Source of the DNA: Corallococcus macrosporus DSM 14697 | GTDB lineage: Bacteria; Myxococcota; Myxococcia; Myxococcales; Myxococcaceae | Length of the DNA stretch: 64,000 bases | Assembly: GCF_002305895.1 (NCBI RefSeq) | Contig: NZ_CP022203.1 | Location: forward strand, 1,652,501 to 1,716,500 | Reading direction: 5' to 3' | Part shown: piece after piece, positions 1 to 64,000 of the stretch | How the letters are laid out: each line of letters starts with the position of its first letter | Numbering within the stretch: the first letter of the stretch is position 1 | Notes under the pieces: model-generated | What the model saw: only the letters and a program-made list of their open reading frames with translations | Databases searched by the model: none | What the model was told of the DNA's origin: nothing | Made by a program: the position numbers and the translations under genes

Positions 1-1166
1 TGGTGACGGACACGCGCACCTACCGCCCCGACCACCTCATCCCCGAGGACGCCTACCCGGGCAAGGTGGCGGTGCCGGCCGAGCAGCTCGCCCTGGTGCT
101 GCCGACGCTGCCCGAGCCCGTCCAGGCGCAGCTCCAGTCGGACATGTTCGCCTACGTGGACATCGACGCCGCGGAGCTGCGGCTCTACAAGGACCTCCTC
201 ACCGGCGTGTACGTGCAGCAGGCCGTCGCCGCGGGGCTCACGGCGGAAGAGGCGGCCACGAAGGCGGCCACCTGGATTACCGGCGGGCAGGCGCTCCTGT
301 ACGTCAACCAGGTGCTGAACGCCGTCAACCAGGCGCGCGTGGCGGCGGGCGAGGATGCCATCCCGGCGATTCCCGTCGACGGCACGCCGCGCGGCCTGGC
401 CTTCGCCCACATGGGCAAGACGGGGCTCTTCGGCATCCAGGGTTCGCGCTACGTCGTGGTGAAGCCCATCTTCGACCTGTACGCGGCCATCAAGTACATG
501 GGCTCGGCGGGGGCCTCCGAGGGCATCTTCGGCAACGAGCAGCAGGCGTGGCTGCAGGAGTCGGTGTCGCAGGCCACCAACGCGTGGAAGATCATCGTCT
601 CCTCCATCTCGCTCACCACCATGGTGTTCAAGCTGAGCGACAAGGCGGACGTCCCGGACCCCACGCTGCGCCAGGACTTCTACTTCAACGTGGACCAGTG
701 GGACGGCTTCCCCACGAAGAAGCAGGAGTTCCTCAAGTCCCTGCGCGACAGCAACGTGCAGAACGCGCTGTTCATCTCCGGCGACATCCACGCGTCCTTC
801 GCGTCCGTGGAGTCCGGCATCCCCGCGCTGACGGCGCCGGCCATCTCCTCCGGCTCCATCAAGGAGCTGGCGGGCCTGGCCGTCATCGGCGCGGGCTTCT
901 CCACCGGCAGCACCGTGTACCGGTACATCGTGGCGGAGCTGGACAAGTCGCTGAAGGAGGCCCACCCGGGCATGGAGTTCGTGGACGGTGACGCCCACGG
1001 CTTCGTGGTGCTGGAGGTCGGCGCCTCCGAGGCGAAGGCGTCCTTCCACCTCATCCCGAGCACGGAGATCGCCAAGGACTACTCGCTGCGCCAGCCCTCC
1101 GAGCTGACGGAGAAGTTCACCCGCCGCGACTTCGTCATCAAGGACGGCACCATCACCGCCGCCTGA
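1..1166 (+). CDS. PhoD-like alkaline phosphatase, C-terminal part (5' end outside window)
   Basis: The reading frame is already open at the window edge and codons are in phase from base 3, so the N-terminus and true start lie upstream. The visible 387 residues end at TGA 1164-1166. Two stretches match the PhoD (metallophosphatase-like) family: DTRTYR at the edge, where the family has a DTR-Y/R segment, and FISGDIHASF at about residue 258, corresponding to the conserved GD-H metal-binding motif. PhoD enzymes are exported phosphodiesterases/phosphomonoesterases using Ca/Fe and release phosphate outside the cytoplasm. Any Tat signal peptide would be in the missing part. An 8-bp-stem hairpin begins 11 bases after the stop. 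Family assignment is fairly sure; substrate is not known. Confidence 0.8.
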   Translation, partial: VTDTRTYRPDHLIPEDAYPGKVAVPAEQLALVLPTLPEPVQAQLQSDMFAYVDIDAAELRLYKDLLTGVYVQQAVAAGLTAEEAATKAATWITGGQALLYVNQVLNAVNQARVAAGEDAIPAIPVDGTPRGLAFAHMGKTGLFGIQGSRYVVVKPIFDLYAAIKYMGSAGASEGIFGNEQQAWLQESVSQATNAWKIIVSSISLTTMVFKLSDKADVPDPTLRQDFYFNVDQWDGFPTKKQEFLKSLRDSNVQNALFISGDIHASFASVESGIPALTAPAISSGSIKELAGLAVIGAGFSTGSTVYRYIVAELDKSLKEAHPGMEFVDGDAHGFVVLEVGASEAKASFHLIPSTEIAKDYSLRQPSELTEKFTRRDFVIKDGTITAA

Positions 1167-1176
1167 GTGACACGGG

Positions 1177-1195
1177 CCTCACCCGCCGGGTGAGG
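1177..1195 (+). terminator. Hairpin after PhoD-like gene
   Basis: CCTCACCC and GGGTGAGG form a perfect 8-bp stem around a 3-base loop, 11 bases after the stop codon. There is no T-tract, so it is a terminator or RNA-stabilising hairpin by position only. Confidence 0.5.
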
Positions 1196-1380
1196 GGCGA
1201 GGGCCGCGCCCAGAGCCACGTGCTCCGGGCCGCGGCCCTTGGCCGTTTGGGAGGGCGTACCGGCCCGGGAGGCGGGCTCACGCGAGGTGGCCGCCACCGC
1301 GCCCCGTCCGCCCGCCTCCAGCGTCAATCACGCGGCGGCGTCACGCTGGCGTGCCCCTCCCCGGGACGGCGTGCCTTGGC

Positions 1381-1785
1381 TCAGCCGCACTGGAGCAGCA
1401 GGTGCTCCAGCCGGTGCCTGGCCAGGTACTCCAGCAGCGCCTCCCGCGGCGGCAGGTTGCTGCGGTACGGCTGCTCGCAATGCCCCGTGTAGAGGCCGCC
1501 GCCGGGGCCGGTGTAGAGGCCGCCACCAAGCCCCCGGTACAGGCCGCCGCCGGGGCCGGTGCTCATCCCTCCGCCGGGGCCGGTGTAGAGGCCGCCGCCG
1601 GGCGCGGTGGAGAGGCCGCCGCCAAGGCCGGTGTAGAGGCCGCCGCCGGGCGCGGTGGAGAGGCCGCCGCCGGGGCCCGTGGAGGCGCCGCCGCCGGGGC
1701 CGGTGTAGAGGCCGCCGCCGGGGCCGGTGTAGAGGCCGCCGCCCGGCCCCACATGGCGGTCCCTCGGCCAGGTGTTCTTCAGCAT
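1381..1785 (-). CDS. Gly-rich octapeptide-repeat protein (134 aa)
   Basis: I do not recognise a family. The protein is three parts: a 12-residue head (MLKNTWPRDRHV), eleven tandem copies of an octapeptide close to GPGGGLYT (residues 13-100), and a 34-residue tail (from GHCEQPYRSN) that looks like an ordinary amphipathic segment with two Cys. ATG at 1785 is preferred over an upstream in-frame ATG at 1833 because GGAGGTGA lies 8 bases before it. There is no signal peptide, so it is probably cytoplasmic or leaves by a non-Sec route. The Gly/Tyr repeat recalls structural or RNA-binding Gly-rich proteins, but no function can be assigned. The good ribosome site and the intact frame through all repeats argue that it is translated. 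Confidence 0.7.
   Translation of the reverse strand: MLKNTWPRDRHVGPGGGLYTGPGGGLYTGPGGGASTGPGGGLSTAPGGGLYTGLGGGLSTAPGGGLYTGPGGGMSTGPGGGLYRGLGGGLYTGPGGGLYTGHCEQPYRSNLPPREALLEYLARHRLEHLLLQCG
1486..1749 (-). repeat. 11 x 24-bp in-frame tandem repeat
   Basis: Eleven contiguous 24-bp units encode GPGGGLYT variants (APGGGLYT, GLGGGLST, GPGGGAST, GPGGGMST and others). Substitutions fall mainly at unit positions 1, 2, 6 and 7, and all units keep the frame. There are no unique spacers, so this is a coding minisatellite, not CRISPR. Confidence 0.9.
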
Positions 1786-1935
1786 GCGCGTCACCTCCCG
1801 GCGCCCTTCGCCTGGGGGGGCGCCCTTCTCCATGGCGGCTCGGCGACGCGAGTCCCAGGGGGCGGCCGGCGGGCGCGGTGGAGCGGGGTGGAACAGCGTC
1901 CCCGCCCGGGCTCCGGGCGGGGCGCGAGGTCGCGG

Positions 1936-2346
1936 CTACAGCGCGGCTTCCAGCGTCTTCTGGATGGCCTGGGTGCGGTCCTTCACGTCGTCGATGTTGG
2001 TGAAGGGCTTGTGGTCCAGCGTGAGCACGCCATCCTCGAACCGGGCGATCCGGCTGGCGGAGGCGCTGCCGGCCTTGTTCTGGATGACGACCTTCTTCAG
2101 CTTCTCCTTGAGCGCCTCCTGGCCCATGTCATCGATGCAGATGCCCTTGAAGGCCTCCACGAGCGGATCGATGTAGACCTTCGTCCACGCGCTCTCGAAG
2201 AGGTGGCTGTAGTCGTCCTCCATCAACGACTCCCACTGCACCTCGACGGGCACCTCGAAGTGCGCCGCCTCGTCGATGCGCTGCTTCTGCTGGGGGAAGA
2301 CGTTCGTCTCGTAGGCCTTCTGGGCCCTGCGTTCGGGGAGTCCCAT
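1936..2346 (-). CDS. Conserved-looking hypothetical protein (136 aa)
   Basis: I do not recognise the family. The soluble, acidic/basic mixed protein begins MGLPERRAQKAYETN and has a central helical-looking segment (YIDPLVEAFKGICIDD) followed by a lysine-rich KLKKVVIQNK stretch. No signal peptide, membrane segment or metal motif is seen. GAGGAG six bases before ATG 2346 fixes the start; the open frame continues upstream to 2949 but would overlap the oppositely oriented GNAT gene. It is divergent from the GNAT gene at 2467, sharing a 120-bp promoter region. Ordinary codon use and the good ribosome site support a real gene. Confidence 0.75.
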   Translation of the reverse strand: MGLPERRAQKAYETNVFPQQKQRIDEAAHFEVPVEVQWESLMEDDYSHLFESAWTKVYIDPLVEAFKGICIDDMGQEALKEKLKKVVIQNKAGSASASRIARFEDGVLTLDHKPFTNIDDVKDRTQAIQKTLEAAL

Positions 2347-2466
2347 GGAGTGCTCCTCTCCGGGGTGTGGGTGGAAGTCGCGCGGCGTGAATATCCAGCG
2401 ACACTGAGTATCGTGTCTTTCTCGGAAAGTCAGCCAGAGTGACGCGGGAGACGAGAGGAGCCTCGC

Positions 2467-3018
2467 ATGGTGCCGGGTGCCTGTTTGACCGATGTGCGGT
2501 TGGTTCCTGCCCGGCCGGAGCACGTGGACTTCTGGCTGGAGATGCGCGCCGCGCCCGGGGCCCGGCGCTTCGTGGAGACCGGGGAGGACTCGCGGGAGCT
2601 GCTGCTGCGCCGCATCCTGGAGGCGGGCGCGCTGGGGCGGCCCGGCGCCCGGAGCTTCCGGTGGTTCGTGGAGGCCGACGGCCAGCTCGCCGGAACGGTG
2701 TCCGCGCGGGAGCTGTCGCGCGCGCACGGCCGCGCCGAGCTGGGCTACATGATGGCGGACGCGTACCACGGCCGGGGCCTGGGCACCCGCGCGGTGGGGC
2801 TGATGCTGGAGGAGCTCTTCACGCTGCCCTTCCTCCAGCGTGTGTGGCTGACGACGCTGGCGGAGAACGCCGCCTCGCGGGGCGTGGCGCGCAAGCTGGG
2901 CTTCACGCTGGAGGGCACGCTGCGCGGGCACTGCCTGTTCCAGGGGCAACGCAGGGACCAGCAGCTCTGGGGGCTGCTCCGGGACGAGTGGGCGTCTTCG
3001 CGGGCGTCGCGCGGGTGA
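2467..3018 (+). CDS. GNAT-family N-acetyltransferase (RimJ/RimL-like)
   Basis: This 183-residue protein would transfer acetyl from acetyl-CoA to a protein N-terminus or small amine. The acetyl-CoA-binding motif A is visible as ELGYMMADAYHGRGLGTRAV at about residues 91-110, with the R-G-x-G pyrophosphate loop, and motif B as N-AASRGVARKLGF near residues 137-150. This arrangement, with LGF followed by EGTLRG, is typical of the RimJ/RimL subgroup (Acetyltransf_3). Start ATG 2467 follows GAGAGGAG. Substrate cannot be read from sequence. It sits upstream of tex but separated by 94 bp, so co-transcription is possible, not shown. Confidence 0.88.
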   Translation: MVPGACLTDVRLVPARPEHVDFWLEMRAAPGARRFVETGEDSRELLLRRILEAGALGRPGARSFRWFVEADGQLAGTVSARELSRAHGRAELGYMMADAYHGRGLGTRAVGLMLEELFTLPFLQRVWLTTLAENAASRGVARKLGFTLEGTLRGHCLFQGQRRDQQLWGLLRDEWASSRASRG

Positions 3019-3112
3019 CGCCCGGGCGCCGCGCGGCGTCCGTCGTGGGCTGAGCGCTTCGGACGGCCGGTCTCTGGGTGCCCCGTGGGGGCCGGGTTAT
3101 AGAAGCGGCGCC

Positions 3113-5455
3113 ATGCACGCTTACGCCGCTGAGCTTTCCCAGGAGCTGGGCCTCAGGCCCGAGCAGGTGGACCGGACCCTCGCGCTGCAAGAGGACGGAG
3201 CCACGGTCCCCTTCATCGCGCGCTACCGCAAGGAAGTCACCGGCGGTCTGGACGAGGTCCAGATTCAGACCCTCTTCGACCGCGCCACCGAGCGCGCCGA
3301 GCTGGACGCCCGGCGCGACACCATCCTCCGCACCATCGAGGAGCAGGGGAAGCTGACGCCGGACTTGGCGAAGGCGCTCAAGGCGGCGAAGACGCGCACC
3401 GAGCTGGAGGACCTGTACCTCCCGTACAAGCCCAAGCGCCGCACGCGGGCCGCCATCGCCCGGGAGCGCGGGCTGGAGCCGCTGGCGGACCTGCTGTGGA
3501 AGCAGGACGGCCGGCGCGGCGAGGACGTGGCCGCGTGCGTGCGCCCCTACATCCACCCGGAGAAGGACGTGCCGGACCAGGCCGCGGCGCTCGCGGGCGC
3601 GCGGGACATCTGCGCCGAGCGCGTGGCCGAGGACGCCGGCCTGCGCCGCGAGGCCCGCGAGGTGAGCGCGCGCCGGGGCACGCTGTGCTCCAACGTGGTG
3701 TCCGCGAAGAAGGGCGAGCCGACCAAGTTCGAGAACTACTACGGCCACGAGGAGCCGCTGTCCCAGGCCCCCTCGCACCGCGTGCTGGCGCTCTTGCGCG
3801 GCGAGGAGGAGGGCGTGCTGAAGGTGAAGCTCTCCCTGCCGGACGACGAGGTGAAGGGCCTGCTCGCCGGGCGCGTGGTGACGAAGCCGCAGTCCCTGTT
3901 CGCGCAGGAGCTGCGCGCCGCCGTGGAGGACAGTTGGGACCGGTTGATGGGCCCCTCGCTGGAGGCGGAGCTGCGCGCGGAGCTGAAGGAGCGCGCGGAC
4001 CGGCAGGCCATTGGCGTCTTCGGGGAGAACCTGCGCCACCTGCTGCTCACGCCGCCCGCGGGCGCCCGCGCGGTGCTGGCCCTGGACCCGGGCCTGCGCA
4101 CGGGCACCAAGCTGGCGATGATGGACGTCACCGGCAAGGTGGTGGAGACGCTGACGCTCTACTCGGAGCGCGGCGCGGACGAGCGCGCCCGCGCGGCGAA
4201 GCTGCTGGCCGCGGTGGTGCAGAAGCACAAGCCGGAGCTCATCGCCGTGGGCAACGGCACGGGCAGCCGCGAGGCGGAGCTCTTCGTGCGCGACACGCTG
4301 AAGGCGCTGGGCTCGCAGGTCCCCGTGGTGTCCGTGAGTGAGCAGGGTGCGTCCATCTACTCGGCCTCCGAGGTGGCCCGCGACGAGTTCCCGGACCTGG
4401 ACGTCAGCCTGCGCGGCGCGGTGTCCATTGGCCGCCGCCTCCAGGACCCGCTGGCGGAGCTGGTGAAGATCGACCCCAAGAGCATTGGCGTGGGGCAGTA
4501 CCAGCACGACGTGGACCAGGGCCTGCTCAAGAAGAAGCTGGGCGAGGTGGTGGACTCGTGCGTCAACGCGGTGGGCGTGGATGTGAACACCGCGTCGCCG
4601 CAGCTCCTGGAGCACGTGTCCGGCGTGGGGCCATCGCTGGCGAAGAAGCTGGTGGCGCACCGCGCGGCGAAGGGGCGCTTCACCACGCGGCGCGAGCTCC
4701 TGAAGGTGAGCGGCCTGGGGCCCAAGACGTTCGAGCAGGCGGCGGGCTTCCTGCGCGTGCGCGGCACGGAGCCGCTGGACGCCAGCGCCGTCCACCCGGA
4801 GCGCTACGGCGTGGTGGAGCGCATGGCCAGGGATTTGGGCGTGGCCGTGAGCGCGCTGGTGGGCAACGCCGAGCTGGTGCGCAAGATTGACCCCAGGCGC
4901 TACCTGGGCCCGGACCTGGGCGAGCTGACGCTCAAGGACATCCTGGCGGAGCTGGAGAAGCCCAGCCGCGACCCGCGCGGTGACTTCACCGCGCCCCAGC
5001 ACCGCGAGGACCTGCGCTCGCTGGAGGACGTGAAGGAGGGCATGGTGCTCCAGGGCGTGGTGACGAACGTCACCGCGTTCGGCGCCTTCGTGGACGTGGG
5101 CGTGCACCAGGACGGCCTGGTCCACGTGTCGCAAATCTCCACGCGCTTCGTGAAGGACCCCTCTGAAGTGGTGAAGGTGGGGGACCGGCTGACGGTGCGC
5201 GTGCTCACCGTGGACCTGGCGCGCAAGCGGCTGGCGCTCTCCGTGCGCGCGGTGCAGGAGGGTGGGGCGCCGCAGCCGTCGGGCCGTCCCCACGTCGGCG
5301 GGGCCACGGGGCCGGGCCGGATGACGGAGCGCGGCGGGCCTCCGCGTCAGGGCGCCCGGCCGTCCTCGGGCACGGGCCAGAAGCCCGCTCCAGGGCCCGC
5401 CGAGAAGAAGGGCCCGGAGCCGTTCAACAACCCCTTCAGCAAGCTCAAGCGCTGA
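3113..5455 (+). CDS. tex: Tex-family S1 RNA-binding transcription accessory protein
   Basis: At 780 residues this matches Tex/YhgF in full length. Domain order is as in the family: N-terminal helical Tex region with PFIARYRKE at about residue 30; a YqgF/RNase-H-like domain beginning VLALDPGLRTG near residue 321; a helix-hairpin-helix pair near residues 495-545 (VSGVGPSLAKKLVAHR and VSGLGPKTFEQAAG); and an S1 RNA-binding domain near residues 643-715 (GVVTNVTAFGAFVDVGVHQDG). A Pro/Gly-rich basic tail of about 60 residues follows. Tex binds nucleic acid and is linked to transcription and to rescue of stalled polymerase. The gene is convergent with, and 12 bp from, the TPR gene downstream. Confidence 0.95.
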   Translation: MHAYAAELSQELGLRPEQVDRTLALQEDGATVPFIARYRKEVTGGLDEVQIQTLFDRATERAELDARRDTILRTIEEQGKLTPDLAKALKAAKTRTELEDLYLPYKPKRRTRAAIARERGLEPLADLLWKQDGRRGEDVAACVRPYIHPEKDVPDQAAALAGARDICAERVAEDAGLRREAREVSARRGTLCSNVVSAKKGEPTKFENYYGHEEPLSQAPSHRVLALLRGEEEGVLKVKLSLPDDEVKGLLAGRVVTKPQSLFAQELRAAVEDSWDRLMGPSLEAELRAELKERADRQAIGVFGENLRHLLLTPPAGARAVLALDPGLRTGTKLAMMDVTGKVVETLTLYSERGADERARAAKLLAAVVQKHKPELIAVGNGTGSREAELFVRDTLKALGSQVPVVSVSEQGASIYSASEVARDEFPDLDVSLRGAVSIGRRLQDPLAELVKIDPKSIGVGQYQHDVDQGLLKKKLGEVVDSCVNAVGVDVNTASPQLLEHVSGVGPSLAKKLVAHRAAKGRFTTRRELLKVSGLGPKTFEQAAGFLRVRGTEPLDASAVHPERYGVVERMARDLGVAVSALVGNAELVRKIDPRRYLGPDLGELTLKDILAELEKPSRDPRGDFTAPQHREDLRSLEDVKEGMVLQGVVTNVTAFGAFVDVGVHQDGLVHVSQISTRFVKDPSEVVKVGDRLTVRVLTVDLARKRLALSVRAVQEGGAPQPSGRPHVGGATGPGRMTERGGPPRQGARPSSGTGQKPAPGPAEKKGPEPFNNPFSKLKR

Positions 5456-5467
5456 CGGGGCGCCGCC

Positions 5468-6595
5468 TCACGGCTTCGCGTCCACGGGGAAGGGACGGAC
5501 CTCCCCGGCCAGGACCTGGTTGCGCGCCAGGAGCCTGGCGAAGCGGTCCGTCCCGTTGCGCGTGTCGAAGCGGTTCGCGATGTCCCGGGCCTGCTCCAGC
5601 GTCCAGGCGTGCAGGGCCCGGACGTCGTAGCCGCCATCAGCCTGGTGGTGGGGGAACGTCTTGGGCAGCCGCAGGCTCACGGTGTCCCGCTCCCCGGCCG
5701 CCTGCACCCGCTCCAGCAGGAAGGCGGCGGCGGCGTAGAAGGTGAAGCGGTCCCGGTAGCTGGGGTGGTCCAGCGCCCAGCCCAGGTGCTTCTCCAGCAG
5801 CGTCAGCCCGCGCGACAGGTTGTCCGTCAGCGCGAGGAACTCCAGGTGCTCGCCCACGGTGGAGAGGAACTCCCGGTTCTTCGCCACCAGGGCGTAGCCG
5901 CGGCGGTGGAGCTCGCGCGCCTGCTCCAGCTCGCCCAGCTTGAACAGCGGGTAGAGCACCGTGCCCAGCGTCAGGTGGGGAATCTCCGCGCACGCCTTGC
6001 GTCCGTCCAGGATGGGCTTCGCCTTGCGCAGCACCTGCTGCCACTCGCCCTTGTCGGCGTGGTGGTCCAGTTCGTCGTCCAGCTCGCACACGCGACAGTC
6101 GGTGAGGTGGTCCCTCCTCGCCTCCAGCCACGCGTTCCACAGCCGCTCCACCTCCTCCGCAGCGTCCCCCATCTCCCGCGCGGCCTGGTAGCGCAGCTTC
6201 AGCACCGCGCGCGTCCCGGAGTCCGTGGCCTTGAAGCACTGCTCCACGTCGTCCAGCGCGTCGGCGATCTGCTTGCGGGTGATGTGCGGGAACTCCTTGA
6301 TGCGCGCCACCACCCACTTCTGCTTCCAGAACATGTCCTCCGGTTCGAAGCGCTTCGGGTCCTTCTTCTGCTGGCCCCGGCACCACGCGAAGGCCACCAG
6401 CGCCTTGTCCGGGAAGCCGCCGAAGGTCGCCGCGTCGATGAGCGCGTCCCGCATCCGGTAGCCCAGGCCCACGTCCTTGTGCGTGTCCGCCAGGCGCACC
6501 GCCTCTTCCAGGAGCCGCACCTTGCCTTCGCCTTCGCCCAGGGCGCCGGCCTGGTTGAAGAGCGCCTTCACCTGCTCGCGCCAGTCACCGCTCAT
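5468..6595 (-). CDS. TPR-like helical protein coupled to HSP90-like gene
   Basis: The 375-residue protein is all-helical in appearance, with repeated helix pairs spaced about 34-40 residues (AVRLADTHKDVGLGYRMRDA, KLGELEQARELHRRGYALVA and others), consistent with degenerate tetratricopeptide repeats. No signal peptide or membrane segment is present. Its ATG (6595-6593) overlaps the TGA of the HSP90-like gene (6597-6595) by one base, so translation is almost certainly coupled and equal amounts are expected. TPR proteins are classic HSP90 partners in eukaryotes; here partnership is inferred from operon structure only. It could be a co-chaperone, a client adaptor or a regulator. The exact TPR count needs a profile search. 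Confidence 0.8.
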   Translation of the reverse strand: MSGDWREQVKALFNQAGALGEGEGKVRLLEEAVRLADTHKDVGLGYRMRDALIDAATFGGFPDKALVAFAWCRGQQKKDPKRFEPEDMFWKQKWVVARIKEFPHITRKQIADALDDVEQCFKATDSGTRAVLKLRYQAAREMGDAAEEVERLWNAWLEARRDHLTDCRVCELDDELDHHADKGEWQQVLRKAKPILDGRKACAEIPHLTLGTVLYPLFKLGELEQARELHRRGYALVAKNREFLSTVGEHLEFLALTDNLSRGLTLLEKHLGWALDHPSYRDRFTFYAAAAFLLERVQAAGERDTVSLRLPKTFPHHQADGGYDVRALHAWTLEQARDIANRFDTRNGTDRFARLLARNQVLAGEVRPFPVDAKP

Positions 6596-8454
6596 CAGTG
6601 CAGCCCCCGGGGGCCCGCGCCGCCGCTGCCTTCGTCGCCGCCGCGCCCGCCCTCCCCGCCCAGGTGCGCGGAGAGGAGGCCCAGCAGGCCCTGGTTCAGC
6701 AGCACCAGCTCCTGGGCATTCAGCGGGTGGTGTCCCAGGAGCAGGGCCTGCACGTAGAGCATCTCCACCGACAGCTTCAGCATGTCCCGGTCCGCCACCG
6801 CCGCCAGCCGCCGCACCACCGGGTTGTGGAGGTTGAAGCAGAGCTGCGCCGGCTCGCCGCCCGCCGCCGCCACGACGCTGTCCAGCACGCCGGCGAACAA
6901 GTCATCCGACTCCTCGCGGGCCCGCTCGACGTCGCGCCGGAACGCGCCCTCCGCGTCCGCGCTGTAGAGCGTGGGCACCTCCGCCGGGTAGAACTTCTTC
7001 ACCACCGCGCCGCAGCGGAACGGCGCCAGCACGCGCTCCGCCATGCGCAGCAGCGGGAAGGTGGCCTCGCGCTCGTCCAGGGTGAGCTCCTCGAAGCTCT
7101 GCGGCAGGTCCGCGGAGGAGAAGGGCTCCACCTGCACGTCCGGCACCGCGTGCGGCAGCTTCTCCAGCAGCGACGTGTCGTGCGTGTACGCCGCGTTGAT
7201 GATGCACAGGCCCTGGGCGCTGGCCACCTGGGCAATCTGCCGGAAGCCGTCCAGCGTGGACGTGTAGCGCACCACCGGGTGCGCGCGCCGGTAGTCCGCC
7301 AGCGTCATCATCCCCATCGACGTCTCGAAGGGGAGCCAGTGGATGATGAGGCGGTAGAAGTCGTCGTCATCCAGCGCCAGCGCCTTCACGCTCAGCCCGT
7401 GCAGGGCAATCAGCCGCTGGAGCGCGCGCGGGTCCTCGCGCGCCAGCTCCATCAGGTAGCCGCGCAGGGACTGTCCCAGGGACTCGCGCGCCGCGGCGAG
7501 CGCCTCGTCCTCATAGAAGGACTCCCGGCTGGCGGTGGGCCGCAGCGCGTTGGCGTTCACCACGCACTTCACGAAGAAGGCCCAGTCCGGCAGCAGGTTC
7601 TCCGCGCTCTCCGACAGCAGCATGTGCTTGAGGTACACCCGGTGCTTCTGCCGCGAGTTGAAGTGCGGCGACGCGGGCAGCACGTAGGCCACCCCGTCCA
7701 CGTCTCCCGCAGTGGAGCGCAGCGGGATGCAGTCGACGAAGTCCGTGTCGAACAGCTCGCGCCCGTAGGCGAGCAGCGCCTTGCGCCGCTCCGCCGCGCT
7801 GTCGTACTCGCGGCGCCAGGGGACGCCGGAGGTGTCCAGCCGCTCGGCGCCCTCGGGCGTGGTGAGGTGGACGGGGAAGGGCAGCAGGCCGCCGTAGTGG
7901 CTGGCGAGGTTTCGCAGCCGCTGGGCCGTGAACCAGTGCGTCATGTCCGGGCGGGCCACCAGGAACACCTGGGTGCCGGGCTGGGCGAGCGGGTGCTCGG
8001 AGGGCCGCACGGCGTACGTGCCGTCGTGCCGGCCGCGCCACTCCAGCGTGCGCCCGTCGCCGCGCGCCGAGCGCGTCACCACCAGCAGCTCGTCACACAC
8101 CATGAAGCAGGACAGCAGGCCGATGCCGAACTGGCCGATGAAGTCGTTGCGGCGGGCCTCCAGGGCCTCGCGCTTGGAGGACTCACCGATGGTGGCCAGG
8201 AAGCGGTGGATTTCGTCCTCCGTCAGCCCCACGCCGTCGTCGGTGAAGAGCAGGGTGGGCGGGCTGCCGTCCTGCTTCTCCATCAGCTCCAGCCGGACGG
8301 TGCCAGCGTGGCCGGGCTCCAGGAGCTGGCGGGCGCGGATGGCATCGGTGGCGTTCTGGAGCAGCTCGCGTACGTAGACGCCCGGGGAGCTGTACAGGTG
8401 GTGAGACAGGAGGTCGATGACCCCGCGGAGGCTGACTTGAAATCGGTGGTCCAC
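6595..8454 (-). CDS. HSP90-family (HtpG-like) ATPase
   Basis: 619 residues, close to HtpG length. The GHKL ATP-binding signatures are present but divergent: VRELLQNATDAI (residues 28-39, carrying the catalytic Glu and the Mg-binding Asn), DDGVGLT near residues 73-79, and GQFGIGLLSCFMV near residues 107-119. The middle domain keeps a recognisable counterpart of the HtpG segment ending in SRE (VVNANALRPTASRESF, around residues 298-313). The last about 25 residues are Gly-rich. It is an ATP-driven chaperone of the HSP90 family, more like the divergent actinobacterial-type HSP90 proteins than canonical htpG, so I leave the symbol empty. It is first in a two-gene operon with the TPR protein. Confidence 0.88.
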   Translation of the reverse strand: MDHRFQVSLRGVIDLLSHHLYSSPGVYVRELLQNATDAIRARQLLEPGHAGTVRLELMEKQDGSPPTLLFTDDGVGLTEDEIHRFLATIGESSKREALEARRNDFIGQFGIGLLSCFMVCDELLVVTRSARGDGRTLEWRGRHDGTYAVRPSEHPLAQPGTQVFLVARPDMTHWFTAQRLRNLASHYGGLLPFPVHLTTPEGAERLDTSGVPWRREYDSAAERRKALLAYGRELFDTDFVDCIPLRSTAGDVDGVAYVLPASPHFNSRQKHRVYLKHMLLSESAENLLPDWAFFVKCVVNANALRPTASRESFYEDEALAAARESLGQSLRGYLMELAREDPRALQRLIALHGLSVKALALDDDDFYRLIIHWLPFETSMGMMTLADYRRAHPVVRYTSTLDGFRQIAQVASAQGLCIINAAYTHDTSLLEKLPHAVPDVQVEPFSSADLPQSFEELTLDEREATFPLLRMAERVLAPFRCGAVVKKFYPAEVPTLYSADAEGAFRRDVERAREESDDLFAGVLDSVVAAAGGEPAQLCFNLHNPVVRRLAAVADRDMLKLSVEMLYVQALLLGHHPLNAQELVLLNQGLLGLLSAHLGGEGGRGGDEGSGGAGPRGLH

Positions 8455-8646
8455 GTGCCGCCGACGTTAGCGCACGCCCCCCGTCGTATCGACAGCCGAA
8501 TCGAGCTTGAGACGTGCCCCGCACTTGGGCATCCATGGCGGGCCCTTGATTGGCTGCTCGGGTGGCGTCAGGGGGCAAGCCGGCCGTGGGGCACGTGTCA
8601 CCACGGTGGCGGCAGGTCTTCACCTCGTAATCAGGAGTGGATGGAT

Positions 8647-9483
8647 ATGCGGACGAAGCTCATGGCAGTGGTGGCGGGCGCGGCAATGGCCTTCGGCGGG
8701 ACGGCGGCGGCGCAGGGCACTCCGGCGCCCGTGAAGCCCGCGGCGACCACCAAGGCCCCGACGGCGGCGGCCCGGGGCAAGGCGGAGGTGACGTGGTGGG
8801 GCCACGCGGCCTTCGTGATTCGCAGCCCGGGCGGCGCGGTGATTGCAATCGACCCCTGGCTCACCAACCCCAAGGCCCCCAAGGGCGCCGCGCAGCCGGA
8901 GGCGCTGGACGCCATCCTCCTCACCCACGGCCACTTCGACCACGTGGGCGAGGCCAAGGCGCTGGCGGAGAAGACGGGCGCCAAGGTCTACGGCTCCTTC
9001 GAGCTCATCAACCTGCTGGGCCTGCCGGAGGCCCAGGCCGTGGGCGCCAACGCGGGCGGGACCTTCCGGGTGAAGGACGTCACGCTCCACCTGGTGGAGG
9101 CGGTCCACTCCAGCAGCTACGCCGCGGACCCCAAGTCGCCGGCGCAGTACGCGGGCGCGCCCCTGGGCTACGTGCTCAAAATCGACAAGGGCCCCACGTT
9201 GTACCACGCGGGTGACACGGGCGCCTTCGAGGGCATGTCGCTCATCGCCACCCAGTTCAAGCCCACCGTGGCGCTGCTGCCCGTGGGCGGCCACTTCACC
9301 ATGGGGCCCGCGGAGGCCGCCCAGGCGGTGCGCCTCTTGAAGGTCAAGAGCGTGATTCCCATGCACTACGGCACCTTCCCGCTGCTCCAGGGCACCCCGG
9401 ACGCGCTGACTGGGGAGCTGAAGAAGCTGCGCAGCACGGCCAGGGTGGTGACCCCGGAGCCCGGCGTAACGACGGCGCTGTAA
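8647..9483 (+). CDS. Exported UPF0173-type metallo-beta-lactamase-fold hydrolase
   Basis: The protein of about 278 residues starts with a Sec signal peptide (MRTKLMAVVAGAAMAFGGTAAAQG) and continues with a metallo-beta-lactamase fold of the UPF0173 type. WWGHAAFVI, the metal motif HGHFDH near residue 99, HAGDTG near residue 188, and MHYGTFP near residue 240 supply the usual two-metal ligands. Family members are metal-dependent hydrolases of unclear substrate. The signal peptide, not universal in the family, predicts a periplasmic site. AGGAG lies 9 bases before ATG 8647 and only 3 before ATG 8641 (which would add MD), so 8647 is preferred; both are possible. Confidence 0.88.
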   Translation: MRTKLMAVVAGAAMAFGGTAAAQGTPAPVKPAATTKAPTAAARGKAEVTWWGHAAFVIRSPGGAVIAIDPWLTNPKAPKGAAQPEALDAILLTHGHFDHVGEAKALAEKTGAKVYGSFELINLLGLPEAQAVGANAGGTFRVKDVTLHLVEAVHSSSYAADPKSPAQYAGAPLGYVLKIDKGPTLYHAGDTGAFEGMSLIATQFKPTVALLPVGGHFTMGPAEAAQAVRLLKVKSVIPMHYGTFPLLQGTPDALTGELKKLRSTARVVTPEPGVTTAL

Positions 9484-9653
9484 TCGCCGGGGGAGATGGT
9501 TGGGCCCGGTAGAAGTGGCGGTTCTACGCCCGCTGACTTCCGGGCCTTGACCCTGTCCCGTGGCCGAGTGGAAACCGGGATGCCCCTGGGTTACATCCCG
9601 CTTCTTTCTTTCGCGCGCGTGAGTCCTTCCCGCGAGCGTCCAGGGGTGTTCGG

Positions 9654-11030
9654 GTGTTGGACTTCACCAAGGCAGGGTGGCTGTTGCCACTCCTGACGGA
9701 GACGGTCGCCTTTGAAGCGGGCGCACCGGCGCCGTCCGTCCCGCCGCTGGGCTCCGGACGGGCCCGTGCCCGCGCGCACCTGCGCCGGACGCTGCGCGCC
9801 ACGGGCCTGCTGTACGGCACGCCCGCGGACGCCCCCTCCGCGGCGGAGCTGGCCCCGCCCACCGAGTCCCAGGCGCGCTTGCTGGAGGACCAGCTCTTCC
9901 ACGCGGTGGTGCGGACCCTGGCGTTGATGGCGCTGGAGCTGGGCCGGCTCGTGGGGACTCCAACGGCCGTGCGCACCGAGCAGCTCCTGGTCCTCTTCGC
10001 GGTGCTCGCGGGAGAGCTGGAGCTGGCGCGGACGCTGGATGTGACGATTGCCTCCGGGCGTCCGGTGTCCCGGCGGCTGGCGGCGAAGGTGGAGGCGTCG
10101 CTGGTGAAGCGCTCGCCCGTGCTGGCGGGGGACCCGGTGTACGGGCTGGTGCTGCACAACGGCGCGCAGTACGCGGACGCGCAGCTCTTCTGCCGGCAGG
10201 CCATTGACTACTTCTCGCGTGGCACGCTGCACCGCGAGCGGGCGCAGCGGCGCCTGGACTTCGCGGCGCGGCAGAAGGCGCTGCTGGTGGACGTGCTCAC
10301 GGGGCTGGCGTGTGTGGACCGGGTGCCGGGCCTGTCCGCGCGCCGCGCCATCCTGCGGCAGGTGGAGTCCCTGCGGCTGCCGGCGGCGATGACGTCCGAG
10401 CTCAAGGCCGCGGTGAAGCAGTCCTTCGCGCGCCGCCGCCCGGTGCGGGACGTGGTGCGCCAGGTGCGCAGCGTGGACGTGCGCCACTTCCTGCTGGAGC
10501 AGACGCTGCTGGCGGCGCTGGTGGACGGCCGCAAGACGCGGCGCGAGCGCGTGTTCATCCGCGAGCTGGCGCAGGCGCTCCAGGTTTCGGACGCGGAGCT
10601 GCACCGGCTGGAGCTGGAGATGGCGGAGTTCTACGCCCGCCACCGCGCCATCGTGGATGTCTTCACCGTGTCGGACGCGGCGGGCGCCATGGGGGACGAC
10701 CTGGTGGCCGGCATCCAGGAGACGCTGGAGAAGAACTTCTACCGGCTGATCCAGGAGGTCCGCGAGACGGGGGACCTGGCGGTGCTGCTGACGAAGGCGG
10801 CCCGGCGGCAGCCGCTGACCGGCGACGAGCGTCAGCGCATGCGCGCGCAGCTCATCGACGTGGCCAAGGCGATTCCCGCGCTGGCCATCTTCGCCGCGCC
10901 GGGCGGCGTCCTGCTGCTCGCGGCGCTGGCGAAGGTGCTGCCCTTCAGCCTGCTGCCCAGCGCCTTCCAGGAGGCCGCGCCCGTGGAGGAGGACTTCGAG
11001 GACGTGGGGCCGGAGCGGGAGGCGGGGTAG
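9654..11030 (+). CDS. TerB-like / LETM1-like domain protein
   Basis: 458 residues. Residues about 270-350 resemble the TerB helical domain (LLEQTLLAALVDGRKTRRER followed by ALQVSDAELHRLELE). Residues about 385-445 resemble the LETM1 family: a PLTGDERQRMRAQLIDVAK-type segment followed by a hydrophobic stretch (ALAIFAAPGGVLLLAALAKV) and a short LPFSLLPSAF end. In mitochondria LETM1 acts in ion exchange and ribosome binding at the inner membrane; bacterial function is unknown. The hydrophobic segment predicts membrane attachment. Start is GTG 9654 with AGGGG six bases upstream. The domain pairing is read by eye and needs a profile search. Confidence 0.7.
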   Translation: MLDFTKAGWLLPLLTETVAFEAGAPAPSVPPLGSGRARARAHLRRTLRATGLLYGTPADAPSAAELAPPTESQARLLEDQLFHAVVRTLALMALELGRLVGTPTAVRTEQLLVLFAVLAGELELARTLDVTIASGRPVSRRLAAKVEASLVKRSPVLAGDPVYGLVLHNGAQYADAQLFCRQAIDYFSRGTLHRERAQRRLDFAARQKALLVDVLTGLACVDRVPGLSARRAILRQVESLRLPAAMTSELKAAVKQSFARRRPVRDVVRQVRSVDVRHFLLEQTLLAALVDGRKTRRERVFIRELAQALQVSDAELHRLELEMAEFYARHRAIVDVFTVSDAAGAMGDDLVAGIQETLEKNFYRLIQEVRETGDLAVLLTKAARRQPLTGDERQRMRAQLIDVAKAIPALAIFAAPGGVLLLAALAKVLPFSLLPSAFQEAAPVEEDFEDVGPEREAG

Positions 11031-11245
11031 GCACCCGAATCGACCCTGAGCGTCATGAGCGGCGGGCTGCCCTGATTGATGCTGCTGCTCCGCGACGTAC
11101 GCCGCCGATTGTGCTGGGACGCTCCGGGCCATGCCGCCGTGCCTCGGCACGTTCCGAGTATCTACGCGATGCGCGGCTGCTGGCATGCTCTGCATGCTGC
11201 CAGCCTGGCCCCACAGCTCGCTGGCTCTGCGGAAAGGACGAAGCA

Positions 11246-12154
11246 ATGCGACTCCGCGCCTGCGCAGCACTTCTGCTCTTCCTCTCGGCTTGCGCCACGT
11301 CGACCCCGAGCCCAAGAGCGCGTGCGCCCTGGAACCCGAGGGTCGCCAACCTCCAGCGAGCAGCGACGTTGCCGTGGATGGATGGCGGGCGATGCGTGGT
11401 GCGGGAGGCATCCAATGAATGGAGCGTGCTCGTGGAGAGGTGCTTTCACGCGCTCGACCATGACCGGATCACGTTTCGCGATGTCACGGGAAAATGCAGT
11501 GTTGCCTCTGCGGGGGCCGCTGCTATTGGGTTGGGCGTCTGCATCCTGATAGCACCCGAGCTCATCGTTGGAGCCGTGATTGTCGCCGGTGCGGTCGTGG
11601 TGGCAGTCGCCATCAAAGAGGAACTGGATGCATATCGGCGGGCGTCTCGCGAGCGAGCCAAGCCCGAGACCCAAGCGCGGCCATCCAATGCGCAGGCACG
11701 TTTGACGCACCGAAAGCTCAAGCCTGAGCCATCAGGGCAGGATGGGTTCCCTCCGGTGCTTACCGACCCCTTGGACCGAGAGCATCGTCCTGAGTGCAGG
11801 CCCGTCCCGGTGCCGCACGCGGGCAGAGATGCCCCGCATAACGAGTGCGCCGACAGGTTTCCGCCGAACCGATATCCGGGCATGGACGTCTTCGTGGGCG
11901 GCGAGCGCTTCGATGCGCTGCAAGTCGGCGTGCGCGTGCTGTGGGAGATCAAGACCCATCGATTTGATACGTATCCTGACTTCATCCAGGAACGGGAGAT
12001 CGAGAAGGAGTTGGAACAAATAGAAAGGGAGCGGAAAGCTGCGGCGGCGTGTGGCTATGGCTTCATCATGGGGGTGAGCACCCAAGCGCACAAAGACGCA
12101 CTGCTCGCTGTTGTTCCCTCCCTCAGGATCGTCGTCACGGGATGCAAACGATGA
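11246..12154 (+). CDS. DUF6310-type lipoprotein
   Basis: 302 residues with a lipoprotein signal peptide (MRLRACAALLLFLSAC, lipobox LSAC, Cys16). A hydrophobic segment at about residues 93-130 (GAAAIGLGVCILIAPELIVG then VIVAGAVVVAVAI) resembles the membrane part of colicin- or toxin-like myxobacterial proteins. The C-terminal 110 residues (NRYPGMDVFVGGERFDALQV, WEIKTHRFDTYPDF) fit the family I know as DUF6310; the D...E-x-K pattern there recalls restriction-endonuclease-like nucleases, an inference only. Base composition is visibly less GC-rich than neighbouring genes, with codons such as ATA, AGG and AAA, suggesting transfer. It overlaps the next gene by ATGA, so the pair is coupled. Confidence 0.72.
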   Translation: MRLRACAALLLFLSACATSTPSPRARAPWNPRVANLQRAATLPWMDGGRCVVREASNEWSVLVERCFHALDHDRITFRDVTGKCSVASAGAAAIGLGVCILIAPELIVGAVIVAGAVVVAVAIKEELDAYRRASRERAKPETQARPSNAQARLTHRKLKPEPSGQDGFPPVLTDPLDREHRPECRPVPVPHAGRDAPHNECADRFPPNRYPGMDVFVGGERFDALQVGVRVLWEIKTHRFDTYPDFIQEREIEKELEQIERERKAAAACGYGFIMGVSTQAHKDALLAVVPSLRIVVTGCKR

Positions 12155-12906
12155 CCAGCCAGAATCGCATAGTCCTGACCGTCTACGCGCCTGCACTCGT
12201 CGGTGACGATGAACGCCCGCTCGCTGTCGTTCATGGGATGGAAAAGGCGCTCCCTGGCTTGCGTCTGGAGTGGAGAGTTACCGGGTCGCGACGGCTTGCT
12301 GCGTTGCCACAGCGCGACGCGTGGCTCGTAGAGAAAATCAAGGACGGAGGCTTCCCTCTGGTGTGTAACGGGGACGAGAGTTACCCCGTGACGGTGATGG
12401 GGAGGGGAAGCTCGGGACTCTTCAGCCCTGGCGGTCAGGCTCTGTTTGAAGTCCATGCGAAGTTGCCGCTCGATGCGGCGGTTGTTGCGGCGGCGGCGGC
12501 GATGCTGGAGCGCGTAGCGGAGGGTACACGCGCGTTCTGGGGCCGTGCGACCCCTCACGATGCTGCGGTGGACATCGCGTATCAGACAGCACCCACGCTG
12601 GAGGGGCCGCCGTCCCCACGTCGGGGGCTGCCTGCCCTGAAGCTCTTCGAGCACATCCGTGCGCCCGAGATTCCCTGTTACCTGGGGTGGTTGAACTACT
12701 GGTCGGCTGCCGCCTCGCAGGTCATTGGGTTTCCGGACCCGACCCGTGACGCCGAGTTGCTTTCACGGGCGCGGCGCACGGCATCGGGCGGCTGGGTCGT
12801 GCAGCTCACCGACGCACCGCTCGACCTGGACGACCCAACCCACCTGGACACGCTCAAGCGGACCTACGAGCGCTTTCCGGAGATTGGCGGACGCGCAGCA
12901 CCTTGA
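12151..12906 (+). CDS. DUF5953-type protein, partner of DUF6310 lipoprotein
   Basis: 251 residues, soluble, no signal peptide. The C-terminal third (LGWLNYWSAAASQVIGFPD, then GGWVVQLTDAPLDLDDPTHL and YERFPEIGGR) matches my recollection of the myxobacterial DUF5953 family. ATG 12151 overlaps the upstream stop as ATGA; an in-frame ATG at 12142 would add three residues. The pairing of a secreted, possibly nuclease-like lipoprotein with a small cytoplasmic protein has the shape of a toxin/immunity unit, but no toxin activity can be shown from sequence. Composition is like its upstream neighbour and unlike the flanking genes. A long palindrome 52 bases after the stop likely ends the transcript. 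Confidence 0.7.
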   Translation: MTSQNRIVLTVYAPALVGDDERPLAVVHGMEKALPGLRLEWRVTGSRRLAALPQRDAWLVEKIKDGGFPLVCNGDESYPVTVMGRGSSGLFSPGGQALFEVHAKLPLDAAVVAAAAAMLERVAEGTRAFWGRATPHDAAVDIAYQTAPTLEGPPSPRRGLPALKLFEHIRAPEIPCYLGWLNYWSAAASQVIGFPDPTRDAELLSRARRTASGGWVVQLTDAPLDLDDPTHLDTLKRTYERFPEIGGRAAP

Positions 12907-12957
12907 GCCGATTCTGGGAGCACGTCGCTTCGGCTGCACGGGCATCGGCGATGGCGA

Positions 12958-12979
12958 CGTGCCCTCCCGGGAGGGCACG
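12958..12979 (+). terminator. 22-bp palindrome, probable terminator
   Basis: CGTGCCCTCCCGGGAGGGCACG is a perfect inverted repeat that can form an 8- to 9-bp GC stem with a small loop, followed by CATCATTGTT. It lies 52 bases after the DUF5953 stop. The weak T-rich tail makes termination likely but not certain; a bound-protein operator is the alternative. The rest of the interval to the next gene (12980-13204) shows no gene. Confidence 0.55.
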
Positions 12980-13204
12980 CATCATTGTTCGAACCTTTGA
13001 GACTGGCGCTCCCTCCGTTGCTGACACTCGTCCGGGGAACTGCCACGAGCGCGAGCGCCTGGCCGCCCGGGCACTGTCCGTTCGGAGGCAGTATGCGGGC
13101 CCGGATGCCGCCGGGTGGGGTGGGCGCATTAGAAACGCCACTGCGCGTGGGCCGCTGGCGCGAAGCGGGTTGCCCGTGTGGAGGGGCGCGCGTTACGTCC
13201 CGCA

Positions 13205-15370
13205 ATGGGTTCGCTTCACCACCACCTCCAGGCCTTCCTCCGCGTCGAGCCGGGCCGCCCCGCGTATGGCGCCGGGCTGCGGGCAGCGCTCGCGGTGGGC
13301 GCGCCCCTGGCCGCGGCGGCGCTGCTGCACCTGCCGGCGGCCACCTGGGTCGGCCTGTCCGCGCTGTTCGTCGCCCTGGTGGACCGGGGTGGGCCGTACG
13401 GCTACCGCGCGCGCACCATGGGGGCCATGACGCTGATGGGGGCCGTGGTGGGGCTCGCCGCGGCGCTGCACCTGCCGGCCTGGGCCGCCGTCATCGTCAC
13501 GCTGCTCTGGGTGACGGCCTGCGGCTTCGCGCGCTCCTATGGCGACACGCCGGGGTTGATGGGCGTGGTGCTCGCCAACTACTTCGTGGTGTCGCTCGCG
13601 CTTCCCGCCAGGGACGTCTCGGACGCCTTGCTCCGCTCCGGCCTGTTCCTGGTGGGCGGCGCGTGGGCCATGTTCCTCGCGCTGCTGTTGTGGCCGCTGT
13701 TCCCCTACCGCCCGGCGCGGATGGCCATCGCCCGGTGCTACGACGCGCTGGCGGAGCACGCGGAGGAGGTCGGGCGCTGGCCCTTGGAAGGGTTGCCCGT
13801 CGCCGCGGGTGTCCTGCCAGTGGCGCCCTGGCAGGCCCGCATGCGCCAGCTCATCGAACAGGCGCGCACCGTGCTGGCCTCCACGCGCATGGGCCGGGCG
13901 GGTGAGAGCGGGCGGGGTGAGCACCTGCTGGTGCTGCTCGAGGGCGCGGACGCGATGATGGTGACGCTGATTGCCCTCACGGAGATGTTGGAGGTGGCGC
14001 CCGCGGAGCCGCGCTACCACGCCCTCCGCTCCGAGGTGCAGCGCGCGCTCGCGGAGCTGGCCGCGGACCTGCGCCGCGTCCGCCTGGCGCTGGAGAAGGA
14101 GGGCGGGGGCAGCGGCCCTCCCGCCTGGAGCGCGGAGCGGGTGAAGCGCGCGCTGGCGGCCGCGGGAGACCTTCCGGAGCAGGCGCGCGCCGGCTACCAG
14201 TACGTGTACTCGCTGCTGGACCGCCTCCGCGACTATGCGCACGCCACGGTGGACGTCGCGGCGCGACTGGAGGACAGCGCGCCCGTGCCGGACACGCCGT
14301 CCCTGCCGTCCCGGCCCGCGAGCAAGGCGCCGCCATCATCCCCCCTGGAGCCCCTGCGGGAGAACCTCAACGTCCGCTCCGTCATCTTCCGCCATGCATT
14401 GCGCCTGGGCGTCGCCGCGTCCCTGGCCATGGCGCTCGTGAGCGCCCTGGACCTGAACCACGGCTACTGGGTCATCATCACCGTCACCGTGGTGCTCCAG
14501 CCCTACGCGGGGCTCACCTTCCAGCGGAGCCTTCAGCGCATCGCGGGCACGTTGCTGGGCGCGGGGCTGGCGGCGGGGCTCGTGGCGCTCGTGAGGGACC
14601 CGGCCATCATCCTGCTGGCCATCGTGGTGCTGTTCGCCGTGGCGATGAGCCTCCAGCCGCTCAGCCTGGCCGCGTTCCAGGTGCTGCTGACGCCAGCGCT
14701 GGTGCTGCTCGCGGAGCTCCAGACGGGAGACTGGGAGCTGGCGGGTGTCCGCATCGTCAACACGCTGCTGGGCGGCTTGATTGCGTTGGCGGGGATGCGG
14801 CTCTTGTGGCCCAGCCCCGAACACCTGCGCCTGCCGGAGCAGGTGGCCTCCGCCCTGCGCGCGGACCGCGACTACGTGATGGCGGTGGCCTCCGCGTCGT
14901 CGGACGCGGAGGCCCCGGTGCGAGAGGCCCGGCGGCGGATGGGGCTCGCGCTGCTGTCGGCGGAGGCGTCCTTCCAGCGGCTGCTGGGGGAGTGGAGGGG
15001 GCCCGCCAGGGAGCTGGAGCCGGTGATGGCCCTGCTCGTCTACGCGCGCCGCTTCACCTCGGCGGTGACGACGTTGGCCGCGAGCCGGAGCGAGCGCGCG
15101 GCGCCCCGGGAGCTGGCGGACGTGGTGCGCTTCGTCGTCTGCGTCCTGGAGGACCTGGCCGCCGCCGTGGAGCAGCAGCGGCGGCCCGCGCCCATGCCCA
15201 CCCCGGCGCCCAAGGGTGGGGCGGAGCCGCTGGTGCGCACGCACGTGGAGCGGCTCCTGCGTCAGCTCACCGTGCTGCACCACGCGGCGGAGCGCGTCCC
15301 GCCGCTGCTGTTCAAGGAGGGCCTCAGGTCCGGTCCAGCGTCGCCACCAGCCGCCGCAGGTCCTCGTTGA
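13205..15370 (+). CDS. FUSC-family integral membrane protein (YccS/aromatic-acid-exporter-like)
   Basis: 721 residues with the two-module layout of FUSC/YccS/AaeB proteins. An N-terminal membrane block (residues about 22-160) is followed by a cytoplasmic helical region of about 230 residues, a second membrane block (about residues 395-530, including GYWVIITVTVVLQPY, a recognisable FUSC signature), and a C-terminal soluble domain. Family members are inner-membrane proteins proposed to export aromatic acids or similar compounds. ATG 13205 (MGSLHHHLQAF) is chosen; GTG 13178 nine codons upstream is in frame but neither has a well-placed ribosome site. The last 47 bp overlap the 3' end of the convergent HEAT-repeat gene. 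Confidence 0.85.
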   Translation: MGSLHHHLQAFLRVEPGRPAYGAGLRAALAVGAPLAAAALLHLPAATWVGLSALFVALVDRGGPYGYRARTMGAMTLMGAVVGLAAALHLPAWAAVIVTLLWVTACGFARSYGDTPGLMGVVLANYFVVSLALPARDVSDALLRSGLFLVGGAWAMFLALLLWPLFPYRPARMAIARCYDALAEHAEEVGRWPLEGLPVAAGVLPVAPWQARMRQLIEQARTVLASTRMGRAGESGRGEHLLVLLEGADAMMVTLIALTEMLEVAPAEPRYHALRSEVQRALAELAADLRRVRLALEKEGGGSGPPAWSAERVKRALAAAGDLPEQARAGYQYVYSLLDRLRDYAHATVDVAARLEDSAPVPDTPSLPSRPASKAPPSSPLEPLRENLNVRSVIFRHALRLGVAASLAMALVSALDLNHGYWVIITVTVVLQPYAGLTFQRSLQRIAGTLLGAGLAAGLVALVRDPAIILLAIVVLFAVAMSLQPLSLAAFQVLLTPALVLLAELQTGDWELAGVRIVNTLLGGLIALAGMRLLWPSPEHLRLPEQVASALRADRDYVMAVASASSDAEAPVREARRRMGLALLSAEASFQRLLGEWRGPARELEPVMALLVYARRFTSAVTTLAASRSERAAPRELADVVRFVVCVLEDLAAAVEQQRRPAPMPTPAPKGGAEPLVRTHVERLLRQLTVLHHAAERVPPLLFKEGLRSGPASPPAAAGPR

Positions 15371-16919
15371 CGCTGACGAACCGGGTGTTGCCCTGCTCGT
15401 CCGCGAGCTGCTTGCGCAGGGTGGGCAGCGCGGCCTGGCGCAGCTTCTTCGCCGTGTCCCGCGAGCCCTCCACCAGCCAGCCCACCGCGAGCACCAGCGC
15501 GAGGCGGGCCTCGGTGTCGCGCTCGCCCAGCCGCGCCGCCAGCGCGACCGCGTGCTCGGCCGTGCCCGCGCGGCCCACCTCCAGCGCCGCGCGCTCCAGC
15601 AGCACCGGGTCCGCCTTCTCCATGCGCTGCACCCAGCAGCCCGCGTTGCCCGCGCACGCCTGCGCCGCCTCCAGCAGCTTCGCCTGGCCGGAAATCTGGT
15701 CCGCCCGCTTCTTGCCCAGCGCCGCCGGGTCGTCACAGCCGTCGTCGTCCGCCTGCTTGCAGTCCGCGGCCGTCCGCGCCGGCTCCGCCGCCGCCAGCTT
15801 CTGGAGCACGGGCAGCTCGCGCGCGTCGCCCAGCATGGCCAGGCCCTTCACCGCGGACTCGCGCGCGTACCAGTCTCCGGTGCCCGCGGCCTTCTCCAGC
15901 GCGGGCAGCGCGTCGCGTCCCCCCAGGCGCGTCAGGGCGCGCACGTAGGCGTCCCGCACGGTGGGGTCCGTCTCCGCCACCAGCCCCGCCAGCGGCTTCA
16001 CCGCCTCCGGCGCGCGCATGCGCGCCAGCGCGTCCGCGGCCTGCATCCGCACCAGGGCCTGAATCTGCGGGTCCGCGTTGGTGAAGGCGAGCTGCTTGAG
16101 CAGCGCGGCCACCGCCCGCTTCTCCCGCAAGTCGCCCAGCACCGTCGCCGCCTTCATCGCGTAGCTGGCGGGGTTGACGCCGTTGGACCGCGCCCACTTC
16201 AGCAGCTCCGCGTCCTGGCCCTCCAGCGCCGGCAGCAGCGCGTCCGCCGCGGGCGCGCCAAGCTGGTACAGCGCGAAGGAGCTCTCCACGTAGAAGGACT
16301 TGCCCTTGCGCTCCTTGGTCAGCATGCGCACCAGCGCGGGCGCCGCGCGCGCGTCACCGATGTCCCCCAGCGCCTCGATGGCCTTCTTGTTGAGGAAGGG
16401 CTCCACGGTGTCGTCCGTGGCCAGGGCGATGAGCGGCTCCACCGCCTCCTTCGCCTTCATGTCGCCCAGCACCTGCGTCGCCTCGATGCGCGTGTAGTTG
16501 TCCTTGGCGCGCAAGAGCGGCACCAGCGCGGGGATGGCGCGGCGGTCGCCAATGGTCCCCAGCGTCGCGACGATGGCCTTGTTGGCGAGCTGCGCGGGCA
16601 TGTCCCCCGCCGCCGGGTCCAGGGCCTTCGTCAGGGGTTCCACGGAGGAGGCATGCTTCAAGTCGCCCAGGGCGCGGGCCAGCGCGGCGCGCACCTCCGG
16701 CTTGCGCTCCGTGTCGAGCTGCTCGTGGAGCATGGGCAGGAAACCTTCATTCAGCTTCCCGGAGGAGCGCATGGCCTCCACCATGCGGATGCGGTCCTCC
16801 GCTCGCCGGCTCTGCTGGATGTTCGACTCCCAGTATTCCGGGGTCGCCGGGTCCCCCTTGCACCCAGCCAACGTCAGGAAGGAAAGCGCAACACACAACG
16901 CGGTGAGAGAGCGCGTCAT
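15324..16919 (-). CDS. HEAT-repeat lipoprotein
   Basis: 531 residues, beginning with a lipoprotein signal (MTRSLTALCVALSFLTLAGC, lipobox LAGC, Cys20). From about residue 45 to 360 it contains repeated HEAT/PBS-lyase-type units: ALARALGDLKHASSVEPL, ATLGTIGDRRAIPALVPL, ATQVLGDMKAKEAVEPLI, AIEALGDIGDARAAPALV and others. These build a helical solenoid for protein binding. It is likely tethered to the inner face of the outer membrane. ATG 16919 is supported by GGAG five bases upstream. A Cys-containing spacer (CKQADDDGCDD, then CAGNAGC) interrupts the repeats near residue 390. No partner is evident. Confidence 0.88.
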   Translation of the reverse strand: MTRSLTALCVALSFLTLAGCKGDPATPEYWESNIQQSRRAEDRIRMVEAMRSSGKLNEGFLPMLHEQLDTERKPEVRAALARALGDLKHASSVEPLTKALDPAAGDMPAQLANKAIVATLGTIGDRRAIPALVPLLRAKDNYTRIEATQVLGDMKAKEAVEPLIALATDDTVEPFLNKKAIEALGDIGDARAAPALVRMLTKERKGKSFYVESSFALYQLGAPAADALLPALEGQDAELLKWARSNGVNPASYAMKAATVLGDLREKRAVAALLKQLAFTNADPQIQALVRMQAADALARMRAPEAVKPLAGLVAETDPTVRDAYVRALTRLGGRDALPALEKAAGTGDWYARESAVKGLAMLGDARELPVLQKLAAAEPARTAADCKQADDDGCDDPAALGKKRADQISGQAKLLEAAQACAGNAGCWVQRMEKADPVLLERAALEVGRAGTAEHAVALAARLGERDTEARLALVLAVGWLVEGSRDTAKKLRQAALPTLRKQLADEQGNTRFVSVNEDLRRLVATLDRT

Positions 16920-16937
16920 TCGGTCTCCAGTGCGTCT

Positions 16938-16976
16938 GCGAGGTTGTCCTGTCTTCCGTGTAAACCTCGCGCGAGG
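16938..16976. promoter_or_regulatory. Triple-arm inverted repeat between divergent genes
   Basis: GCGAGGTT (16938-16945) and AACCTCGC (16963-16970) form an 8-bp inverted repeat 17 bp apart. The second arm is itself part of a perfect 12-bp palindrome CCTCGCGCGAGG (16965-16976). It lies in the 103-bp divergent interval between the HEAT-repeat and HAMP-type genes, as expected of an operator. The binding protein is unknown. Confidence 0.45.
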
Positions 16977-17022
16977 AAGGAAGCAAACCGCCCCCGGCAC
17001 CTGGGGTACGCTGGTCAACGAC

Positions 17023-17604
17023 ATGTCCGATGGGAATCAAAAGACGGTGCGCCCGAGCCACATCCGCCGGACGTACATCCTGGACCGGCCCTTCCAGCTC
17101 AAATACATCCTGCTGCTGGCGGGCATTGGCGCCGGCGGCATCGGGGTGTTCGGGCTGTTGGCGCACCGCGTCCACGTGTCCTCCGTGGCGTCCGGGGTGG
17201 ACGGCGGCCAGACGCTGCTGTGGCTGACGGGGCTGGGCACGCTGGGCGCGGCGGTGGCGCTGGGCCTCTTCGGCCTGGTGTTCACCCACCGGGTGGCGGG
17301 CCCCGTCCATGTCATGAGCCTCTACGTCGCGGCGCTGGCGGCGGGCCGCTATCCCCGGCTGCGCCCGCTGCGGCGCGGCGACGAGCTCAAGCTGTTCTTC
17401 GACCGCTTCAGTGAAGCCGTCACCCGCATCCGGGAGCGCGAGGCGGACGAGGCCTACGCGCTGGAGACCGTGCTGGAAGCCCTCCGGCCGGTGGCCACCA
17501 CGCCCGAGGCCCTGGAGGCCCTGGGCACCCTGAGCGCCCTGCACACGCGCAAGCGTCAGGCAGTGGACACCCCCACCGGGAGCACCTTCAAGTCCGTGGC
17601 CTGA
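17023..17604 (+). CDS. HAMP-type membrane protein (193 aa)
   Basis: Two membrane segments (about residues 28-47 YILLLAGIGAGGIGVFGLLA, and 65-88 LLWLTGLGTLGAAVALGLFGL) bracket a short periplasmic loop. They are followed by a HAMP-like linker (HRVAGPVHVMSLYVAALAAG then GDELKLFFDRFSEAVTRIRE) and a short coiled-coil tail. Full sensor proteins continue into kinase or chemoreceptor modules; here the protein stops about 65 residues after HAMP, so it is a stand-alone HAMP protein. It lies 29 bp upstream of fmt on the same strand and may share its transcript. No strong ribosome site precedes ATG 17023. Confidence 0.75.
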   Translation: MSDGNQKTVRPSHIRRTYILDRPFQLKYILLLAGIGAGGIGVFGLLAHRVHVSSVASGVDGGQTLLWLTGLGTLGAAVALGLFGLVFTHRVAGPVHVMSLYVAALAAGRYPRLRPLRRGDELKLFFDRFSEAVTRIREREADEAYALETVLEALRPVATTPEALEALGTLSALHTRKRQAVDTPTGSTFKSVA

Positions 17605-17633
17605 GTCGCCCGGCGCAGGAGAAGCGCGACACC

Positions 17634-18572
17634 ATGAGCAGACCCCGCATCGTTTTCATGGGCACCCCCGACTTCGCGGTGGCGTCCCTGGCCGCCTGCT
17701 TCGAACTGGGAGAGGTGGTGGCCGTCGTCACCCAACCCGACAAGCCCAAGGGCCGCGGCAACACCGTGACGGCGCCGCCGGTGAAGGAGCTGGCCCTGTC
17801 ACGCGGCGTGCCCGTGCTCCAGCCCACCAAGCTGCGCACGCCGCCCTTCGCGGAGGCGCTGCGCCAGTACGCGCCGGACATCTGCGTGGTGACGGCCTAT
17901 GGCCGCATCCTCCCCAAGGATTTGCTGGAGCTGCCCACCCACGGCTGCGTCAACGTGCACGGCTCGCTGCTGCCGCGCTTCCGGGGCGCCGCGCCCATCC
18001 AGTGGGCCATCGCCCACGGCGACGCGGAGACGGGCGTGTCGTTGATGGTGATGGACGAGGGCCTGGACACCGGCCCGGTGCTGGCGATGAAGCGCATGCC
18101 CATCGCGCCGGACGACACGAGCGCCACGCTGTACCCGAAGCTGGCGGCGCTGGGCGGTGAGGTGCTGCGCGAATACCTGCCCGCCTACCTGCGCGGCGAG
18201 CTGAAGCCGGTGCCGCAGCCTTCCGAGGGCATGGTGCTGGCCCCCATCATCGAGAAGGACCAGGGCCGGTTGGACTTCACGAGGCCCGCGGTGGAGTTGG
18301 AGCGCCGCCTGCGGGCCTTCACGCCGTGGCCCGGCGCCTTCACCACGCTGGGCGGAAAGCTGTTGAAGGTCCACCGCGCGACGGCCAGGGGTGGTAGTGG
18401 GGCTCCCGGCACGGTGCTGGCGTCCGGCCCGGACGGCATCGAGGTGGCATGCGGCGAGGGCTCGCTGGTCCTGCTGGACCTCCAGCCGGAGGGAAAGCGG
18501 GTGATGCGCGCCGCGGATTTCCTGCAGGGGCACAAGCTGGCGCCGGGCAGCCAGCCCTTCGTCGCGGGCTGA
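17634..18572 (+). CDS. fmt: Methionyl-tRNA formyltransferase
   Basis: 312 residues, full family length. It formylates Met-tRNAfMet using 10-formyl-THF. Visible signatures: VFMGTPDFAV near residue 8; the formyltransferase active site NVHGSLLPRFRGAAPIQWAI near residues 109-128 (catalytic Asn and His); and GVSLMVMDEGLDTGPVL near residues 135-151 with the catalytic Asp. The C-terminal OB-like tRNA-binding domain follows (RLRAFTPWPGAFTTL). It starts a tight operon: 15 bp to the dehydroquinase-like gene, which overlaps rsmB. The usual partner def is not adjacent but at 61223. Confidence 0.97.
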   Translation: MSRPRIVFMGTPDFAVASLAACFELGEVVAVVTQPDKPKGRGNTVTAPPVKELALSRGVPVLQPTKLRTPPFAEALRQYAPDICVVTAYGRILPKDLLELPTHGCVNVHGSLLPRFRGAAPIQWAIAHGDAETGVSLMVMDEGLDTGPVLAMKRMPIAPDDTSATLYPKLAALGGEVLREYLPAYLRGELKPVPQPSEGMVLAPIIEKDQGRLDFTRPAVELERRLRAFTPWPGAFTTLGGKLLKVHRATARGGSGAPGTVLASGPDGIEVACGEGSLVLLDLQPEGKRVMRAADFLQGHKLAPGSQPFVAG

Positions 18573-18587
18573 TTGGGAGAACGGGTG

Positions 18588-19514
18588 ATGGGCATGAGAC
18601 TGCTGGTGCTGCATGGACCCAACCTCAACCTGCTGGGCGTGCGGGATGACACGTCCGGCGGGCGGCTCGAGGACCTGGACGCCGCGATGCAGGCCCGCGC
18701 GGAGGCGCTGGGCCTGGAGCTGACGGTGGTGCAGTCCAACCACGAGGGCGACCTGCTCGACACGCTCGGCGCGGAGCTGGAGGCGCTGGACGGCATCATC
18801 ATCAACCCGGCCGGGCTGTTCGGCTCCTACTGTCTCAAGGAAGGGCTGGAGGCCGCGGGGCTGCCCGCCATCGAGGTGCTGCTCAAGCCCCCCGCGCGTG
18901 AGTCCGTGGTGGGCGAGGCCTGCGTGCTCCAGATTCACGGCGGGCCCGGCTTCGAGCCCTACCTGCAGGCCCTGGAGACCTTCGGCAGCGGCGTCTTCAC
19001 CACGGCGCAGCCGGAGCCGAAGAAGCCCCTGGGCAAGAAGAAGGGCAGCGCCACCCGGGGCGCGAAGGTGACGCCCATCACCGTGCTCAAGCGCGCCCCG
19101 CGCAGGGAGGGCTCGTCGGAGACGGCGAAGTCCCTGGCCCGCGCGGTGAAGGCGGCGGGGCCCACGAAGACGCTGGGCCGCAAGCTGGCGCCGGTGGAGG
19201 ACCTGCGCGCGGCCCGCCAGGCGAAGACGCTGGGGCGCGGCGGCAAGGGGCTCACCCCCGCGGCGGACCTGCTCACGCGCGCGCTGGTGCGCCAGAAGAT
19301 TTCGGACCGGCTCGCGGGGCGGCTCTCCGCCGCCGAGCTGGCCACCTGGGCGCGTTCCCAGTATCAGGCGGTGCAGCGGGGCGCTCCGGCGGAGCATGGC
19401 CACCGCGAGCTGCTGGAGGAGAGCCTCCAGAGCCTCACCCTCTCCAACCTGCCCGCGACGCGGCTCTCGGATGAGCAGCTCGTGGACCTCTTGACCCGGC
19501 TCGACGAAGGATGA
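18588..19514 (+). CDS. Dehydroquinase-II-like protein, probably inactive, with C-terminal extension
   Basis: 308 residues. Residues 1-145 follow the type II 3-dehydroquinate dehydratase fold: GPNLNLLG (10-17), QSNHEGDLLDTL and IIINPAG are at their expected places. Typical enzymes are about 150 residues; this has about 165 extra, basic and then helical (SDRLAGRLSAAELATWAR). The catalytic Tyr after GPNLNLLG-R is missing (VRDDTSGGRL) and the catalytic His of the family's H-x-S-N-hydrophobic-H-x-R-E segment is replaced (VLLKPPARES), so activity is unlikely. ATG 18588 sits about 8 bases after GGGAGA. It overlaps rsmB by ATGA and follows fmt by 15 bp, which suggests a translation or rRNA-related role rather than shikimate synthesis. 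Confidence 0.82.
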   Translation: MGMRLLVLHGPNLNLLGVRDDTSGGRLEDLDAAMQARAEALGLELTVVQSNHEGDLLDTLGAELEALDGIIINPAGLFGSYCLKEGLEAAGLPAIEVLLKPPARESVVGEACVLQIHGGPGFEPYLQALETFGSGVFTTAQPEPKKPLGKKKGSATRGAKVTPITVLKRAPRREGSSETAKSLARAVKAAGPTKTLGRKLAPVEDLRAARQAKTLGRGGKGLTPAADLLTRALVRQKISDRLAGRLSAAELATWARSQYQAVQRGAPAEHGHRELLEESLQSLTLSNLPATRLSDEQLVDLLTRLDEG

Positions 19515-20827
19515 ACGCCCGCGCCCTCGCCATCACCGTCCTCGCGCGCGTCCGCGCGACGGACGCCTACCTCAACGTCGTGCTGGACACGCAGTTGTCC
19601 GAATCGCCGCCGAAGGACCCGCGCGACGCGGCGCTCGTCACCGAGCTGGCCTACGGCGCCACCCGGCGGCAGCTCGCGCTGGACTACGCCATTGCCCGCT
19701 TCGCGGACCGCAAGCTGGACGCGCTGGAGGACAAGGTGCTGGCGGCGCTCCGCATTGGCGCCTATCAAATCTTCCACACCCGCGTGCCCGCGCGCGCCGC
19801 GGTGGCGGAGACGGTGCAGGCCCTGAAGGAAGTGGGGCTGACGCGCGCGGCGGGCTTCACCAACGCCATCCTCCGCAAGCTGGCGGACCTGCCCGCGCCG
19901 CCGCTGCCCCCGGCGTCCGACGTGGCGCTCCACCTGTCCGTGCGGGAGAGCCACCCCCAGTGGCTGGTGGAGCGCTGGCTGCGCCAGTTCGGCCGCGAGC
20001 GCGCCGAGGCCATGCTGGTGGCCGACAATCAGGCCCCGGCGGTGGTGGTGCGCGCCAACACCGCGAAGGTGACGCGCGACGCGCTGCTCACCCAGCTCCA
20101 GGAGATGGGCGTGGACGCCAAGGCGACCACCGTGTCGCCGGTGGGCATCACCCTGCCGCCGGTGGGCCGGGTGGAGGACGTGTACGGCTACGCGGAGGGG
20201 CTGTGGCAGGTGCAGGACGAGGCCGCGCAGCTCGTGGGCGTCTACGGGGCGATTCCGGAGACGGCGCGCGTGCTGGACGCGTGCGCCGCGCCGGGCGGCA
20301 AGTCCTGTCACCAGGCGCAGTCCCATGACGTCGTCGCGGTGGACCTGCACGCGCACAAGCTGCGGAAGATCGAGGCGGAGGCGAAGCGCCTGGGCCTGCA
20401 GCCGCGCCTGAAGGCCTACGCGCACGACGCCGCGGAGCCCTTCCCTGAAGCGTGGGGCGAGTTCCACGCGTTCCTGGTGGACGCGCCGTGCTCGGGGCTG
20501 GGCACGCTGCGCCGCCACCCGGAGCTGCGCTACCGCCGCAAGGAGGAGGACATCTCCCGGCTGGCCACGCTCCAGCGGCGCATCCTGGAGAACTGCCAGG
20601 AGGCGGTGCCGGCCGGCGGGCTGCTCGTCTACGCGGTGTGCACCATGGAGCCGCAGGAGGGGCAGGACCAGGTGGAGATGTTCCTGCGCAGCCACCCGGA
20701 GTGGACGGCCGAGCCGCCCGTGCTGCCCGGCCTCAAGCTGCCGCTGTCCCAGGCGTACCTGCGCACGCTGCCGGGGCCGGAGGGCTTCGACGGGTTCTTC
20801 GCCGCGCGCCTCCGGAAGCTCTACTGA
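19511..20827 (+). CDS. rsmB: 16S rRNA (cytosine-C5)-methyltransferase RsmB
   Basis: 438 residues, full length. The N-terminal about 135 residues are a NusB-like RNA-binding domain (VLDTQLSESPPKDPRDAALVTEL, ITNAILRK-type segment FTNAILRKLADL). The SAM-dependent methyltransferase part shows motif I VLDACAAPGGKS (near residue 256), motif IV DAPCSGLGTLRRHPE (near 324) and the motif VI Cys in VYAVCTMEPQEGQ (near 375), giving the two cysteines of this family. It methylates C967 of 16S rRNA. Its ATG overlaps the stop of the upstream gene (ATGA). It is convergent with the LysR gene, 7 bp away. Confidence 0.94.
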   Translation: MNARALAITVLARVRATDAYLNVVLDTQLSESPPKDPRDAALVTELAYGATRRQLALDYAIARFADRKLDALEDKVLAALRIGAYQIFHTRVPARAAVAETVQALKEVGLTRAAGFTNAILRKLADLPAPPLPPASDVALHLSVRESHPQWLVERWLRQFGRERAEAMLVADNQAPAVVVRANTAKVTRDALLTQLQEMGVDAKATTVSPVGITLPPVGRVEDVYGYAEGLWQVQDEAAQLVGVYGAIPETARVLDACAAPGGKSCHQAQSHDVVAVDLHAHKLRKIEAEAKRLGLQPRLKAYAHDAAEPFPEAWGEFHAFLVDAPCSGLGTLRRHPELRYRRKEEDISRLATLQRRILENCQEAVPAGGLLVYAVCTMEPQEGQDQVEMFLRSHPEWTAEPPVLPGLKLPLSQAYLRTLPGPEGFDGFFAARLRKLY

Positions 20828-20834
20828 CGGGCGC

Positions 20835-21740
20835 TCAGGCCTCGTCGGAGGTCGGCAGGTTGGCGGCGGCCTTGAACGCCTCCAGCACCGCGGCGGACGC
20901 GCGGTCCAGGTACTTGCCCTTGCGGATGAGCAGGCCAATGGGGCGCGACACGGGCCCCTCCGCGAAGGGCTTGGCCACCAGCGAGCCGCCCTTCACCTCG
21001 CCCATGGCCGTGGCCATGGGGAGGATGGCCACGCCCAGGCCCATCTCCACCGCCCGCTTGATGGTCTCCACGTTGTCCATCTCCATCACCGGGTTGATGT
21101 CGATGTTCTTCTCGCGGAAGAGCCGGTCCAGCGCCTTGCGCGTGGGCGCCTCGCGGTCGAACGCGATGAAGGGCACGCCCGACAGCGCGGTGAGGCTCAC
21201 CTTCTGCTTCGTGGCGAAGGAGTGGCCCGGCGCGCAGACGACGGCCAGCTTGTCGTCGCGGAAGGACAGGATGTCCACGCCCGCGCGGGGCTGCGGGTAG
21301 GCGACGATGCCAATCTCCGCCGCGCCCAGGATGACGTCGTCGTACACCTGGTCGTTGCGCCGGTAGTTCAGGCGCATGTTCACCTTGGGGTGCGACTTGA
21401 GGAGCTGCTTCTGCACCGCGTTCAGCTCGTGCAGCCCCACCGAGTAGATGGTGGAGACCGTGGTGGTGCCCGCCACCTCGGTGGCCTGCTCGCGAATCTC
21501 CTGCTCCACCTCGGAGAAGCGGGCGAGGATCTCCTTGCACCCGCGGAACAGCCGCTCCCCGGCCGGCGTCGGCGTCACCTGACGCGCGCTGCGCGACAGG
21601 AGCTTCTGCTCATACCGGTTCTCCAGCGCGCGAATCTGCTGGCTCACCGCCGATTGCGTGACGTGGTTGAGCTGCGCGGCGCGGGAGAACGAACCGGTCT
21701 CGACCACGTCGCAGAACATCTTCAAGGATTCGAGCTGCAT
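20835..21740 (-). CDS. LysR-family transcriptional regulator
   Basis: 301 residues. The N-terminal winged helix-turn-helix (residues 1-60: MQLESLKMFCDVVETGSFSR then AVSQQIRALENR) is classic LysR, followed by the two-lobed effector-binding domain. Such proteins bind a T-N11-A site near their own and divergent promoters and respond to a small metabolite. The ligand cannot be read. ATG 21740 has GGAG eight bases upstream; AT-rich promoter-like sequence precedes it. No divergent metabolic gene is immediately adjacent, so the target is uncertain; it may act elsewhere. Confidence 0.93.
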   Translation of the reverse strand: MQLESLKMFCDVVETGSFSRAAQLNHVTQSAVSQQIRALENRYEQKLLSRSARQVTPTPAGERLFRGCKEILARFSEVEQEIREQATEVAGTTTVSTIYSVGLHELNAVQKQLLKSHPKVNMRLNYRRNDQVYDDVILGAAEIGIVAYPQPRAGVDILSFRDDKLAVVCAPGHSFATKQKVSLTALSGVPFIAFDREAPTRKALDRLFREKNIDINPVMEMDNVETIKRAVEMGLGVAILPMATAMGEVKGGSLVAKPFAEGPVSRPIGLLIRKGKYLDRASAAVLEAFKAAANLPTSDEA

Positions 21741-21784
21741 AAGTCCGTCTCCTACCCCCAAACCCAATGATTAGGCCAGTGTTA

Positions 21785-21811
21785 ATTAGAATGCCTTTCC
21801 TTCGCGGGCAA
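21785..21811 (-). promoter_or_regulatory. Candidate promoter of the LysR gene
   Basis: On the minus strand TTTGCC/TTGCCC (around 21806-21812) is followed, 15-16 bases later, by TCTAAT (21790-21785), a 5/6 match to TATAAT. The stretch 21770-21800 is unusually AT-rich for this genome (contains TTAATTAGAAT read on the plus strand), which also suits a LysR binding site. Confidence 0.4.
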
Positions 21812-21876
21812 AGTACCTAACCCGCCAGGGCTCCCTCCGGCCGCTCATCGGACGACAGGGGGATTGCGGCCAGGGC

Positions 21877-22185
21877 TCAGGAGCCCTCGGGCCCCTCGGG
21901 CGGGGCGGGCGGGCGCGGGCGGAACAGGACGAAGAGGGAGGCGGCGAGCGCGGTCAGGGCACCCCCGCCGAGCGTCTGCACGCGCCCCACCTCCCGGGTG
22001 GCGTCCGTCAAGAGCTGGCATTCAGGGCTGGAGAGGCCGTCACAGCCCGGGGCGATGAAGCTGTTCTTCAGGCCCACGGCGAGCAGGCCCAGGCCGCCGA
22101 GCAGCAGGCCGCCCAAGAGGCCCGTCGCCGCCGAGCGTCCCAGGGACGAGCGCTGAGGGGGGGAGGGCTCCGGAGGGGCGGGCAT
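21877..22185 (-). CDS. Small two-segment membrane protein (102 aa)
   Basis: I do not recognise a family. Two hydrophobic segments (about residues 19-40 AATGLLGGLLLGGLGLLAVG and 73-88 GGGALTALAASLFVLF) flank a loop with two Cys (CDGLSSPEC), which could form a disulfide outside the membrane. Pro-rich, positively charged or neutral tails lie at both ends. No clear ribosome site is seen before ATG 22185. It is divergent from the glycosyltransferase gene (70-bp gap) and in the same direction as the LysR gene. The hydrophobic pattern argues for a real gene, with moderate certainty. Confidence 0.55.
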   Translation of the reverse strand: MPAPPEPSPPQRSSLGRSAATGLLGGLLLGGLGLLAVGLKNSFIAPGCDGLSSPECQLLTDATREVGRVQTLGGGALTALAASLFVLFRPRPPAPPEGPEGS

Positions 22186-22255
22186 GCGGGCAGCTATAGC
22201 CGCGAGGGCGGGGCGGGCTCAACCGGGGGCGTGGCGGGCGCGTATGCTGGCGGGC

Positions 22256-23353
22256 ATGCGAATCCTCTACGGTGTCGTCGGCGAAGGCATGGGCCATGCG
22301 ACGCGCTCCCGCGTCCTCCTCGAGGAGCTCACGAAGGAGCACGAGGTCCACATCGTCGTCTCCGGCCGCGCCCAGGACTACCTGGCCAAACGCTTCCAGA
22401 ACGTGCACGGCATCTGGGGGCTGACGCTCGCGTACGAGGGCAACTCGGTGAAGAAGTGGCAGACGGTGCTGCAGAACCTCACGGGCGCCGTGAAGGGCTG
22501 GCCGCAGAACATCCGCCAGTACTTCGAGCTGGTGGACGAATTCCGCCCGGACGTGGTGGTGAGCGACTTCGAGTCCTTCAGCTACATGTTCGCCCGCAAC
22601 CACCGGCTGCCCGTCATCAGCGTGGACAACATGCAGGTCATCAACCGGTGCAAGCACGAGCCGGCGCTGCTGGCGGGCCACGAGGACGGCTTCGAGACGT
22701 CGCGCGCCATCGTGAAGGCGAAGCTGCCGGGGGCCTTCCACTACCTCGTCACCACGTTCTTCTACCCGGAGCTCCGCAAGCGGCGCACCACGCTGGCCCC
22801 GTCGATCCTGCGCCCCGAAATCATCGAAGCGAAGTCCGAGCCCGGCGAGCACCTGCTCGTGTACCAGACGGCGACGACGAACACGGCGCTGCCGGACATC
22901 CTCAAGGCCGCGGGCATCCCCTGCCGCGTGTACGGGCTGCGCCGGGACCTCACCGAGGACCTGGTGGACGGCAACCTCACGTACCGGCCCTTCAGCGAGC
23001 AGGGCTTCATCGATGACTTGCGCACCGCGCGCGGCGTGGTGGCCAGCGGCGGCTACACGCTGATGAGCGAGGCGGTGTACCTGCGCAAGCCGGTGCTCAG
23101 CGTGCCGCTGGTGGGCCAGTTCGAGCAGGTCATCAACGCGCTGTACCTGGAGCAGCTCGGCTACGGCATGTACGTGAAGGCGCTGACGGTGGACGCGCTG
23201 AAGGAGTTCCTCACGCGCGTGCCCCGCTGCCAGCAGGCGCTCCAGGGCTATGAGCAGGACGGCAACACGCGGATGCTGGCCGCCCTGCGCGAGCAGCTGG
23301 CCCTGGCCTACGAGCACCGGGGCCACTGGGCCATGGAGATGGCGCGGGACTGA
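22256..23353 (+). CDS. MurG/UDP-glycosyltransferase-like (GT-B) glycosyltransferase
   Basis: 365 residues. The N-terminus MRILYGVVGEGMGHATRSRV carries the glycine-rich acceptor loop (GEGMGHATR) of the MJ1255-type glycosyltransferase family, related to MurG. The C-terminal half holds the donor-binding region VASGGYTLMSEAVYLRKPVL followed by VPLVGQFEQVINALYLEQLG, equivalent to the GG-x-T-x-x-E motif that binds UDP-sugar. No membrane segment is seen, so it is cytoplasmic or peripheral. Substrate is unknown; surface polysaccharide or glycolipid synthesis is likely. It is convergent with the SDR gene downstream (16 bp). Confidence 0.85.
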   Translation: MRILYGVVGEGMGHATRSRVLLEELTKEHEVHIVVSGRAQDYLAKRFQNVHGIWGLTLAYEGNSVKKWQTVLQNLTGAVKGWPQNIRQYFELVDEFRPDVVVSDFESFSYMFARNHRLPVISVDNMQVINRCKHEPALLAGHEDGFETSRAIVKAKLPGAFHYLVTTFFYPELRKRRTTLAPSILRPEIIEAKSEPGEHLLVYQTATTNTALPDILKAAGIPCRVYGLRRDLTEDLVDGNLTYRPFSEQGFIDDLRTARGVVASGGYTLMSEAVYLRKPVLSVPLVGQFEQVINALYLEQLGYGMYVKALTVDALKEFLTRVPRCQQALQGYEQDGNTRMLAALREQLALAYEHRGHWAMEMARD

Positions 23354-23369
23354 CGCCCGCGAGCCGCTG

Positions 23370-24416
23370 TCAGTGCAGCGGCACCTCCGTCTCGTTGTTG
23401 CGCTCGGCCGCGCGGCGCGTCAGCTCCGTGAGCCAGGACTGCGTCAGCGGCGTCTCGCTCTGGCTGCCGGTGTAGCGGTCCTGGCTGCTGTCCTGGGGCA
23501 TGAAGTGGTTGACCCAGGCGGTGAGGGTGGCCGTCAGGCCTGGCGCCAGCGCGCGGCCCACGGCGGCCAGCTTCGCCGGCGCGCCCAGCAGCGCCTCGGC
23601 GTCGCCCCGCCGGCACGCGGCCAGGATTTTTCGCGCGGACTGCTCGGCGCTCAGCGAGGTGACGGGCAGCGAGTCTCCGGTGGAGAACCACGCGTACTCC
23701 GCCTCGTGGTTGCCCTTGAAGTACGCGTTGCGCGGGCTGCCGGTGCGCATCAGCCCCGGACACACCGTGGTGACCAGGATGCCGTCCTGGCGCAGCTCCG
23801 CGCGGAGGCCGTCCGACAGGCCCACCAGCGCGAACTTGCTGGCCGAGTACGGCAGGAGGTGGGGGATGCTCACCTTGCCGCCCACGGAGGCGATGTTGAC
23901 GATGCGCCCCTGTCCGCGCCGCTTCATCTCCGGCAGCACGGCCAGGGTGGTGTACAGCGGCGCCCACAGGTGCGTGTCCACGGCCTCCTGGAAGTCCTCC
24001 AGCGTCATGGACTCCAGCGGCCCCACCTGGATGACGCCGGCGTTGTTGACGAGCACGTCCACCGCGCCCCAGCGCTCGTGGATGGCGGAGACCATGGCCT
24101 CCACCTGCACCGGGTCTCGCACGTCACAGGGGATGGCGAAGACCTCGCCGCCAGCGCGCTCCAGCTCCTCGCGGGCCCGCTCCAGCGTCAGCTCGTCGCG
24201 GCCACAGATGGCCACCCGGGCCTCCTCCTTGACGAACTGCCGCGCCAGCACCAGGCCCAGGCCGCGGGAGCCGCCGGTGATGAGGACGGTGCGGTCCTTG
24301 AACTGGAAGCGGGAGCGGAGGATGCGGCGCAGCCCCAGCGCCGCGCCGATGCCGGCCGCGGCCACGGTGCCGAGCGAGAAGCGGGACGAGTCAGAATCCT
24401 TGCGGCGAGTCGCCAT
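23370..24416 (-). CDS. Short-chain dehydrogenase/reductase
   Basis: 348 residues. The Rossmann fold begins near residue 43 with VLITGGSRGLGLVLA (TGxxxGxG NADP-binding motif); NNAG is near residue 121; and the active-site Ser and YSASK motif near residue 172-192 give the Ser-Tyr-Lys triad. The first 35 residues include a short hydrophobic segment (GTVAAAGIGAALGL) that could anchor it to a membrane, and about 80 residues are appended at the C-terminus. ATG 24416 has AGGAG seven bases upstream. It lies just downstream of the thioredoxin-fold gene (14 bp), probably as one transcript. Substrate unknown. Confidence 0.9.
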   Translation of the reverse strand: MATRRKDSDSSRFSLGTVAAAGIGAALGLRRILRSRFQFKDRTVLITGGSRGLGLVLARQFVKEEARVAICGRDELTLERAREELERAGGEVFAIPCDVRDPVQVEAMVSAIHERWGAVDVLVNNAGVIQVGPLESMTLEDFQEAVDTHLWAPLYTTLAVLPEMKRRGQGRIVNIASVGGKVSIPHLLPYSASKFALVGLSDGLRAELRQDGILVTTVCPGLMRTGSPRNAYFKGNHEAEYAWFSTGDSLPVTSLSAEQSARKILAACRRGDAEALLGAPAKLAAVGRALAPGLTATLTAWVNHFMPQDSSQDRYTGSQSETPLTQSWLTELTRRAAERNNETEVPLH

Positions 24417-24430
24417 GGTGGGCTCCTGGT

Positions 24431-24904
24431 TCAGAGGGCGGGGGAGGGGGCCGCGGCGCCGGCCTGGACGAAGCGCTCCAGCACCTGCCGGACGTGGCGG
24501 GACGCGTTCCGCCCGGAGAAGTGGTGGCGCAGGCGGCCAGCGTCCGCGTCGAACACCAGCCACGCGGGCGTGTCCGCCACGTCGTAGGCCCGCGCCATGG
24601 AGCCGTCATCCACGGCGATGGGGTGGTAGAGCCCGTGCCTGCGCGCGAAGGCCTCCACCGCGTTGGTGTCCCGCAGCTCCTTGGCGGAGTGGGTGACGTC
24701 CACGCTGATGACCTTCAGCCCGCGCGGCGCGAACTCCGCGATGAGGCGCTTCACCGCGTCGATGTCCTCGTCACCGCCGCGCTGCTTGACGGAGAAGAAG
24801 TGGAGGAGGACGGGGAGCTCATCCAGCTCCGAGACATGGACGGGCGTGTTGATCCACCCGCCGTCCGGGTCCAACAGGGTGATGGGAATGTCGAGCGTGG
24901 GCAT
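24431..24904 (-). CDS. Thioredoxin-fold protein with no cysteines
   Basis: 157 residues resembling TlpA/redoxin proteins: LPVLLHFFSVKQRGGDEDID stands where an active enzyme has F-W-A-x-W-C-x-x-C, and VADTPAWLVFD holds the cis-Pro loop. No Cys occurs anywhere in the protein, so it cannot do thiol-disulfide exchange. No signal peptide is evident, implying a cytoplasmic location. GGAG five bases before ATG 24904 supports the start. It is transcribed toward the SDR gene 14 bp downstream. A scaffold, sensor or binding role is more likely than redox catalysis; fold assignment is by eye. Confidence 0.75.
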   Translation of the reverse strand: MPTLDIPITLLDPDGGWINTPVHVSELDELPVLLHFFSVKQRGGDEDIDAVKRLIAEFAPRGLKVISVDVTHSAKELRDTNAVEAFARRHGLYHPIAVDDGSMARAYDVADTPAWLVFDADAGRLRHHFSGRNASRHVRQVLERFVQAGAAAPSPAL

Positions 24905-25019
24905 GGAGGGCTCCAGCGGGGCCAGGGGTTCGGGAAAGGACGCGACTCAAGCTAGGCACGCGTGGCCGCTCCCGGGCGGCGCTGGACGGCAGGCCGCGAA
25001 GCAGGCAGACACTCACGGC

Positions 25020-26141
25020 ATGCGCATCCCCGACTTCAAGCTGGAGCGGTACTTCGCGCGCTGGGAGTTCGCGGCGCCGTACCTGCTGTGTTCCTCGGAC
25101 ATCGAGGGCTGGCGGATGGCGGACCTGCTGGCGCTCGCCGGCCCGGACGAGCAGGCCCGCTGGGAGGGGCTGACGCTGGGCTACACCGAATCCACGGGCC
25201 TGCCCGCGCTGCGCGAGGAGCTTGCCGCGCTCTACCCGGGGCTGTCCCCGGACCAGGTGCTCACCTTCGCCGGCGCCGAGGAGGCGCTCTTCGTGCTGGT
25301 CAACGTGCTGCTGGGCCCGGGCGACCACGCCATCGTCACCTGGCCGGGCTACCAGTCCCTGCACGAGGTGGCGCGCGCCACCGGCGCGGACGTGACGCTG
25401 CTGCGCCTGCGCGAGGAGGACGGCTGGGCGCTGGATTTGGACGCGCTGCGCCGCGAGCTGAAGCCCCAGACGCGGCTGCTGGTGGTGAACTTCCCCCACA
25501 ACCCCACGGGCGCGCTGCTGGAGCGCGCCACCTTCGACGCGCTGTGCGAGCTGGCGCGCGAGCGCGGCATCCACCTGCTGTCCGACGAGGTGTACCGGCT
25601 GCTGGAGCATGACTCGCGCGACACGCTGCCGCCCGCGGCCAGCCACACGCCGCATGGCATCAGCCTGGGCGTGATGTCCAAGGCCTTTGGCCTCGCGGGC
25701 CTGCGCGTGGGGTGGCTGGCCTGCCGCGACACGGCGCTCCTGCGGCGCTGCGCGGCCTACAAGGACTACACCACCATCTGCAACAGCGCCCCCAGCGAGG
25801 TGCTGTCCCTCATCGCGCTGCGCGCGAAGGAGCGGGTGCTGGCGCGCAGCCGGGCCTTGCTCGCGGAGAACCTCGCCCTGCTGGACGCCTTCTTCGCGCG
25901 GCACCCGGACACCTTCCACTGGGTGCGCCCGCGCGCGGGCAGCGTGGCCTTCCCCAGGCTGCTGCGTGAGACGCCCGTGGCCCGCTTCACCGAGGACCTG
26001 CGCGAGCGCGAGGGCGTGCTGCTGCTGCCCGGCGACGTCTACGACTTCCCTGGCAATCACTTCCGCCTGGGCCTGGGCCGCACGAACCTGCCCGACGCGC
26101 TGGCGCGCCTGGAGCGCTACGTGGCCGACACATCGCGTTGA
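25020..26141 (+). CDS. PLP-dependent class I/II aminotransferase
   Basis: 373 residues with the fold-type I aminotransferase pattern. GAEEALF near residue 84, NFPHNPTGAL near residue 159 (NPTG signature), SDEVYR near residue 188 and the PLP-lysine segment MSKAFGLAGLRVGW near residue 219 are visible; an Arg near the C-terminus (FRLGLGR) would bind the substrate carboxylate. It transfers an amino group from an amino acid to a 2-oxo acid; the exact substrate is not readable. It is divergent from the thioredoxin-fold gene with 115 bp between. A compound hairpin follows its stop directly. Confidence 0.92.
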   Translation: MRIPDFKLERYFARWEFAAPYLLCSSDIEGWRMADLLALAGPDEQARWEGLTLGYTESTGLPALREELAALYPGLSPDQVLTFAGAEEALFVLVNVLLGPGDHAIVTWPGYQSLHEVARATGADVTLLRLREEDGWALDLDALRRELKPQTRLLVVNFPHNPTGALLERATFDALCELARERGIHLLSDEVYRLLEHDSRDTLPPAASHTPHGISLGVMSKAFGLAGLRVGWLACRDTALLRRCAAYKDYTTICNSAPSEVLSLIALRAKERVLARSRALLAENLALLDAFFARHPDTFHWVRPRAGSVAFPRLLRETPVARFTEDLREREGVLLLPGDVYDFPGNHFRLGLGRTNLPDALARLERYVADTSR

Positions 26142-26173
26142 CCCGCACGGGGCGAATGTCGCCTACCTGCGGG
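26142..26173 (+). terminator. Compound hairpin after aminotransferase
   Basis: CCCGCA (26142) pairs with TGCGGG (ending 26173), enclosing a second stem GGCGA-ATG-TCGCC. It begins one base after the TGA. There is no T-tract; termination is inferred from position and stability. Confidence 0.55.
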
Positions 26174-26326
26174 AATCTACAGGGCTGCTGCGCTGCGTCA
26201 GTTCTGGCGCGCACTTCCAGATTTCCATGATCTCGACCTTTTACACCTCGCGCCTCTAGAGTTCGGCCCGCCGCCTGGTCCCCCGCCAGGCTGGCATCCC
26301 CCAACGCAGCGCTGGAGGCGCTCAAC

Positions 26327-27214
26327 ATGAAGAAGCTCTTCGGTATGGTCCTTGCCGCCGCAACGATGCTGGCGGGCACGGAGGCGGCAGCGGCCCGGTA
26401 CACCCTGTGGATTCACGGCCGCAACAGCGGCACGACGCAGCCCGGCAACTACAACGACTTCAGCTACTGGGGCCCGGCGAGCGCCCAGGCGGGCGTGAAC
26501 AAGAAGGCCGTCAACTGGGATGGCCGTCAGCGCATCGGCACGCAGAACGAGCGCATCCGTGACGCGCTGGACTGCTTCTGCACGGGGAGCAACCAGTGCT
26601 ACATCGCCGCGCACAGCGCGGGCAATCTGCAGATTGGCTACGCGCTGTCGTTGTACGGCGGCTCGACGCGTCAGGTGAAGAACGCGTCGCCCAACGCCAG
26701 TGGCGTCTGCGGCAACGTGAGCGGCGGCGCGACGCAGAAGGGCTGGAACATCCTGTGGGTGGGCGTGGCGTCGGGCGCCGCTGGCGGCAGCGAGCTGGCG
26801 GACATCGGCGAGTGGGCGACGAGCGACGCGCTGGTGACCGACCTGAAGACCACCAACGCGCGCGCCATGTACAACCACAATGAGACGCGCGGTAAGGCGT
26901 TCTACATGTTCGCGGCCGCCAAGGGCACGGCGTACTCCTTCGTGCTCCCGGGGCAGGACGACGAGGCCGTGGCGTACCACTCGACGGGCGGCGTGTCGGG
27001 CAGCGCGGGCAGCTCGCAGTGCAACCCGGGTGACTGGTTCTGTGGTGCCACGCTGAACATGCTCACCCAGCCCTCCAGCGACGGGCGCGCGAAGTGGGCG
27101 AACCACTCCCTGGTGCTGCGCGACGACCGGGAGGCGTACAACCACTACGCTGGTGGCAACTGGGGTGGCATCATCGCCCCCCTCCGCCAGTACATGGCGG
27201 ACTACGCGTACTGA
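26327..27214 (+). CDS. Exported alpha/beta-hydrolase-like protein
   Basis: 295 residues with a Sec signal peptide (MKKLFGMVLAAATMLAGTEAAAA). The mature protein opens YTLWIHGRNSG, where lipases and esterases have an HG oxyanion loop, and contains AAHSAGNLQIGY near residue 90, a nucleophile elbow of the G/A-H-S-x-G type. Candidate catalytic His is in NHSLVLRDD near the C-terminus. At least six Cys (CFCTGSNQC, CGNVSG, CNPGDWFCG) suggest disulfides and secretion. ATG 26327 follows GGAGG by 8 bases. It is 24 bp upstream of a membrane-anchored protein, likely one operon. Enzyme class is inferred; it could be a lipase, esterase or non-enzymatic relative. Confidence 0.7.
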   Translation: MKKLFGMVLAAATMLAGTEAAAARYTLWIHGRNSGTTQPGNYNDFSYWGPASAQAGVNKKAVNWDGRQRIGTQNERIRDALDCFCTGSNQCYIAAHSAGNLQIGYALSLYGGSTRQVKNASPNASGVCGNVSGGATQKGWNILWVGVASGAAGGSELADIGEWATSDALVTDLKTTNARAMYNHNETRGKAFYMFAAAKGTAYSFVLPGQDDEAVAYHSTGGVSGSAGSSQCNPGDWFCGATLNMLTQPSSDGRAKWANHSLVLRDDREAYNHYAGGNWGGIIAPLRQYMADYAY

Positions 27215-27238
27215 GCCCCCCTCACCGCAAGAAGCGAC

Positions 27239-28519
27239 ATGACTCCGACCGGCACCGTCTCCGCCCCTGCGTCCCGGATGCGCCACGCAATCTGGGCCGT
27301 TCCCCTCATCCCGCTGGTCCTGGGCGGCATGGGGTGGTGGTGGATGGACTCGGAGGCGGGGGCGGAGCCCCCCGGCGAGGACGCCGTGATGGAAGCGTCC
27401 TCGCCGTCCGCCATGTCCGCGCCCCGGAAGCCGGGCGGTGCCATGGATGCACCGCCGGCGGGGCCGCCGCCGGGGGTGGCCGCGCCAGCGCCGGCGCACG
27501 GTCCGGAGGAGGCGGAGCGCGACGCGCGGCGCGAGCTGTGGGAGCGGCGGCTGGCGCGCGCGAAGGAGACGTTGGCGGCGTACATGAAGGCGACGCGGTA
27601 TCCGCCGGAGTCACGTCCCGCCAGCGAGCACCCGGACCAGATGGAGCTGGCGGAGCCGGAGCGCACGCACCCGCTGAACATGGACGGCTCCGACATCCAG
27701 CTCCGGCTGAAGCAGGACCGCGTCTTCGTTGTGGGCGATGAAGTGGTGCACTTCTTCGTCGGCTGCGAGGACGCGCGCCGCGTGCCCAGGCCCTGTCAGG
27801 TGGTGTCCGCCCTCGCGCACGAGGCCGAGCACATGCCCGGCGCGGGCGGCGTGCCGGCGGTGCCCCTCGTCTTCACGGATGACGGCGCCTCGGGTGATGC
27901 GCTCGCAGGGGACGGCACCTTCACCGGGCGCTTCCAACCGTCGAAGCAGGGCTTCCCCATCTACTCCGGCACGCTGCGCGTGGACGTGCAGGTGCGCTCG
28001 GGGAGCGCCGAGGGCGCCGCGTCCTTCGACATCATGTACACCCCGTCGCCGCCCGCGCTCTTCACCGGCGGGGTGCGCGAGGTGCTGTCGCCCGAGGGCT
28101 CACTTCAGCTCTACCTCGGGATTCAGGTCCAGAAGGCCGGACGGTACGTGGTGGCGGGCCGCGTGGATGACGAGAGCGGCATGCCCTTCGCGCACGTGTC
28201 CTTCAACGAGGAGCTGAAGCGCGGTGAGCAGGAGGTGAAGCTCACCATCGCCGGCAACCTGGTGCTGGACGAGGTGCCCACCTTCCCCCTGAAGCTGCGG
28301 GACGTGGAGGGCTTCCTGCTCAAGGAGCGGGGCGACCCGGACCGCGAGCTGATGACGAGCCTGCGCGGGTACGTGCACACCACGAAGGACTATCCCTTCG
28401 AGTCGTTCTCGCCCGCGGAGTGGCAGGGCGAGGAGCGGCAGCGCTACCTGGACGAGATGAACCGCGAGATCATCGAAATCCAGCGGTACATCGAGCAGGA
28501 CGAGCCGCCCCCGCCGTGA
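27239..28519 (+). CDS. Membrane-anchored protein with choice-of-anchor-X-like region, partner of the hydrolase
   Basis: 426 residues. One N-terminal membrane segment (about residues 17-35, AIWAVPLIPLVLGGMGWWW) without a cleavage site is followed by a Pro/Ala-rich linker, a charged helical segment (RDARRELWERRLARAKETL), and a beta-rich extracytoplasmic body. That body contains GDGTFTGRF, the segment I associate with choice-of-anchor-X/Ca-loop domains. The layout, N-terminal anchor plus helical region, placed directly after a secreted hydrolase gene, is that of steric lipase foldases, but I see no foldase signature. Function is therefore unassigned; chaperone, inhibitor or surface scaffold are options. 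The end is Glu/Pro-rich. Confidence 0.7.
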   Translation: MTPTGTVSAPASRMRHAIWAVPLIPLVLGGMGWWWMDSEAGAEPPGEDAVMEASSPSAMSAPRKPGGAMDAPPAGPPPGVAAPAPAHGPEEAERDARRELWERRLARAKETLAAYMKATRYPPESRPASEHPDQMELAEPERTHPLNMDGSDIQLRLKQDRVFVVGDEVVHFFVGCEDARRVPRPCQVVSALAHEAEHMPGAGGVPAVPLVFTDDGASGDALAGDGTFTGRFQPSKQGFPIYSGTLRVDVQVRSGSAEGAASFDIMYTPSPPALFTGGVREVLSPEGSLQLYLGIQVQKAGRYVVAGRVDDESGMPFAHVSFNEELKRGEQEVKLTIAGNLVLDEVPTFPLKLRDVEGFLLKERGDPDRELMTSLRGYVHTTKDYPFESFSPAEWQGEERQRYLDEMNREIIEIQRYIEQDEPPPP

Positions 28520-28524
28520 GCACC

Positions 28525-29676
28525 TCAGCCCTGGGGCTCCTCGGGCGCCGGTGCTTCCGGGGCGCCGGGGTTCGCGTCCGGCGGCAGCTCCGGCTCCAGG
28601 GCCTCCGCGACCACCTCCACGCCCTGTGAGGCGAAGGCGGCGGCCACCGGCGCGCTGGCCGCCGCGGGGTTGGCGGAGATGGAGCCCAGCACACCCGCCA
28701 CGGCGGCGTCGTCGAGCGTGGGCTCGTCCGGCGCCAGGGTGCCCAAATCCAGCGGGTCCGCGAGGAACGCGTCGGGCCCCGCGGGGCTGACGGCCGCGTC
28801 CAACGCCTGCCGCGCGGCGAACTGCTGGCCGTAGGTGGCCGCGTAGGCGCTGCCCAGCGCGAAGCCCGCGGGCGCGTCGTCCACGCGCGCGTCCCCGGCC
28901 GCGGCCGTCGCCAGGTCCGCCGGGACGGCGTCGATGCCCGCGGCCTCGGTCGCGAAGTTCACCGGTGCGTCGAAGCGGGTGGGCGCGAGCCCCGCCAGGC
29001 GGGCCGCTTCGGTGTCGGCGCGCGCCGCCGGGACGTCCTCGGCGCCAGCGCTGAAGAGGGCGTCCTCCGCGGCGCGCAGGCGCGGCGCCTCCTCGAAGAG
29101 GTCCTCGAGGCCCAGCTCCAACGCGGGCTCCAGGTCGGCCGCGGCGCCAGGGCCATCCAGCATGAACAGGACGTCCTCCGCCTCCACCGGCGTGGGCGCC
29201 ATGGAGGTGTCCCGGTTCTGCAGCTCCCACGCGGCGGCGTCTGGCGACAGCAGGTCGCTGCCCATGTCCTGGGCGCCGGGGCCGCGGGAGGACGGCCGGT
29301 GCGCCGCGCCGCTCACGGACTCGCGAGGCGCGCCGAGCGAGGCGGGGAGCTGCGAGCCCAGGAGCTGCGAGTAGCGCGGCGGGGCCGACTCGAACGAGCT
29401 CTCTCCCGCGAACACGCGCAGGTGCTCGGGGGCCTCCGCGTCCACCTGCGCCCCGTCCAGGCCCGCGAGCTTCGGCGCGTGCGCGGTGAGCGACGTGTCC
29501 AGGTCATCCACCTCGGCCTGGAACTCGCTCTCATCGGCGAAGCCCCGCCGCACCGCGGGCACGGGTTGCAGCGGCTCGCGTGGGGCCAGCGGGGACACGG
29601 ACTCCAGGTTCGTGTCGAGCCGGGCGCGGGAGATGGCGCTGGAGATGCTCGCGGTGATGCGGCGGATGGTCGACAT
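28525..29676 (-). CDS. Acidic Ala/Pro-rich low-complexity protein (383 aa)
   Basis: No family recognised. It begins MSTIRRITASISSAISRARL, a basic amphipathic helix, and is then strongly acidic and rich in Ala, Asp, Glu and Pro, with repeated FA-x-E-S-type and L-x-x-L-type short segments. No Cys, signal peptide or membrane segment. It is probably largely disordered. GGGAG five bases before ATG 29676 and consistent third-position GC support translation. It is divergent from the PP2C gene across a long 382-bp interval, and convergent with the hydrolase-partner gene. A scaffold or phosphatase/kinase target is possible, inferred only from position. Confidence 0.65.
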   Translation of the reverse strand: MSTIRRITASISSAISRARLDTNLESVSPLAPREPLQPVPAVRRGFADESEFQAEVDDLDTSLTAHAPKLAGLDGAQVDAEAPEHLRVFAGESSFESAPPRYSQLLGSQLPASLGAPRESVSGAAHRPSSRGPGAQDMGSDLLSPDAAAWELQNRDTSMAPTPVEAEDVLFMLDGPGAAADLEPALELGLEDLFEEAPRLRAAEDALFSAGAEDVPAARADTEAARLAGLAPTRFDAPVNFATEAAGIDAVPADLATAAAGDARVDDAPAGFALGSAYAATYGQQFAARQALDAAVSPAGPDAFLADPLDLGTLAPDEPTLDDAAVAGVLGSISANPAAASAPVAAAFASQGVEVVAEALEPELPPDANPGAPEAPAPEEPQG

Positions 29677-30058
29677 CAGGGGCTCCCTGCGGCGCGCACT
29701 GCGGGCCGCATCGGAATTGTCGTCCCGTCACCGGAGAAGTTGCCAGGGGACGGGGCTGGCGGAGCGCTTCATGTCGTTGCAACAGCCGTCGCGCACCCTG
29801 ACGGGAGCGTCCTGGCGGGCAGGCGCTTCCCACGGAGGGGCGGGGCGCGGGTGTGGGGTCACGACCCCACGTTCTGTGGGCTGTTGACGGATGGAGGGCA
29901 CTTGCAGCGTCCGCAAGTGGACGGGTGAGGAGCGCTCGTCCACGGGGCGTGGCGGTCTCCCCCCAGGAATCCCCAGAACCGGAGTATCCGTTTCATGCGT
30001 CCGTCGGGGGAAGGACGCTGGCCTCCCGCTTGCTGGTGGGAGGCCCGAGGAGGCAGTC
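29677..30058. other. 382-bp divergent intergenic region with two palindromes
   Basis: No credible gene is seen here. It separates the acidic protein gene (minus) from the PP2C gene (plus). GTGGGGTC-AC-GACCCCAC (29853-29870) is a perfect inverted repeat. ACTTGC (29900-29905) and GCAAGT (29913-29918) form another. TTGACG at 29884-29889 could be a -35 element for the plus strand, without a convincing -10. This is long for the window, so regulation is likely. Confidence 0.6.
29853..29870. promoter_or_regulatory. Perfect 18-bp inverted repeat, candidate operator
   Basis: GTGGGGTC AC GACCCCAC is symmetric with a 2-base centre, too tight a loop for a good terminator but right for a dimeric DNA-binding protein. 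It lies about 190 bp upstream of the PP2C start and 177 bp from the acidic protein start. Confidence 0.5.
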
Positions 30059-30802
30059 ATGAGAATGGACAGCGCGGGACAGAGCCACATCGGTCGGCGA
30101 CCGCACAACGAGGATGCATTCTGCGTCGCGCCGGAGCTGGGGCTGTTCGTGGTGGCGGACGGGCTGGGCGGACAAGAGGGGGGAGAGGTCGCCAGCCGGT
30201 GCGTCGTGGACACCTTCGTGGGCTTTGGCCTGCGGCTGGGGCAGGACCAGGATTCGACGTGGCCCACGGTGCCGGACCCTCGCCGCAGCCGTGAGGAGAA
30301 CCTGCTGGCGGCGTGCTCGGCGCTGGCGCAGCGCAACCTCCAGGCGCAGCGCGTGGGCCGCCTGCGGGAGATGGCGTCCACCGTGGTGGCCCTGGCGGTG
30401 AGCGAGCACGGCGCGGCCGTGGCGCACGTGGGCGACAGCCGCCTGTACCGGCTGCGCGCCGGGAAGCTGGAGTCGCTGACGCGGGACCACTCCCTCATCG
30501 AGGAGCTGCGCGACGCCGGCATGGAGCCGCCGGGCGGCTCGGGCAACCTGCGGCACCTCATCACCCGCGCGCTGGGCACGGACAACGCGGAGCCCACCGT
30601 GCAGCGGCTGCAGGCGGAGCCGGGGGACGTGTTCCTGCTGTGTTCGGACGGCCTCTATGAGCCGCTGGGCACGGAGGGCCTGATGAAGCGCCTGACGTTG
30701 TCCTCCGCGCAGGAGGCCTGCGACGCGCTGGTCGCGGACGCCTACGAGGCGGGCGGCAAGGACAACATCACCGCGGTGGTGCTGCGCGTCGCGGAGGCGT
30801 GA
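30059..30802 (+). CDS. PP2C-family Ser/Thr protein phosphatase
   Basis: 247 residues, the minimal bacterial PP2C (PrpC/Stp1) length. Metal-binding and catalytic motifs are all present: RRPHNEDAF (residues 13-21), VADGLGGQEGGEVAS (32-46), HVGDSRLYR (123-131), CSDGLYE near 200 and GGKDNITAVVLRV near the end. It removes phosphate from Ser/Thr using two Mn/Mg ions, opposing Hanks-type kinases, which are numerous in myxobacteria. No kinase gene is adjacent, so the partner kinase is elsewhere. GGAGG six bases before ATG fixes the start. It is cytoplasmic. Confidence 0.94.
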   Translation: MRMDSAGQSHIGRRPHNEDAFCVAPELGLFVVADGLGGQEGGEVASRCVVDTFVGFGLRLGQDQDSTWPTVPDPRRSREENLLAACSALAQRNLQAQRVGRLREMASTVVALAVSEHGAAVAHVGDSRLYRLRAGKLESLTRDHSLIEELRDAGMEPPGGSGNLRHLITRALGTDNAEPTVQRLQAEPGDVFLLCSDGLYEPLGTEGLMKRLTLSSAQEACDALVADAYEAGGKDNITAVVLRVAEA

Positions 30803-30808
30803 GGCGCG

Positions 30809-31408
30809 TCAGAAGCCCACGCCGAAGGAGAGGCTGGCGGATGGCAGCCACGTGTCTCCGGGCTGGATGAGCTCGGGCGCATGCGGCAGCCACGCCAGGC
30901 TGAAGTTGAAGTCCCCCACCAGCTCGAAGCCCGCGGCCAGGGGGCGGAGGAAGCGCAGCCCGAGCCCTCCTTCGGGCCCCGTCGTCGCCACGCGGCGCTT
31001 GTCGGTGCCGGAGAACTGGAACCCCGGGTCATCGCGGCCCACCTGCGCCTCCGCGAAGCCTCCGGCGAGGAAGGGCTGGAAGGTGCCCCAGCGCTCCACC
31101 TCGAAGGAGGCCAGCCGCAGCTTCGCGCGGAAGTGCGCCACTTCGGGCTCCGGGTCTCCATGCAGGAAGCCACTGCCCGTGCCACAGCTCTCCACGGACA
31201 GGAAGGCCACGGGAGACAGCTCCAGGCACAGCTCCGGCCGGCCGTTGCCGTTCGCCGTGGAGCCGCCGACGCGCAGGTTGCCGAAGTTGCGCGTCGTGGG
31301 AGCGGGCTCGGCTTTCGCGCGGGCCTCCGTGGCGACATCCTCCGCGCGGAGCAGGCTGGGCGTGAAGGCGAGCAGGGCCAGGGCGGCTGGGACGCAGGGC
31401 GAGCGCAT
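30809..31408 (-). CDS. Exported beta-barrel-like protein (199 aa)
   Basis: A Sec signal peptide (MRSPCVPAALALLAFTPSLLRAED) is followed by about 175 residues of alternating hydrophobic beta-strand-like segments (CLELSPVAFLSVESCG, AHFRAKLRLASFEVERWGTF, GFELVGDFNFSLAWLP) ending in SFGVGF. A terminal aromatic residue is typical of outer-membrane beta-barrels inserted by BamA. The predicted site is the outer membrane. Start ATG 31408 is chosen; GTG 31417 in frame would add three residues, and neither has a good ribosome site. It is convergent with the PP2C gene (6 bp). Function is unknown. Confidence 0.7.
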   Translation of the reverse strand: MRSPCVPAALALLAFTPSLLRAEDVATEARAKAEPAPTTRNFGNLRVGGSTANGNGRPELCLELSPVAFLSVESCGTGSGFLHGDPEPEVAHFRAKLRLASFEVERWGTFQPFLAGGFAEAQVGRDDPGFQFSGTDKRRVATTGPEGGLGLRFLRPLAAGFELVGDFNFSLAWLPHAPELIQPGDTWLPSASLSFGVGF

Positions 31409-31660
31409 GGTTCGCACGCAACCGCGCCGCTTCCACCCCGGTCAATGCAACGCCAGGGCGGGTGTCCACGGACACGCGTGTTTCAAGCGCGCGGGACGTA
31501 GGTGCACGACATCGGTGTAGGTCTCGCTTTGTGTCATGCGAGACAGGTCGCCGGGTCATTCCTGCCACCTGTTGTTCCTCGCTCAACAGCAGGGCGTTGT
31601 CGCGGTAGGCTGGCCTTCCCCCCACTGGGTCCCCCCGCCCATGCCCTGGCCTTGCAGCGA

Positions 31661-33484
31661 ATGACGCACAGCCTTGCCGCGCGCCTGACCGTCGCACTTT
31701 CCCTTGTCATCCTCTGCCTCTCCACGCTGAGCGTCGCGCTCACGGGCGTGTCGCTGCGGACGTGGTCGCACGAGACGCTCACGTCGCGACTGGCGCAGGA
31801 CGAAGCCGCGTGGAGCCGCGTCCTGTCCCAGGAGTCGCGGGCGTTGACGGCCCTGGCGCGCGTCGCCGCGGCGGAGTCTCCCCTTCCAGCCGCGCTGGCG
31901 AGCGGCGCCGTCGCCGAGCAGCTCGAGCCCGCGCTGCGCGCGAAGCAGTCGCTGCTGGGCGTGGAGCTGCTCGGCGCCGTGGACCTCGCCGCGGGCTTGC
32001 GCGCGGGCACGCCGGGTGGCGCGTTGGCGGGGGTGGAGCGCCTGCTGAAGCAGCAGGGCGCGCAGGTCGTCCTGGTGGGCAACGTGCCGCATCTGGCCGT
32101 GGCGCAGCCGCTGACGCATGAGGGCCGCGCCGTGGGGCACCTGGTGCTGGGGCGGATTCTGGGTGAGCAGGAGCTCCAGGCGCTGCGCGACGAGCGCGGC
32201 GTGGAGGGGCTGCTGACCGTGGGGGAGACGTCGGTGGCGCACGCGCTGGGCGCCGTGCCGCCCGATGCCCTGCTCGCGGCGCTGGCGGGGAAGGGGCGGC
32301 CGGACATGGTGAAGGTGAACGGCGTGTCGCTGCGGCTGCGCCGGGTGGAGCTGGGGCCGGGCGTGGAGCTGCTGCTCACGCGGGACGGCGGGAAGGAAGC
32401 GGAGCAGTTCCGCGAGTCGATGCTGCTCGTGGTGCTGCTGGGCGTGATTGTCACGGTGGCGGCGGGGGCGGCCATCTTCCTGCTGGTGCGGCGGATGATG
32501 GAGCCGCTGCGCGAGCTGACCCGCGCCACCGCGCGCATGGTGTCGGAAGCGGACTTCCGGGGCGGGCTGGAGGTGCGCTCGAAGGACGAGATTGGCCAGT
32601 TGGCCAGCTCGTTCTCGGAGCTGATGTCGCAGCTCCGCGAGCTGTTGATGGCGCTGCGCCATTCGGCCGAGCAGCTCGAGACGGCGTCCACGCAGCTCAC
32701 GGAGTCCGCGTCGGTGCAGAACGAGGCGGTGTCGCAGCAGGCGGTGGCGCTGCACGAGACGCAGATGGCGGCGCAGCAGCTCCAGGAGGCCTCACGCGCG
32801 GCGGCGCGGCGCGTGGAGGTCATCCTGCGCGAGGCGGACAAGGCCAGCGGCTTTGGCGAGGCGGGCGAGGCGGCGGTGTCCGGCAGCGTGGGCGGGCTCA
32901 CGCACATCCGGTCGCACGTGGAGCAGATTGGCCGCACCGTCGCGGAGCTGAATCAGCGCACGCGGCAGGTGGGCGACATCACCCGGACGGTGAAGGACCT
33001 GGCGGACCAGTCCAACGTGCTGGCGCTCAACGCGTCCATTGAAGCGGCGCGCAGCGGGGACTCGGGGCGCTCCTTCTCCGTGGTGGCGCGGCAGATGCGC
33101 TCGCTGGCGGACCAGTCCGCGGGCGCGACGACACGCGTGCAGTCCATCCTGGGCGACATCGGCCGTGCCATCTCGCAGGCGGTGAGCACCAGCGAGGGCG
33201 GCGCGCGCGAGGTGGAAGGTGGCCTGGAGCAGGTGCGCGCGGCGGGTGAGAGCCTGCGCTCGCTGGCGGGCATCATCCAGAACAACGGCAAGACGGTGCG
33301 CAGCATCGCGGAGGCCGTGAGCCAGCAGGACGCCGGCATCGCGGAGCTCTTCGCCGCGCTCAGCTCCATGGCCGACCTGGCGGACCAGATTGTGGACCGC
33401 ATGGCCGCGAGCGAGCAGTCCGCCATCCAGCTCTCCGCGGCCTCCGCCGAGCTGAGCGCCATCGTCGGGCGCTATCGCCTCTAA
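31661..33484 (+). CDS. Methyl-accepting chemotaxis protein (orphan)
   Basis: 607 residues: a membrane segment (about residues 8-28), a sensor region of about 225 residues, a second membrane segment (about 254-277, LLVVLLGVIVTVAAGAAIFLL), HAMP (RRMMEPLRELTRATARM), and a chemoreceptor signalling domain. The hairpin tip is QSNVLALNASIEAARSGDSG followed by GRSFSVVARQMRSLADQS, close to the MCP consensus. It would signal through CheW/CheA. No che genes occur in this window, so it must couple to a remote array. The sensor domain resembles no family I recognise. A terminal CheR-docking pentapeptide is absent (ends GRYRL). Confidence 0.9.
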   Translation: MTHSLAARLTVALSLVILCLSTLSVALTGVSLRTWSHETLTSRLAQDEAAWSRVLSQESRALTALARVAAAESPLPAALASGAVAEQLEPALRAKQSLLGVELLGAVDLAAGLRAGTPGGALAGVERLLKQQGAQVVLVGNVPHLAVAQPLTHEGRAVGHLVLGRILGEQELQALRDERGVEGLLTVGETSVAHALGAVPPDALLAALAGKGRPDMVKVNGVSLRLRRVELGPGVELLLTRDGGKEAEQFRESMLLVVLLGVIVTVAAGAAIFLLVRRMMEPLRELTRATARMVSEADFRGGLEVRSKDEIGQLASSFSELMSQLRELLMALRHSAEQLETASTQLTESASVQNEAVSQQAVALHETQMAAQQLQEASRAAARRVEVILREADKASGFGEAGEAAVSGSVGGLTHIRSHVEQIGRTVAELNQRTRQVGDITRTVKDLADQSNVLALNASIEAARSGDSGRSFSVVARQMRSLADQSAGATTRVQSILGDIGRAISQAVSTSEGGAREVEGGLEQVRAAGESLRSLAGIIQNNGKTVRSIAEAVSQQDAGIAELFAALSSMADLADQIVDRMAASEQSAIQLSAASAELSAIVGRYRL

Positions 33485-33502
33485 GGCGCGGAGCCGGCGG
33501 CG

Positions 33503-35062
33503 CTACCGGCCCGCCGCCCGCGCCTGCGCCGCCCCGCCGGTGGGCTTCGTCTGGCCCGAGCGGGCGTTGCCGCCGCCCGCGCTCACCCACCCGCCGGAGG
33601 CCGGCTCATCGGGCGTTGTCAGGTCGAAGGCGCGGATGCTCATGCGCTGCGTCCAGTCGTTGCTGGCATCCCAGTTGGTCCACGCCCCCAGCACCACGCG
33701 GCCCCGGTGCAGCGCGGGCGGGGTGATGTATGGCGCCTTGCCCGTCAGCGCGCACGCCGACAGCTCGCGTCCATCTGGCCCCAGCTCCCGCAGGAACGAA
33801 CCGATGGCGGCGTCATCGCCGGTGCAGCCGTACTCGCCACACGGCTCATTCACGGGCCGGTCCACCAACAGCAGGGCGCCGCGCTGGGTGAGCAGCGGCG
33901 CCGTCGGCCAGGTGCCCACCGCCCGGTGCCAGCGCACCGCGCCGCTCTCGGGGTCCAGCCCATAGAGGAAGGTGCCCCCTGGATGTGCCGTGGTGGGGCA
34001 GCCGTCCGTGGCGCACCGCATGTCCGGCAGCACCAGCAGCTCGCCGGCCTGCAGCGCCGCGCGGCCGAAGGGCGAGCTGGAGCGGCCCAGCGAGTAATAG
34101 AAGGACTCGGCGGAGGCGGTGGCCAGCGTGGCGAGCGACGCGCCCGTGGCCGCGTCCACCAGCTCGGAGCGGCCCAGGAGCAGCGTCCCGCCGTCCACGG
34201 CCGTGGGCTCCACCACGCCCGTCCGCTCCGTCCTCCAGCGGAGCTGCCCATCCACCGTGTACGAGAAGAGCGCTGTCCGCTGCGCCAGGACGTCGGAGGC
34301 GCCCCCGTAGACGTTGCCCTCCGCGTCCACCACGAGCGGCGCGTGGACGGGCGGGACGGGCACCTTCCACGCCACCGCGCCCGTGTCCGCGCGCACCGCG
34401 ACCAGCAGGTCCTCGGCGCCCACGTCTCCGAACGTGTCATGCACCAGCGCCACGAGGTAGGGCGGGCTGCGCACGAGCGACTCGATGCGCAGCGCGTGGT
34501 GCGCCGCCGGGTCCTCGTCCTTCACGGCGCCCAGAGAGACGCTCCAGCGCTCCTGGCCGGTGGCGATGTCCCGCGCGGAGAGCAGGGCGAGCCGGCCCGT
34601 CACGAAGAGCTGGTCCCCCTCCACGGTGTGGGCGGCCCAGGCGCCCGGGGGCGGAAGGTCGCGCCGGTAGCGCTCGGTGCCCTCCGGCGTGACGGAGACG
34701 AGCTGGCACGCGAGCAGGCTCGGGTCCTTGTCCACCCAATAGCTGCTCTCGCACTCCGTCCAGTAGGTGTTCCCGTCCGCGTCCATCAGCCCGCGGAAGT
34801 CCACCGTGCGGTTCCACGCCGCGTCATGGCTCCACGCGAGCCTCGCCGTGCCGTCCGGCCCGGAGCAGGCCGCGGACGTCTCCGGAGGTGGCACCCGCGA
34901 GTCTGTCGCGGGCACCTGGGGCGCGGGTGTCTCACCTCCAGGCGCGGGCGTCTGCGTCACATCCGCGGGTGTCCCGGCCATGGGCCCCGCGCTGTCCTCC
35001 ACCGAGGAGGCACAGCCCACCCACAGACACGCGCCCAGCACCATGCTTCGCAGTCCACTCAC
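33503..35062 (-). CDS. PQQ-type beta-propeller exported protein
   Basis: 519 residues. The start is GTG 35062, set by GGGAGG (35073-35068) five bases upstream; it gives MSGLRSMVLGACLWVGCASS, a short signal-like N-terminus with Cys at 12 and 17, probably lipidated. The later ATG 35044 would remove its only positive charge. A Pro/Thr-rich linker follows, then PQQ-like propeller blades: RDIATGQERWSVSLG, VRADTGAVAWKVP, YTVDGQLRWRTER, LDPESGAVRWHRAVG. Such propellers bind proteins or cofactors outside the cytoplasm. No PQQ dehydrogenase partner or catalytic motif is seen. Paired cysteines (CGEYGC) suggest disulfides. Confidence 0.82.
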   Translation of the reverse strand: MSGLRSMVLGACLWVGCASSVEDSAGPMAGTPADVTQTPAPGGETPAPQVPATDSRVPPPETSAACSGPDGTARLAWSHDAAWNRTVDFRGLMDADGNTYWTECESSYWVDKDPSLLACQLVSVTPEGTERYRRDLPPPGAWAAHTVEGDQLFVTGRLALLSARDIATGQERWSVSLGAVKDEDPAAHHALRIESLVRSPPYLVALVHDTFGDVGAEDLLVAVRADTGAVAWKVPVPPVHAPLVVDAEGNVYGGASDVLAQRTALFSYTVDGQLRWRTERTGVVEPTAVDGGTLLLGRSELVDAATGASLATLATASAESFYYSLGRSSSPFGRAALQAGELLVLPDMRCATDGCPTTAHPGGTFLYGLDPESGAVRWHRAVGTWPTAPLLTQRGALLLVDRPVNEPCGEYGCTGDDAAIGSFLRELGPDGRELSACALTGKAPYITPPALHRGRVVLGAWTNWDASNDWTQRMSIRAFDLTTPDEPASGGWVSAGGGNARSGQTKPTGGAAQARAAGR

Positions 35063-35067
35063 GCCCG

Positions 35068-35073
35068 CCTCCC
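35068..35073 (-). promoter_or_regulatory. Ribosome site that sets a GTG start
   Basis: Reads GGGAGG on the minus strand, five bases before GTG 35062. It decides between this start and ATG 35044 for the propeller protein, keeping the Arg needed by the signal sequence. Confidence 0.7.
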
Positions 35074-35201
35074 GATTGCTGGCCACCGCGCCGCTTGTCG
35101 CCGGGGTGGTCGCGCACAGTGGGGATGGGATTCCCGCTGCGCAACACACCCCGCCACGGGTGGCGGCCGGGCAGGCAGTCAGGCGGATTGGGAGTGAAGT
35201 C

Positions 35202-35963
35202 TCAGCCTGGCTCGCCGCCGTCGATGGCGTACGCCGTGCCGGTGATGCCGCCCGCCGCGTCCGACGCGAGGAAGAGGCACAGGGCGGCCACCTCCTCGGG
35301 GGTGATGATGCGGCCCATGGCGTTCATGGAGGCCAGGGCGTCACGCGCCTGCTCCACGCTGCGGCCCGTGGACGCGCTGATGGCCGACGTCGCCCCGGCG
35401 AACATGTCCGTCTCCACCCAGCCCGGGTTCACGATGTTCACCGTCACCTGCTTCTTCGCGTACTCCACCGCGAGCGCGCGCGTGAGGCCGAGCAGCGCGT
35501 GCTTGGACGCGCAATACGCGGACGTGTACTTCACGCCGCGCACCGCCGCCATGGAGCCGATGTTGATGACGCGGCCGCCGCCGGCCTGGGCCATGGCGGG
35601 CATCAGCTCGCGGCACAGGAGGAAGGGCGCCGTCACGTTGACGGCCATGACGCGGGCCAGGTCCTCGGTGCGCGTCTTCGTCAGGGGCGCGGAGACGGTG
35701 ATGCCCGCGTTGTTCACGAGCGCGCGCGGAGGCCCCTCGGCGAGGATGCGCTGGCTGGCGGCGACGAGCGCGGCTTCGTCCGCCACGTCCACCGCGTGCG
35801 GCCGGATGCGCTCGCCGCCCTCCTGGCGGAGCGACTCCAGCGACTCCTTCGAGCGCGCCAGGGCCCACACGTCATGGCCCTCCTTCGCGAAGGCCAGCGC
35901 CACGGCGCGGCCAATGCCCCGGCTCGCGCCCGTTACCACCACCGTCTTGGAAGTCGTCGTCAT
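35202..35963 (-). CDS. SDR-family oxidoreductase (FabG-like)
   Basis: 253 residues, classical SDR length. VVVTGASRGIGRAV (residues 8-21) is the NADP site, NNAGIT near residue 88, and the catalytic Ser in NIGSMAAV with YCASKHALLG near residue 149 give the Ser-Tyr-Lys triad. The end (ASDAAGGITGTAYAIDGGEPG) is typical of 3-oxoacyl-reductase-like SDRs. It lies 34 bp downstream of the sterol-desaturase-like gene on the same strand, so the pair may modify the same lipid. Substrate is unproven. Confidence 0.92.
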   Translation of the reverse strand: MTTTSKTVVVTGASRGIGRAVALAFAKEGHDVWALARSKESLESLRQEGGERIRPHAVDVADEAALVAASQRILAEGPPRALVNNAGITVSAPLTKTRTEDLARVMAVNVTAPFLLCRELMPAMAQAGGGRVINIGSMAAVRGVKYTSAYCASKHALLGLTRALAVEYAKKQVTVNIVNPGWVETDMFAGATSAISASTGRSVEQARDALASMNAMGRIITPEEVAALCLFLASDAAGGITGTAYAIDGGEPG

Positions 35964-35997
35964 GAGGGCAGCCTAGCGCCGCGCCCTCGCGCTGGCA

Positions 35998-36825
35998 TCA
36001 AGACGTGCCCAGTCCTCCTGGCGCCGGCGCGGAGACCGTGGGCGAGGGTGCGTCGAGGCGGATGCGCTCGCCCAGGCGCTCCAGGCCCTGTCCCGCGCGT
36101 GCGCGGGCGTGGACCTGGGGGTAGTCCGCGAACGCGGTGCCGAGCCAGCGGTCCAGCATCGGGGTGAAGAGCCCGTAGTGCCCCTGGTAGCGGGCGTGGT
36201 GCATGGCGTGGAAGGTGGTGGTGAAGAAGAGGCGCCCGGCCCACGAGGACACGAAGCGTTCGGGCACCCACTCCGTGTTGCCGTGGGCCAGCACGTTCAG
36301 CGAGTAGTTGGTGAGGATGTAGAGGACCAGGCCCGCCTGGGTGATGGGCATGAAGTGCCCGGCCACGGTGACGAGCATGAAGGCGCCGCCCAGCAGGACG
36401 ACCCGCTCCGCGACGGAGAAGGACAGCGAGGTGATGGGGTTCGTCACCTGCGCCACGTGGTGCTGGGCGTGAATCCAGTACAACGCGCGCGTGTGCATCA
36501 GCCGGTGCGTGACGTAGAACCACGCCTCGAACATCACGAACATCCACGCGAACGTCAGCAGCGTCGCCGTCCAACGGAAGGGCGCGAAGCGCTCGTCGTG
36601 GAAGGCCCGGAACGCGCTGATGAGCAGCGCGTCGCACCCGATGACGATGAGGGCGGCGCGCACCTCGCTGCGAAGCTGTCCCTTGCCGAACGCGCGCCGG
36701 TACACGCGCAGCCGCGCGGCGGACTTCAGGTGCGTCAGCTTCCAGCCGGCCCACAGGATGACCGCCTTGAGCCCGCCGGAGACGACGAACACGACGGGAA
36801 GCAGCTTCAGGAATCCCTGCACCAC
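35998..36825 (-). CDS. Sterol desaturase / fatty-acid hydroxylase family protein
   Basis: 275 residues with at least four membrane segments. The di-iron histidine clusters are visible: HRLMH near residue 107, HAQHH near residue 119, and HAMHHARYQGHYG near residue 210, matching the family's H-x3-H, H-x2-HH and H-x2-HH pattern. It would insert oxygen or a double bond into a sterol or fatty acyl chain in the membrane. The start is GTG 36825 since GGAGG lies six bases upstream; ATG 36912 lacks such a site and would add a non-hydrophobic leader. Myxobacteria do make sterols, but the substrate here is unproven. Confidence 0.88.
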   Translation of the reverse strand: MVQGFLKLLPVVFVVSGGLKAVILWAGWKLTHLKSAARLRVYRRAFGKGQLRSEVRAALIVIGCDALLISAFRAFHDERFAPFRWTATLLTFAWMFVMFEAWFYVTHRLMHTRALYWIHAQHHVAQVTNPITSLSFSVAERVVLLGGAFMLVTVAGHFMPITQAGLVLYILTNYSLNVLAHGNTEWVPERFVSSWAGRLFFTTTFHAMHHARYQGHYGLFTPMLDRWLGTAFADYPQVHARARAGQGLERLGERIRLDAPSPTVSAPAPGGLGTS

Positions 36826-36831
36826 GTGGCA

Positions 36832-36836
36832 CCTCC
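36832..36836 (-). promoter_or_regulatory. Ribosome site that sets the desaturase start
   Basis: GGAGG on the minus strand, six bases before GTG 36825 (a second GTG codon follows directly). It favours this start over ATG 36912. Confidence 0.65.
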
Positions 36837-36916
36837 AGGGCGGGCCGGCCAGGGGGGACACCACATCAGCTTCCGCCACGCCGGGGAAGGCGTCGCGGTG
36901 GGGCTGGGACACGACG

Positions 36917-36952
36917 CCACCCTCCCCGCGCCCGTGGGGGAGGGGAGGGTGG
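36917..36952 (-). terminator. 11-bp-stem hairpin after the DUF2058 gene
   Basis: CCACCCTCCCC (36917-36927) pairs perfectly with GGGGAGGGTGG (36942-36952) around a 14-base loop, 24 bases past the DUF2058 stop. On the minus strand a short T-run (CTTTTCC) precedes rather than follows the stem, so it may be a processing or stability element instead. Confidence 0.55.
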
Positions 36953-36976
36953 GAAAAGCGTCAGCGTCGCGGACGC

Positions 36977-37831
36977 TCAGCCGTTCTGGGGCTCGTCGCC
37001 GTGGGCCGGCGTCGGCTCCGTGGTGGAGGCCTCGCCCTCGGCGGGCGGCTCGGACGCGGGGGCCTCGCCCTCGCCCTCGGGCTCGTCGGGCAGCTCGGGC
37101 GCGGTGCCCGCGGCCTCGGCGGCCTGCTGCGCCTTGAGCTCCTCGTCGTTCATGAAGCCGACGGGGTTGTCCTTGCGGTTGAGGAAGCGCACCGACTTCT
37201 TCGACAGCGCGAACATCTGCTCCGCCGCCGCCGCGGGCACCAGCGAGTGCTCGATTTGCGCGGGCTCGGGCCGCTCCACCACGCCGAGCTCGCCCTCCTC
37301 GAGCTGCTTCGCCTGCGCCGGGCTCAGCTCCAGCCGGCGCAGCTTGCCCTTGCGGGTCATGAAGTAGAACGCCGTCTCGCCCGCCTCGACCGGCACCTGG
37401 GAGCCGAGCACCAGCTCGCGCAGGGCCCGGTCCAGCTCCACCTGGCGCTTGGACTCGGCGCGCTGGTAGGCCTTGGAGCCTGGCATGGGGGGCAGCTTCG
37501 GGATGGCCCGCTCCGGAGCGGCGGCCGGGCGCCCCTGCTGGGGGCCTCCGCCGTGCCGGGGCGCACCGCCGAAGCCACCGGGACGGCCACCGCCCTCCCG
37601 ACGGCCCGCGTCACGGGGGCCCCCGGGACGGCCGCCGCCCTCGGCTCGGGGCGGGCCCCCTTGTGTCCGGTTGTCGTCACGGCGGGGGGGAGGACGGTTG
37701 CCGCCTGAACGGCCGCCCTCCTGAGGGCCAGAGCGCCGGGCTTCCGCCTGGCTGGCCTTCGTCTCCACCTTCTTGGCCTGGTCCTCGGTGACGAGGCCCG
37801 CCTTCAATAGCTTGTCGCGCAGGTTCTGCAT
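36977..37831 (-). CDS. DUF2058-family (YaiL-like) protein
   Basis: 284 residues. The N-terminus MQNLRDKLLKAGLVTEDQAK is the hallmark of the DUF2058 nucleoprotein/polysaccharide-associated family. It is followed by a highly basic Gly/Arg/Pro-rich linker (residues about 33-105, with PRRDD and repeated GG-R-P-G runs), a conserved central domain (SKAYQRAESKRQVELDRALR, FYFMTRKGKLRRLELS) and an acidic Glu/Pro-rich tail. The linker resembles RNA-binding RGG-type sequence. It is cytoplasmic. Known members are poorly understood; association with nucleic acid is an inference. It diverges from the lipoprotein gene at 37937. Confidence 0.85.
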   Translation of the reverse strand: MQNLRDKLLKAGLVTEDQAKKVETKASQAEARRSGPQEGGRSGGNRPPPRRDDNRTQGGPPRAEGGGRPGGPRDAGRREGGGRPGGFGGAPRHGGGPQQGRPAAAPERAIPKLPPMPGSKAYQRAESKRQVELDRALRELVLGSQVPVEAGETAFYFMTRKGKLRRLELSPAQAKQLEEGELGVVERPEPAQIEHSLVPAAAAEQMFALSKKSVRFLNRKDNPVGFMNDEELKAQQAAEAAGTAPELPDEPEGEGEAPASEPPAEGEASTTEPTPAHGDEPQNG

Positions 37832-37936
37832 GAGTTGGGCGTTCTATCCCTTGCACGGCCGCACGCAAGCCACTGCTTGCCGCTCGTGTATGCCCCACGT
37901 AACTTGCCGGCCCTGTCGTACCCTCCCGGAGGAGTC

Positions 37937-38971
37937 GTGAGCCGTCTGAAGAAGTCCGCCTTCACCCTTGCCGTGGCGCTGGCCGCCGCGGGCTGCTCGG
38001 ACCCGGTCGACAAGGCGGCCAAGGCACGCATCTTCTCGCCCGAGGACCCGCCCAAGGCGGTGGCGTCCGCGAAGGAGACGCTGCCCCCCGAGGACGTCGC
38101 GGACAACCCCCGGGTGGCCCGCCGCATCCTGGGCATGGACGCCGCCGAGGTGACCGAGCGCCTGGGGCCGCACCGCTACCAGGCGACGCTGGGGTACGAG
38201 TGGACCTCCGAGGCCTCCATCCCCGTGAAGCTCACCGAGACACGCACCTTCCGCGCCGGCCCGGGCGGGGTCGGCGGGGACTTCCACGGCGTGCTGGAGA
38301 ACTCCCGGGACCAGGGCCTGGAGGTGATGCGGGTGGGTGGGCAGGTGTTCGCCCGCAACCGGTATGGCCCCTTCCGGCAGCGCCTGCGCGACCGCGGCAT
38401 GGCCGAGCGCACCCGCGCGGAGCTCACGGGCGCCATCCGCGACTTCGACAGCCTCTTCCAGGGCCGCATCAAGCTGACGCCCGAGGGCACCGTCACCCAC
38501 GAGGGCCGCACGGCCTGGCGCTACGTCGTGACGCTCGCGCCGGCCGGGCAGGCGGACACGTCCCGGCCCCTGCCGCCCATGCCGCAGCCCAAGAAGGGCG
38601 GCGCGGACGAGACGACGGTCCGCCGGGCCAACTTCTTCGCCCACCGCCTGCCGCGCTCGCTGGACGGCGAGGTGCTGGTGGACGCCGCCACCTCCGTGGT
38701 GCTCAAGGCCCGGCTGGACGGGCGCATGGGCGTGCCCGGGGACAAGACGCCCGAGGCCGCCGAGCTGCGCCTGACGCTGGAGGCCGCCCTCTCCGAGGTG
38801 GGGACGGACCCCCGGCTCCAGCCGCCCGAGGACTTCCTGCCGGACGCGGACAAGCCCCAGGGCATCGCCGACGCGCTCGACACCTTCGGCATCCAGCGCA
38901 AGAAGGCGGGGGAGTCGGACTCGGAGTCCTCCGGGGCGGCCCCGGAGCCCGAGGACGAAGAGGGCACCTGA
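37937..38971 (+). CDS. Lipoprotein of unknown function (344 aa)
   Basis: GTG 37937 is set by GGAGGA three to four bases upstream and gives MSRLKKSAFTLAVALAAAGC, a lipoprotein signal with lipobox AAGC (Cys20). The mature part of about 320 residues is a mix of beta segments (YQATLGYEWTSEA, RIKLTPEGTVTHEGRTAWRY, DGEVLVDAATSVVLKARLDG) that look like a LolA/LolB-like beta half-barrel, but I do not recognise a family. The tail is acidic (SDSESSGAAPEPEDEEGT). It is likely attached to the outer membrane. Two hairpins follow the stop. Confidence 0.78.
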   Translation: MSRLKKSAFTLAVALAAAGCSDPVDKAAKARIFSPEDPPKAVASAKETLPPEDVADNPRVARRILGMDAAEVTERLGPHRYQATLGYEWTSEASIPVKLTETRTFRAGPGGVGGDFHGVLENSRDQGLEVMRVGGQVFARNRYGPFRQRLRDRGMAERTRAELTGAIRDFDSLFQGRIKLTPEGTVTHEGRTAWRYVVTLAPAGQADTSRPLPPMPQPKKGGADETTVRRANFFAHRLPRSLDGEVLVDAATSVVLKARLDGRMGVPGDKTPEAAELRLTLEAALSEVGTDPRLQPPEDFLPDADKPQGIADALDTFGIQRKKAGESDSESSGAAPEPEDEEGT

Positions 38972-38983
38972 GCCCCGCACCTG

Positions 38984-39003
38984 GGCGCCCCCCAGCGGGC
39001 GCC
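38984..39003 (+). terminator. Hairpin terminator after lipoprotein gene
   Basis: GGCGCCC (38984-38990) and GGGCGCC (38997-39003) form a 7-bp stem with a 6-base loop, followed by GTTT. It lies 12 bases after the stop. Confidence 0.55.
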
Positions 39004-39021
39004 GTTTCCCGGTGAACGGCT

Positions 39022-39048
39022 GTCCGGGACTCCGGGGTCATCCCGGAC
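39022..39048 (+). terminator. Second hairpin after lipoprotein gene
   Basis: GTCCGGGA and TCCCGGAC form an 8-bp stem with an 11-base loop, 18 bases after the first hairpin. Tandem hairpins suggest strong insulation of the next promoter. Confidence 0.45.
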
Positions 39049-39099
39049 GGGGAGGAGGGGTCGGCGCTACATCCTGGCAGCGGGATGTTGGAAGAAAAT

Positions 39100-39127
39100 T
39101 TGCGCTGACCCTTGCGTCCTCTAGAAT
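39100..39127 (+). promoter_or_regulatory. Candidate sigma-70-type promoter of the 115-aa gene
   Basis: TTGCGC (39100-39105) and TAGAAT (39122-39127, 5/6 match to the -10 consensus) are 16 bp apart within an unusually AT-rich stretch. The start codon is about 70 bases downstream. The fit is among the best in this window. Confidence 0.5.
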
Positions 39128-39200
39128 CCTCGACGGTTGCGGCCCGGACGCGTCTGACATGCTCGGATGTTCAGCGGGGCTTCACAGCAAGGGAGCGGCG

Positions 39201-39548
39201 ATGGAGCGCAAGGTCGGAAGTAGCACGGTGACGGCCAAGGAGGTCAAGGCGGCGTTGGAGAAGACGCGCACGCTGTCGGCCGAAGAGGAGAAGGTTCTGC
39301 GCATGCGCCACGGTGCGGGCGCTTCCAGCACCCGTGCACCGCTGCCCCGTGCCGCTGGTGACAACCAGGAGCTGGGCGACGAGCTGCTCCTCATCGAGAT
39401 GCAGCTCATGAAGGCGATGCGCGCTCGCGCGGGTGGCAAGCCCGTGGCCACCGCCAGCAGCAAGCCCGTCGCGGCCACGCGCGCGCGGGATGCCGCCGCC
39501 AATCCGACCAAGGACAAGATTGTCCGGGCGCTCCGCAAGAAGAAGTAG
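39201..39548 (+). CDS. Small basic protein with sigma-region-4-like segment (115 aa)
   Basis: ATG 39201 follows GGGAG by about 5 bases and a good promoter lies upstream. Residues about 14-38 (VKAALEKTRTLSAEEEKVL then RMRHGAG) closely resemble the start of sigma-70 region 4 (...LTPREEKVLRMRFGIG), but the helix-turn-helix that should follow is missing. It is replaced by an acidic amphipathic helix (NQELGDELLLIEMQLMKAM) and a Lys/Arg/Ala-rich tail ending VRALRKKK. No membrane segment is present. It might contact RNA polymerase, or bind nucleic acid through the tail; both are inference. I do not recognise a named family. Confidence 0.75.
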   Translation: MERKVGSSTVTAKEVKAALEKTRTLSAEEEKVLRMRHGAGASSTRAPLPRAAGDNQELGDELLLIEMQLMKAMRARAGGKPVATASSKPVAATRARDAAANPTKDKIVRALRKKK

Positions 39549-39566
39549 TCGTCTCGCGGGTGTCCC

Positions 39567-41087
39567 CTACCGGTTGAGGATGGCCACGAGGCGCTCCCCG
39601 GCCTCGGGCAACGCCAACGGCGTGCCCGACGTCTCCGTGGCCAGTCCTTCCGCGTCGTCACTGCCCCCACGCGCGTACAGCCCCTTCAACCAGGCGGCGG
39701 CCGCGGGGTTCCTCCAATAGTCCTCGTTGAACCGCTCCGTGAGGCGCGCGGTGAGCTGGGTCTCCAGGGCCCAGGACCGCAGGTAGTGCGCCACGTAGAG
39801 CTGCGGGTCCACGTCGTGGAGGAAGAAGCCGGGGTGCGGCTCGACGAAGAGCGCATGGCGCTGCCCGTCGGCGTATTCGTCCGCGCGGTCGGCGGAGGCG
39901 CCCCGTCGCGTCAGGGACAGCTCGTAGGACAGCTTCGCCGCGTGACGCCGCAGCAGCGTGAGGGCCTGGAATGCGGCCAGCCGCGCCGCGTCCTTCGCGG
40001 CCATGGTGGGCAGGCCCAGGTAGCGCTTGAGCCAGTCGGGCGACAGCAGCAGCCGCTCGAAGACGGCGGCGTGGGCCTCCGTCACGGCGGCGTCCCCCAG
40101 CCGGCGCAGCTCCACGGGCAGCGTGTCGGAGACGTGGGCGCGGTGCTGCGCGTGGCCCAGCTCGTGGAGGAGGCTGGCCAGGCCGTCCAGGCCGCCGCGG
40201 GGCTGGAGCACCAGGCGGATGTCGTCCGGCACGCGCACCACGGCGACGAAGGGGCGCGGTGACTTGCCGGGCCGCGCCTCATCGTCGATGCGGATGCGGC
40301 CCCCGGCGTTGGGCGTCAGGCCCCACTCACCCAGCCAGCGCACCACGGCGGGGAAGGCGTCCTCGCGCCGGAAGAAGCCGTCCATCCACGGCGCCTGGAG
40401 CGCGGCCTGCAAGTCGTGGCGGCGGGCCTCTCCGCCGGGCAGCGGGCGCAGCAGCGGGTCCACCTTCTTGAGGACGTAGGCGAGCACGTCGCGGTAGGCG
40501 TCCTCCGTGCGCGCGAGCATCGTCGAGGCGGACTCGGCCAGCTTCGCGAAGTCGATGCCGGTGACGTCCTGGCGCAGCGTGGGGTAGTCCTTCGCGCCCA
40601 GTTGCTCCGCGGCGTGCAGGGCCGCTTCGCGGCGGTCGCCGTAGCGGGTGCGGTGCTGCCAGAGGAACTCGCCGGTGGCGCGCTCCAGCAGGGCGCGGCG
40701 GCCGCGAGCGGGCTCGTGGGGGATGCGGCCCAGCGCCTCGCCGAAGGCGTACGCCTGGTCATCCACCGTCAGCTTCGCCTGGGCCTCCAGCGTGGCGATG
40801 GCGTCCACGTGGCGGGCGGCGAGCGCGTCCTCGACGTGCGAGGCCACCAGCTCACGCACCCGCTGGATGCGGCGGACGAGGAGTGGGTCGTCCTTGGCGC
40901 GGGCCTTGGCGAGCGCCTCGTTGGCGGCGGCGAAGGTGTCCGGAGACGACAGCTCGGGGAAGGAGGCGAGGAGTTGGGAGGGCTGAACCTCCAGCGCGAG
41001 CCCGGCGCCTTGCCGGTAGTGCACCGTGGCGAGCTCGGCGAGGAAGTCGTCCAGCCGCGTACGGACGGAGTGCAGGGGACGGTCCAT
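39567..41087 (-). CDS. M3-like zinc metallopeptidase
   Basis: 506 residues, cytoplasmic. The zinc site HELGH occurs near residues 307-311 (SLLHELGHAQHRAHVSD), with the third ligand expected in VTEAHAAVFERLLL about 25 residues later, a spacing typical of oligopeptidases of the M3/gluzincin group. The upstream region is all-helical, as in M3 enzymes. It would hydrolyse short peptides. M3 members are often 600-700 residues; this is shorter and divergent, so M3-like is the safest call. ATG 41087 is used. The group II intron begins 69 bases upstream of this start, possibly within its promoter. Confidence 0.82.
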   Translation of the reverse strand: MDRPLHSVRTRLDDFLAELATVHYRQGAGLALEVQPSQLLASFPELSSPDTFAAANEALAKARAKDDPLLVRRIQRVRELVASHVEDALAARHVDAIATLEAQAKLTVDDQAYAFGEALGRIPHEPARGRRALLERATGEFLWQHRTRYGDRREAALHAAEQLGAKDYPTLRQDVTGIDFAKLAESASTMLARTEDAYRDVLAYVLKKVDPLLRPLPGGEARRHDLQAALQAPWMDGFFRREDAFPAVVRWLGEWGLTPNAGGRIRIDDEARPGKSPRPFVAVVRVPDDIRLVLQPRGGLDGLASLLHELGHAQHRAHVSDTLPVELRRLGDAAVTEAHAAVFERLLLSPDWLKRYLGLPTMAAKDAARLAAFQALTLLRRHAAKLSYELSLTRRGASADRADEYADGQRHALFVEPHPGFFLHDVDPQLYVAHYLRSWALETQLTARLTERFNEDYWRNPAAAAWLKGLYARGGSDDAEGLATETSGTPLALPEAGERLVAILNR

Positions 41088-41684
41088 GGGGGCGCGGAAG
41101 GTAACAGGAAGCGGGCGGCGCGAAAGGGCGATGCGCGCGTAGAGTGCCGCCGCATGGTGCGTCCTGAAGGACGAGCAAGAGGAGCACGTCCATGCTCCAC
41201 CAGACCGGCGGGTGAAAGTCCCGTCCGGGTAGACACCGGAGTGCCCGGTAGCAGGCCCCAGCCGACCGCCGAGAGGCGGCAGGCCACAGCGGGGCGTCAA
41301 AAGCCTCCATTCGGGAGGGAGCAAGAGCGCGGGCCGCAACATCAAGTGAAGCCTGCCGCCTCGACAGATACACAATGGGAGCGCCGAGCCGAGCATGTCG
41401 CGGCGAAGGCCAGGTCCGCTGCGGACGAGTCCGGATGGGAAGCAGCGGGGCTCCCCGGGGTATGGGGCGTGGCACGTGCTCAAGGTCTGGTGGGGAACAG
41501 GAGAGACCCGTCTGCGCGGCCGTCGTCGCGGCAGGGCCCCGCGTATAAGCCGAAGGTGAAAGCGTGGGGAGCGCAGCGGGAGTCCGAGGGGGCCGTAGTA
41601 CCGGCGAGGGGCGTGCAAGACAACGCGCCCGGAGGGAAGGGCCCCTGCTTGGGTGGTGCTTGGGCGGGAGGTAAGAGCGAGGGC

Positions 41685-43118
41685 ATGAGCCGCCAAGAAG
41701 GCTCCAATCCCCCCGGTGGGCCAGAGTCCACCGACAAAGTTCGACAACTCCAGCGCAAGCTCTTCGTGGCAGCCAAGCGGTGCCGGGAGCGCCGTTTCCA
41801 TGCGCTGTATGACCGAGTCCACCGGAGTGACGTCCTGTGGGAAGCATGGCAGCGGGTCCGACGCAACAAGGGCGCTGCCGGCGTGGATTCAGTCACGCTG
41901 GCGGCGGTGGAGCAGTACGGCGCACAGCGGCTGGTGCAGGAGCTGGGCGAGGTACTGCGAGCAGGAACCTACAAACCGCCCGCGGTGCTCAGGCGGTTCA
42001 TTCCCAAGGCGGACGGGAAACTCAGGCCGCTGGGCATTCCGACGGTGCAGGACCGTATCGTGCAGATGGCGGTGAAGCTGGTGCTGGAGCCTGTCTTCGA
42101 GGCGGATTTTCTTCCGTCGTCGTATGGCTTCCGGCCACGTCGAAGCGCGGTGCAGGCCCTGGAGCGCATCCGGGAGGCAGTCAATGCCGGGTGTCACCAC
42201 GTGCTCGACGCGGACATCCGCGACTACTTCGGCAGCATCGACCATGAGCTGCTGATGGAGCGGGTGGAGCGGCGGGTGTCGGACCGGAGGGTGCTCAAGC
42301 TGCTGAGGCAGTGGCTGAGTGCGGGAGTGGTGGAGGAGGGCCGGTACTCCGAGACGGTCTCGGGGACACCGCAGGGGGGAGTGATTTCCCCGCTGCTCTC
42401 CAACATCTACCTGCACTTCTTCGACAGCGTGTGGCAGCGGCAGTGCGCGCAGGTGGGCGAGCTGGTGCGCTACGCGGATGACTTCGTGGTGCTGTGCAAA
42501 GGCCGCGAAGCTGCCGAGGAGGCCGAACGAAGGGTGCGCATCATCTTCGGGAGGCTGAAGCTGCAACTGCACCCGGAGAAGACGCGGCGAGTGGAACTCA
42601 CCGAGGGCAAGGAAGGCTTCGACTTTCTGGGCTGTCACCTGCACAAGCGCATGTCGGGCAAGCTGTGGCAGCAGCGGGGAGTGCGCCGCTACTACCTCCA
42701 GCGGTGGCCGTCAGCGCGGAGCATGAAGCGGGTGAGGGCTCGGGTGAAGGAGCTGACGAGCCGACAGCGGCACGGGGTGAAGGATGTCCGAGAAATCATC
42801 GGCGGCCTGAACCCGGTGTTGCGAGGATGGGGCAACTACTTCCGCACCGGGAACGCGGCCCGAAAGTTCAATCAACTCGACTCCTACGTCTTCCGGCGGC
42901 TGCACCAGTTCATGGTGAAACGCAGAGGCAGGAAGCTGCGGGCCGGCCAGGCGGACGCATGGAATCGAGCGTGGTTCTGGGAAAGAGGCCTGCACCGGTT
43001 GCATGGGACGATTCGCTACCCGAAACCGTGCATGCTGCACGACAACACTCTCGTTAAGCCGTATGCGGGAAAACCGCACGTACGGTTTGAAAGGAGGAGG
43101 GTGGAAACGGGCCGCTGA
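41685..43118 (+). CDS. Group II intron reverse transcriptase/maturase
   Basis: 477 residues. Reverse transcriptase blocks are intact: RRFIPKADGKLRPLGIPTVQ, SYGFRPRRSAVQAL, DADIRDYFGSIDHELLMERV, GTPQGGVISPLLSNIYLHFFD and the catalytic YADD at about residues 263-266. The maturase domain X follows (GLNPVLRGWGNYFRTGNAAR, near residues 370-390). No HNH endonuclease is seen. It splices and mobilises its own intron, targeting DNA by the RNA. The frame is open well upstream of ATG 41685 (from domain I), so the true start could be slightly different. The last about 20 residues (TLVKPYAGKPHVRFERR...) are encoded by domain V and following sequence. Confidence 0.93.
   Translation: MSRQEGSNPPGGPESTDKVRQLQRKLFVAAKRCRERRFHALYDRVHRSDVLWEAWQRVRRNKGAAGVDSVTLAAVEQYGAQRLVQELGEVLRAGTYKPPAVLRRFIPKADGKLRPLGIPTVQDRIVQMAVKLVLEPVFEADFLPSSYGFRPRRSAVQALERIREAVNAGCHHVLDADIRDYFGSIDHELLMERVERRVSDRRVLKLLRQWLSAGVVEEGRYSETVSGTPQGGVISPLLSNIYLHFFDSVWQRQCAQVGELVRYADDFVVLCKGREAAEEAERRVRIIFGRLKLQLHPEKTRRVELTEGKEGFDFLGCHLHKRMSGKLWQQRGVRRYYLQRWPSARSMKRVRARVKELTSRQRHGVKDVREIIGGLNPVLRGWGNYFRTGNAARKFNQLDSYVFRRLHQFMVKRRGRKLRAGQADAWNRAWFWERGLHRLHGTIRYPKPCMLHDNTLVKPYAGKPHVRFERRRVETGR
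43056..43089 (+). ncRNA. Group II intron domain V
   Basis: The 34-nt hairpin AAGCCGTATGCGGGAAAACC... has the catalytic AGC at its base (43057-43059), a GAAA tetraloop-type cap (43069-43073) and the pairing arm GCACGTACGGTT. This is the best-conserved part of group II introns and confirms the element. Confidence 0.9.
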
Positions 43119-43246
43119 CGGTACCGCGCCACCCCTCTACCAATGACATCTGTGCCGGAGACAGGGATGGGCGGCGGCTCGCCGGGGGCACTCGGGCGAC
43201 GCGGGGCCGTCCGCCCGGTGGGCGTGGCACCGAGCGAGGTGACGGC

Positions 43247-44191
43247 ATGAAGCGCCGGACGTTCCGGGTGGAAGGCGGGCTGGTGGGGAAGGTCGTGGCC
43301 CAGGCGGTGGCCACGGAGCTGGGACTGCCAGAGGCCCGGGCGCGGGGCCTGGTGGACGTGGGCGCCGTGTACGTGGCGGGCAAGCGCAGCCGCGACGCGA
43401 GCGCGCGGCTGGCGGCGGGGCAGGTGGTGACGGTGGTGCTGGAGGAGGGCGGACAGAGCCCGCTGGCCGCGCCGCCTCCCGCGCCGGAGCTGCCCGTGCT
43501 GTACGAAGACGCGGACGTCATCGCGGTGGACAAACCGGCGGGCGTGTCCGCGCAGCCCACCGAGGGGCGCGTGGGGGACAGCCTGGTGGACCTGGTGGGC
43601 GCGAAGCTCGGCCGCGCGGCGGGGCTGGTGCACCGCCTGGACCGGGAGACCTCCGGGGTGACGGTGTTCGGGAAGACGGCGGAGGCCACGTCGGCGCTGG
43701 CGGCCGAGTTCCGCGAAGGGCGCGCGCGCAAGCGCTACGTCGCGGCCACGGGGCCGGGCCTGCCGCCGTCGGGGACGGTGGACCTGCCGCTGTCCAAGGA
43801 CCCGTCCCGTCCCGGGCGCTGGCGGGCGACCCGCGCGGCCAACGGCGTTCCCGCGCTGACGGACTTCCACACGCTGTTCGCGGGGCCCGCGTTCTGCGTC
43901 GTCGAGCTGTTGCCGCGCACCGGCCGCACGCACCAGCTCCGCGCGCACCTGACGGCGCTGGGCGCCCCGATTCTGGGGGACGCGCGTTACGGCGGCGCGG
44001 CCAGGGCGCAAGGCGTGGAGGCCGCGCGGTGCCTGTTGCATGCCCAGGCCCTGGAGCTGGGACATCCGCGCACCGGCGAGGCGCTGCGCATCGAGGCGCC
44101 GGTGCCGGAGGACTTGATGCGCTTCTTCCTCGCCGCGGGCGTCGAGCCGCCCCAGGGGGCCATTCGCGGCGCGGGCTCCGGGCCGGGGTGA
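43247..44191 (+). CDS. RluA-family pseudouridine synthase
   Basis: 314 residues. An S4-like RNA-binding segment is at the N-terminus (KRRTFRVEGGLVGKVVAQAV). The catalytic domain has VIAVDKPAGVSAQPT near residue 91, LVHRLDRETSGVTVFGKT near residue 125 with the catalytic Asp in HRLDRETSG, and GRTHQLRAHLTALGAPILGD near residue 224. It isomerises uridine to pseudouridine in 23S rRNA or tRNA; the target site is unknown. The intron ends 107 bases upstream, in its promoter region. The final 15 residues are Gly/Pro-rich. Its 3' end is convergent with the glycosyltransferase gene (4 bp). Confidence 0.92.
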   Translation: MKRRTFRVEGGLVGKVVAQAVATELGLPEARARGLVDVGAVYVAGKRSRDASARLAAGQVVTVVLEEGGQSPLAAPPPAPELPVLYEDADVIAVDKPAGVSAQPTEGRVGDSLVDLVGAKLGRAAGLVHRLDRETSGVTVFGKTAEATSALAAEFREGRARKRYVAATGPGLPPSGTVDLPLSKDPSRPGRWRATRAANGVPALTDFHTLFAGPAFCVVELLPRTGRTHQLRAHLTALGAPILGDARYGGAARAQGVEAARCLLHAQALELGHPRTGEALRIEAPVPEDLMRFFLAAGVEPPQGAIRGAGSGPG

Positions 44192-44195
44192 GGCG

Positions 44196-45215
44196 CTACG
44201 CCGCGCAGGTGAAGTCGCGGCCCTCCACCCAGCCCCAGCCGATGAGGTCCTCGCGAATCTCCGCGCGGGCCCAGCGCACGCCCACGCAGACCAGCAGGTG
44301 TCCGTCCCCCGGCGCGCCGAGCTCCTGGGGCGAGATGACCGGGATGCCGTGGATGTGCGTGCCCACCTTGCGCGGGTGGACCTCCACGTAGCGCCGCACG
44401 CGGGCGCCCTCCTGGTGGAGGAAGGCCGTCAGCAGCTTGCCGCTCGGGCCCGCGCCCCACACCGTGCAGGGGCGCCCGTCCGCGAGGGGGCCTCGGCCTC
44501 GCGTCAGGTAGCGCGCCTTCATCCACATGAAGCGCTTGAGCGCGTAGCGCGGGTCGGTGCGCGTCATCCGGCCGTCGCTGTCGCGCCAGCGCAGCAGGAC
44601 TTCGGGGAGGTTGCGCAGGGCGAAGCCCTGGTCCAGCAGCTCCAGCCACAGCGCGTAGTCCTCCGGGAAGTCGCCGTCCCGCCAGCCTCCCGCCGCGATG
44701 ACGGCGTCGCGGCGGAGACAGACGGAGGGATGGCACAGCGGGCTTTCGATGAAGCGCTCCCGGTCGAGCTGCTCGGCGGTGGTCAGGCCGTTGAGCCAGG
44801 TCGCATAGGCCTGGAGCGAAGGGCTCACGGGCTGGTCATCGCGGAACAGCTCCACGGCGGTGCCCACGCCGGCCAGCGCGGGTTCCGCCTCCAGCGCGTC
44901 GAGGCTGGCCTCCAGCCGCCGGGGCAGGGCTTCGTCGTCCGCGTCCATCCGGGCGACATAGGGAGAGGTCGCCTGGCCGAGCGCCAGGTTCAAGGCCGCC
45001 ACCAACCCCTGTCCCCGGCCGTCAAGGACTTCCACGCGGGCGTCGCTCGCGGCGAGGTCCGTGAGCACCCGACGCGTACCGTCGGTGGAGCCATCATCCA
45101 CGGTGAGCACCCGGATGTCGCGGACGGTGCCCGTCAAGAGGCTGCGGACGGCGCGCGCCACGGTGGCTTCGGCGTTTCGAGCGGGGAGAAGGACAGTAAC
45201 AGCCGGAACGGGCAT
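44196..45215 (-). CDS. Family 2 glycosyltransferase with extra C-terminal Rossmann-like domain
   Basis: 339 residues. The GT-A fold begins VTVLLPARNAEATVARAVRS, with VDDGSTDGT (nucleotide-sugar binding, residues about 41-49), ARMDADDE (DxD-type metal site near 90) and PEDYALWLELL (acceptor region, ED near 186). After about residue 245 there is a second module, CTVWGAGPSGKLLTAFLHQE followed by GIPVISPQEL, resembling the nucleotide-binding N-terminal domain found in sugar-modifying enzymes such as PglD. It probably acts in surface polysaccharide synthesis. It is divergent from the 1584-aa gene with only 24 bp between starts, so their promoters must lie inside the coding regions. Confidence 0.85.
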   Translation of the reverse strand: MPVPAVTVLLPARNAEATVARAVRSLLTGTVRDIRVLTVDDGSTDGTRRVLTDLAASDARVEVLDGRGQGLVAALNLALGQATSPYVARMDADDEALPRRLEASLDALEAEPALAGVGTAVELFRDDQPVSPSLQAYATWLNGLTTAEQLDRERFIESPLCHPSVCLRRDAVIAAGGWRDGDFPEDYALWLELLDQGFALRNLPEVLLRWRDSDGRMTRTDPRYALKRFMWMKARYLTRGRGPLADGRPCTVWGAGPSGKLLTAFLHQEGARVRRYVEVHPRKVGTHIHGIPVISPQELGAPGDGHLLVCVGVRWARAEIREDLIGWGWVEGRDFTCAA

Positions 45216-45239
45216 CGTTGTGTGTAGACTGCCGCACCC

Positions 45240-48200
45240 ATGGGTGGCGTGAGAAACGGCAAGAGCGCCGGCACGCCGGAACCCGCAGCGGTCCGACAGG
45301 AGGCGCTGCAGTCCGGCGCGTCCGACGTCAAGCCCGCGGAGGCTGTCAATGACGTGGTGAACCGGCACCTCCGGTCCGCGGCCCGGCTGCTGCGTGAGGG
45401 GGCCGCCGCGCGCGCGTTCGGTGAGCTCGCGCGCGCCAGCCGGACCCTGCCCATGACGCCGCGACTGGCGGCCGGGATTGTGCGCATGGCGCTGCTCGCC
45501 GGCACGGAAGCGGCGGCCATCACCCTGCTCGAGGTGTCGCCATCGGTGGTCTCCAGCCGGCGCGCGGTCCGGCGTCAGCTCGCGCGGGTGCTGCGGCGGG
45601 TGGACCAGCTCCCGCGTGCCGCCGCCGCGCTCGAGGCCCTCCTGGTGGAATGGCCCGAGGACCGGGGCGCTCGCCGCGTGCTTCAAATCCTGCGTGCGCG
45701 CATCGCGGGAACGGCTTCGCCCGGCGACCGTCCGAGCGCCGCGCCAGAGGGCGGAGGCGAAGCGGGGGTGTTGGCGAAACGCCCGGCCCGGAAGGATGGC
45801 GTCCAGGACGCGGTGTCCTGGGACGATGACGGCATCTACCTCATCGAGACGGTGGTGGGCCCGCCGCTCGCCGCGAGGCCGCCGCCTGGGGCGACTTCCA
45901 CGGCAGGGACGGCGCAGGCGCGTTCACGGTCCTCGTCGTCGGAGCTTCCCCTGGTGGGTGGGGCGGGGCCTGCTATCGCGTCACCTGGGCGTGAGGCGGG
46001 AGCTCGGGTGGAGGCTCCCGCCGGTTCGGAACGGCTTGGGGCTGTGTCGAACGGGGCGGCGGTGCCTTCGTCGGAGCGCTCGCATGTCGAGTCGCCCGCC
46101 GCCGAGATTCGGCCCTCCGAGGGGAACACCGAACCCGTTCCCGGCGCGCCTGCTGTCAGCGCTCGCACGGGCGGAGCGGAGCTGCCCGAGGCAGCGCCAA
46201 CTGTGGCCGCGCCGCCTGCTGAAGCGCTCAAGACGGTATTGGAGCTGCCCGCGGTGGAGCCGTCCGCGGTGGGGCTTTCCCCCCGTGCATCCGCTCCCGA
46301 GGCACCCAGGACCCTGGTGGAGCTGCCAGCGGTGGTCGCGCAGCCGCCGTCGCTGGCCTTCGAGGCGCGCAAGACGGAAGTGGAGATGCCCGCGCTGGGC
46401 GCGGACGCATCGCCTCCAGCTTCCGGCGCGGTGAAGACGTTCGTTCCCGGGCGGGCCCCACTGTCGGTGCCGTGGGCAGACGCTTCGGATGACGACGCCG
46501 GCGCGCCCGCTCCGCCAGTGCGAGACGCCCCGCCAGCGCCGCGTCGCGAGGCAGCGACCTTCGACGACTTCAGAGCGGACGAAGTCACCTCGGAAGCGCA
46601 GCCGTTTCACTCGACGGACGCCGTTTCAGGGCAGGCACCGCGCCCTCAGGCTCCAGCCGCATCGCAGGGTCCCCGGCGCAAGACGCCTGTTTCGTCGGAG
46701 GTGCTGCCACCTCCAGCCACGCCCAGGGGCGCACCCGAGCCGGACGCTCGCGCGGGCACCATGGAGGTGTCGCTGGCGGAGCTGGAGGCCGCGCTGGCCG
46801 CGGCTTCCGGTGACGCACCGAACGCGCGCCAGGCCGCCGCCGCCAGCCCGGGCGCGGGCGCGGAAGACGCCGAGGAGCTGACCCGTTCGCAGAAGGTGGA
46901 GGCGCAGCTCATCGCTCGCCGTGCCTGGGCCGAGCTGGCGCAGCTCTACCTGAAGCGCGCCGACCAGGCGAAGGATGCCGCCCTTCGCGCGGATGCGTTG
47001 GCCCGCCTCGCGGAGGTGATGGAGAACGAGCTCCACGACCCCGCGGGCGCCGCGCGCATGTACCGGGAAATCGTCGCGCTGACGGGAGACCGGGCCGCGC
47101 TGCGAGACCAGGTGCGCCTGCTCGCCGCGCGAGGCGATGCCTCCATCGTGCGTCGTGCGCTCGATGAGGCCATCCGGCGGGCGCCCACGGCCCGTGCTCG
47201 CGCGGGAGCCCTGCTCACGCGAGGAGAGCGCTGGCTCCACCTGGGCGAGCTCAAGAAGGCTCGCGCCGATTTCGAGGCCGCGGAGTCCCTGGCGCCTGGG
47301 CTGCTTTCGGTGCTCGCGGGGCTGCTCCGCTGTGTGTCGGACAGGGAGCGCCCCGCCATCGCGGAGCGGCTTCGCGTCGCGCTGGCGGCGGCCCCGCGCC
47401 GTGCGCCAGACCGCGTGGAGGCGCTGCGCGTCCTGGCCCAGGTGGCGGAGGAGTCGCTGGGCGACTTGCGGCTCGCGCAGTGGGCCTGGAGCGAGGTGCT
47501 CGCGGAGAGCCCCGACAGCGAGCAGGCCCGCGTGCAGCTCACGACGCTGACGCGACAGCTCGGGGATACGACGGTGCTCAGCCGGCTGCTGCGTGCGCAG
47601 CTCGCCCGCGAGTCCCGGGGGCCCGCCGCGCGTCAGGCCCGCTTGGAGCTGGTCACCACGTTGGACGCCCAGGGCGACGCCGAGGCCGCGCTCGAAGAGC
47701 TGCGTCAGGCCGTCCGCTATGAGCCGGGCCACAAGGAAGCGTGGCTGCTGCTCGTGGACCGTCTCCTCGCACGCGAGCGCCTGGGCGAGGCGGCGTGGGC
47801 CTTGGAGCACGCGGCCACCGCCACGGAGGACGAGGAGGAGCGGGAGCGCACCTGGGACCGGCTCGCGCGTCTATGGCGCGAGGTGATGGGCAATCCCGAG
47901 CGCGCGCAGGTCTATGCCCGCCGTGCGGAGGGACTCCGTCAGGCGCGAGCGGAGCGCGAAGTCCCGCCCCCCGAGCCCCCACGCTCCGCGACGCCCCGCC
48001 GTGAGCCCAGCGGTCCTCGCGCGCCGCTCATCCCCGCGCCTCCCGTGCTGACGCAGGCGTCCGCGAACGTCGCGAGCCTGGCCAATGAGGAGACGTCCAC
48101 CACGGACATGGGCGTTGCGCCGGCCGCGACCGAAGGCGTGGACGCGGGCGGTGGCGCTCTCCCGAACGCCGCGTCGGCGCCGGGCCACCCAGCATCACCC

Positions 48201-49994
48201 GGACATGCCGCTTCGAGGCGGAGGCGCAAGCGAGGCGCGCGTTCCGACAGTGCGTCCCCGTCACAAGCCGGTGCGGAGGCCCAGGCCGAGCGTGCCGCCA
48301 CGGCCGCCCGAGGGGACGGGCGCGCCACGGCATCACCCGCGCGTGTCGCCCCGGCTCCGGCCGAGGCGCCTGAGGCGCCACAGGGCAGGGGCGCGGCACG
48401 CACCGCGGACGTCTCCGCTGCGCCTCAGCCCAAGGGCGAGGCACGCGTCACCGCATTCGCCGGGCAAGGCGACCCGCGTGCCCCCGTGGAAGGGGGCGCC
48501 GCATCGCACGCCAAGGCCGAGGGCCGCAATCCGCCTTCGTCTCCGGGCAACACCACGGCCCCAGCCCCCCGTGCTCCCGTCGAGAGCTTTCCCGCTCCGT
48601 CCTCCAAGGCCGCGGGCCGCAATCCACCTTCGTCTCCCGGGAACGCCCCGGCGCCCCGCGCTCCGGCGGAGCCGCGGGAAGCCGCCCTCTCCAAGGTCCA
48701 GGCCGCACCGAAGCCCTCCGGCTCCTCCCGCGGAGACAAAGCCGCGCAGCGCCCCGCCGAGGCAGCGCCTGCTCCCGCCGCGCGCGACGCCGACGTGCGC
48801 GGGCGCCGTACGCGCGCCACGGACCTCATGACGGGCGAACTCATCGAGCTTGGTGACGCGCCCGTCCCGGAGACCCGCGTCATCTCCTGGGAAGCGCCCC
48901 CTGGCCGGATGGACCCCGTGCGCCGGGTCGTCCGCGCGCGCCCGGAGGGCACCGTCTCCGCGCCGGCGCCAGGGCGCACGTTCATCGCGAAGCCGCCCGC
49001 GTCGCCCGAGCCCGCCCGTCCCGTCGCCGGCGTCATGGAGACGCGCGAGGTCCCCGCGCCCGCCTATCCGGCGTCGCCCGACACCGAGCCCGACGCCTTC
49101 CGGCACATCCGTGAACGTCCACTGGACGCGCAGCCATACCGCCTGCTCGCCGAGTACTTCGACCAGCGTGGAGACCCGGCGCGCGCCTCGCTCATGCGCG
49201 AAATCGCGGACGCGCTCGACGGGCTCGAAACCCCCGCGCCCAAGGGCCAGCGCCCGCCGCTGACCTCCGATGAGCGCGCCGGCCTGCGTCACCCCGGCCT
49301 GCGCACGCCCTCTGGTGAGCTGCTGGCCTGCACCGGCATCGCGCTCTGCCGCCTGTTCCCCGCGGAGGGCCGCGCCGCCGGCTCCTCGGAGCTGCTGCGC
49401 GCCACCGCGGGCCCCTGCGCGCCCGCCGTGCTGGACGCGCTCCACACCGCGGCGCGGATGCTGGACGTCCACCTGCCCGAGCTCGTGCTCGCGGAGGATG
49501 ACGGCCCGCCCTTCACCGCCGTGCACGCGGGCCACCCGCGCCTCCTCGTGGGACGCGCCCTGCTGCGAGAGCCCATGCCGCTCCCGGAGCTGCGCTTCCA
49601 CGCGGGCCGGGCCTTGCTGTCCCTCTCACCGGACCTGCTCGCGCTCCGGGCCCTCAAGGGCGGCCAGCTCTTCCGGGCCCTGGCGCTGCTGACCACCGTG
49701 CTGAAGGACCCGCGCGCTGCCGGAGCCGAGGCCCGCGTGGTGCGCGAGTCCCTGTCGCCGCGCGCCCTGGAGCGCGCCCTGGCCCTGCTGGAGCCCGGCA
49801 CCCAGAACTTCAAGGCCTCCGCGCTCGCCGACGCCGCGCGGGACTCCGCCAACCGCGCGGGACTGGTGGCGTGCGGCGGTATCGGCCCCGCGCTGACCGT
49901 GCTGCGCGCCCGCCGGGGCAACGAGGCGGAGCTGGTGGAACTGCTGCGCTTCGCCGCGTCGGAGCGCTACCTGCCGCTCCGGGCGCCGCGCTGA
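45240..49994 (+). CDS. Large TPR protein with low-complexity linkers (1584 aa)
   Basis: A cytoplasmic-looking giant with alternating ordered and disordered parts. Residues about 40-150 are helical repeats (AARLLREGAAARAFGELARA, DQLPRAAAALEALLVEWPED). Residues about 150-545 are Pro/Ala/Ser-rich. Residues about 550-900 are TPR-like (ARRAWAELAQLYLKRADQ, AGALLTRGERWLHLGELKKARADFEAAESL, AEAALEELRQAVRYEPGHKEAW). Residues about 900-1280 are again low-complexity. The C-terminal about 300 residues form an ordered domain beginning FRHIRERPLDAQPYRLLAEYFDQRGD. No signal peptide. TPR stacks bind proteins, so it is probably a scaffold. I do not recognise the C-terminal domain. Confidence 0.82.
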   Translation: MGGVRNGKSAGTPEPAAVRQEALQSGASDVKPAEAVNDVVNRHLRSAARLLREGAAARAFGELARASRTLPMTPRLAAGIVRMALLAGTEAAAITLLEVSPSVVSSRRAVRRQLARVLRRVDQLPRAAAALEALLVEWPEDRGARRVLQILRARIAGTASPGDRPSAAPEGGGEAGVLAKRPARKDGVQDAVSWDDDGIYLIETVVGPPLAARPPPGATSTAGTAQARSRSSSSELPLVGGAGPAIASPGREAGARVEAPAGSERLGAVSNGAAVPSSERSHVESPAAEIRPSEGNTEPVPGAPAVSARTGGAELPEAAPTVAAPPAEALKTVLELPAVEPSAVGLSPRASAPEAPRTLVELPAVVAQPPSLAFEARKTEVEMPALGADASPPASGAVKTFVPGRAPLSVPWADASDDDAGAPAPPVRDAPPAPRREAATFDDFRADEVTSEAQPFHSTDAVSGQAPRPQAPAASQGPRRKTPVSSEVLPPPATPRGAPEPDARAGTMEVSLAELEAALAAASGDAPNARQAAAASPGAGAEDAEELTRSQKVEAQLIARRAWAELAQLYLKRADQAKDAALRADALARLAEVMENELHDPAGAARMYREIVALTGDRAALRDQVRLLAARGDASIVRRALDEAIRRAPTARARAGALLTRGERWLHLGELKKARADFEAAESLAPGLLSVLAGLLRCVSDRERPAIAERLRVALAAAPRRAPDRVEALRVLAQVAEESLGDLRLAQWAWSEVLAESPDSEQARVQLTTLTRQLGDTTVLSRLLRAQLARESRGPAARQARLELVTTLDAQGDAEAALEELRQAVRYEPGHKEAWLLLVDRLLARERLGEAAWALEHAATATEDEEERERTWDRLARLWREVMGNPERAQVYARRAEGLRQARAEREVPPPEPPRSATPRREPSGPRAPLIPAPPVLTQASANVASLANEETSTTDMGVAPAATEGVDAGGGALPNAASAPGHPASPGHAASRRRRKRGARSDSASPSQAGAEAQAERAATAARGDGRATASPARVAPAPAEAPEAPQGRGAARTADVSAAPQPKGEARVTAFAGQGDPRAPVEGGAASHAKAEGRNPPSSPGNTTAPAPRAPVESFPAPSSKAAGRNPPSSPGNAPAPRAPAEPREAALSKVQAAPKPSGSSRGDKAAQRPAEAAPAPAARDADVRGRRTRATDLMTGELIELGDAPVPETRVISWEAPPGRMDPVRRVVRARPEGTVSAPAPGRTFIAKPPASPEPARPVAGVMETREVPAPAYPASPDTEPDAFRHIRERPLDAQPYRLLAEYFDQRGDPARASLMREIADALDGLETPAPKGQRPPLTSDERAGLRHPGLRTPSGELLACTGIALCRLFPAEGRAAGSSELLRATAGPCAPAVLDALHTAARMLDVHLPELVLAEDDGPPFTAVHAGHPRLLVGRALLREPMPLPELRFHAGRALLSLSPDLLALRALKGGQLFRALALLTTVLKDPRAAGAEARVVRESLSPRALERALALLEPGTQNFKASALADAARDSANRAGLVACGGIGPALTVLRARRGNEAELVELLRFAASERYLPLRAPR

Positions 49995-49995
49995 C

Positions 49996-50844
49996 TCAGT
50001 TCATGTTCATCTTGATGGTGAGCGCCAGCATGCGCCCCTTCGGTCCGCCCAGGTCGTGGCGGTAGCCGAAGTCCAGCCCGCCGCCACCCTCGGACATGTA
50101 GCCGAGCCCCGCGCTCACCTGCGACGTGCGCGTGAAGCCGTCGTAGGAGTAGCCCGCGCGCACCGGGAACATCTGCCCCAGGATGTACTCCAGGCCGCCG
50201 TGGTACGTGAACGTCGTGGTGTCGTTCGTCGTGAAGTCCGCGCGCACGTCGCCGGCCAGCGTCAGCAGCCCCGTCATCACCCCGATGTGCGCCGAGTAAT
50301 AGCGCGTCAGCTCGTCGTTGTCGGTGTCCACCAGGTTGTGCGCGGAGAAGCCCGCCATCAGCGCCTGCGACAGCCGGAGCATGATGCCCGCGTCGCCGGT
50401 GACGGAGTTGGCGAACCGCGACTGGCCGCTCATGCGCAGATAGCGCACCGTGGCGCCCAGCATGAGCGACTGGCTGATGGGGAGTCCCACCCCCAGCGAG
50501 CTGAGGTGGGCGCTGGCCCGCGCGCCGCCGCGCCCCACGCTCACCCAGTGGTAGTCCATCCCCATCCCCAGGCGGCTCGTGGCCGCGTCGATGACGGACA
50601 CCCCCAGCAGCCCTTCCTTCCGATGCGAGTCCCACGCGCCGGTGCCTTCCATCCGGTAGGAGGGGTAGAGGACCATCGCGGCGGGATTGCCCATCATCGC
50701 GTCCACGCCCAGGCCCAGGGCCCGGTAGGCGCCGCCCATGCCATAGGCGCGGGCGCTCATCACATCCCGAAGGTCCTCGGCGGGCTGCGCCAGAGCGGTA
50801 GTGGACACACAAAGGGCAATCAGCACCAGGGCGCGGAGCAACAT
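49996..50844 (-). CDS. PorV/PorQ-like outer-membrane protein
   Basis: 282 residues. A signal peptide (MLLRALVLIALCVSTTALAQ) precedes SARAYGMGGAYRALGLGVDAMMGNPAAM, a motif shared by FadL-like and PorV/UPF0164 beta-barrel proteins (a G-G-A...D-A...NPA pattern near residues 35-55). Alternating strands follow, ending LALTIKMNMN. It is likely an outer-membrane transporter or secretion-associated barrel. Divergent from galU across 60 bp. The family call is moderate; the ligand is unknown. Confidence 0.75.
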   Translation of the reverse strand: MLLRALVLIALCVSTTALAQPAEDLRDVMSARAYGMGGAYRALGLGVDAMMGNPAAMVLYPSYRMEGTGAWDSHRKEGLLGVSVIDAATSRLGMGMDYHWVSVGRGGARASAHLSSLGVGLPISQSLMLGATVRYLRMSGQSRFANSVTGDAGIMLRLSQALMAGFSAHNLVDTDNDELTRYYSAHIGVMTGLLTLAGDVRADFTTNDTTTFTYHGGLEYILGQMFPVRAGYSYDGFTRTSQVSAGLGYMSEGGGGLDFGYRHDLGGPKGRMLALTIKMNMN

Positions 50845-50904
50845 GACAAGTCCATCCTATCCGGCTTGATGGGGTCAGGGGCCATCAATAGATTCCCAGC
50901 CCTC

Positions 50905-51807
50905 ATGGCCTCCAAAACCCCGAAGGTAGAGCCCCTCATCCGCAAGTGTGTCATCCCGGCAGCCGGCCTGGGCACGCGGTTCCTGCCGGCGACCAAGGCG
51001 GTTCCCAAGGAGATGCTGCCTATCGTCGATACGCCGACGCTCCAGTACATCGTGGAAGAGGCGGTCTCCGCGGGCATCGAGGACGTCGTCCTCATCAACG
51101 GCCGCGGCAAGGGCGCCATCGAGGACCACTTCGACATCGGCTTCGAAATCGAGACCACGCTGCGTGCGCGCGGCAAGGAGGCGGAGGCCGACAGGCTGCG
51201 CGCCATCGCGGACCTGGTGCGCGTGGTCAGCATCCGCCAGAAGGAGCCCAAGGGCCTGGGCCACGCGGTGCTGTGCGCCAAGAGCGTCATCGGCGACGAG
51301 CCCTTCGGCGTGCTGCTGGGCGACGACATGATTGACGCCGAGGAGCCGGGAATCCGTCAGCTCGCTCGCGTGTACCGCCAGTACAACCAGGCGGTCATCG
51401 CGCTGATGGAAGTGCCGGACAACGAGACGCACATGTACGGCATCGCCGCGGGCACGGACCTGGGCGACGGCGTGATGCGCATCGACCGCATCGTGGAGAA
51501 GCCGAAGAAGGGCACCGCGCCCTCCAACCTCGCCGTCATCGGCCGCTACGTGCTGCCGCCGGACATCTTCCCCATCCTGGAGAACCAGACGCCGGGGGTG
51601 GGCGGCGAAATCCAGCTCACCGACGGCCTGGCCACCCTCCAGCAGTCCAAGGGGCTGCTGGGCTACCGCTTCAAGGGCCAGCGCTATGACGCGGGCGACA
51701 AGGTGGGGTACCTGAAGGCCAACATCGCCTATGCGCTCAAGCGCCCGGACCTGCGGGACGGGCTGCTTGCCTACCTGCGTGAAGTCGTGAAGACGGAGAA
51801 GCCGTGA
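50905..51807 (+). CDS. galU: UTP-glucose-1-phosphate uridylyltransferase
   Basis: 300 residues, normal GalU length. The nucleotidyl-transfer loop CVIPAAGLGTRFLPATKAVPKEMLPIVDTP (from about residue 15, shown by AAGLGTRFLPATK), YIVEEAVSAGIEDVVLING, LLGDD near residue 138 and GGEIQLTDGLATL near residue 234 are all diagnostic. It makes UDP-glucose, precursor for polysaccharides and glycolipids, which suits the nearby glycosyltransferases. Its TGA overlaps the GTG start of the following exported-protein gene (GTGA), so they are coupled. The catalytic Lys in VEKP-type segment (VEKPKKG) is present. Confidence 0.97.
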   Translation: MASKTPKVEPLIRKCVIPAAGLGTRFLPATKAVPKEMLPIVDTPTLQYIVEEAVSAGIEDVVLINGRGKGAIEDHFDIGFEIETTLRARGKEAEADRLRAIADLVRVVSIRQKEPKGLGHAVLCAKSVIGDEPFGVLLGDDMIDAEEPGIRQLARVYRQYNQAVIALMEVPDNETHMYGIAAGTDLGDGVMRIDRIVEKPKKGTAPSNLAVIGRYVLPPDIFPILENQTPGVGGEIQLTDGLATLQQSKGLLGYRFKGQRYDAGDKVGYLKANIAYALKRPDLRDGLLAYLREVVKTEKP

Positions 51808-52559
51808 AGCGCACCGTTGCACTCCTCGCTGTCCTGGTCTCCTTCGCCGCGGCCGCCTACGTGCTGCCCGGCAGTTCCATCATCCGCCGGATGGCGGCGG
51901 AGCGCGCCGAGCTGAGGCTGTCCACGCTGCGCGTGGAAGGCTCCCTCAGCTTCGGAGGTCCGGCCGTGAAGGAGGCCGGCGCCGCGCTGGGGACCCCCAC
52001 GGACCGCCCGGAGGTGCAGGGTGACGGCGTGCTGTCCATCCGCGTTCCCGGCCGCTGCCGCTTCGAGGCCTCCGCGCCCGGCGGCAGCGCCACGTCCACC
52101 GTCATCCAGTCGGGGGGGCGCCGCCGCGCGCAGGGCACCGAGATTCCCGCCATGTCGGTGCTCGTCGCGCAGGTGTGCCCGCTGCTCGCCACGGGCAGCG
52201 GCAACGTGCAGGACCAGAAGGAGGCGGTGCTCCGTCACCTCCAGGGCCTGGGCATCGAGACGGGCCGCACGGGGCTGGCGCGCCTGGGCGGCGAGGTGAC
52301 CTACGTCCTCGGTGAGATGGCCGAGGGCCGTCCGCAGTTCTGGGTCTACAAGGACTCCTTCCGCCCGGCCCGGCTGCGCTACACGGACGCGTCCGGGACG
52401 GCCTGGGATGTCCGTTTCCTGGACTACAACTCGCCCGCCACGGGGGAGTGGATGCCCCGCACCATCGAGGTGTGGCGCGGCGGCCAGCGCAGCCTGCGCT
52501 TCACCGCCCTGAAGGGTGACAACCGGGCCAGCGTGCCTGACTCGCTCTTCACCCTGTAG
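51804..52559 (+). CDS. Exported protein coupled to galU (251 aa)
   Basis: GTG 51804 overlaps the galU stop. The N-terminus MKRTVALLAVLVSFAAAAYV is a signal peptide; no lipobox Cys follows. The mature part is rich in beta segments (LRLSTLRVEGSLSFGG, YKDSFRPARLRYTDASGTAW then MPRTIEVWRGGQRSLRFTALKG), which recall LolA-like or outer-membrane lipoprotein-sorting folds, where such sequence is common. I do not recognise a family with certainty. Coupling to galU suggests involvement in envelope polysaccharide or lipid assembly, inferred from position only. Confidence 0.8.
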   Translation: MKRTVALLAVLVSFAAAAYVLPGSSIIRRMAAERAELRLSTLRVEGSLSFGGPAVKEAGAALGTPTDRPEVQGDGVLSIRVPGRCRFEASAPGGSATSTVIQSGGRRRAQGTEIPAMSVLVAQVCPLLATGSGNVQDQKEAVLRHLQGLGIETGRTGLARLGGEVTYVLGEMAEGRPQFWVYKDSFRPARLRYTDASGTAWDVRFLDYNSPATGEWMPRTIEVWRGGQRSLRFTALKGDNRASVPDSLFTL

Positions 52560-52672
52560 CGGGAGTCCAGCCCGGCACTTCCTGAATTCCTTGCGGCGTC
52601 GGCGGCGGCCATGAAGAGTCTGGCCCCGCCTGGCCGGGACTCCCCCCGGCCCGCCACGAAGAGGAATGTCCC

Positions 52673-53299
52673 ATGAAGGTGTACGGCCTCCCGATGAGCA
52701 CTGCCACGCGCATGGTCCTCGCCGCGTTGGCGGAGAAGGGCCAGGCGGCGGAGCTCGTCTCCGTCGACCTCACGAAGGGGGAGCACAAGGCCTCCGCGCA
52801 CGTGGAGCGCCACCCCTTCGGCGTCATCCCCGTGTTCGAGGACGATGACGGCTTCCGGCTCTACGAGTCGCGCGCCATCATCCGCTATCTGGACCGCAAG
52901 CTGCCCGGGGCCTCGCTGACGCCGTCCGACGTGCACGCGTACGCGCGCATGGAGCAGTTCATCAGCGTGGAGCAGAGCTACTTCTCGCCCGCCGCGATGA
53001 AGGTCATCTGGGAGCGCCTCTTCAAGAAGTTCCTGGGCGGCGGTGCTCCGGACGAGGCGCGCATCCAGGAGGGCCTGGAGGGCGTCGAGCGTGTCTTCGG
53101 CATCATCGAGCCCGTGCTGGGCAGGCAGCAGTACCTGGCGGGAGACAGCTTCTCGCTCGCCGAGCTGACGTGGATGCCCTACATGGAGTTCTTCGTCGCC
53201 GCGGGCGGCGCGGAGCTGGTCGCCCGGCACCCGAACGTGGCCGCCTGGTGGGAGCGCGTCCGCAGCCGCCCTTCGTGGAAGCAGGTCACCGGGAGCTGA
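52673..53299 (+). CDS. Glutathione S-transferase (phi-like)
   Basis: 208 residues. The N-terminal thioredoxin-like domain (MKVYGLPMSTATRMVLAALA, with Ser/Thr at the catalytic position), HPFGVIPVFEDDDG and YESRAIIRYLDRK give the glutathione site (cis-Pro IP, then ESRAI). The C-terminal helical domain contains YLAGDSFSLAELTWMPYMEF, the family's capping motif. This pattern is phi-class-like. It conjugates glutathione to electrophiles in the cytoplasm. GAGGA before ATG 52673 sets the start. It is separated from galU's partner by 113 bp and followed by a long hairpin. Confidence 0.93.
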   Translation: MKVYGLPMSTATRMVLAALAEKGQAAELVSVDLTKGEHKASAHVERHPFGVIPVFEDDDGFRLYESRAIIRYLDRKLPGASLTPSDVHAYARMEQFISVEQSYFSPAAMKVIWERLFKKFLGGGAPDEARIQEGLEGVERVFGIIEPVLGRQQYLAGDSFSLAELTWMPYMEFFVAAGGAELVARHPNVAAWWERVRSRPSWKQVTGS

Positions 53300-53315
53300 G
53301 GCCTGGCTCGCCCTC

Positions 53316-53364
53316 CTGACACCCCGGGTCCTGCCTCACGGTGGGACCCGGCGGGGAATGTCAG
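53316..53364 (+). terminator. Long three-tier hairpin between GST gene and priA
   Basis: CTGACA/TGTCAG form the outer stem, CCCC/GGGG the middle and CCGGGTC/GACCCGG the inner stem, in one 49-nt structure with a 14-base loop. It lies 17 bases after the GST stop and 69 bases before the priA ATG. It may terminate GST transcription or regulate priA from its leader. Confidence 0.5.
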
Positions 53365-53432
53365 ACCCTTCGCGCACTGTGGACCCCGGTAGCAGGACGG
53401 CTGGGGCCGGGGCGGTGGTTGAAGGGAGTGTC

Positions 53433-55820
53433 ATGGAACAGCGACCCTTGTGGAGCGAGGCGGGCGCGGCGCCCGCGGAGGCCCCCACGACGCGGGGTTC
53501 CAGGGCGGTGCGCACCTCCGGTGTGAAAAGCCGCCGGGAACTGTCAGCGCCCGTCGCCGCCGCTACAGTGCGCGCCGAAGTGAGCGCTCCCGTCCTGGCC
53601 TCCATCGCCGTTGGCCGCCCCGTCCGGGGCGAGTTCACCTACGCCCTGCCGGAGGAGCTGGCGGGCCGCCTGGAGCCGGGGCAGCGCGTGCTGGTGCCCT
53701 TCGGCCGGGGCACGGCGCTGGGCTTCTACCTGGGCCCCGCGTCCCCGCCGCCTGGGGACAAGGTGAAGCTCAAGGCCGTCCAGCGCGTGCTGGAGGACTC
53801 GCCGTCCCTGCCCAGGGACCTCATCGCGCTGCTGCGCTTCGCGGCCGTGCACTACCGCTACCCGCTGGGTGAGGTGATTCGCGGCGCGCTGCCGCCCGGC
53901 CTGTCGAAGGCGGTGGAGGAGAAGGAAGCGAAGCCGGACGTGCAGCACTTCGCGGTGGCGCTCGTCAACGAGGTGCCGCCGGAGCTGTCCCGCGCGCCCG
54001 CGCAGTCCGCCGCGCTCGCGTACCTGCTGGCCGTGGGAGGCCGCGCGCCGCTGGAGGAGGTCGCCCACGCGATTCCCGGCGCGCGCGAGACGCTGAAGAA
54101 GCTGGCCACGCGCGGCTTCGCCCGTCTGGAGGAGAAGACGGTGGAGGCCAGCGTGAAGGAGGGCTTGATTCAGGGCCGCCCGGACCACCTCACGCCGGAG
54201 CAGGACGCGGCGGGCGTGGTGCTGCGCGGGGCCCTGGACGCGGCCACCTTCCAGCCCTTCCTCCTGCACGGCGTCACCGGCAGCGGGAAGACGGAGGTGT
54301 ACCTGCGCGCGGCGGAGCACGCCCTGTCGCTGGGCAAGGGCAGTCTCATCCTGGTGCCGGAGATCGCGCTGACGCCGCAGCTCGTGGGCCGCTTCCGCAG
54401 CCGCTTCGGCGCGGAGGTGGCGGTGCTGCACTCGGCGCTGAAGGACCGGGAGCGGCTGTTCCACTGGCAGGCGCTGCGCCGGGGCGACGTGAAGATTGCC
54501 GTGGGCGTGCGCTCGGCGGTGTTCGCGCCGGTGGACAACCTGGGGCTCATCGTCGTGGACGAGGAGCACGACCCGTCCTTCAAGCAGGAGGAGAAGCTGC
54601 GCTACCAGGCGCGCGACCTGGCCGTCGTGCGCGGCAAGCAGGCCGGCGCGGTGGTGGTGCTGGGCTCGGCCACGCCCGCGCTGGAGACGCTGGAGAACGT
54701 GAAGCGCGGGCGCTACCAGCTCCTGGAGCTGAAGCACCGCGTGGACGACCGGCCCATGCCCTCCATCGAGCTGGTGGACCTGCGGGTGGAGCGCCCCCGC
54801 GAGGGCGTGGTGACCGAGGAGGCGCCCATCCTCAGCCCGCCGCTGCTGGAGGCCATGGCGGAGACGATTGGCCGCGGCCAGCAGGTCATCCTCTTCCTCA
54901 ACCGCCGGGGCCACAGCACCGTCCTCCTGTGCGAGGTGTGCGGCCTGTCGCTCAAGTGCAGCGAGTGTGACGTGTGCCTCACGCACCACCGCTCGCAGAA
55001 CCGGGTGGTGTGCCACTACTGCGGCCTGGCCATGCCGGTGCCGGAGCAGTGCCTGGAGTGCACCGGCCCCATGCTCAAGCTGGGCATCGGCACCGAGCGC
55101 GTGGAGGCGGAGGTGCTGGAGCGCATCCCCACCGCGCGGGTGGCCCGGCTGGACAGGGACTCGGCCAGCAGCGCCGAGCGGCTGACGGAGCTGCTGGCCT
55201 CGTTCGCGCGCCGGGAGCTGGACGTCCTGGTGGGCACGCAGATGGTGGCCAAGGGGCACGACTTCCCGGGCGTGACGCTGGTGTGCGTCGTCATGGCGGA
55301 CACCTCCCTGTCCATCCCGGACTTCCGCGCCGCCGAGCGCACCTTCCACCTGCTCACCCAGGTGGCCGGCCGCGCGGGCCGGGGCAAGGACCCGGGGCGC
55401 GTGCTGGTGCAGACCTACAACCCGGACGCGGAGCCGGTGCGGCGCGTGCTGGCCCATGACTTCGACGGCTTCGCCAACCAGGAACTGGAGTGGCGCAAGG
55501 CGCTGGCCTACCCTCCCTACTCGCGCATGGCCGCGGTCCGCCTGGAGGGGGAGCACCCCGAGCAGACGGCCAGCGTGGCGCGCTCGCTGGGGAACATCGT
55601 CTCCCGGCACATGCCCCCCGCGTCCGCCGGGGTCCGCATGCTGGGGCCGGCCCTGGCGCCCATCTCCCGCATCCGGGGCAAGACGCGCTGGCAGCTCCTC
55701 TTGAAGGGGCCAACGCATACGGCGCTCGCCCCGCTGCTCGCCCGGGTGGAAGCGGCCCTGGCTGATGTTCCTTCCGCGGTGAAGGTCGTGATCGACGTGG
55801 ATCCGGGGGCCATGCTGTAG
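53433..55820 (+). CDS. priA: Primosomal protein N' (replication-restart helicase PriA)
   Basis: 795 residues, slightly longer than typical because of a low-complexity N-terminal about 50 residues. The DNA-binding 3'BD follows (VGRPVRGEFTYALPEELAGRL). Helicase motifs: Walker A GVTGSGKTE near residue 282; DEEHDPSFKQEEKLRYQARD near 377; and GSATPALETLENVKRG near 411. The eight zinc-binding Cys in CEVCGLSLKCSECDVC...CHYC...QCLEC (residues about 501-545) are complete. It reloads the replisome at stalled forks. ATG 53433 has GGGAG five bases upstream; an upstream in-frame ATG at 53358 lies inside the hairpin. Confidence 0.96.
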   Translation: MEQRPLWSEAGAAPAEAPTTRGSRAVRTSGVKSRRELSAPVAAATVRAEVSAPVLASIAVGRPVRGEFTYALPEELAGRLEPGQRVLVPFGRGTALGFYLGPASPPPGDKVKLKAVQRVLEDSPSLPRDLIALLRFAAVHYRYPLGEVIRGALPPGLSKAVEEKEAKPDVQHFAVALVNEVPPELSRAPAQSAALAYLLAVGGRAPLEEVAHAIPGARETLKKLATRGFARLEEKTVEASVKEGLIQGRPDHLTPEQDAAGVVLRGALDAATFQPFLLHGVTGSGKTEVYLRAAEHALSLGKGSLILVPEIALTPQLVGRFRSRFGAEVAVLHSALKDRERLFHWQALRRGDVKIAVGVRSAVFAPVDNLGLIVVDEEHDPSFKQEEKLRYQARDLAVVRGKQAGAVVVLGSATPALETLENVKRGRYQLLELKHRVDDRPMPSIELVDLRVERPREGVVTEEAPILSPPLLEAMAETIGRGQQVILFLNRRGHSTVLLCEVCGLSLKCSECDVCLTHHRSQNRVVCHYCGLAMPVPEQCLECTGPMLKLGIGTERVEAEVLERIPTARVARLDRDSASSAERLTELLASFARRELDVLVGTQMVAKGHDFPGVTLVCVVMADTSLSIPDFRAAERTFHLLTQVAGRAGRGKDPGRVLVQTYNPDAEPVRRVLAHDFDGFANQELEWRKALAYPPYSRMAAVRLEGEHPEQTASVARSLGNIVSRHMPPASAGVRMLGPALAPISRIRGKTRWQLLLKGPTHTALAPLLARVEAALADVPSAVKVVIDVDPGAML

Positions 55821-55835
55821 ACTCGGTGCCCCCCC

Positions 55836-58800
55836 ATGGGCGCACCGGTCCTTCTCGTCCACGACGACATCGCCAATATCGCCGCCGTGCGGCGTCTGCT
55901 CACGCGGGAAGGGTACGAGGTCATCCTCGCCACCTCCGCCGCGGATGCCCTCATTGCCTACGGGCATCACCTGCCCGTGCTCCTCGTGCTCGCGCCCGGC
56001 GTGGAGAGCGGCCGGGGGCACCTCGTGCTGGAGGAGCTGCTCCAACACCCGGATGGCAAGTCGGCGCGGGTGCTGCTCCTCGGTGAGCCCATCCCGGGGT
56101 TCAGCGCCCCCGTGGCCCCGCTGCCCCTGGAAGGCGCGGCCTTCGTGGCGCTGGTGGATTCGCTCGTCAAGGCGCCCGCGGACGCGGACGCGTGGCACGT
56201 GGTGGAGAACCGGGAGCCGCCGCCGTCCAGCGGTGGCGTCTCGGCGGCCGTGGGGACGGAGCCCGAGTCCTGGCACGCGACGCCTCCGCCCTCGGTGGCG
56301 GGGGACCCCGCGCTGGCGAACGCGCTGTTCGGAGACCTGGCGCCGCTGCACCAGACGGACTGGGAGCTGGCGGCCATGACGGACGCGGAGCGCTCCGCCC
56401 ACGAGGCGGCGCGGCACCGCGAGCACCAGAGTACGCGCGACCTGGACACCGCGATGGCGCGGGCGCATCTGGAGGCGGAGGCCCAGGCGATGACCTCCAT
56501 CGACTCGGCGCTGGCGCCGGACTCGGCGGATGGCTGGGGCGAGTCATCACAGGAGCAGGACTGGGGCTCGGCGGTGGAGGGGGACGCCGACGCGCGGGCC
56601 CCGGGCGCGGAGGCGCCCCCGGTGGGGCGGTTGGCGTGGACGGAAGAGCCCGTCTCGCAGGCCTCGCCGCGCACGGCGGCCCTGGCGCCCCAGTTGGGCG
56701 ATGAGGGGTTCTTCGACGTCGACACGCCCGAGGCCCCGGCGGGTGATGCCCTCTCCGCGGCGGAGGCGGAGCTGGCCGCGATGCGTGCGTCGCCATCCCA
56801 CGAACCCGCGGCCCCGGATGGCTCGCCCTGGACGGAGCTGCCACCCGACCCGGAGATGGAGCACGCCGCGCGCCTGGGCACACAGTCGGATGGGGCGGCG
56901 AGCGAGGCACCCGGAGAGGCTTCGACTTCCGAGCCGGAGCAGGCGTCGGCATCGGAGTCGGACGACGCGTGGGGGACGGAGGCGGCGCTCGGGGAGTCCA
57001 CTGACGCGGCGGCGGTCTCCGCGTCCAACTGGGAGCTGTTGGAAGCGGAGCTGCAAGCCGCGTCGACGAAGTCCCACGCGGACGAGGAGGCGCGGCCGGC
57101 ACCAGGGGACGACTGGTTCGACGGGGAAGCGACGGGCGAGACGGGCGACGCCCCGGCCGCGGAGCCGAGCGTCGGGGCGGACTGGTTCGACTCGGAGGCG
57201 GAGGCGGAGGCCGCGAGCCCCGCGCCCGAGGCTCCCGTCGAGGCGCCCGCCGCGGCGGCTGGCGGCTTCGCGGTCCCGGCGCTGATGGCGCAGTGGCAGG
57301 CCCAGCAGGAGGAGGCGGAGCGCCAGCTCGAGGAGGCCCACGCGCGGGTGAGCGCCGTCACCGAGGCGCTGGAGCGGGAAGCCGCGCTGCGCCGCGAACT
57401 CGAGCAACAGGTCCAGGGACTCCAGGAGCGGCTCGCGGAGGAAGAAGAGGAGCACTCTCGCGAGTCCCTGCTCCGAGCGGAAGCCGAGGCGGCGCTGGAA
57501 GGGCTTCGTCAGCGGGCGGCGCCTTCGTCCACGGCCACCTCTGCCCGCGCGGTCCTCGGTGACGCCGAGGCGGCTGGTGACGTCGCGGCGCTGCGCGCGG
57601 AGCTGGAAGCGCAGGTCCAACTTCGCGAGGAAGCGGAGACGCTCACCGCCGAGGTCGAGGCCCAGGTCCGCCAGTTCGAGGATGCGTGCGCGGAGGCGGA
57701 GCTTCGGGCCATCGACGCGGAGGCGCGCGCGGAGGCCGAGGCGAAGGCGCGTGAGGAGGCGGAGCTCCGCGCCGCGGCGAGCACGCAGGCGCTGCAGGCG
57801 CTCGAAGCGCGCCTGGAGTCGGAGGCAGCGGGGCGTGTCGTCTCGGAGGTCCGCGCGGAGTCGGAGCTCAAGGCGCGGCAGGCGGCGGAGAGCCGGGTCG
57901 AGTCCGCCGAGGACCTGTCCTCCATGTCGGAAGCGCGCATCGACGCGGAGGCGCGTGCTCGCGAGGCCGCGGAGGCCCGCGCGGATGTAGAGGCACAGGC
58001 CCGGCTCGAAGCGGACACGCGTGCGCAGAGCCTGTCTCAAGCCTTTGAGGAGGCCGAGGCCCGAGCGGAGCTGGCGACGCGGTCTCAGGCGGAGCTCGAG
58101 GCGCGCGCGGAGCTGGCGACGCGTGCCCAGGTAGAGGCCGAGGCGCGGGCGGAGTCGGCGACGCGGGCGCAGGCGGAGGCCGAGGCGCGGGCGGAGCTGG
58201 CGGCGCGGGCGTTGGCGGAAGCGGAGGCGCGGGCGGAGTCGGCGACGCGGGCGTTGGCGGAAGCGGAGGCACAGTCGGCGCTGATTGCCCGGGCCCTGGC
58301 GGAAGCCGAAGCCCGCGTGCAGGCGGAGGCCGAGGCGCGTGTCGAGGCGGATGCCCGTGTGGAATCCGTGGCCACTGCGCTGGCCGAGGCGGAAGCACGG
58401 GCAGAGATTGAGGCCGCGGCGCGCATGGACGCGGAAGCGCGGCTGTCATCCTCGGCGACGACGCTCGCTGAAGCCTCGGCACGTGGGGAGGTCGAGGCCT
58501 CGGCTCGCGCTGAAGCCGACGCTCGGATGGAATCCGTTGCGGCGGCCCTGGCCGAGGCGGAAGCCCGAGCGGAGGTTGAATCCACGGCGCGCGCGGACGC
58601 CGAGGCTCGCGCGAAGCAGGCGGAAGCACGGGCTCAGCAGGAAGCAGAGGCCCGTGCGAACGCGGAGGCCCGCGCCAGCAGCGACGCGGCGGCCAGGACC
58701 GAGGCCGAAGCCCGCGCGGAGCAAGAAGCCACGGCACGGCTCGAGGCCGAAGCCCGCGCGGAGCACGCGGCAGCCGCGCTGAACGACGCCGAGGCCAAGG

Positions 58801-61133
58801 CCGAGCAGTCGGCGGCAGCGCTGCGAGATGCCGAAGCCCGCGCTGAAATCGCGGCCCTCGCGCAGCAAGACGCGGAGTCCCGAGCCGAGAGCGAAGCCGC
58901 CGCGCGACGCGAGGCCGAAGCCCGCGTGCAAAGCGAGTCCGAGGCCCGCGCGGCGGCGGAGGCTCGCGCCGAAGCCGAGGCTGCCGCACGAACCGAAATC
59001 GAGGCCCGCGCCGAGCGCGAGGCGAAGCTGCGCGCCGCCATCGAAGTCCGTGTGGAGAGCGAAGCGAACTCGCGCACCCAGGCGGACACGCGGGCCTCAC
59101 GCGAAGCCGAGGCCCGTGCGGAAGCCGAGGCCCGTGCGGAAGCCGAGGCCACGCTGCGCGCCGAAGCCGAGGTACGAGCGAAGGCGGAGTCCACGGCGCG
59201 CGCGGAGGCCGAGGCACAGGCCACCGCGGAGTCCGAGCGCCGAGCCGAAGCCGAGGCCCGCGCCGAGCGCGAAGCCACCTCCCGAGCCGAAGCCGAGGCC
59301 CGCGCCGACCGTGAAGCCCAGGCCCGCGCCGAAGCGGAAGCGCGCGCCGACCGCGAAGCCCAGACCCGCGCCGAAGCGGAAGCGCGCGCCGACCGCGAAG
59401 CCCAGGCCCGCGCCGAAGCCGAAGCTCGCGCCGAGCAGGCGGCCCGGCAGCTCGCCGAAGCCGAATCCCAGGCCCGCGCCGAGGCGGACGCCCGCGCCGC
59501 CGAGAAGACGCGTGCCCAGACGGAAGAGGAACAGCGCGCCACCCAGTCCGAAGCCGAAGCCAAGGCCCGGCTCGAAGCAGACGCCCGCGCCGAAGCCGCG
59601 CTGAAGTCCGCCGCGGAGGCGGAGGCCCGCGCCGAAGCCGAGGCGAAGCACCGCGCCGAGGCCGAGGCTCGCGCCCAGCAAGCCGCGCAGGCCGAAGCCG
59701 AGGCCACCGCCCGAGCGAAGACGGAGAGCCGCCATCGCACGGCCCTGGAAGTCCGCCTGGACGCGGAGGCGAACCAGCGCGCGACGTTGGAATCCCGGCT
59801 CGAGGAAGAGTCCCGCGCCCGCAGCGAATCCGAATCCCGCCTCCTCGCGGAGAACGCGCGAGTCTCCGAGGAGCTCGCCGAGCTGCGCCTGGAGCACCAG
59901 CAGTCCCGGGAGGAGCTGGCGAAGGAGCGCGAGGCCCGTGAGTCCCTGGAGCAATCCCTGGAGGCCCTGCGCACGGAGTCCGCCGAACAGCGCGCCCGCG
60001 CCGAACGCGAGCGCCACGAACTGGAGGAGCGCGCGCTCCGGGACGCGGAGGAAGCCGCCGCCCAGGCGCGAGCGTCCATGCTGCCCCTGGAAGCCCCTCC
60101 CGGCCGGCCCGAGCTGGCCGTGGCTCGCAGTGGCAGCGTCACCCAGGATGGCCTGACGAAGCTGGTGCTCCGGCTCTGCGAGGCCCGCATGGAGATGCGG
60201 CTGGAGCTGAAGGTGATGAACGCCCTGCGCGTGCTCTGGCTGAGGGATGGCGCGCTGGTCGGAGCCGTCTCCTCGGCGCAGGGGGAGTCGCTGGTGGACC
60301 GGGCCCGGGCGGATGGGCTCATCGACGCGCGGCAGGAAGGGGAGCTGCGCCTGGTGCGCAGCGCCACCACCGCCGCGCTGCTGGACGCGCTCCGGGGCCG
60401 GGGCTACCTGCGGGAGTCCGAAGCCGTGCCGCTGGTCCAGCGCTACACCGAGCAGGTGTTCCTGGACGCCCTGGCGGAGCCCTCGACGCTCTACCGCCTG
60501 GTGCCGGAACCGGCGCCGCACGAGGTGGCGCTCGCCGCGGCCACGCGTCCACCGCTGCACCTGCTGGCCGAGGCCCTGCGCAACACGCTCACCTCCGAAT
60601 CCCTGCTGGAGGCCGCTGGAAGCCTGCGCGCGCGCGTCACCCGGGGGGACCTCCACCTGGCCCCGGATGACTTTGGCCTCCCGCCTCGGGACCTCCAGCT
60701 CCTGTCCCAGGTGGACGGGGAGCACACGCTGGAGGCGCTGCTCCTGGGCGCGGGGCTGCCGCAGGACTCGGCGCTGAAGGCGCTCGCGGTGGCGCGGACG
60801 CTGGGGCTCGTCTCACTGGAGCCCGCCGCGGACGACGACGCTGGCGACCTTCCGCCGGAGCTGGACGTGCGGCGCCTGGAGGCCAAGTTCGAGGAGATCC
60901 AGGACGCGGACTACTTCACGGTGCTGGGGCTGGCCCGGTCGGCGGGAGGCGAGGAGGTCAAACGCGCCTACGAGCTGCTGGCCGCCGAGTTCCACCCCCT
61001 GCGCTTCGCGGGGCATCCGGACCCGGCGCTCCAGCACCGCGCCCAGCAGATTCGCAGCGTGCTGGCGGAGGCCGCCCAGGCCCTGGGCGATGACCGGCTG
61101 CGGGCGGAGTACGCCCGGAGCCTGCTCGACTGA
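55836..61133 (+). CDS. Giant pseudo-receiver / coiled-coil / J-like protein (1765 aa)
   Basis: Domains in order. Residues 1-115: a receiver-like fold ([20 protein letters not shown]) with the acidic pair but lacking the phospho-acceptor Asp ([10 protein letters not shown]) and the usual Lys. Residues 115-480: acidic, Pro/Ala-rich. Residues about 480-1410: continuous Ala/Glu/Arg coiled coil with tandem 14-residue units. Residues about 1425-1650: a domain resembling DUF4388/PATAN ([16 protein letters not shown]). Residues about 1678-1765: J-domain-like ([20 protein letters not shown]) with HPL in place of HPD. No signal peptide. Pseudo-receiver plus coiled-coil architecture is known from myxobacterial polarity proteins FrzS and AglZ, so a scaffold role is plausible. 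It sits 15 bp after priA. Assigned functions are inference. Confidence 0.85.
58065..58274 (+). repeat. Five tandem 42-bp (14-residue) coiled-coil units
   Basis: Units read like [14 protein letters not shown], varying at two or three positions. Fourteen residues equal two heptads, so the repeat preserves coiled-coil register. Confidence 0.85.
59286..59411 (+). repeat. Three near-identical 42-bp coiled-coil units
   Basis: Units [28 protein letters not shown] and [14 protein letters not shown] occur in direct succession; a fourth, diverged copy follows. High nucleotide identity suggests recent unit duplication. Confidence 0.85.
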
Positions 61134-61149
61134 TGCCCGCCGGACGGAC

Positions 61150-61174
61150 GGCCGCCCCGCGCTGAAGGGCGGCC
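61150..61174 (+). terminator. Hairpin between the giant gene and def
   Basis: GGCCGCCC (61150-61157) and GGGCGGCC (61167-61174) form a perfect 8-bp stem with a 9-base loop, 16 bases after the stop. No T-tract follows, so def may still receive read-through. Confidence 0.42.
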
Positions 61175-61222
61175 GGCCCGGGGCGGTTGCCCGTCCGCTC
61201 CGGGAGGATTAAGAGGGCGTCC

Positions 61223-61756
61223 ATGGTCCGCGAGATCCTCATCTGGCCCGACCCTGTCCTGAAGCAGAAGGCCAAGCCGGTGGCGAAGGTGGATGACTCC
61301 ATCCGCACGCTGGTGAAGGACATGTTCGAAACGATGTACTCCGCTGAAGGCGTGGGCCTGGCCGGCCCGCAAATCGGCGTGCTCCAGCGCGTCATCGTGC
61401 TGGACACCACGCACAGCCAGCCGGAGCTGAAGCCCATCGCGATGATCAACCCGGAGATCATCGCCAGGGAAGGCGACACGACCTACAACGAGGGCTGCCT
61501 GTCCATCCCCGGCGAGTCCGCGGAGATTGACCGCGCCGCCGCCATCACCGTGAAGTTCCTGGACCCGGACGGTCAGGAGCAGACGCTGCGCTGTGACGGG
61601 CTCTTGTCCATCGCCGTGCAGCACGAGGTGGACCACCTCGACGGCACCGTCTTCGTGGACCACATCTCGTCGCTGAAGCGCGAGTTCATCCGCAAGCGGA
61701 TGAAGCGCCTCAAGTCTTCGCGCGAGCGCGAGGTGGGCGCTCCGGCGTCTCCGTAG
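61223..61756 (+). CDS. def: Peptide deformylase
   Basis: 177 residues. All three motifs are present: GVGLAGPQ (residues 43-50; the family more often has GLAAPQ), EGCLS near residue 92 with the metal-binding Cys, and QHEVDH near 133-138 with two metal His and the catalytic Glu. It removes formyl from nascent N-terminal Met, the step that follows from Fmt. GAGGG five bases before ATG 61223 sets the start. A basic C-terminal extension of about 20 residues (KREFIRKRMKRLKSSRERE) could contact the ribosome, as seen for such helices in other deformylases. Its 3' end overlaps nth by 47 bp. Confidence 0.95.
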   Translation: MVREILIWPDPVLKQKAKPVAKVDDSIRTLVKDMFETMYSAEGVGLAGPQIGVLQRVIVLDTTHSQPELKPIAMINPEIIAREGDTTYNEGCLSIPGESAEIDRAAAITVKFLDPDGQEQTLRCDGLLSIAVQHEVDHLDGTVFVDHISSLKREFIRKRMKRLKSSREREVGAPASP

Positions 61757-62417
61757 CCGCCGCGGCCTTCACGCCCTTCTTCGGGCACAGGTCCGCGACG
61801 ACGCAGCGCTCACACGCGGGCGAGCGGGCGAAGCAGGTCCGCCGCCCGTGCCACACCAGGAACTGGTGGCCCAGCGACCACCGCTCCGAAGGCAGCACGG
61901 CCTGCATGTCGGCCTCCACCTTGTCCGGGTCCGCCTTCGTGGTGAACCCGAGCCGGAAGGCGAGCCGCTTCACATGGGTGTCCACGGGAAAGGCCGCGTC
62001 GCCGCCCAGGTGGATGCACACCACGCCCGCCGTCTTGCGGCCCACGCCGGGCAGCTTCTCCAGCGCGTCCCGTTGCAGGGGAATCCGCCCGCCGTGCTCC
62101 TGCACCAGCGCCCGGGCCGCCGCGACGATGTTCTTCGCCTTGGCGCGGTAGAGGCCGCAGGTGCGGATGAAGGGCTCCACGTCCGGCGGTTCCGCCTCCG
62201 CGTAGGCCTGGGCGTCGGAGAAGCGCTGGAATAGCGCGGGCGTCACCATGTTGACGCGCTTGTCCGTGCACTGGGCGGAGAGGATGACGGCCACCAGCAG
62301 TTCCAGGGGCGTCCGGTAGTCCAGCTCGATGCGGGCATCCGGCATGTCCGCGGCCAGCCGGTCCATCACCCGCACCGCGCGCTTTCGCTTCTCAGTGACT
62401 GTCTCACGTCCAGGCAC
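61710..62417 (-). CDS. nth: Endonuclease III
   Basis: About 235 residues. Helix-hairpin-helix LEKLPGVGRKTAGVV carries the catalytic Lys, VDTHVKRLAFRLG the catalytic Asp, and C-x6-C-x2-C-x5-C (CFARSPACERCVVADLC) binds the 4Fe-4S cluster near the C-terminus. It excises oxidised pyrimidines and cuts at the abasic site in base-excision repair. The start is uncertain: GTG 62417 is preferred by length; GTG 62435 and ATG 62474 are also in frame, and ATG at about 62366 gives a shorter form. A 25-residue tail rich in Ala/Pro/Arg follows the cluster. It is divergent from ltaE. Confidence 0.94.
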   Translation of the reverse strand: MPGRETVTEKRKRAVRVMDRLAADMPDARIELDYRTPLELLVAVILSAQCTDKRVNMVTPALFQRFSDAQAYAEAEPPDVEPFIRTCGLYRAKAKNIVAAARALVQEHGGRIPLQRDALEKLPGVGRKTAGVVCIHLGGDAAFPVDTHVKRLAFRLGFTTKADPDKVEADMQAVLPSERWSLGHQFLVWHGRRTCFARSPACERCVVADLCPKKGVKAAAATETPERPPRARAKT

Positions 62418-62486
62418 GGCGCCGTTGTATGTCACACCGGCTGCGAGCCCAAGCACCGGTTGGGACTCACCCACGCGGAGAGCTTC

Positions 62487-63512
62487 ATGAAGCGCATCGA
62501 CTTCCGTTCAGACACCGTCACCCAACCCACGGCCGCCATGCGGCGCGCCATCGCGGACGCGGAGGTCGGGGACGACGTCTACGGCGAGGACCCCACCGTG
62601 CTCCGCCTGGAGGCCCAGGTCGCCGAGCGGCTCGGCCTGGAGGCCGCCGTCTTCGTGCCATCGGGCACGCAGGCCAACCAACTGGCCATCGGCGCGCACT
62701 GCCGGCAGGGAGATGAGGTGCTCACCGAGGCGGGCAGCCACATCCTCCACTACGAAGGCGGCGCGGTACCCGCCCTATGGGGCGTGCAGCCACAGCCCCT
62801 GCCAGGCGAGCGAGGCCTGCTGTCGCCCGAGGACGTGCGCGCGGCCGTGCGCGAGGACAACATCCACAATCCGCGCACGCGCCTGCTGTCGCTGGAGAAC
62901 ACGCACAACCGGGGCGGTGGCTCGGTGTGGCCGGTGGCGCGCTTCCGGTCCGTGGTGGAAGCGGCGCGCAAGGCGGGGCTGGCCGTCCACCTCGACGGCG
63001 CCCGGCTCTTCAACGCGGGGGTCGCGCTCGGCGTGCCGGTGTCCGCCTGGGCGTCGCTGACGGACTCGACGGCGGTGTGCTTCTCGAAGGGGCTGGGCGC
63101 GCCGGTGGGCTCGGCGTTGGCGGGGCGTGCGGACGTCATCCGCGAGGCGCGCAGGCTGCGCAAGCGCCTGGGCGGAGGCATGCGCCAGGCGGGCATCCTG
63201 GCCGCGGCCGCGCTCCATGCGCTGGAGCACCACGTGGACCGGCTGGCGGACGACCATGCGAACGCTCGCCGGCTGGCCGTGGGGCTGGCGGAGGTTCCCG
63301 GCGTGAAGGTGGACGCTTCACGGGTGGAGACCAACATGGTCTTCGCGGAGTTCTCCCGGCCCGCCCTGGAGGCCTTGTCGCTGCTGGAGCGGCACGGGGT
63401 CCTGACCAACCCCGCGGGGGCTCCGCGGACACTGCGCTTCGTCACGCACCTGGATGTGTCCGCCGCTGACATCGACGAGGCCCTGGGGCGCATCCGCCGC
63501 GCCGTCTCCTGA
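62487..63512 (+). CDS. ltaE: Low-specificity L-threonine aldolase
   Basis: 341 residues. [18 protein letters not shown] (N-terminal signature), [59 protein letters not shown] and [15 protein letters not shown] (PLP-Lys) all match the family. It cleaves threonine or allo-threonine to glycine and acetaldehyde. Cytoplasmic, PLP-dependent, probably tetrameric. It is divergent from nth, with start sites about 70 bp apart. A long stem-loop follows its stop. Confidence 0.95.
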
Positions 63513-63531
63513 GCACCACCCGTGGGTGAAA

Positions 63532-63565
63532 CGCGCGCCCGTGGACATCCCCCAGCGGGCGCGCG
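63532..63565 (+). terminator. 10-bp-stem hairpin after ltaE
   Basis: CGCGCGCCCG (63532-63541) pairs with CGGGCGCGCG (63556-63565) around a 14-base loop, 19 bases after the stop. No T-tract. Confidence 0.42.
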
Positions 63566-63611
63566 CCCAGGAAGGAGCACTGCGGTCGGGTCATGGTAGG
63601 CTCGCGGCGTC

Positions 63612-64000
63612 GTGCGTCGCCTCAGCCTCCTCGCCTTCGTGACTGCCTGTGCCTGCGCCAGCCGTGGCGCGGAGCCAAAGATGAGCTTCGAGGAGCTCTA
63701 TGCTACCTCGGCTCCGCGTCCTCGCGGCTCGGAGGTGACACCCGCCGTGCAGCGGGCGCGTCGGCCCGCGCCCGAGACAGCGCCGGAGCTGCACGCCGTG
63801 CTCTCCGCCTTCGCCTCGCGGGCGCAGGCGCTGCGTCAGCAGGTGGCGCGGGGTGGGGTGATGCCCGCCGCGCAGGTGGAGAACTGGGAGCAGATGACCT
63901 TCGCGCTGGACGGCTTCCTGTCGCGTCCAGCCGCGCCGCGCGTCGGCTCCGGCGACCTGTTGCGCGCCCAGAGCGTCCTGGAGGCCGAGCTGGAGCGGGA
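63612..64000 (+). CDS. Lipoprotein, N-terminal part (3' end outside window)
   Basis: From GTG 63612 the frame stays open to the window edge (about 129 residues seen). The start MRRLSLLAFVTACACASRGA is a lipoprotein signal peptide with lipobox VTAC (Cys13) or ACAC. The mature part is helical, Ala/Arg-rich (VLSAFASRAQALRQQVARGG, QVENWEQMTFALDGFLSRP), and resembles no family I know. No strong ribosome site precedes the start. A membrane-tethered, helical envelope protein is the most that can be said. Confidence 0.65.
   Translation, partial: MRRLSLLAFVTACACASRGAEPKMSFEELYATSAPRPRGSEVTPAVQRARRPAPETAPELHAVLSAFASRAQALRQQVARGGVMPAAQVENWEQMTFALDGFLSRPAAPRVGSGDLLRAQSVLEAELER

Follow-up and report, generated by a model that had tools for sequence, protein, structure and literature searches.

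A probable type II dehydroquinase pseudoenzyme beside rsmB in Myxococcus and its relatives

The nearest precedent that we found for the locus described here is Aro1 of Candida albicans, whose type I dehydroquinase domain is dead and has been replaced by a type II enzyme, Dqd1 (PMC9074039). As in that case, a dehydroquinase domain has very probably lost catalysis and the other type of dehydroquinase covers the step, but the arrangement is a mirror image, with a type II protein that appears dead and a type I fusion, AroDE, as the candidate for the active step; moreover, the dead protein is here encoded by a separate gene that carries new modules. Two type II dehydroquinase genes, AroQ1 and AroQ2, can also occur in one genome, as in Ralstonia, where both are reported as dehydroquinases (PMC10171560), which is not a pseudoenzyme case. 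For AroDE, the described counterpart is the plant DHQ-SDH (2gpt; NCBIfam PRK09310), in which a type I dehydroquinase is likewise fused to a shikimate dehydrogenase, although the myxobacterial protein is very divergent from it (about 22% identity). Searches of the literature found nothing on the pseudo-dehydroquinase of this locus or on myxobacterial AroDE.

The stretch of DNA that we analysed (the window) comprises 64,000 nucleotides of Corallococcus macrosporus DSM 14697 (NZ_CP022203.1, positions 1,652,501 to 1,716,500), whose chromosome is closed at 8,973,512 bases. The gene under study is an open reading frame of 308 codons on the + strand (18588-19514), and a search with its translated protein found the nearest named relatives in Myxococcus, among them M. 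xanthus AM003 (91%). Upstream lies fmt, recognized from its translation as a methionyl-tRNA formyltransferase gene (17634..18572, + strand), which is adjacent in most, not all, orthologous loci and falls outside the function proposed below. Downstream, on translation and adjacency, is rsmB, for a 16S rRNA m5C methyltransferase (19511..20827, + strand). The gap of 15 bp after fmt and the contact with rsmB, whose start overlaps the stop codon as ATGA, are as the first-pass annotation had described them. A Myxococcus-type pseudo-dehydroquinase at 89% identity is also present in BNCN01000002.1 (L197), deposited as Comamonas sp. KCTC 72670, a record that looks mislabelled.

The dehydroquinase-like core

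Pfam, alignment and structural modelling all place the first 135 residues (18588..18992, + strand) in the flavodoxin-like fold of type II dehydroquinases. PF01220 matches residues 5-131 with 84.9 bits, the segments GPNLNLLG, QSNHEG and IINPAG are present, and in an AlphaFold2 model built from 46 orthologues this core is predicted with confidence, as is a helical C-terminal domain, while the linker between them has low confidence. The modelled core superposes on solved type II dehydroquinases with a Z of about 21 and an rmsd of 1.9 Å over 135 residues. The likeness to AroQ extends to the fold of residues 1-140, the signature segments (the last as INPAG) and the equivalents of E99 and R108; the differences are the loss of Tyr24, His81, His101 and Arg112 and the addition of a helical domain and of a linker that bears the motifs. 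The protein scores 77.5 bits against the aroQ equivalog TIGR01088, whose cut-off is 169.85, and falls under every NCBIfam aroQ cut-off, so that the expectation that automated pipelines would name the gene aroQ holds for Pfam but not for NCBIfam.

In the dehydroquinase of C. glutamicum, replacing any one of N12, R19, Y24, N75, E99, H101 or R108 by alanine all but eliminates activity, and none is detectable in H81A or R112A (PMC10772564). In an alignment with canonical AroQs from sister genomes and the enzyme of B. subtilis, Gly stands at the Tyr24 position of the window protein, in a lid shortened by two residues, with Phe at His81 beside a one-residue deletion, Leu at His101, Lys at Ser103 and a deletion in place of Arg112; the equivalents of N12, R19, N75, E99 and R108, five of the seven alanine-sensitive residues, are retained. 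The first-pass annotation had described just such a protein, with the type II scaffold kept and the catalytic Tyr and His gone, and its suggestion that the Tyr and His positions be aligned with those of characterized enzymes gave the same picture across orthologues: Tyr24 is absent from all 85 that were aligned, and a displaced Tyr, sought along the lid stretch, was found in none of them, while His81 is kept in three and His101 in 11. The 27 members of the genus all lack Y24, H81, H101 and R112 and have one pocket pattern in common (N-R-G-N-F-[DE]-E-[LM]-[KR]-R-gap). In divergent members the lid and the R108 loop are deleted, the R19 and R108 positions each being gapped in 16 of the 85. Because the B. 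subtilis structure 1gqo itself has Phe at the Tyr24 position in our alignment, loss of the Tyr alone is weaker evidence than the combined loss. Since the essential residues are gone in every close orthologue, another candidate enzyme exists for the step, and the gene is under purifying selection (see below), the view that the protein is a catalytically dead paralogue of type II dehydroquinase, a pseudoenzyme, is well supported by sequence comparison.

AroDE and the dehydroquinase step

PF01220 has a single copy in the genome, the window gene, and aroB and aroC are also present; the second intact aroQ that the first-pass annotation had proposed to look for was not found in a scan with this profile, but another candidate enzyme for the step was. 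A genome search with PF01487 had returned no type I dehydroquinase in 96 genomes of the family, which would have meant an interrupted pathway, a result that turned out to be a false negative when reading of the aro operon and a lineage-specific profile recovered AroDE, which nonetheless passes the cut-off of that same profile when scanned as a protein. The operon (L105, G000:C1:4132000-4148000) is 2.5 Mb from the window gene and, as read from the operon, encodes AroDE, of 423 residues, on the - strand between aroK and aroC (L105:10050-11321, about G000:C1:4142049-4143320). Its N-terminal half scores 26.4 bits against a PF01487 cut-off of 22.2, and its C-terminal half is AroE. The model of the whole protein matches Arabidopsis DHQ-SDH (2gpt/6bmb) with a Z of 25 over 398 residues, and the predicted structure of the N-terminal half alone matches type I dehydroquinases with a Z of 18-19. 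Residues E35, R37, D39, H103, K128, R171 and Q195 are invariant in 14 homologues, and we take them to be the counterparts of Salmonella E46, R48, D50, H143, K170, R213 and Q236. AroDE thus combines the type I fold, equivalents of the Schiff-base Lys170 (K128) and of His143 (H103), and fusion to AroE.

With the lineage profile, AroDE was found in 87 of the 96 family genomes. The nine without it are mostly incomplete assemblies, some of which lack aroC too, or genomes with a canonical AroQ (G046, G081, G082); G044 fits neither explanation. Families f2 and f3, in their complete genomes, encode a canonical AroQ but lack AroDE, and the reverse holds for f6, whose genomes encode AroDE without any AroQ. 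We infer that AroDE is active in Myxococcus and its relatives and very probably catalyses the dehydroquinase step there, judging from its sequence and operon. With AroDE present, its type I residues invariant and its distribution complementary to that of AroQ, the window protein would not be needed for the step in Myxococcus; the possibility that it is the sole dehydroquinase, with catalytic residues at shifted positions, which had been considered as long as the type I search stood as negative, was dropped once AroDE was found. Two further observations concern these genes. At L111 (G045, 3217-5410) the AroDE frame carries a long low-complexity insertion between its type I dehydroquinase and AroE halves, and at L008 and L009 (G081, G082) the canonical AroQ beside aroB/aroC is extended at its C-terminus by about 150 residues, GAF-like in appearance.

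The linker, its repeated motif and the C-terminal domain

The extension of 165 basic and helical residues noted in the first-pass annotation is present, and can be refined into a basic, low-confidence linker (aa 136-222; 18993..19253, + strand) followed by a separate helical domain (aa 223-308; 19254..19511, + strand). The linker is predicted to be disordered (pLDDT about 50), with a net charge of about +17 in the window protein and a median of +9 across representatives, and within the genus it is under almost no amino-acid constraint (pN/pS 0.96) save for its repeated motifs. The pattern K-[TS]-[LIV]-G-[RK] occurs 124 times in the linkers of 47 representatives, compared with 0.27 expected from shuffled linkers, and is present in all 46 representatives whose linker is complete, the last copy usually standing 15-18 residues before the C-terminal domain. 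In the window protein there are three copies on the + strand: a divergent KPLGK (19023..19037), KTLGR (19167..19181) and, shortly 5' of the C-terminal domain, a second KTLGR (19224..19238). Across the genome the KTLGR pattern gives 16 scattered single matches, against six for a reversed-pattern control, and two KTLGR close together were found only in the window gene. Judged from these counts, the motif is conserved far beyond chance. At L013 (G083), a greatly expanded linker of low complexity brings the linked protein to 584 residues; His81 is still present in it, His101 is not.

The C-terminal domain, of ~85 residues, is predicted with a pLDDT of about 95. Profile searches place it once per genome and almost only in the family of the window genome and a few relatives. 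No known family exceeds the Pfam cut-off, and a PDB profile search with the domain gave chance matches only. EAD2 (PF19956) was considered and rejected: it matches two of 24 members, with a best E of 0.001, one member scanned singly reached 19.7 bits against a cut-off of 23.8, and the window protein itself shows no match.

Among the 27 members of the genus, pN/pS is 0.31 for the dehydroquinase domain, 0.96 for the linker and 0.33 for the C-terminal domain; among close relatives the corresponding ranges are 0.13-0.26, 0.42-0.67 and 0.12-0.30. The reading frame is open in the loci that were recovered whole, and the gene is kept in nearly all genomes of the family. These ratios show purifying selection on each of the two folded domains.

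Origin of the locus and possible roles

When the conservation of the operon was checked, adjacency to fmt proved less conserved than adjacency to rsmB. The gene overlaps rsmB in 57 of 82 scorable loci and lies at most 300 bp from it in 79, and in 11 loci fmt is missing from the flank or distant, with rsmB still within 500 bp. The clearest exceptions to rsmB adjacency are L193 and L194 (G003, G005), where extra genes, one of about 540 residues, stand between the two. The origin of this location is suggested by family f9, where the order at L187 is fmt-aroA-aroE-aroC/K-aroB-aroQ-terC-rsmB and the aroQ is intact, with the Tyr and both His. In family f8, at L179 and L180 (where L180 also has fmt upstream), the gene next to rsmB is already equipped with the C-terminal domain and the linker motifs. 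It retains both His and, in its shortened lid, carries a Tyr displaced by a few residues; no other dehydroquinase homologue was found in those genomes. Two family members, L011 and L012, are similar two-His intermediates. Two f8 relatives, L183 and L184, have the motifs but no C-terminal domain, and their loci are apart from fmt-rsmB. In a tree of the dehydroquinase domain, all 51 linked copies, including L011, L012, L179 and L180, group in one clade with a support of 0.78, separate from the canonical AroQs of aro operons. The canonical AroQs at L002-L007 were rejected as ancestors of this clade, as they group with the B. subtilis type. The location between fmt and rsmB is thus probably a relic of a shikimate operon, and because f9 holds an aro operon with an intact aroQ at this very place, it is probably inherited and not in itself an argument for a role in translation. 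The first-pass suggestion that the fold was recruited for translation or rRNA modification drew solely on the neighbourhood, which the f9 locus explains better.

We favour, with a probability of about 0.72, the reading that the pseudo-dehydroquinase is kept for a non-catalytic role, probably as an oligomeric scaffold that shows the linker motifs. An ancestral aroQ would have been the last gene of a shikimate operon flanked by fmt and rsmB and would have gained the linker and the C-terminal domain while it was near-canonical, as in f8 now; the type I AroDE fusion would then have taken over the reaction, and the old enzyme would have lost catalysis while its second role stayed. The core would no longer turn over dehydroquinate and would serve as a folded, probably oligomeric platform, from which the helical domain and the flexible linker, with its several copies of K-[TS]-[LIV]-G-[RK], may jointly bind a putative partner. 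Against a pure scaffold stand the five catalytic residues that remain and a pocket that is near-invariant in the genus, and a ligand may therefore still bind.

That persistence is the basis of a possible, if doubtful, alternative, in which the old active site now binds a ligand as a sensor or performs a new reaction, with a basic pocket (N12, R19, N75, E99, the usual K/R103 and R108) suited to an anionic ligand whose state would be reported by the linker and C-terminal domain. The pocket changes little among the 27 genus members even where overall identity drops to about 64-67%, and few positions in the whole degenerate clade are better conserved than HGPN, NHEG, P74 and E96; part of this conservation may be structural, however, and the gaps at R19 and R108 in divergent members mean that a single ligand role cannot fit the whole clade.

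The scaffold reading could also be taken further. Type II dehydroquinases are dodecamers of four trimers, and myxobacteria have many kinase and FHA proteins. If the ancestral dodecamer were kept, the dead core could act as an oligomeric hub displaying tens of motif copies, whose Thr or Ser would be phosphorylated and read by a kinase or FHA protein, so that some unknown signal would be linked with the rsmB operon, and K-[TS]-[LIV]-G-[RK] could then be a new lineage-specific recognition motif. This extension is speculative and rather improbable; if it were true, motif and second function would have arisen in a near-canonical enzyme, giving a datable case of the passage from enzyme to scaffold.

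A partnership with RsmB or Fmt, in which the protein would take part in initiating translation or in methylating 16S rRNA, is unlikely; an assembly or specificity factor whose basic linker brings RsmB to pre-ribosomes would be one example. The frequent overlap with rsmB, its retention where fmt is not near and the positive charge of the linker would agree with such a role, but the outgroup operon indicates that the gene stood at this place before catalysis was lost, L183 and L184 keep domain and motifs away from rsmB, and other genes intervene in L193 and L194. We regard it as highly improbable that the protein still acts as a dehydroquinase through a changed mechanism: the five retained alanine-sensitive residues are compatible with it and the f8 copy at L179/L180, with both His, a nearby Tyr and no other homologue found, may be active there, but in the genus the base Tyr and both His are missing, the lid holds no Tyr at any position and AroDE is present. 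That the gene is a functionless, decaying pseudogene, as the lost catalytic residues and drifting linker might suggest, can practically be dismissed, contradicted as it is by the selection result (pN/pS about 0.15 for both domains in close relatives), the open frames, the conserved motif and the retention of the gene.

For annotation, the consequence of the pseudoenzyme reading is that Pfam-based tools would assign the dehydroquinase step of Myxococcus to a protein that is very probably incapable of it, while the Pfam type I genome search misses the likely enzyme. For the scaffold reading, the repeated linker motif offers a concrete handle on the new function. A single bacterial order would hold a stepwise record, from the canonical operon aroQ of f9 through the near-canonical f8 proteins with their added modules and the two-His intermediates to the fully dead forms, of how an essential metabolic enzyme may have turned into a non-catalytic protein, with the steps still visible.

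Follow-up and report, generated by a model that had tools for sequence, protein, structure and literature searches.

What is the role of the long protein encoded between priA and def in Corallococcus macrosporus? In the window, by which we mean the whole stretch of 64,000 nucleotides analyzed here, the open reading frame at 55836-61133 on the forward strand is one single-copy gene, called X below, whose 1765-residue product had been described in an initial annotation, made from the letters alone, as a chain of inactivated signaling modules that might serve as a structural hub. A search of mainly open-access literature, made without the locus tag of the M. xanthus gene, turned up no published description of X. 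The features of the locus are as follows.

53358..55820, forward strand: priA, the customary upstream neighbor throughout the phylum (context, outside the protein)
55836..61133, forward strand: whole gene X, 1765 aa, with its ATG 15 bases past the priA stop codon
55836..56177, forward strand: pseudo-receiver, aa 1-114; DD pair kept, phospho-Asp replaced by Ala, Thr/Ser by Gly and Lys by Leu; helix 4 absent in the model
56178..57278, forward strand: acidic, presumably disordered linker, aa 115-481; 11 Trp, mostly adjoining acidic residues
57279..57635, forward strand: short heptad-periodic, coiled-coil-like segment, aa 482-600 (z 4.0)
57636..59795, forward strand: Ala/Glu/Arg-rich helical rod, aa 601-1320; 14-residue (42-bp) repeat, i,i+4 salt bridges, no heptad core
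59796..60071, forward strand: second heptad-periodic segment, aa 1321-1412 (z 3.0)
60126..60524, forward strand: PATAN/DUF4388 domain, aa 1431-1563 (PF14332 match)
60552..60827, forward strand: winged-helix-like helical domain, aa 1573-1664; weak fold evidence, Z below 8
60900..61130, forward strand: pseudo-J domain, aa 1689-1765; HPL replaces HPD
61223..61756, forward strand: def (peptide deformylase), the customary downstream neighbor (context; start codon inferred)

The receiver-like and J-like ends

A receiver fold in which one or more of five conserved residues are missing is classed as a pseudo-receiver (PsR) or aspartate-less receiver, the aspartate-less class requiring that the missing residue be the Asp (PMC12632262). 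The N-terminal domain of X combines the fold with this loss, as had been proposed: Ala stands at the Asp site ('LLVLAPGV'), the five-residue pattern reads D-D-A-G-L, and profile, model and Foldseek agree on the fold. PF00072 alone gave a sub-threshold 22.5 bits (cutoff 30.2); the family profile matched the solved receivers of PleD (1e-22) and FrzS (1e-17), and FrzS was the top Foldseek match of the receiver model (2i6f, E 1e-7; pLDDT 84) and, when solved structures were compared by sequence, again the best match (E 0.0013). Within the family comparison, at least one of the five key residues is lost in all 48 receivers, and the Thr/Ser site is Gly in 46 of the 48. Seven deep relatives retain the Asp, all of them with an incomplete DD pair and without HPD. 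Even without the phospho-Asp, a receiver may retain ligand binding or some other mode of regulation, which counts against reading X as a scaffold. The acidic region annotated behind the receiver is present, its disorder being presumed, and in relatives Trp-containing repeats have expanded in a lineage-specific way.

At the other end, the proposed DUF4388-like domain exceeded the PF14332 (DUF4388/PATAN) cutoff of 25 when the region was scanned alone (27.8 bits) and in the genome search (28.7); with the protein scanned at full length it scored 22.1, under that cutoff. The J domain passed the PF00226 cutoff (27.8) in both scans, with 39.4 bits for the region alone and 29.8 at full length, and its motif was indeed read as HPL. 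The C-terminal model (pLDDT 92) gives fold support at this end too; its PDB match list is filled by the J domain, and the PATAN identification rests on the PF14332 sequence match. J-domain profile matches in the PDB reached 1e-13 and structural matches a Z of up to 9.9, the latter including J domains within large assemblies (the radial spoke, mitoribosome mL77 and ciliate complex I). The C-terminal domain is thus a J domain by fold and lacks the HPD of J-domain co-chaperones. Among the 66 J domains compared, 64 are without HPD, and in many relatives its His and Pro are gone as well as its Asp. The two that keep HPD have Ser at the receiver Asp site in one case (L066) and a receiver that was not recovered in the other (L062); an orthologue with both Asp and HPD intact, which would have spoken against consistent inactivation, was found neither here nor among the Asp keepers. 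A second 'HPD' a few residues further downstream (GHPD loop) was rejected as a shifted motif, since it occurs mostly in Myxococcaceae and falls, in the alignment, in the loop that follows the HPD site. Winged-helix matches to GATOR1/KICSTOR, with a Z below 8, were likewise set aside as a sign of kinship.

The helical rod

In the initial annotation, a coiled coil of over 900 residues lay between the two ends. A helical region of about that length exists (aa 482-1415, some 930 residues, nearly Pro-free and rich in Ala, Glu and Arg), but heptads are found only at aa 482-600 and 1320-1412, whereas aa 601-1320 are without any heptad signal (z -1.0 to 0.5, compared with 15.7 for FrzS and 13.4 for an AglZ-like coil in the same test). 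In this central part, opposite-charge i,i+4 pairs are strong (z 7-11, values that tandem repeats inflate), and with no hydrophobic seam the sequence fits the pattern predicted for a stable single alpha-helix (SAH). The Ala content of 29-40% could nevertheless favor association of rod helices, as designed Ala-rich helices of this kind oligomerized (PMC5347031). The rod could then be an Ala-type bundle instead of a single helix, which counts against the explanation that we prefer below. NCBIfam matches of the rod to MSCRAMM adhesins were dismissed as low-complexity hits far under their cutoffs (59.6 bits vs 999).

Conservation, origin and a possible tether

X occurs through the phylum Myxococcota, in most myxobacterial families, and turned up in 95 of the 96 family genomes, among them all 83 complete ones; it is kept even in genomes reduced to 2-3 Mb, and bacterial families form supported clades in its gene tree. 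This family- and phylum-wide conservation rules out chance or an artifact of one genome. Within the genus, dN/dS ratios were 0.02-0.04 (J domain), 0.06-0.14 (receiver) and 0.05-0.12 (PATAN and winged helix), compared with 0.13-0.24 for priA, and these low ratios rule out ordinary decay of unused domains. The claim that the modules are consistently inactivated in orthologues is borne out, with the altered heads held under strong purifying selection.

With the single protein as query against all genomes, only close relatives and one weak J-domain match came back. The family profile recovered three response regulators of the REC-PATAN-wH-J-TPR type from other Myxococcota (L130, L131, L133), which share the domain order of X except for the rod and the TPRs; they differ in having the receiver catalytic residues (DD/D/Lys) and HPD intact, TPRs present and no rod. 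Given these intact motifs in distant relatives, X looks like a repurposed response-regulator/co-chaperone. Its probable ancestor is a canonical REC-PATAN-J-TPR protein, in which the TPRs, phosphorylation and the ability to stimulate DnaK would have disappeared and the rod been added. No such sister was found in the window's own genome with L130 as query at E 1e-30, a result that shows little.

Because both inactive ends are kept almost unchanged, X is probably an undescribed scaffold or tether; for the fuller reading, a cytoplasmic two-headed scaffold or tether conserved in much of Myxococcota, we put the chances at about even. Neither head would be phospho-regulated or stimulate DnaK, and both would act as protein-binding surfaces: N-terminally, partners may bind to the pseudo-receiver and its multivalent Trp-acidic linker; C-terminally, the PATAN-winged helix-pseudo-J unit may dock onto a cytosolic machine. 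Between the heads, the Ala/Glu/Arg helix would form a long, semi-flexible rod that holds them apart, with a contour, if fully helical, of about 140 nm here and as much as about 170 nm in other species, and the short coiled coil closing each rod end could dimerize the protein. Members range from 531 to 2418 aa, the variation lying in the middle region. The two shortest, of 531 and 590 aa (family f6), have no rod, and a role as a long-reach tether can therefore not be universal. A bolder reading, which we consider less likely than not, is that X is an undescribed phylum-wide cell-organizing protein, a whole response-regulator/co-chaperone that gave up all its activities to become a two-headed tether, the unusually long charged helix serving as a variable-length spacer and multivalent Trp-acidic stickers lying beside one head. 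Should the tether reading hold, X would be a clear case of exaptation, of a signaling and chaperone protein into a structural component, at a core gene position throughout a phylum; Myxococcus biology would gain a new conserved scaffold, with the REC-PATAN-J-TPR relatives as its active counterpart for comparison, and the charged helix of more than 700 residues, varying freely in length, would offer a natural series on the purpose of long protein spacers.

Polarity, chaperone and gene-neighbor alternatives

The likeness to FrzS and AglZ of Myxococcus xanthus noted at the outset holds for the layout and for the closest receiver, and fails for the functional surface and the coil. Like X, FrzS begins with a pseudo-receiver in which Ala replaces the Asp and Gly the Thr, followed by an acidic linker and a long helical region; AglZ shares the pseudo-receiver and a very long helical region. 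Unlike X, FrzS has helix 4, His92, Tyr102 and a true heptad coil, and is without PATAN or J domain; an AglZ-like copy in the own genome of L149, identified by layout, has a canonical coil and likewise no PATAN-wH-J head. FrzS function needs helix 4, His92 and Tyr102 (PMC1974792), and FrzS binds SgmX via alpha3-beta4-alpha4 (PMC12632262), whereas in X helix 4 and the switch-Tyr position are missing from both alignment and model. X thus lacks the canonical coil after the receiver and the output face with Tyr102/His92 that mark the FrzS/AglZ group. These differences weigh against a third polarity factor of this type, in which the pseudo-receiver would recruit a polar regulator and the PATAN head bind the type IV pilus motor, aiding pilus placement or activation at the pole. 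Besides the FrzS match and layout, the idea draws on cyanobacterial PATAN/CheY-like regulators (PixE, PixG, LsiR), which also join PATAN and receiver in one protein and act on the pilus, PixE reportedly binding PilB1 (PMC7690835). By description, these are CheY-like phototaxis response regulators that have neither a J domain nor a rod. Every genome tested has PilB, reduced genomes that carry X among them, but so equally do genomes without X, and Arf-type GTPases, a rough MglA proxy from a noisy, near-threshold search, occurred in 21 of 30 genomes with and 14 of 30 without X; such non-discriminating co-occurrence lends little support. A published SgmX co-occurrence search named other PATAN proteins (PMC11580455). 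We consider a polarity role unlikely.

As a chaperone regulator, X would pair its HPD-less J domain with a working J domain or DnaK and inhibit or position it, as Pam16 does with Pam18, the rod and receiver delivering it to a client or site. The J fold is strongly kept, with the lowest dN/dS among the heads, HPD persists in two relatives, the canonical relatives combine an HPD-bearing J domain with TPRs, and mitochondrial HPD-less J-like proteins acting by dimerization are known. Pam16/Tim16 and similar proteins have likewise kept the fold and lost HPD, but they are mitochondrial or plastid, and Pam16 has an active J partner, whereas nothing links X to a particular DnaK or J partner; loss of the His and Pro also goes beyond loss of the Asp alone. 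This role seems quite improbable.

The two-headed scaffold or tether is also favored over a function shared with the neighboring genes. Gene order across Myxococcota is mostly priA-X-def, kept over very large distances with frames often almost abutting, which could hint at work alongside PriA in replication restart or alongside Def in the processing of nascent chains, for instance as a nucleoid- or ribosome-associated scaffold. The pair priA-def is an old conserved cluster in many bacteria, however, and the setting may reflect insertion of X into this housekeeping cluster and later inheritance rather than function. A promoter and terminator scan found none, an uninformative result. A DNA- or ribosome-binding domain was not clearly detected in X, and an operon-mate function is very unlikely: at five loci with enough upstream DNA but no priA match (L050, L052, L087, L124 and L125), X is kept in every case.

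Domains of the protein encoded between priA and def

The gene starts with an ATG 15 bases past the priA stop codon and is followed downstream by def:

55836-61133, + strand, window gene, 1765 aa encoded

The receiver, DUF4388 (PATAN) and J domains assigned to its product in the initial annotation were borne out by Pfam, by family alignment against solved receivers and by AlphaFold models compared with Foldseek. DnaJ exceeded its Pfam cutoff of 27.8 in the isolated region (39.4 bits) and at full length (29.8 bits), DUF4388 (cutoff 25) did so in the isolated region only (27.8, against 22.1, below cutoff, in the full-length scan), and the receiver of the single window sequence was sub-threshold (22.5 versus 30.2); an alignment of 42 members matched solved receivers, with PleD at 1e-22 and FrzS at 1e-17. 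The models had pLDDT values of 84 (receiver) and 92 (C-terminal 350 aa), their top Foldseek matches being FrzS for the receiver and J domains for the C-terminus (Z up to 9.9 on re-examination).

Active residues and selection on the heads

Scored at five positions (D, D, phospho-D, T/S and K), the window receiver reads D-D-A-G-L, and at least one key residue was absent in all 48 members examined, with Thr/Ser changed to Gly in 46 and the Lys kept in three. Seven deep relatives (loci L069, L070, L090 and L124-L127) keep the phospho-Asp, each with an incomplete DD pair. The HPD motif was intact in two of 66 J domains, at L066, which has Ser at the receiver Asp site, and at L062, whose receiver was not recovered because the contig ends. 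No member with both modules intact was seen among these 48 receivers and 66 J domains, and the proposed inactivation is thus consistent in orthologues. On the gene tree of the window family and its canonical relatives, the HPD label requires three changes.

Pairwise dN/dS (Nei-Gojobori type) within the genus was 0.019-0.041 for the J domain, 0.057-0.141 for the receiver and 0.054-0.120 for PATAN and the likely winged helix (wH), compared with 0.129-0.242 for priA, which rules out decay of these domains; against more distant genera, the values of the heads climb towards those of priA.

Linker, rod and possible function

About 75 of residues 115-481 are acidic and 11 are Trp; eight of these Trp have an acidic residue among the three preceding positions. 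In relatives the Trp repeats are multiplied, with sequences that differ between genera:

L040, 5545-6493: linker repeat, DAQAWSAEGD-like, about 25 units
L038: linker repeat, SDDSWATSAA-like, about 15 units
L042: linker repeat, SQSNWDELEA
L043/L096: linker repeat, RTARWAQFGD

The repeats multiplied independently of one another, which may point to a selective advantage of multivalent Trp motifs or simply to repeat-prone DNA.

The rod (aa 482-1415) has one Pro, six Gly, ~33% Ala and a repeat period of 14 aa (42 bp). The coiled coil of more than 900 residues proposed initially held only at its ends, with heptads at aa 482-600 and 1320-1412; in three parts of aa 601-1320 the aliphatic 3.5-residue periodicity was absent (z -1.0, 0.5 and -0.7), i,i+4 opposite-charge pairs were strongly over-represented (z 7.2, 10.5 and 11.4; rod z values are inflated by tandem repetition) and i,i+3 pairs were under-represented. 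The FrzS and AglZ-like coils of the same genome, used as controls, are heptad-patterned (z 15.7 and 13.4) with a small i+4 excess (0.1 and 3.8). The i+4 pattern recurs in relatives whose repeats differ (L038, L044, L046, L075), true heptads are present in a few (L083, L041), and designed Ala-rich variants oligomerised (PMC5347031), so the conserved property of the rod is a long helical region, which may be single or associated. At 0.15 nm per residue its contour would be ~140 nm, many persistence lengths, and the rod is therefore probably a flexible spacer, not a rigid ruler.

The best-supported reading is that the protein would act as a scaffold or tether carrying two inert binding heads. We consider a FrzS-like role in polarity unlikely: the echo of FrzS and AglZ stands insofar as the layout is similar and FrzS is the closest receiver, and PATAN has been linked to the pilus (PMC7690835), but the surface that FrzS needs for function (PMC1974792, PMC12632262) is absent here, with receiver helix 4 missing from the window's family in the alignment and the AlphaFold model, the rod lacks heptads at aa 601-1320, and co-occurrence tests with PilB and Arf-type GTPases (a rough MglA proxy) yielded nothing. 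A Pam16-like regulator of a chaperone is a real alternative, of distinctly low probability. The searched literature, of incomplete coverage, contained no phenotype, partner or localisation.

Distribution, neighbourhood and relatives

The C-terminal 350 aa were present in 95 of 96 genomes of the window's family (83/83 complete ones), once in each except for one genome with two matches. Across the phylum, 134 of 195 genomes were positive by single-sequence search (E 1e-12) and 180 by profile search (E 1e-20), the latter count including relatives of different layout. Close relatives, by name, belong to Myxococcus, Pyxidicoccus, Corallococcus, Citreicoccus, Hyalangium and Archangium, and bacterial families form supported clades in the gene tree (e.g. 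100/100 for the window's family). The gene is retained in same-family genomes of 2.1-2.7 Mb (G084-G086; loci L055, L056), in which the family profile hits nothing else; genome G087 has two divergent matches (L084, L085), which may reflect duplication or contamination. A public entry under the name Comamonas sp. KCTC 72670 (L101) contains a Myxococcus-type copy of 95% identity and is probably mislabelled.

In 42 fetched loci across the phylum the gene is preceded on its own strand by priA, usually at most a few hundred bases away, and def lies downstream in most loci whose DNA extends far enough (its scoring as upstream in some is an artefact of measuring an overlapping stop-to-stop frame); five loci with sufficient upstream DNA gave no priA match (L050, L052, L087, L124, L125). 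Since priA-def is itself an ancient cluster common to many bacteria, the position of the gene may be inherited rather than functional. Upstream of priA, the window encodes a 251-aa exported-looking protein (51804-52559). Its homologues precede priA at several distant loci, and conservation may therefore extend beyond the block of priA, the window gene and def.

The family profile also retrieved REC-PATAN-wH-J-TPR proteins from other Myxococcota families (L130, L131, L133), in which the DD, D, Lys and HPD are all intact; judging by these residues, they look like active counterparts of the window family. We saw no description of such proteins. Descent of the window family from a protein of this type is the simplest inference, with the tree root unplaced because the canonical branch is long. 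The same genome encodes a second giant (L077:2727-8633, + strand, a 1969-aa open frame) with a PATAN-like N-terminus, a ~1100-residue Glu/Ala/Arg/Leu helix, and a J domain with intact HPD followed by TPRs, directly downstream of which lies a 979-aa frame with a receiver and DUF4388.
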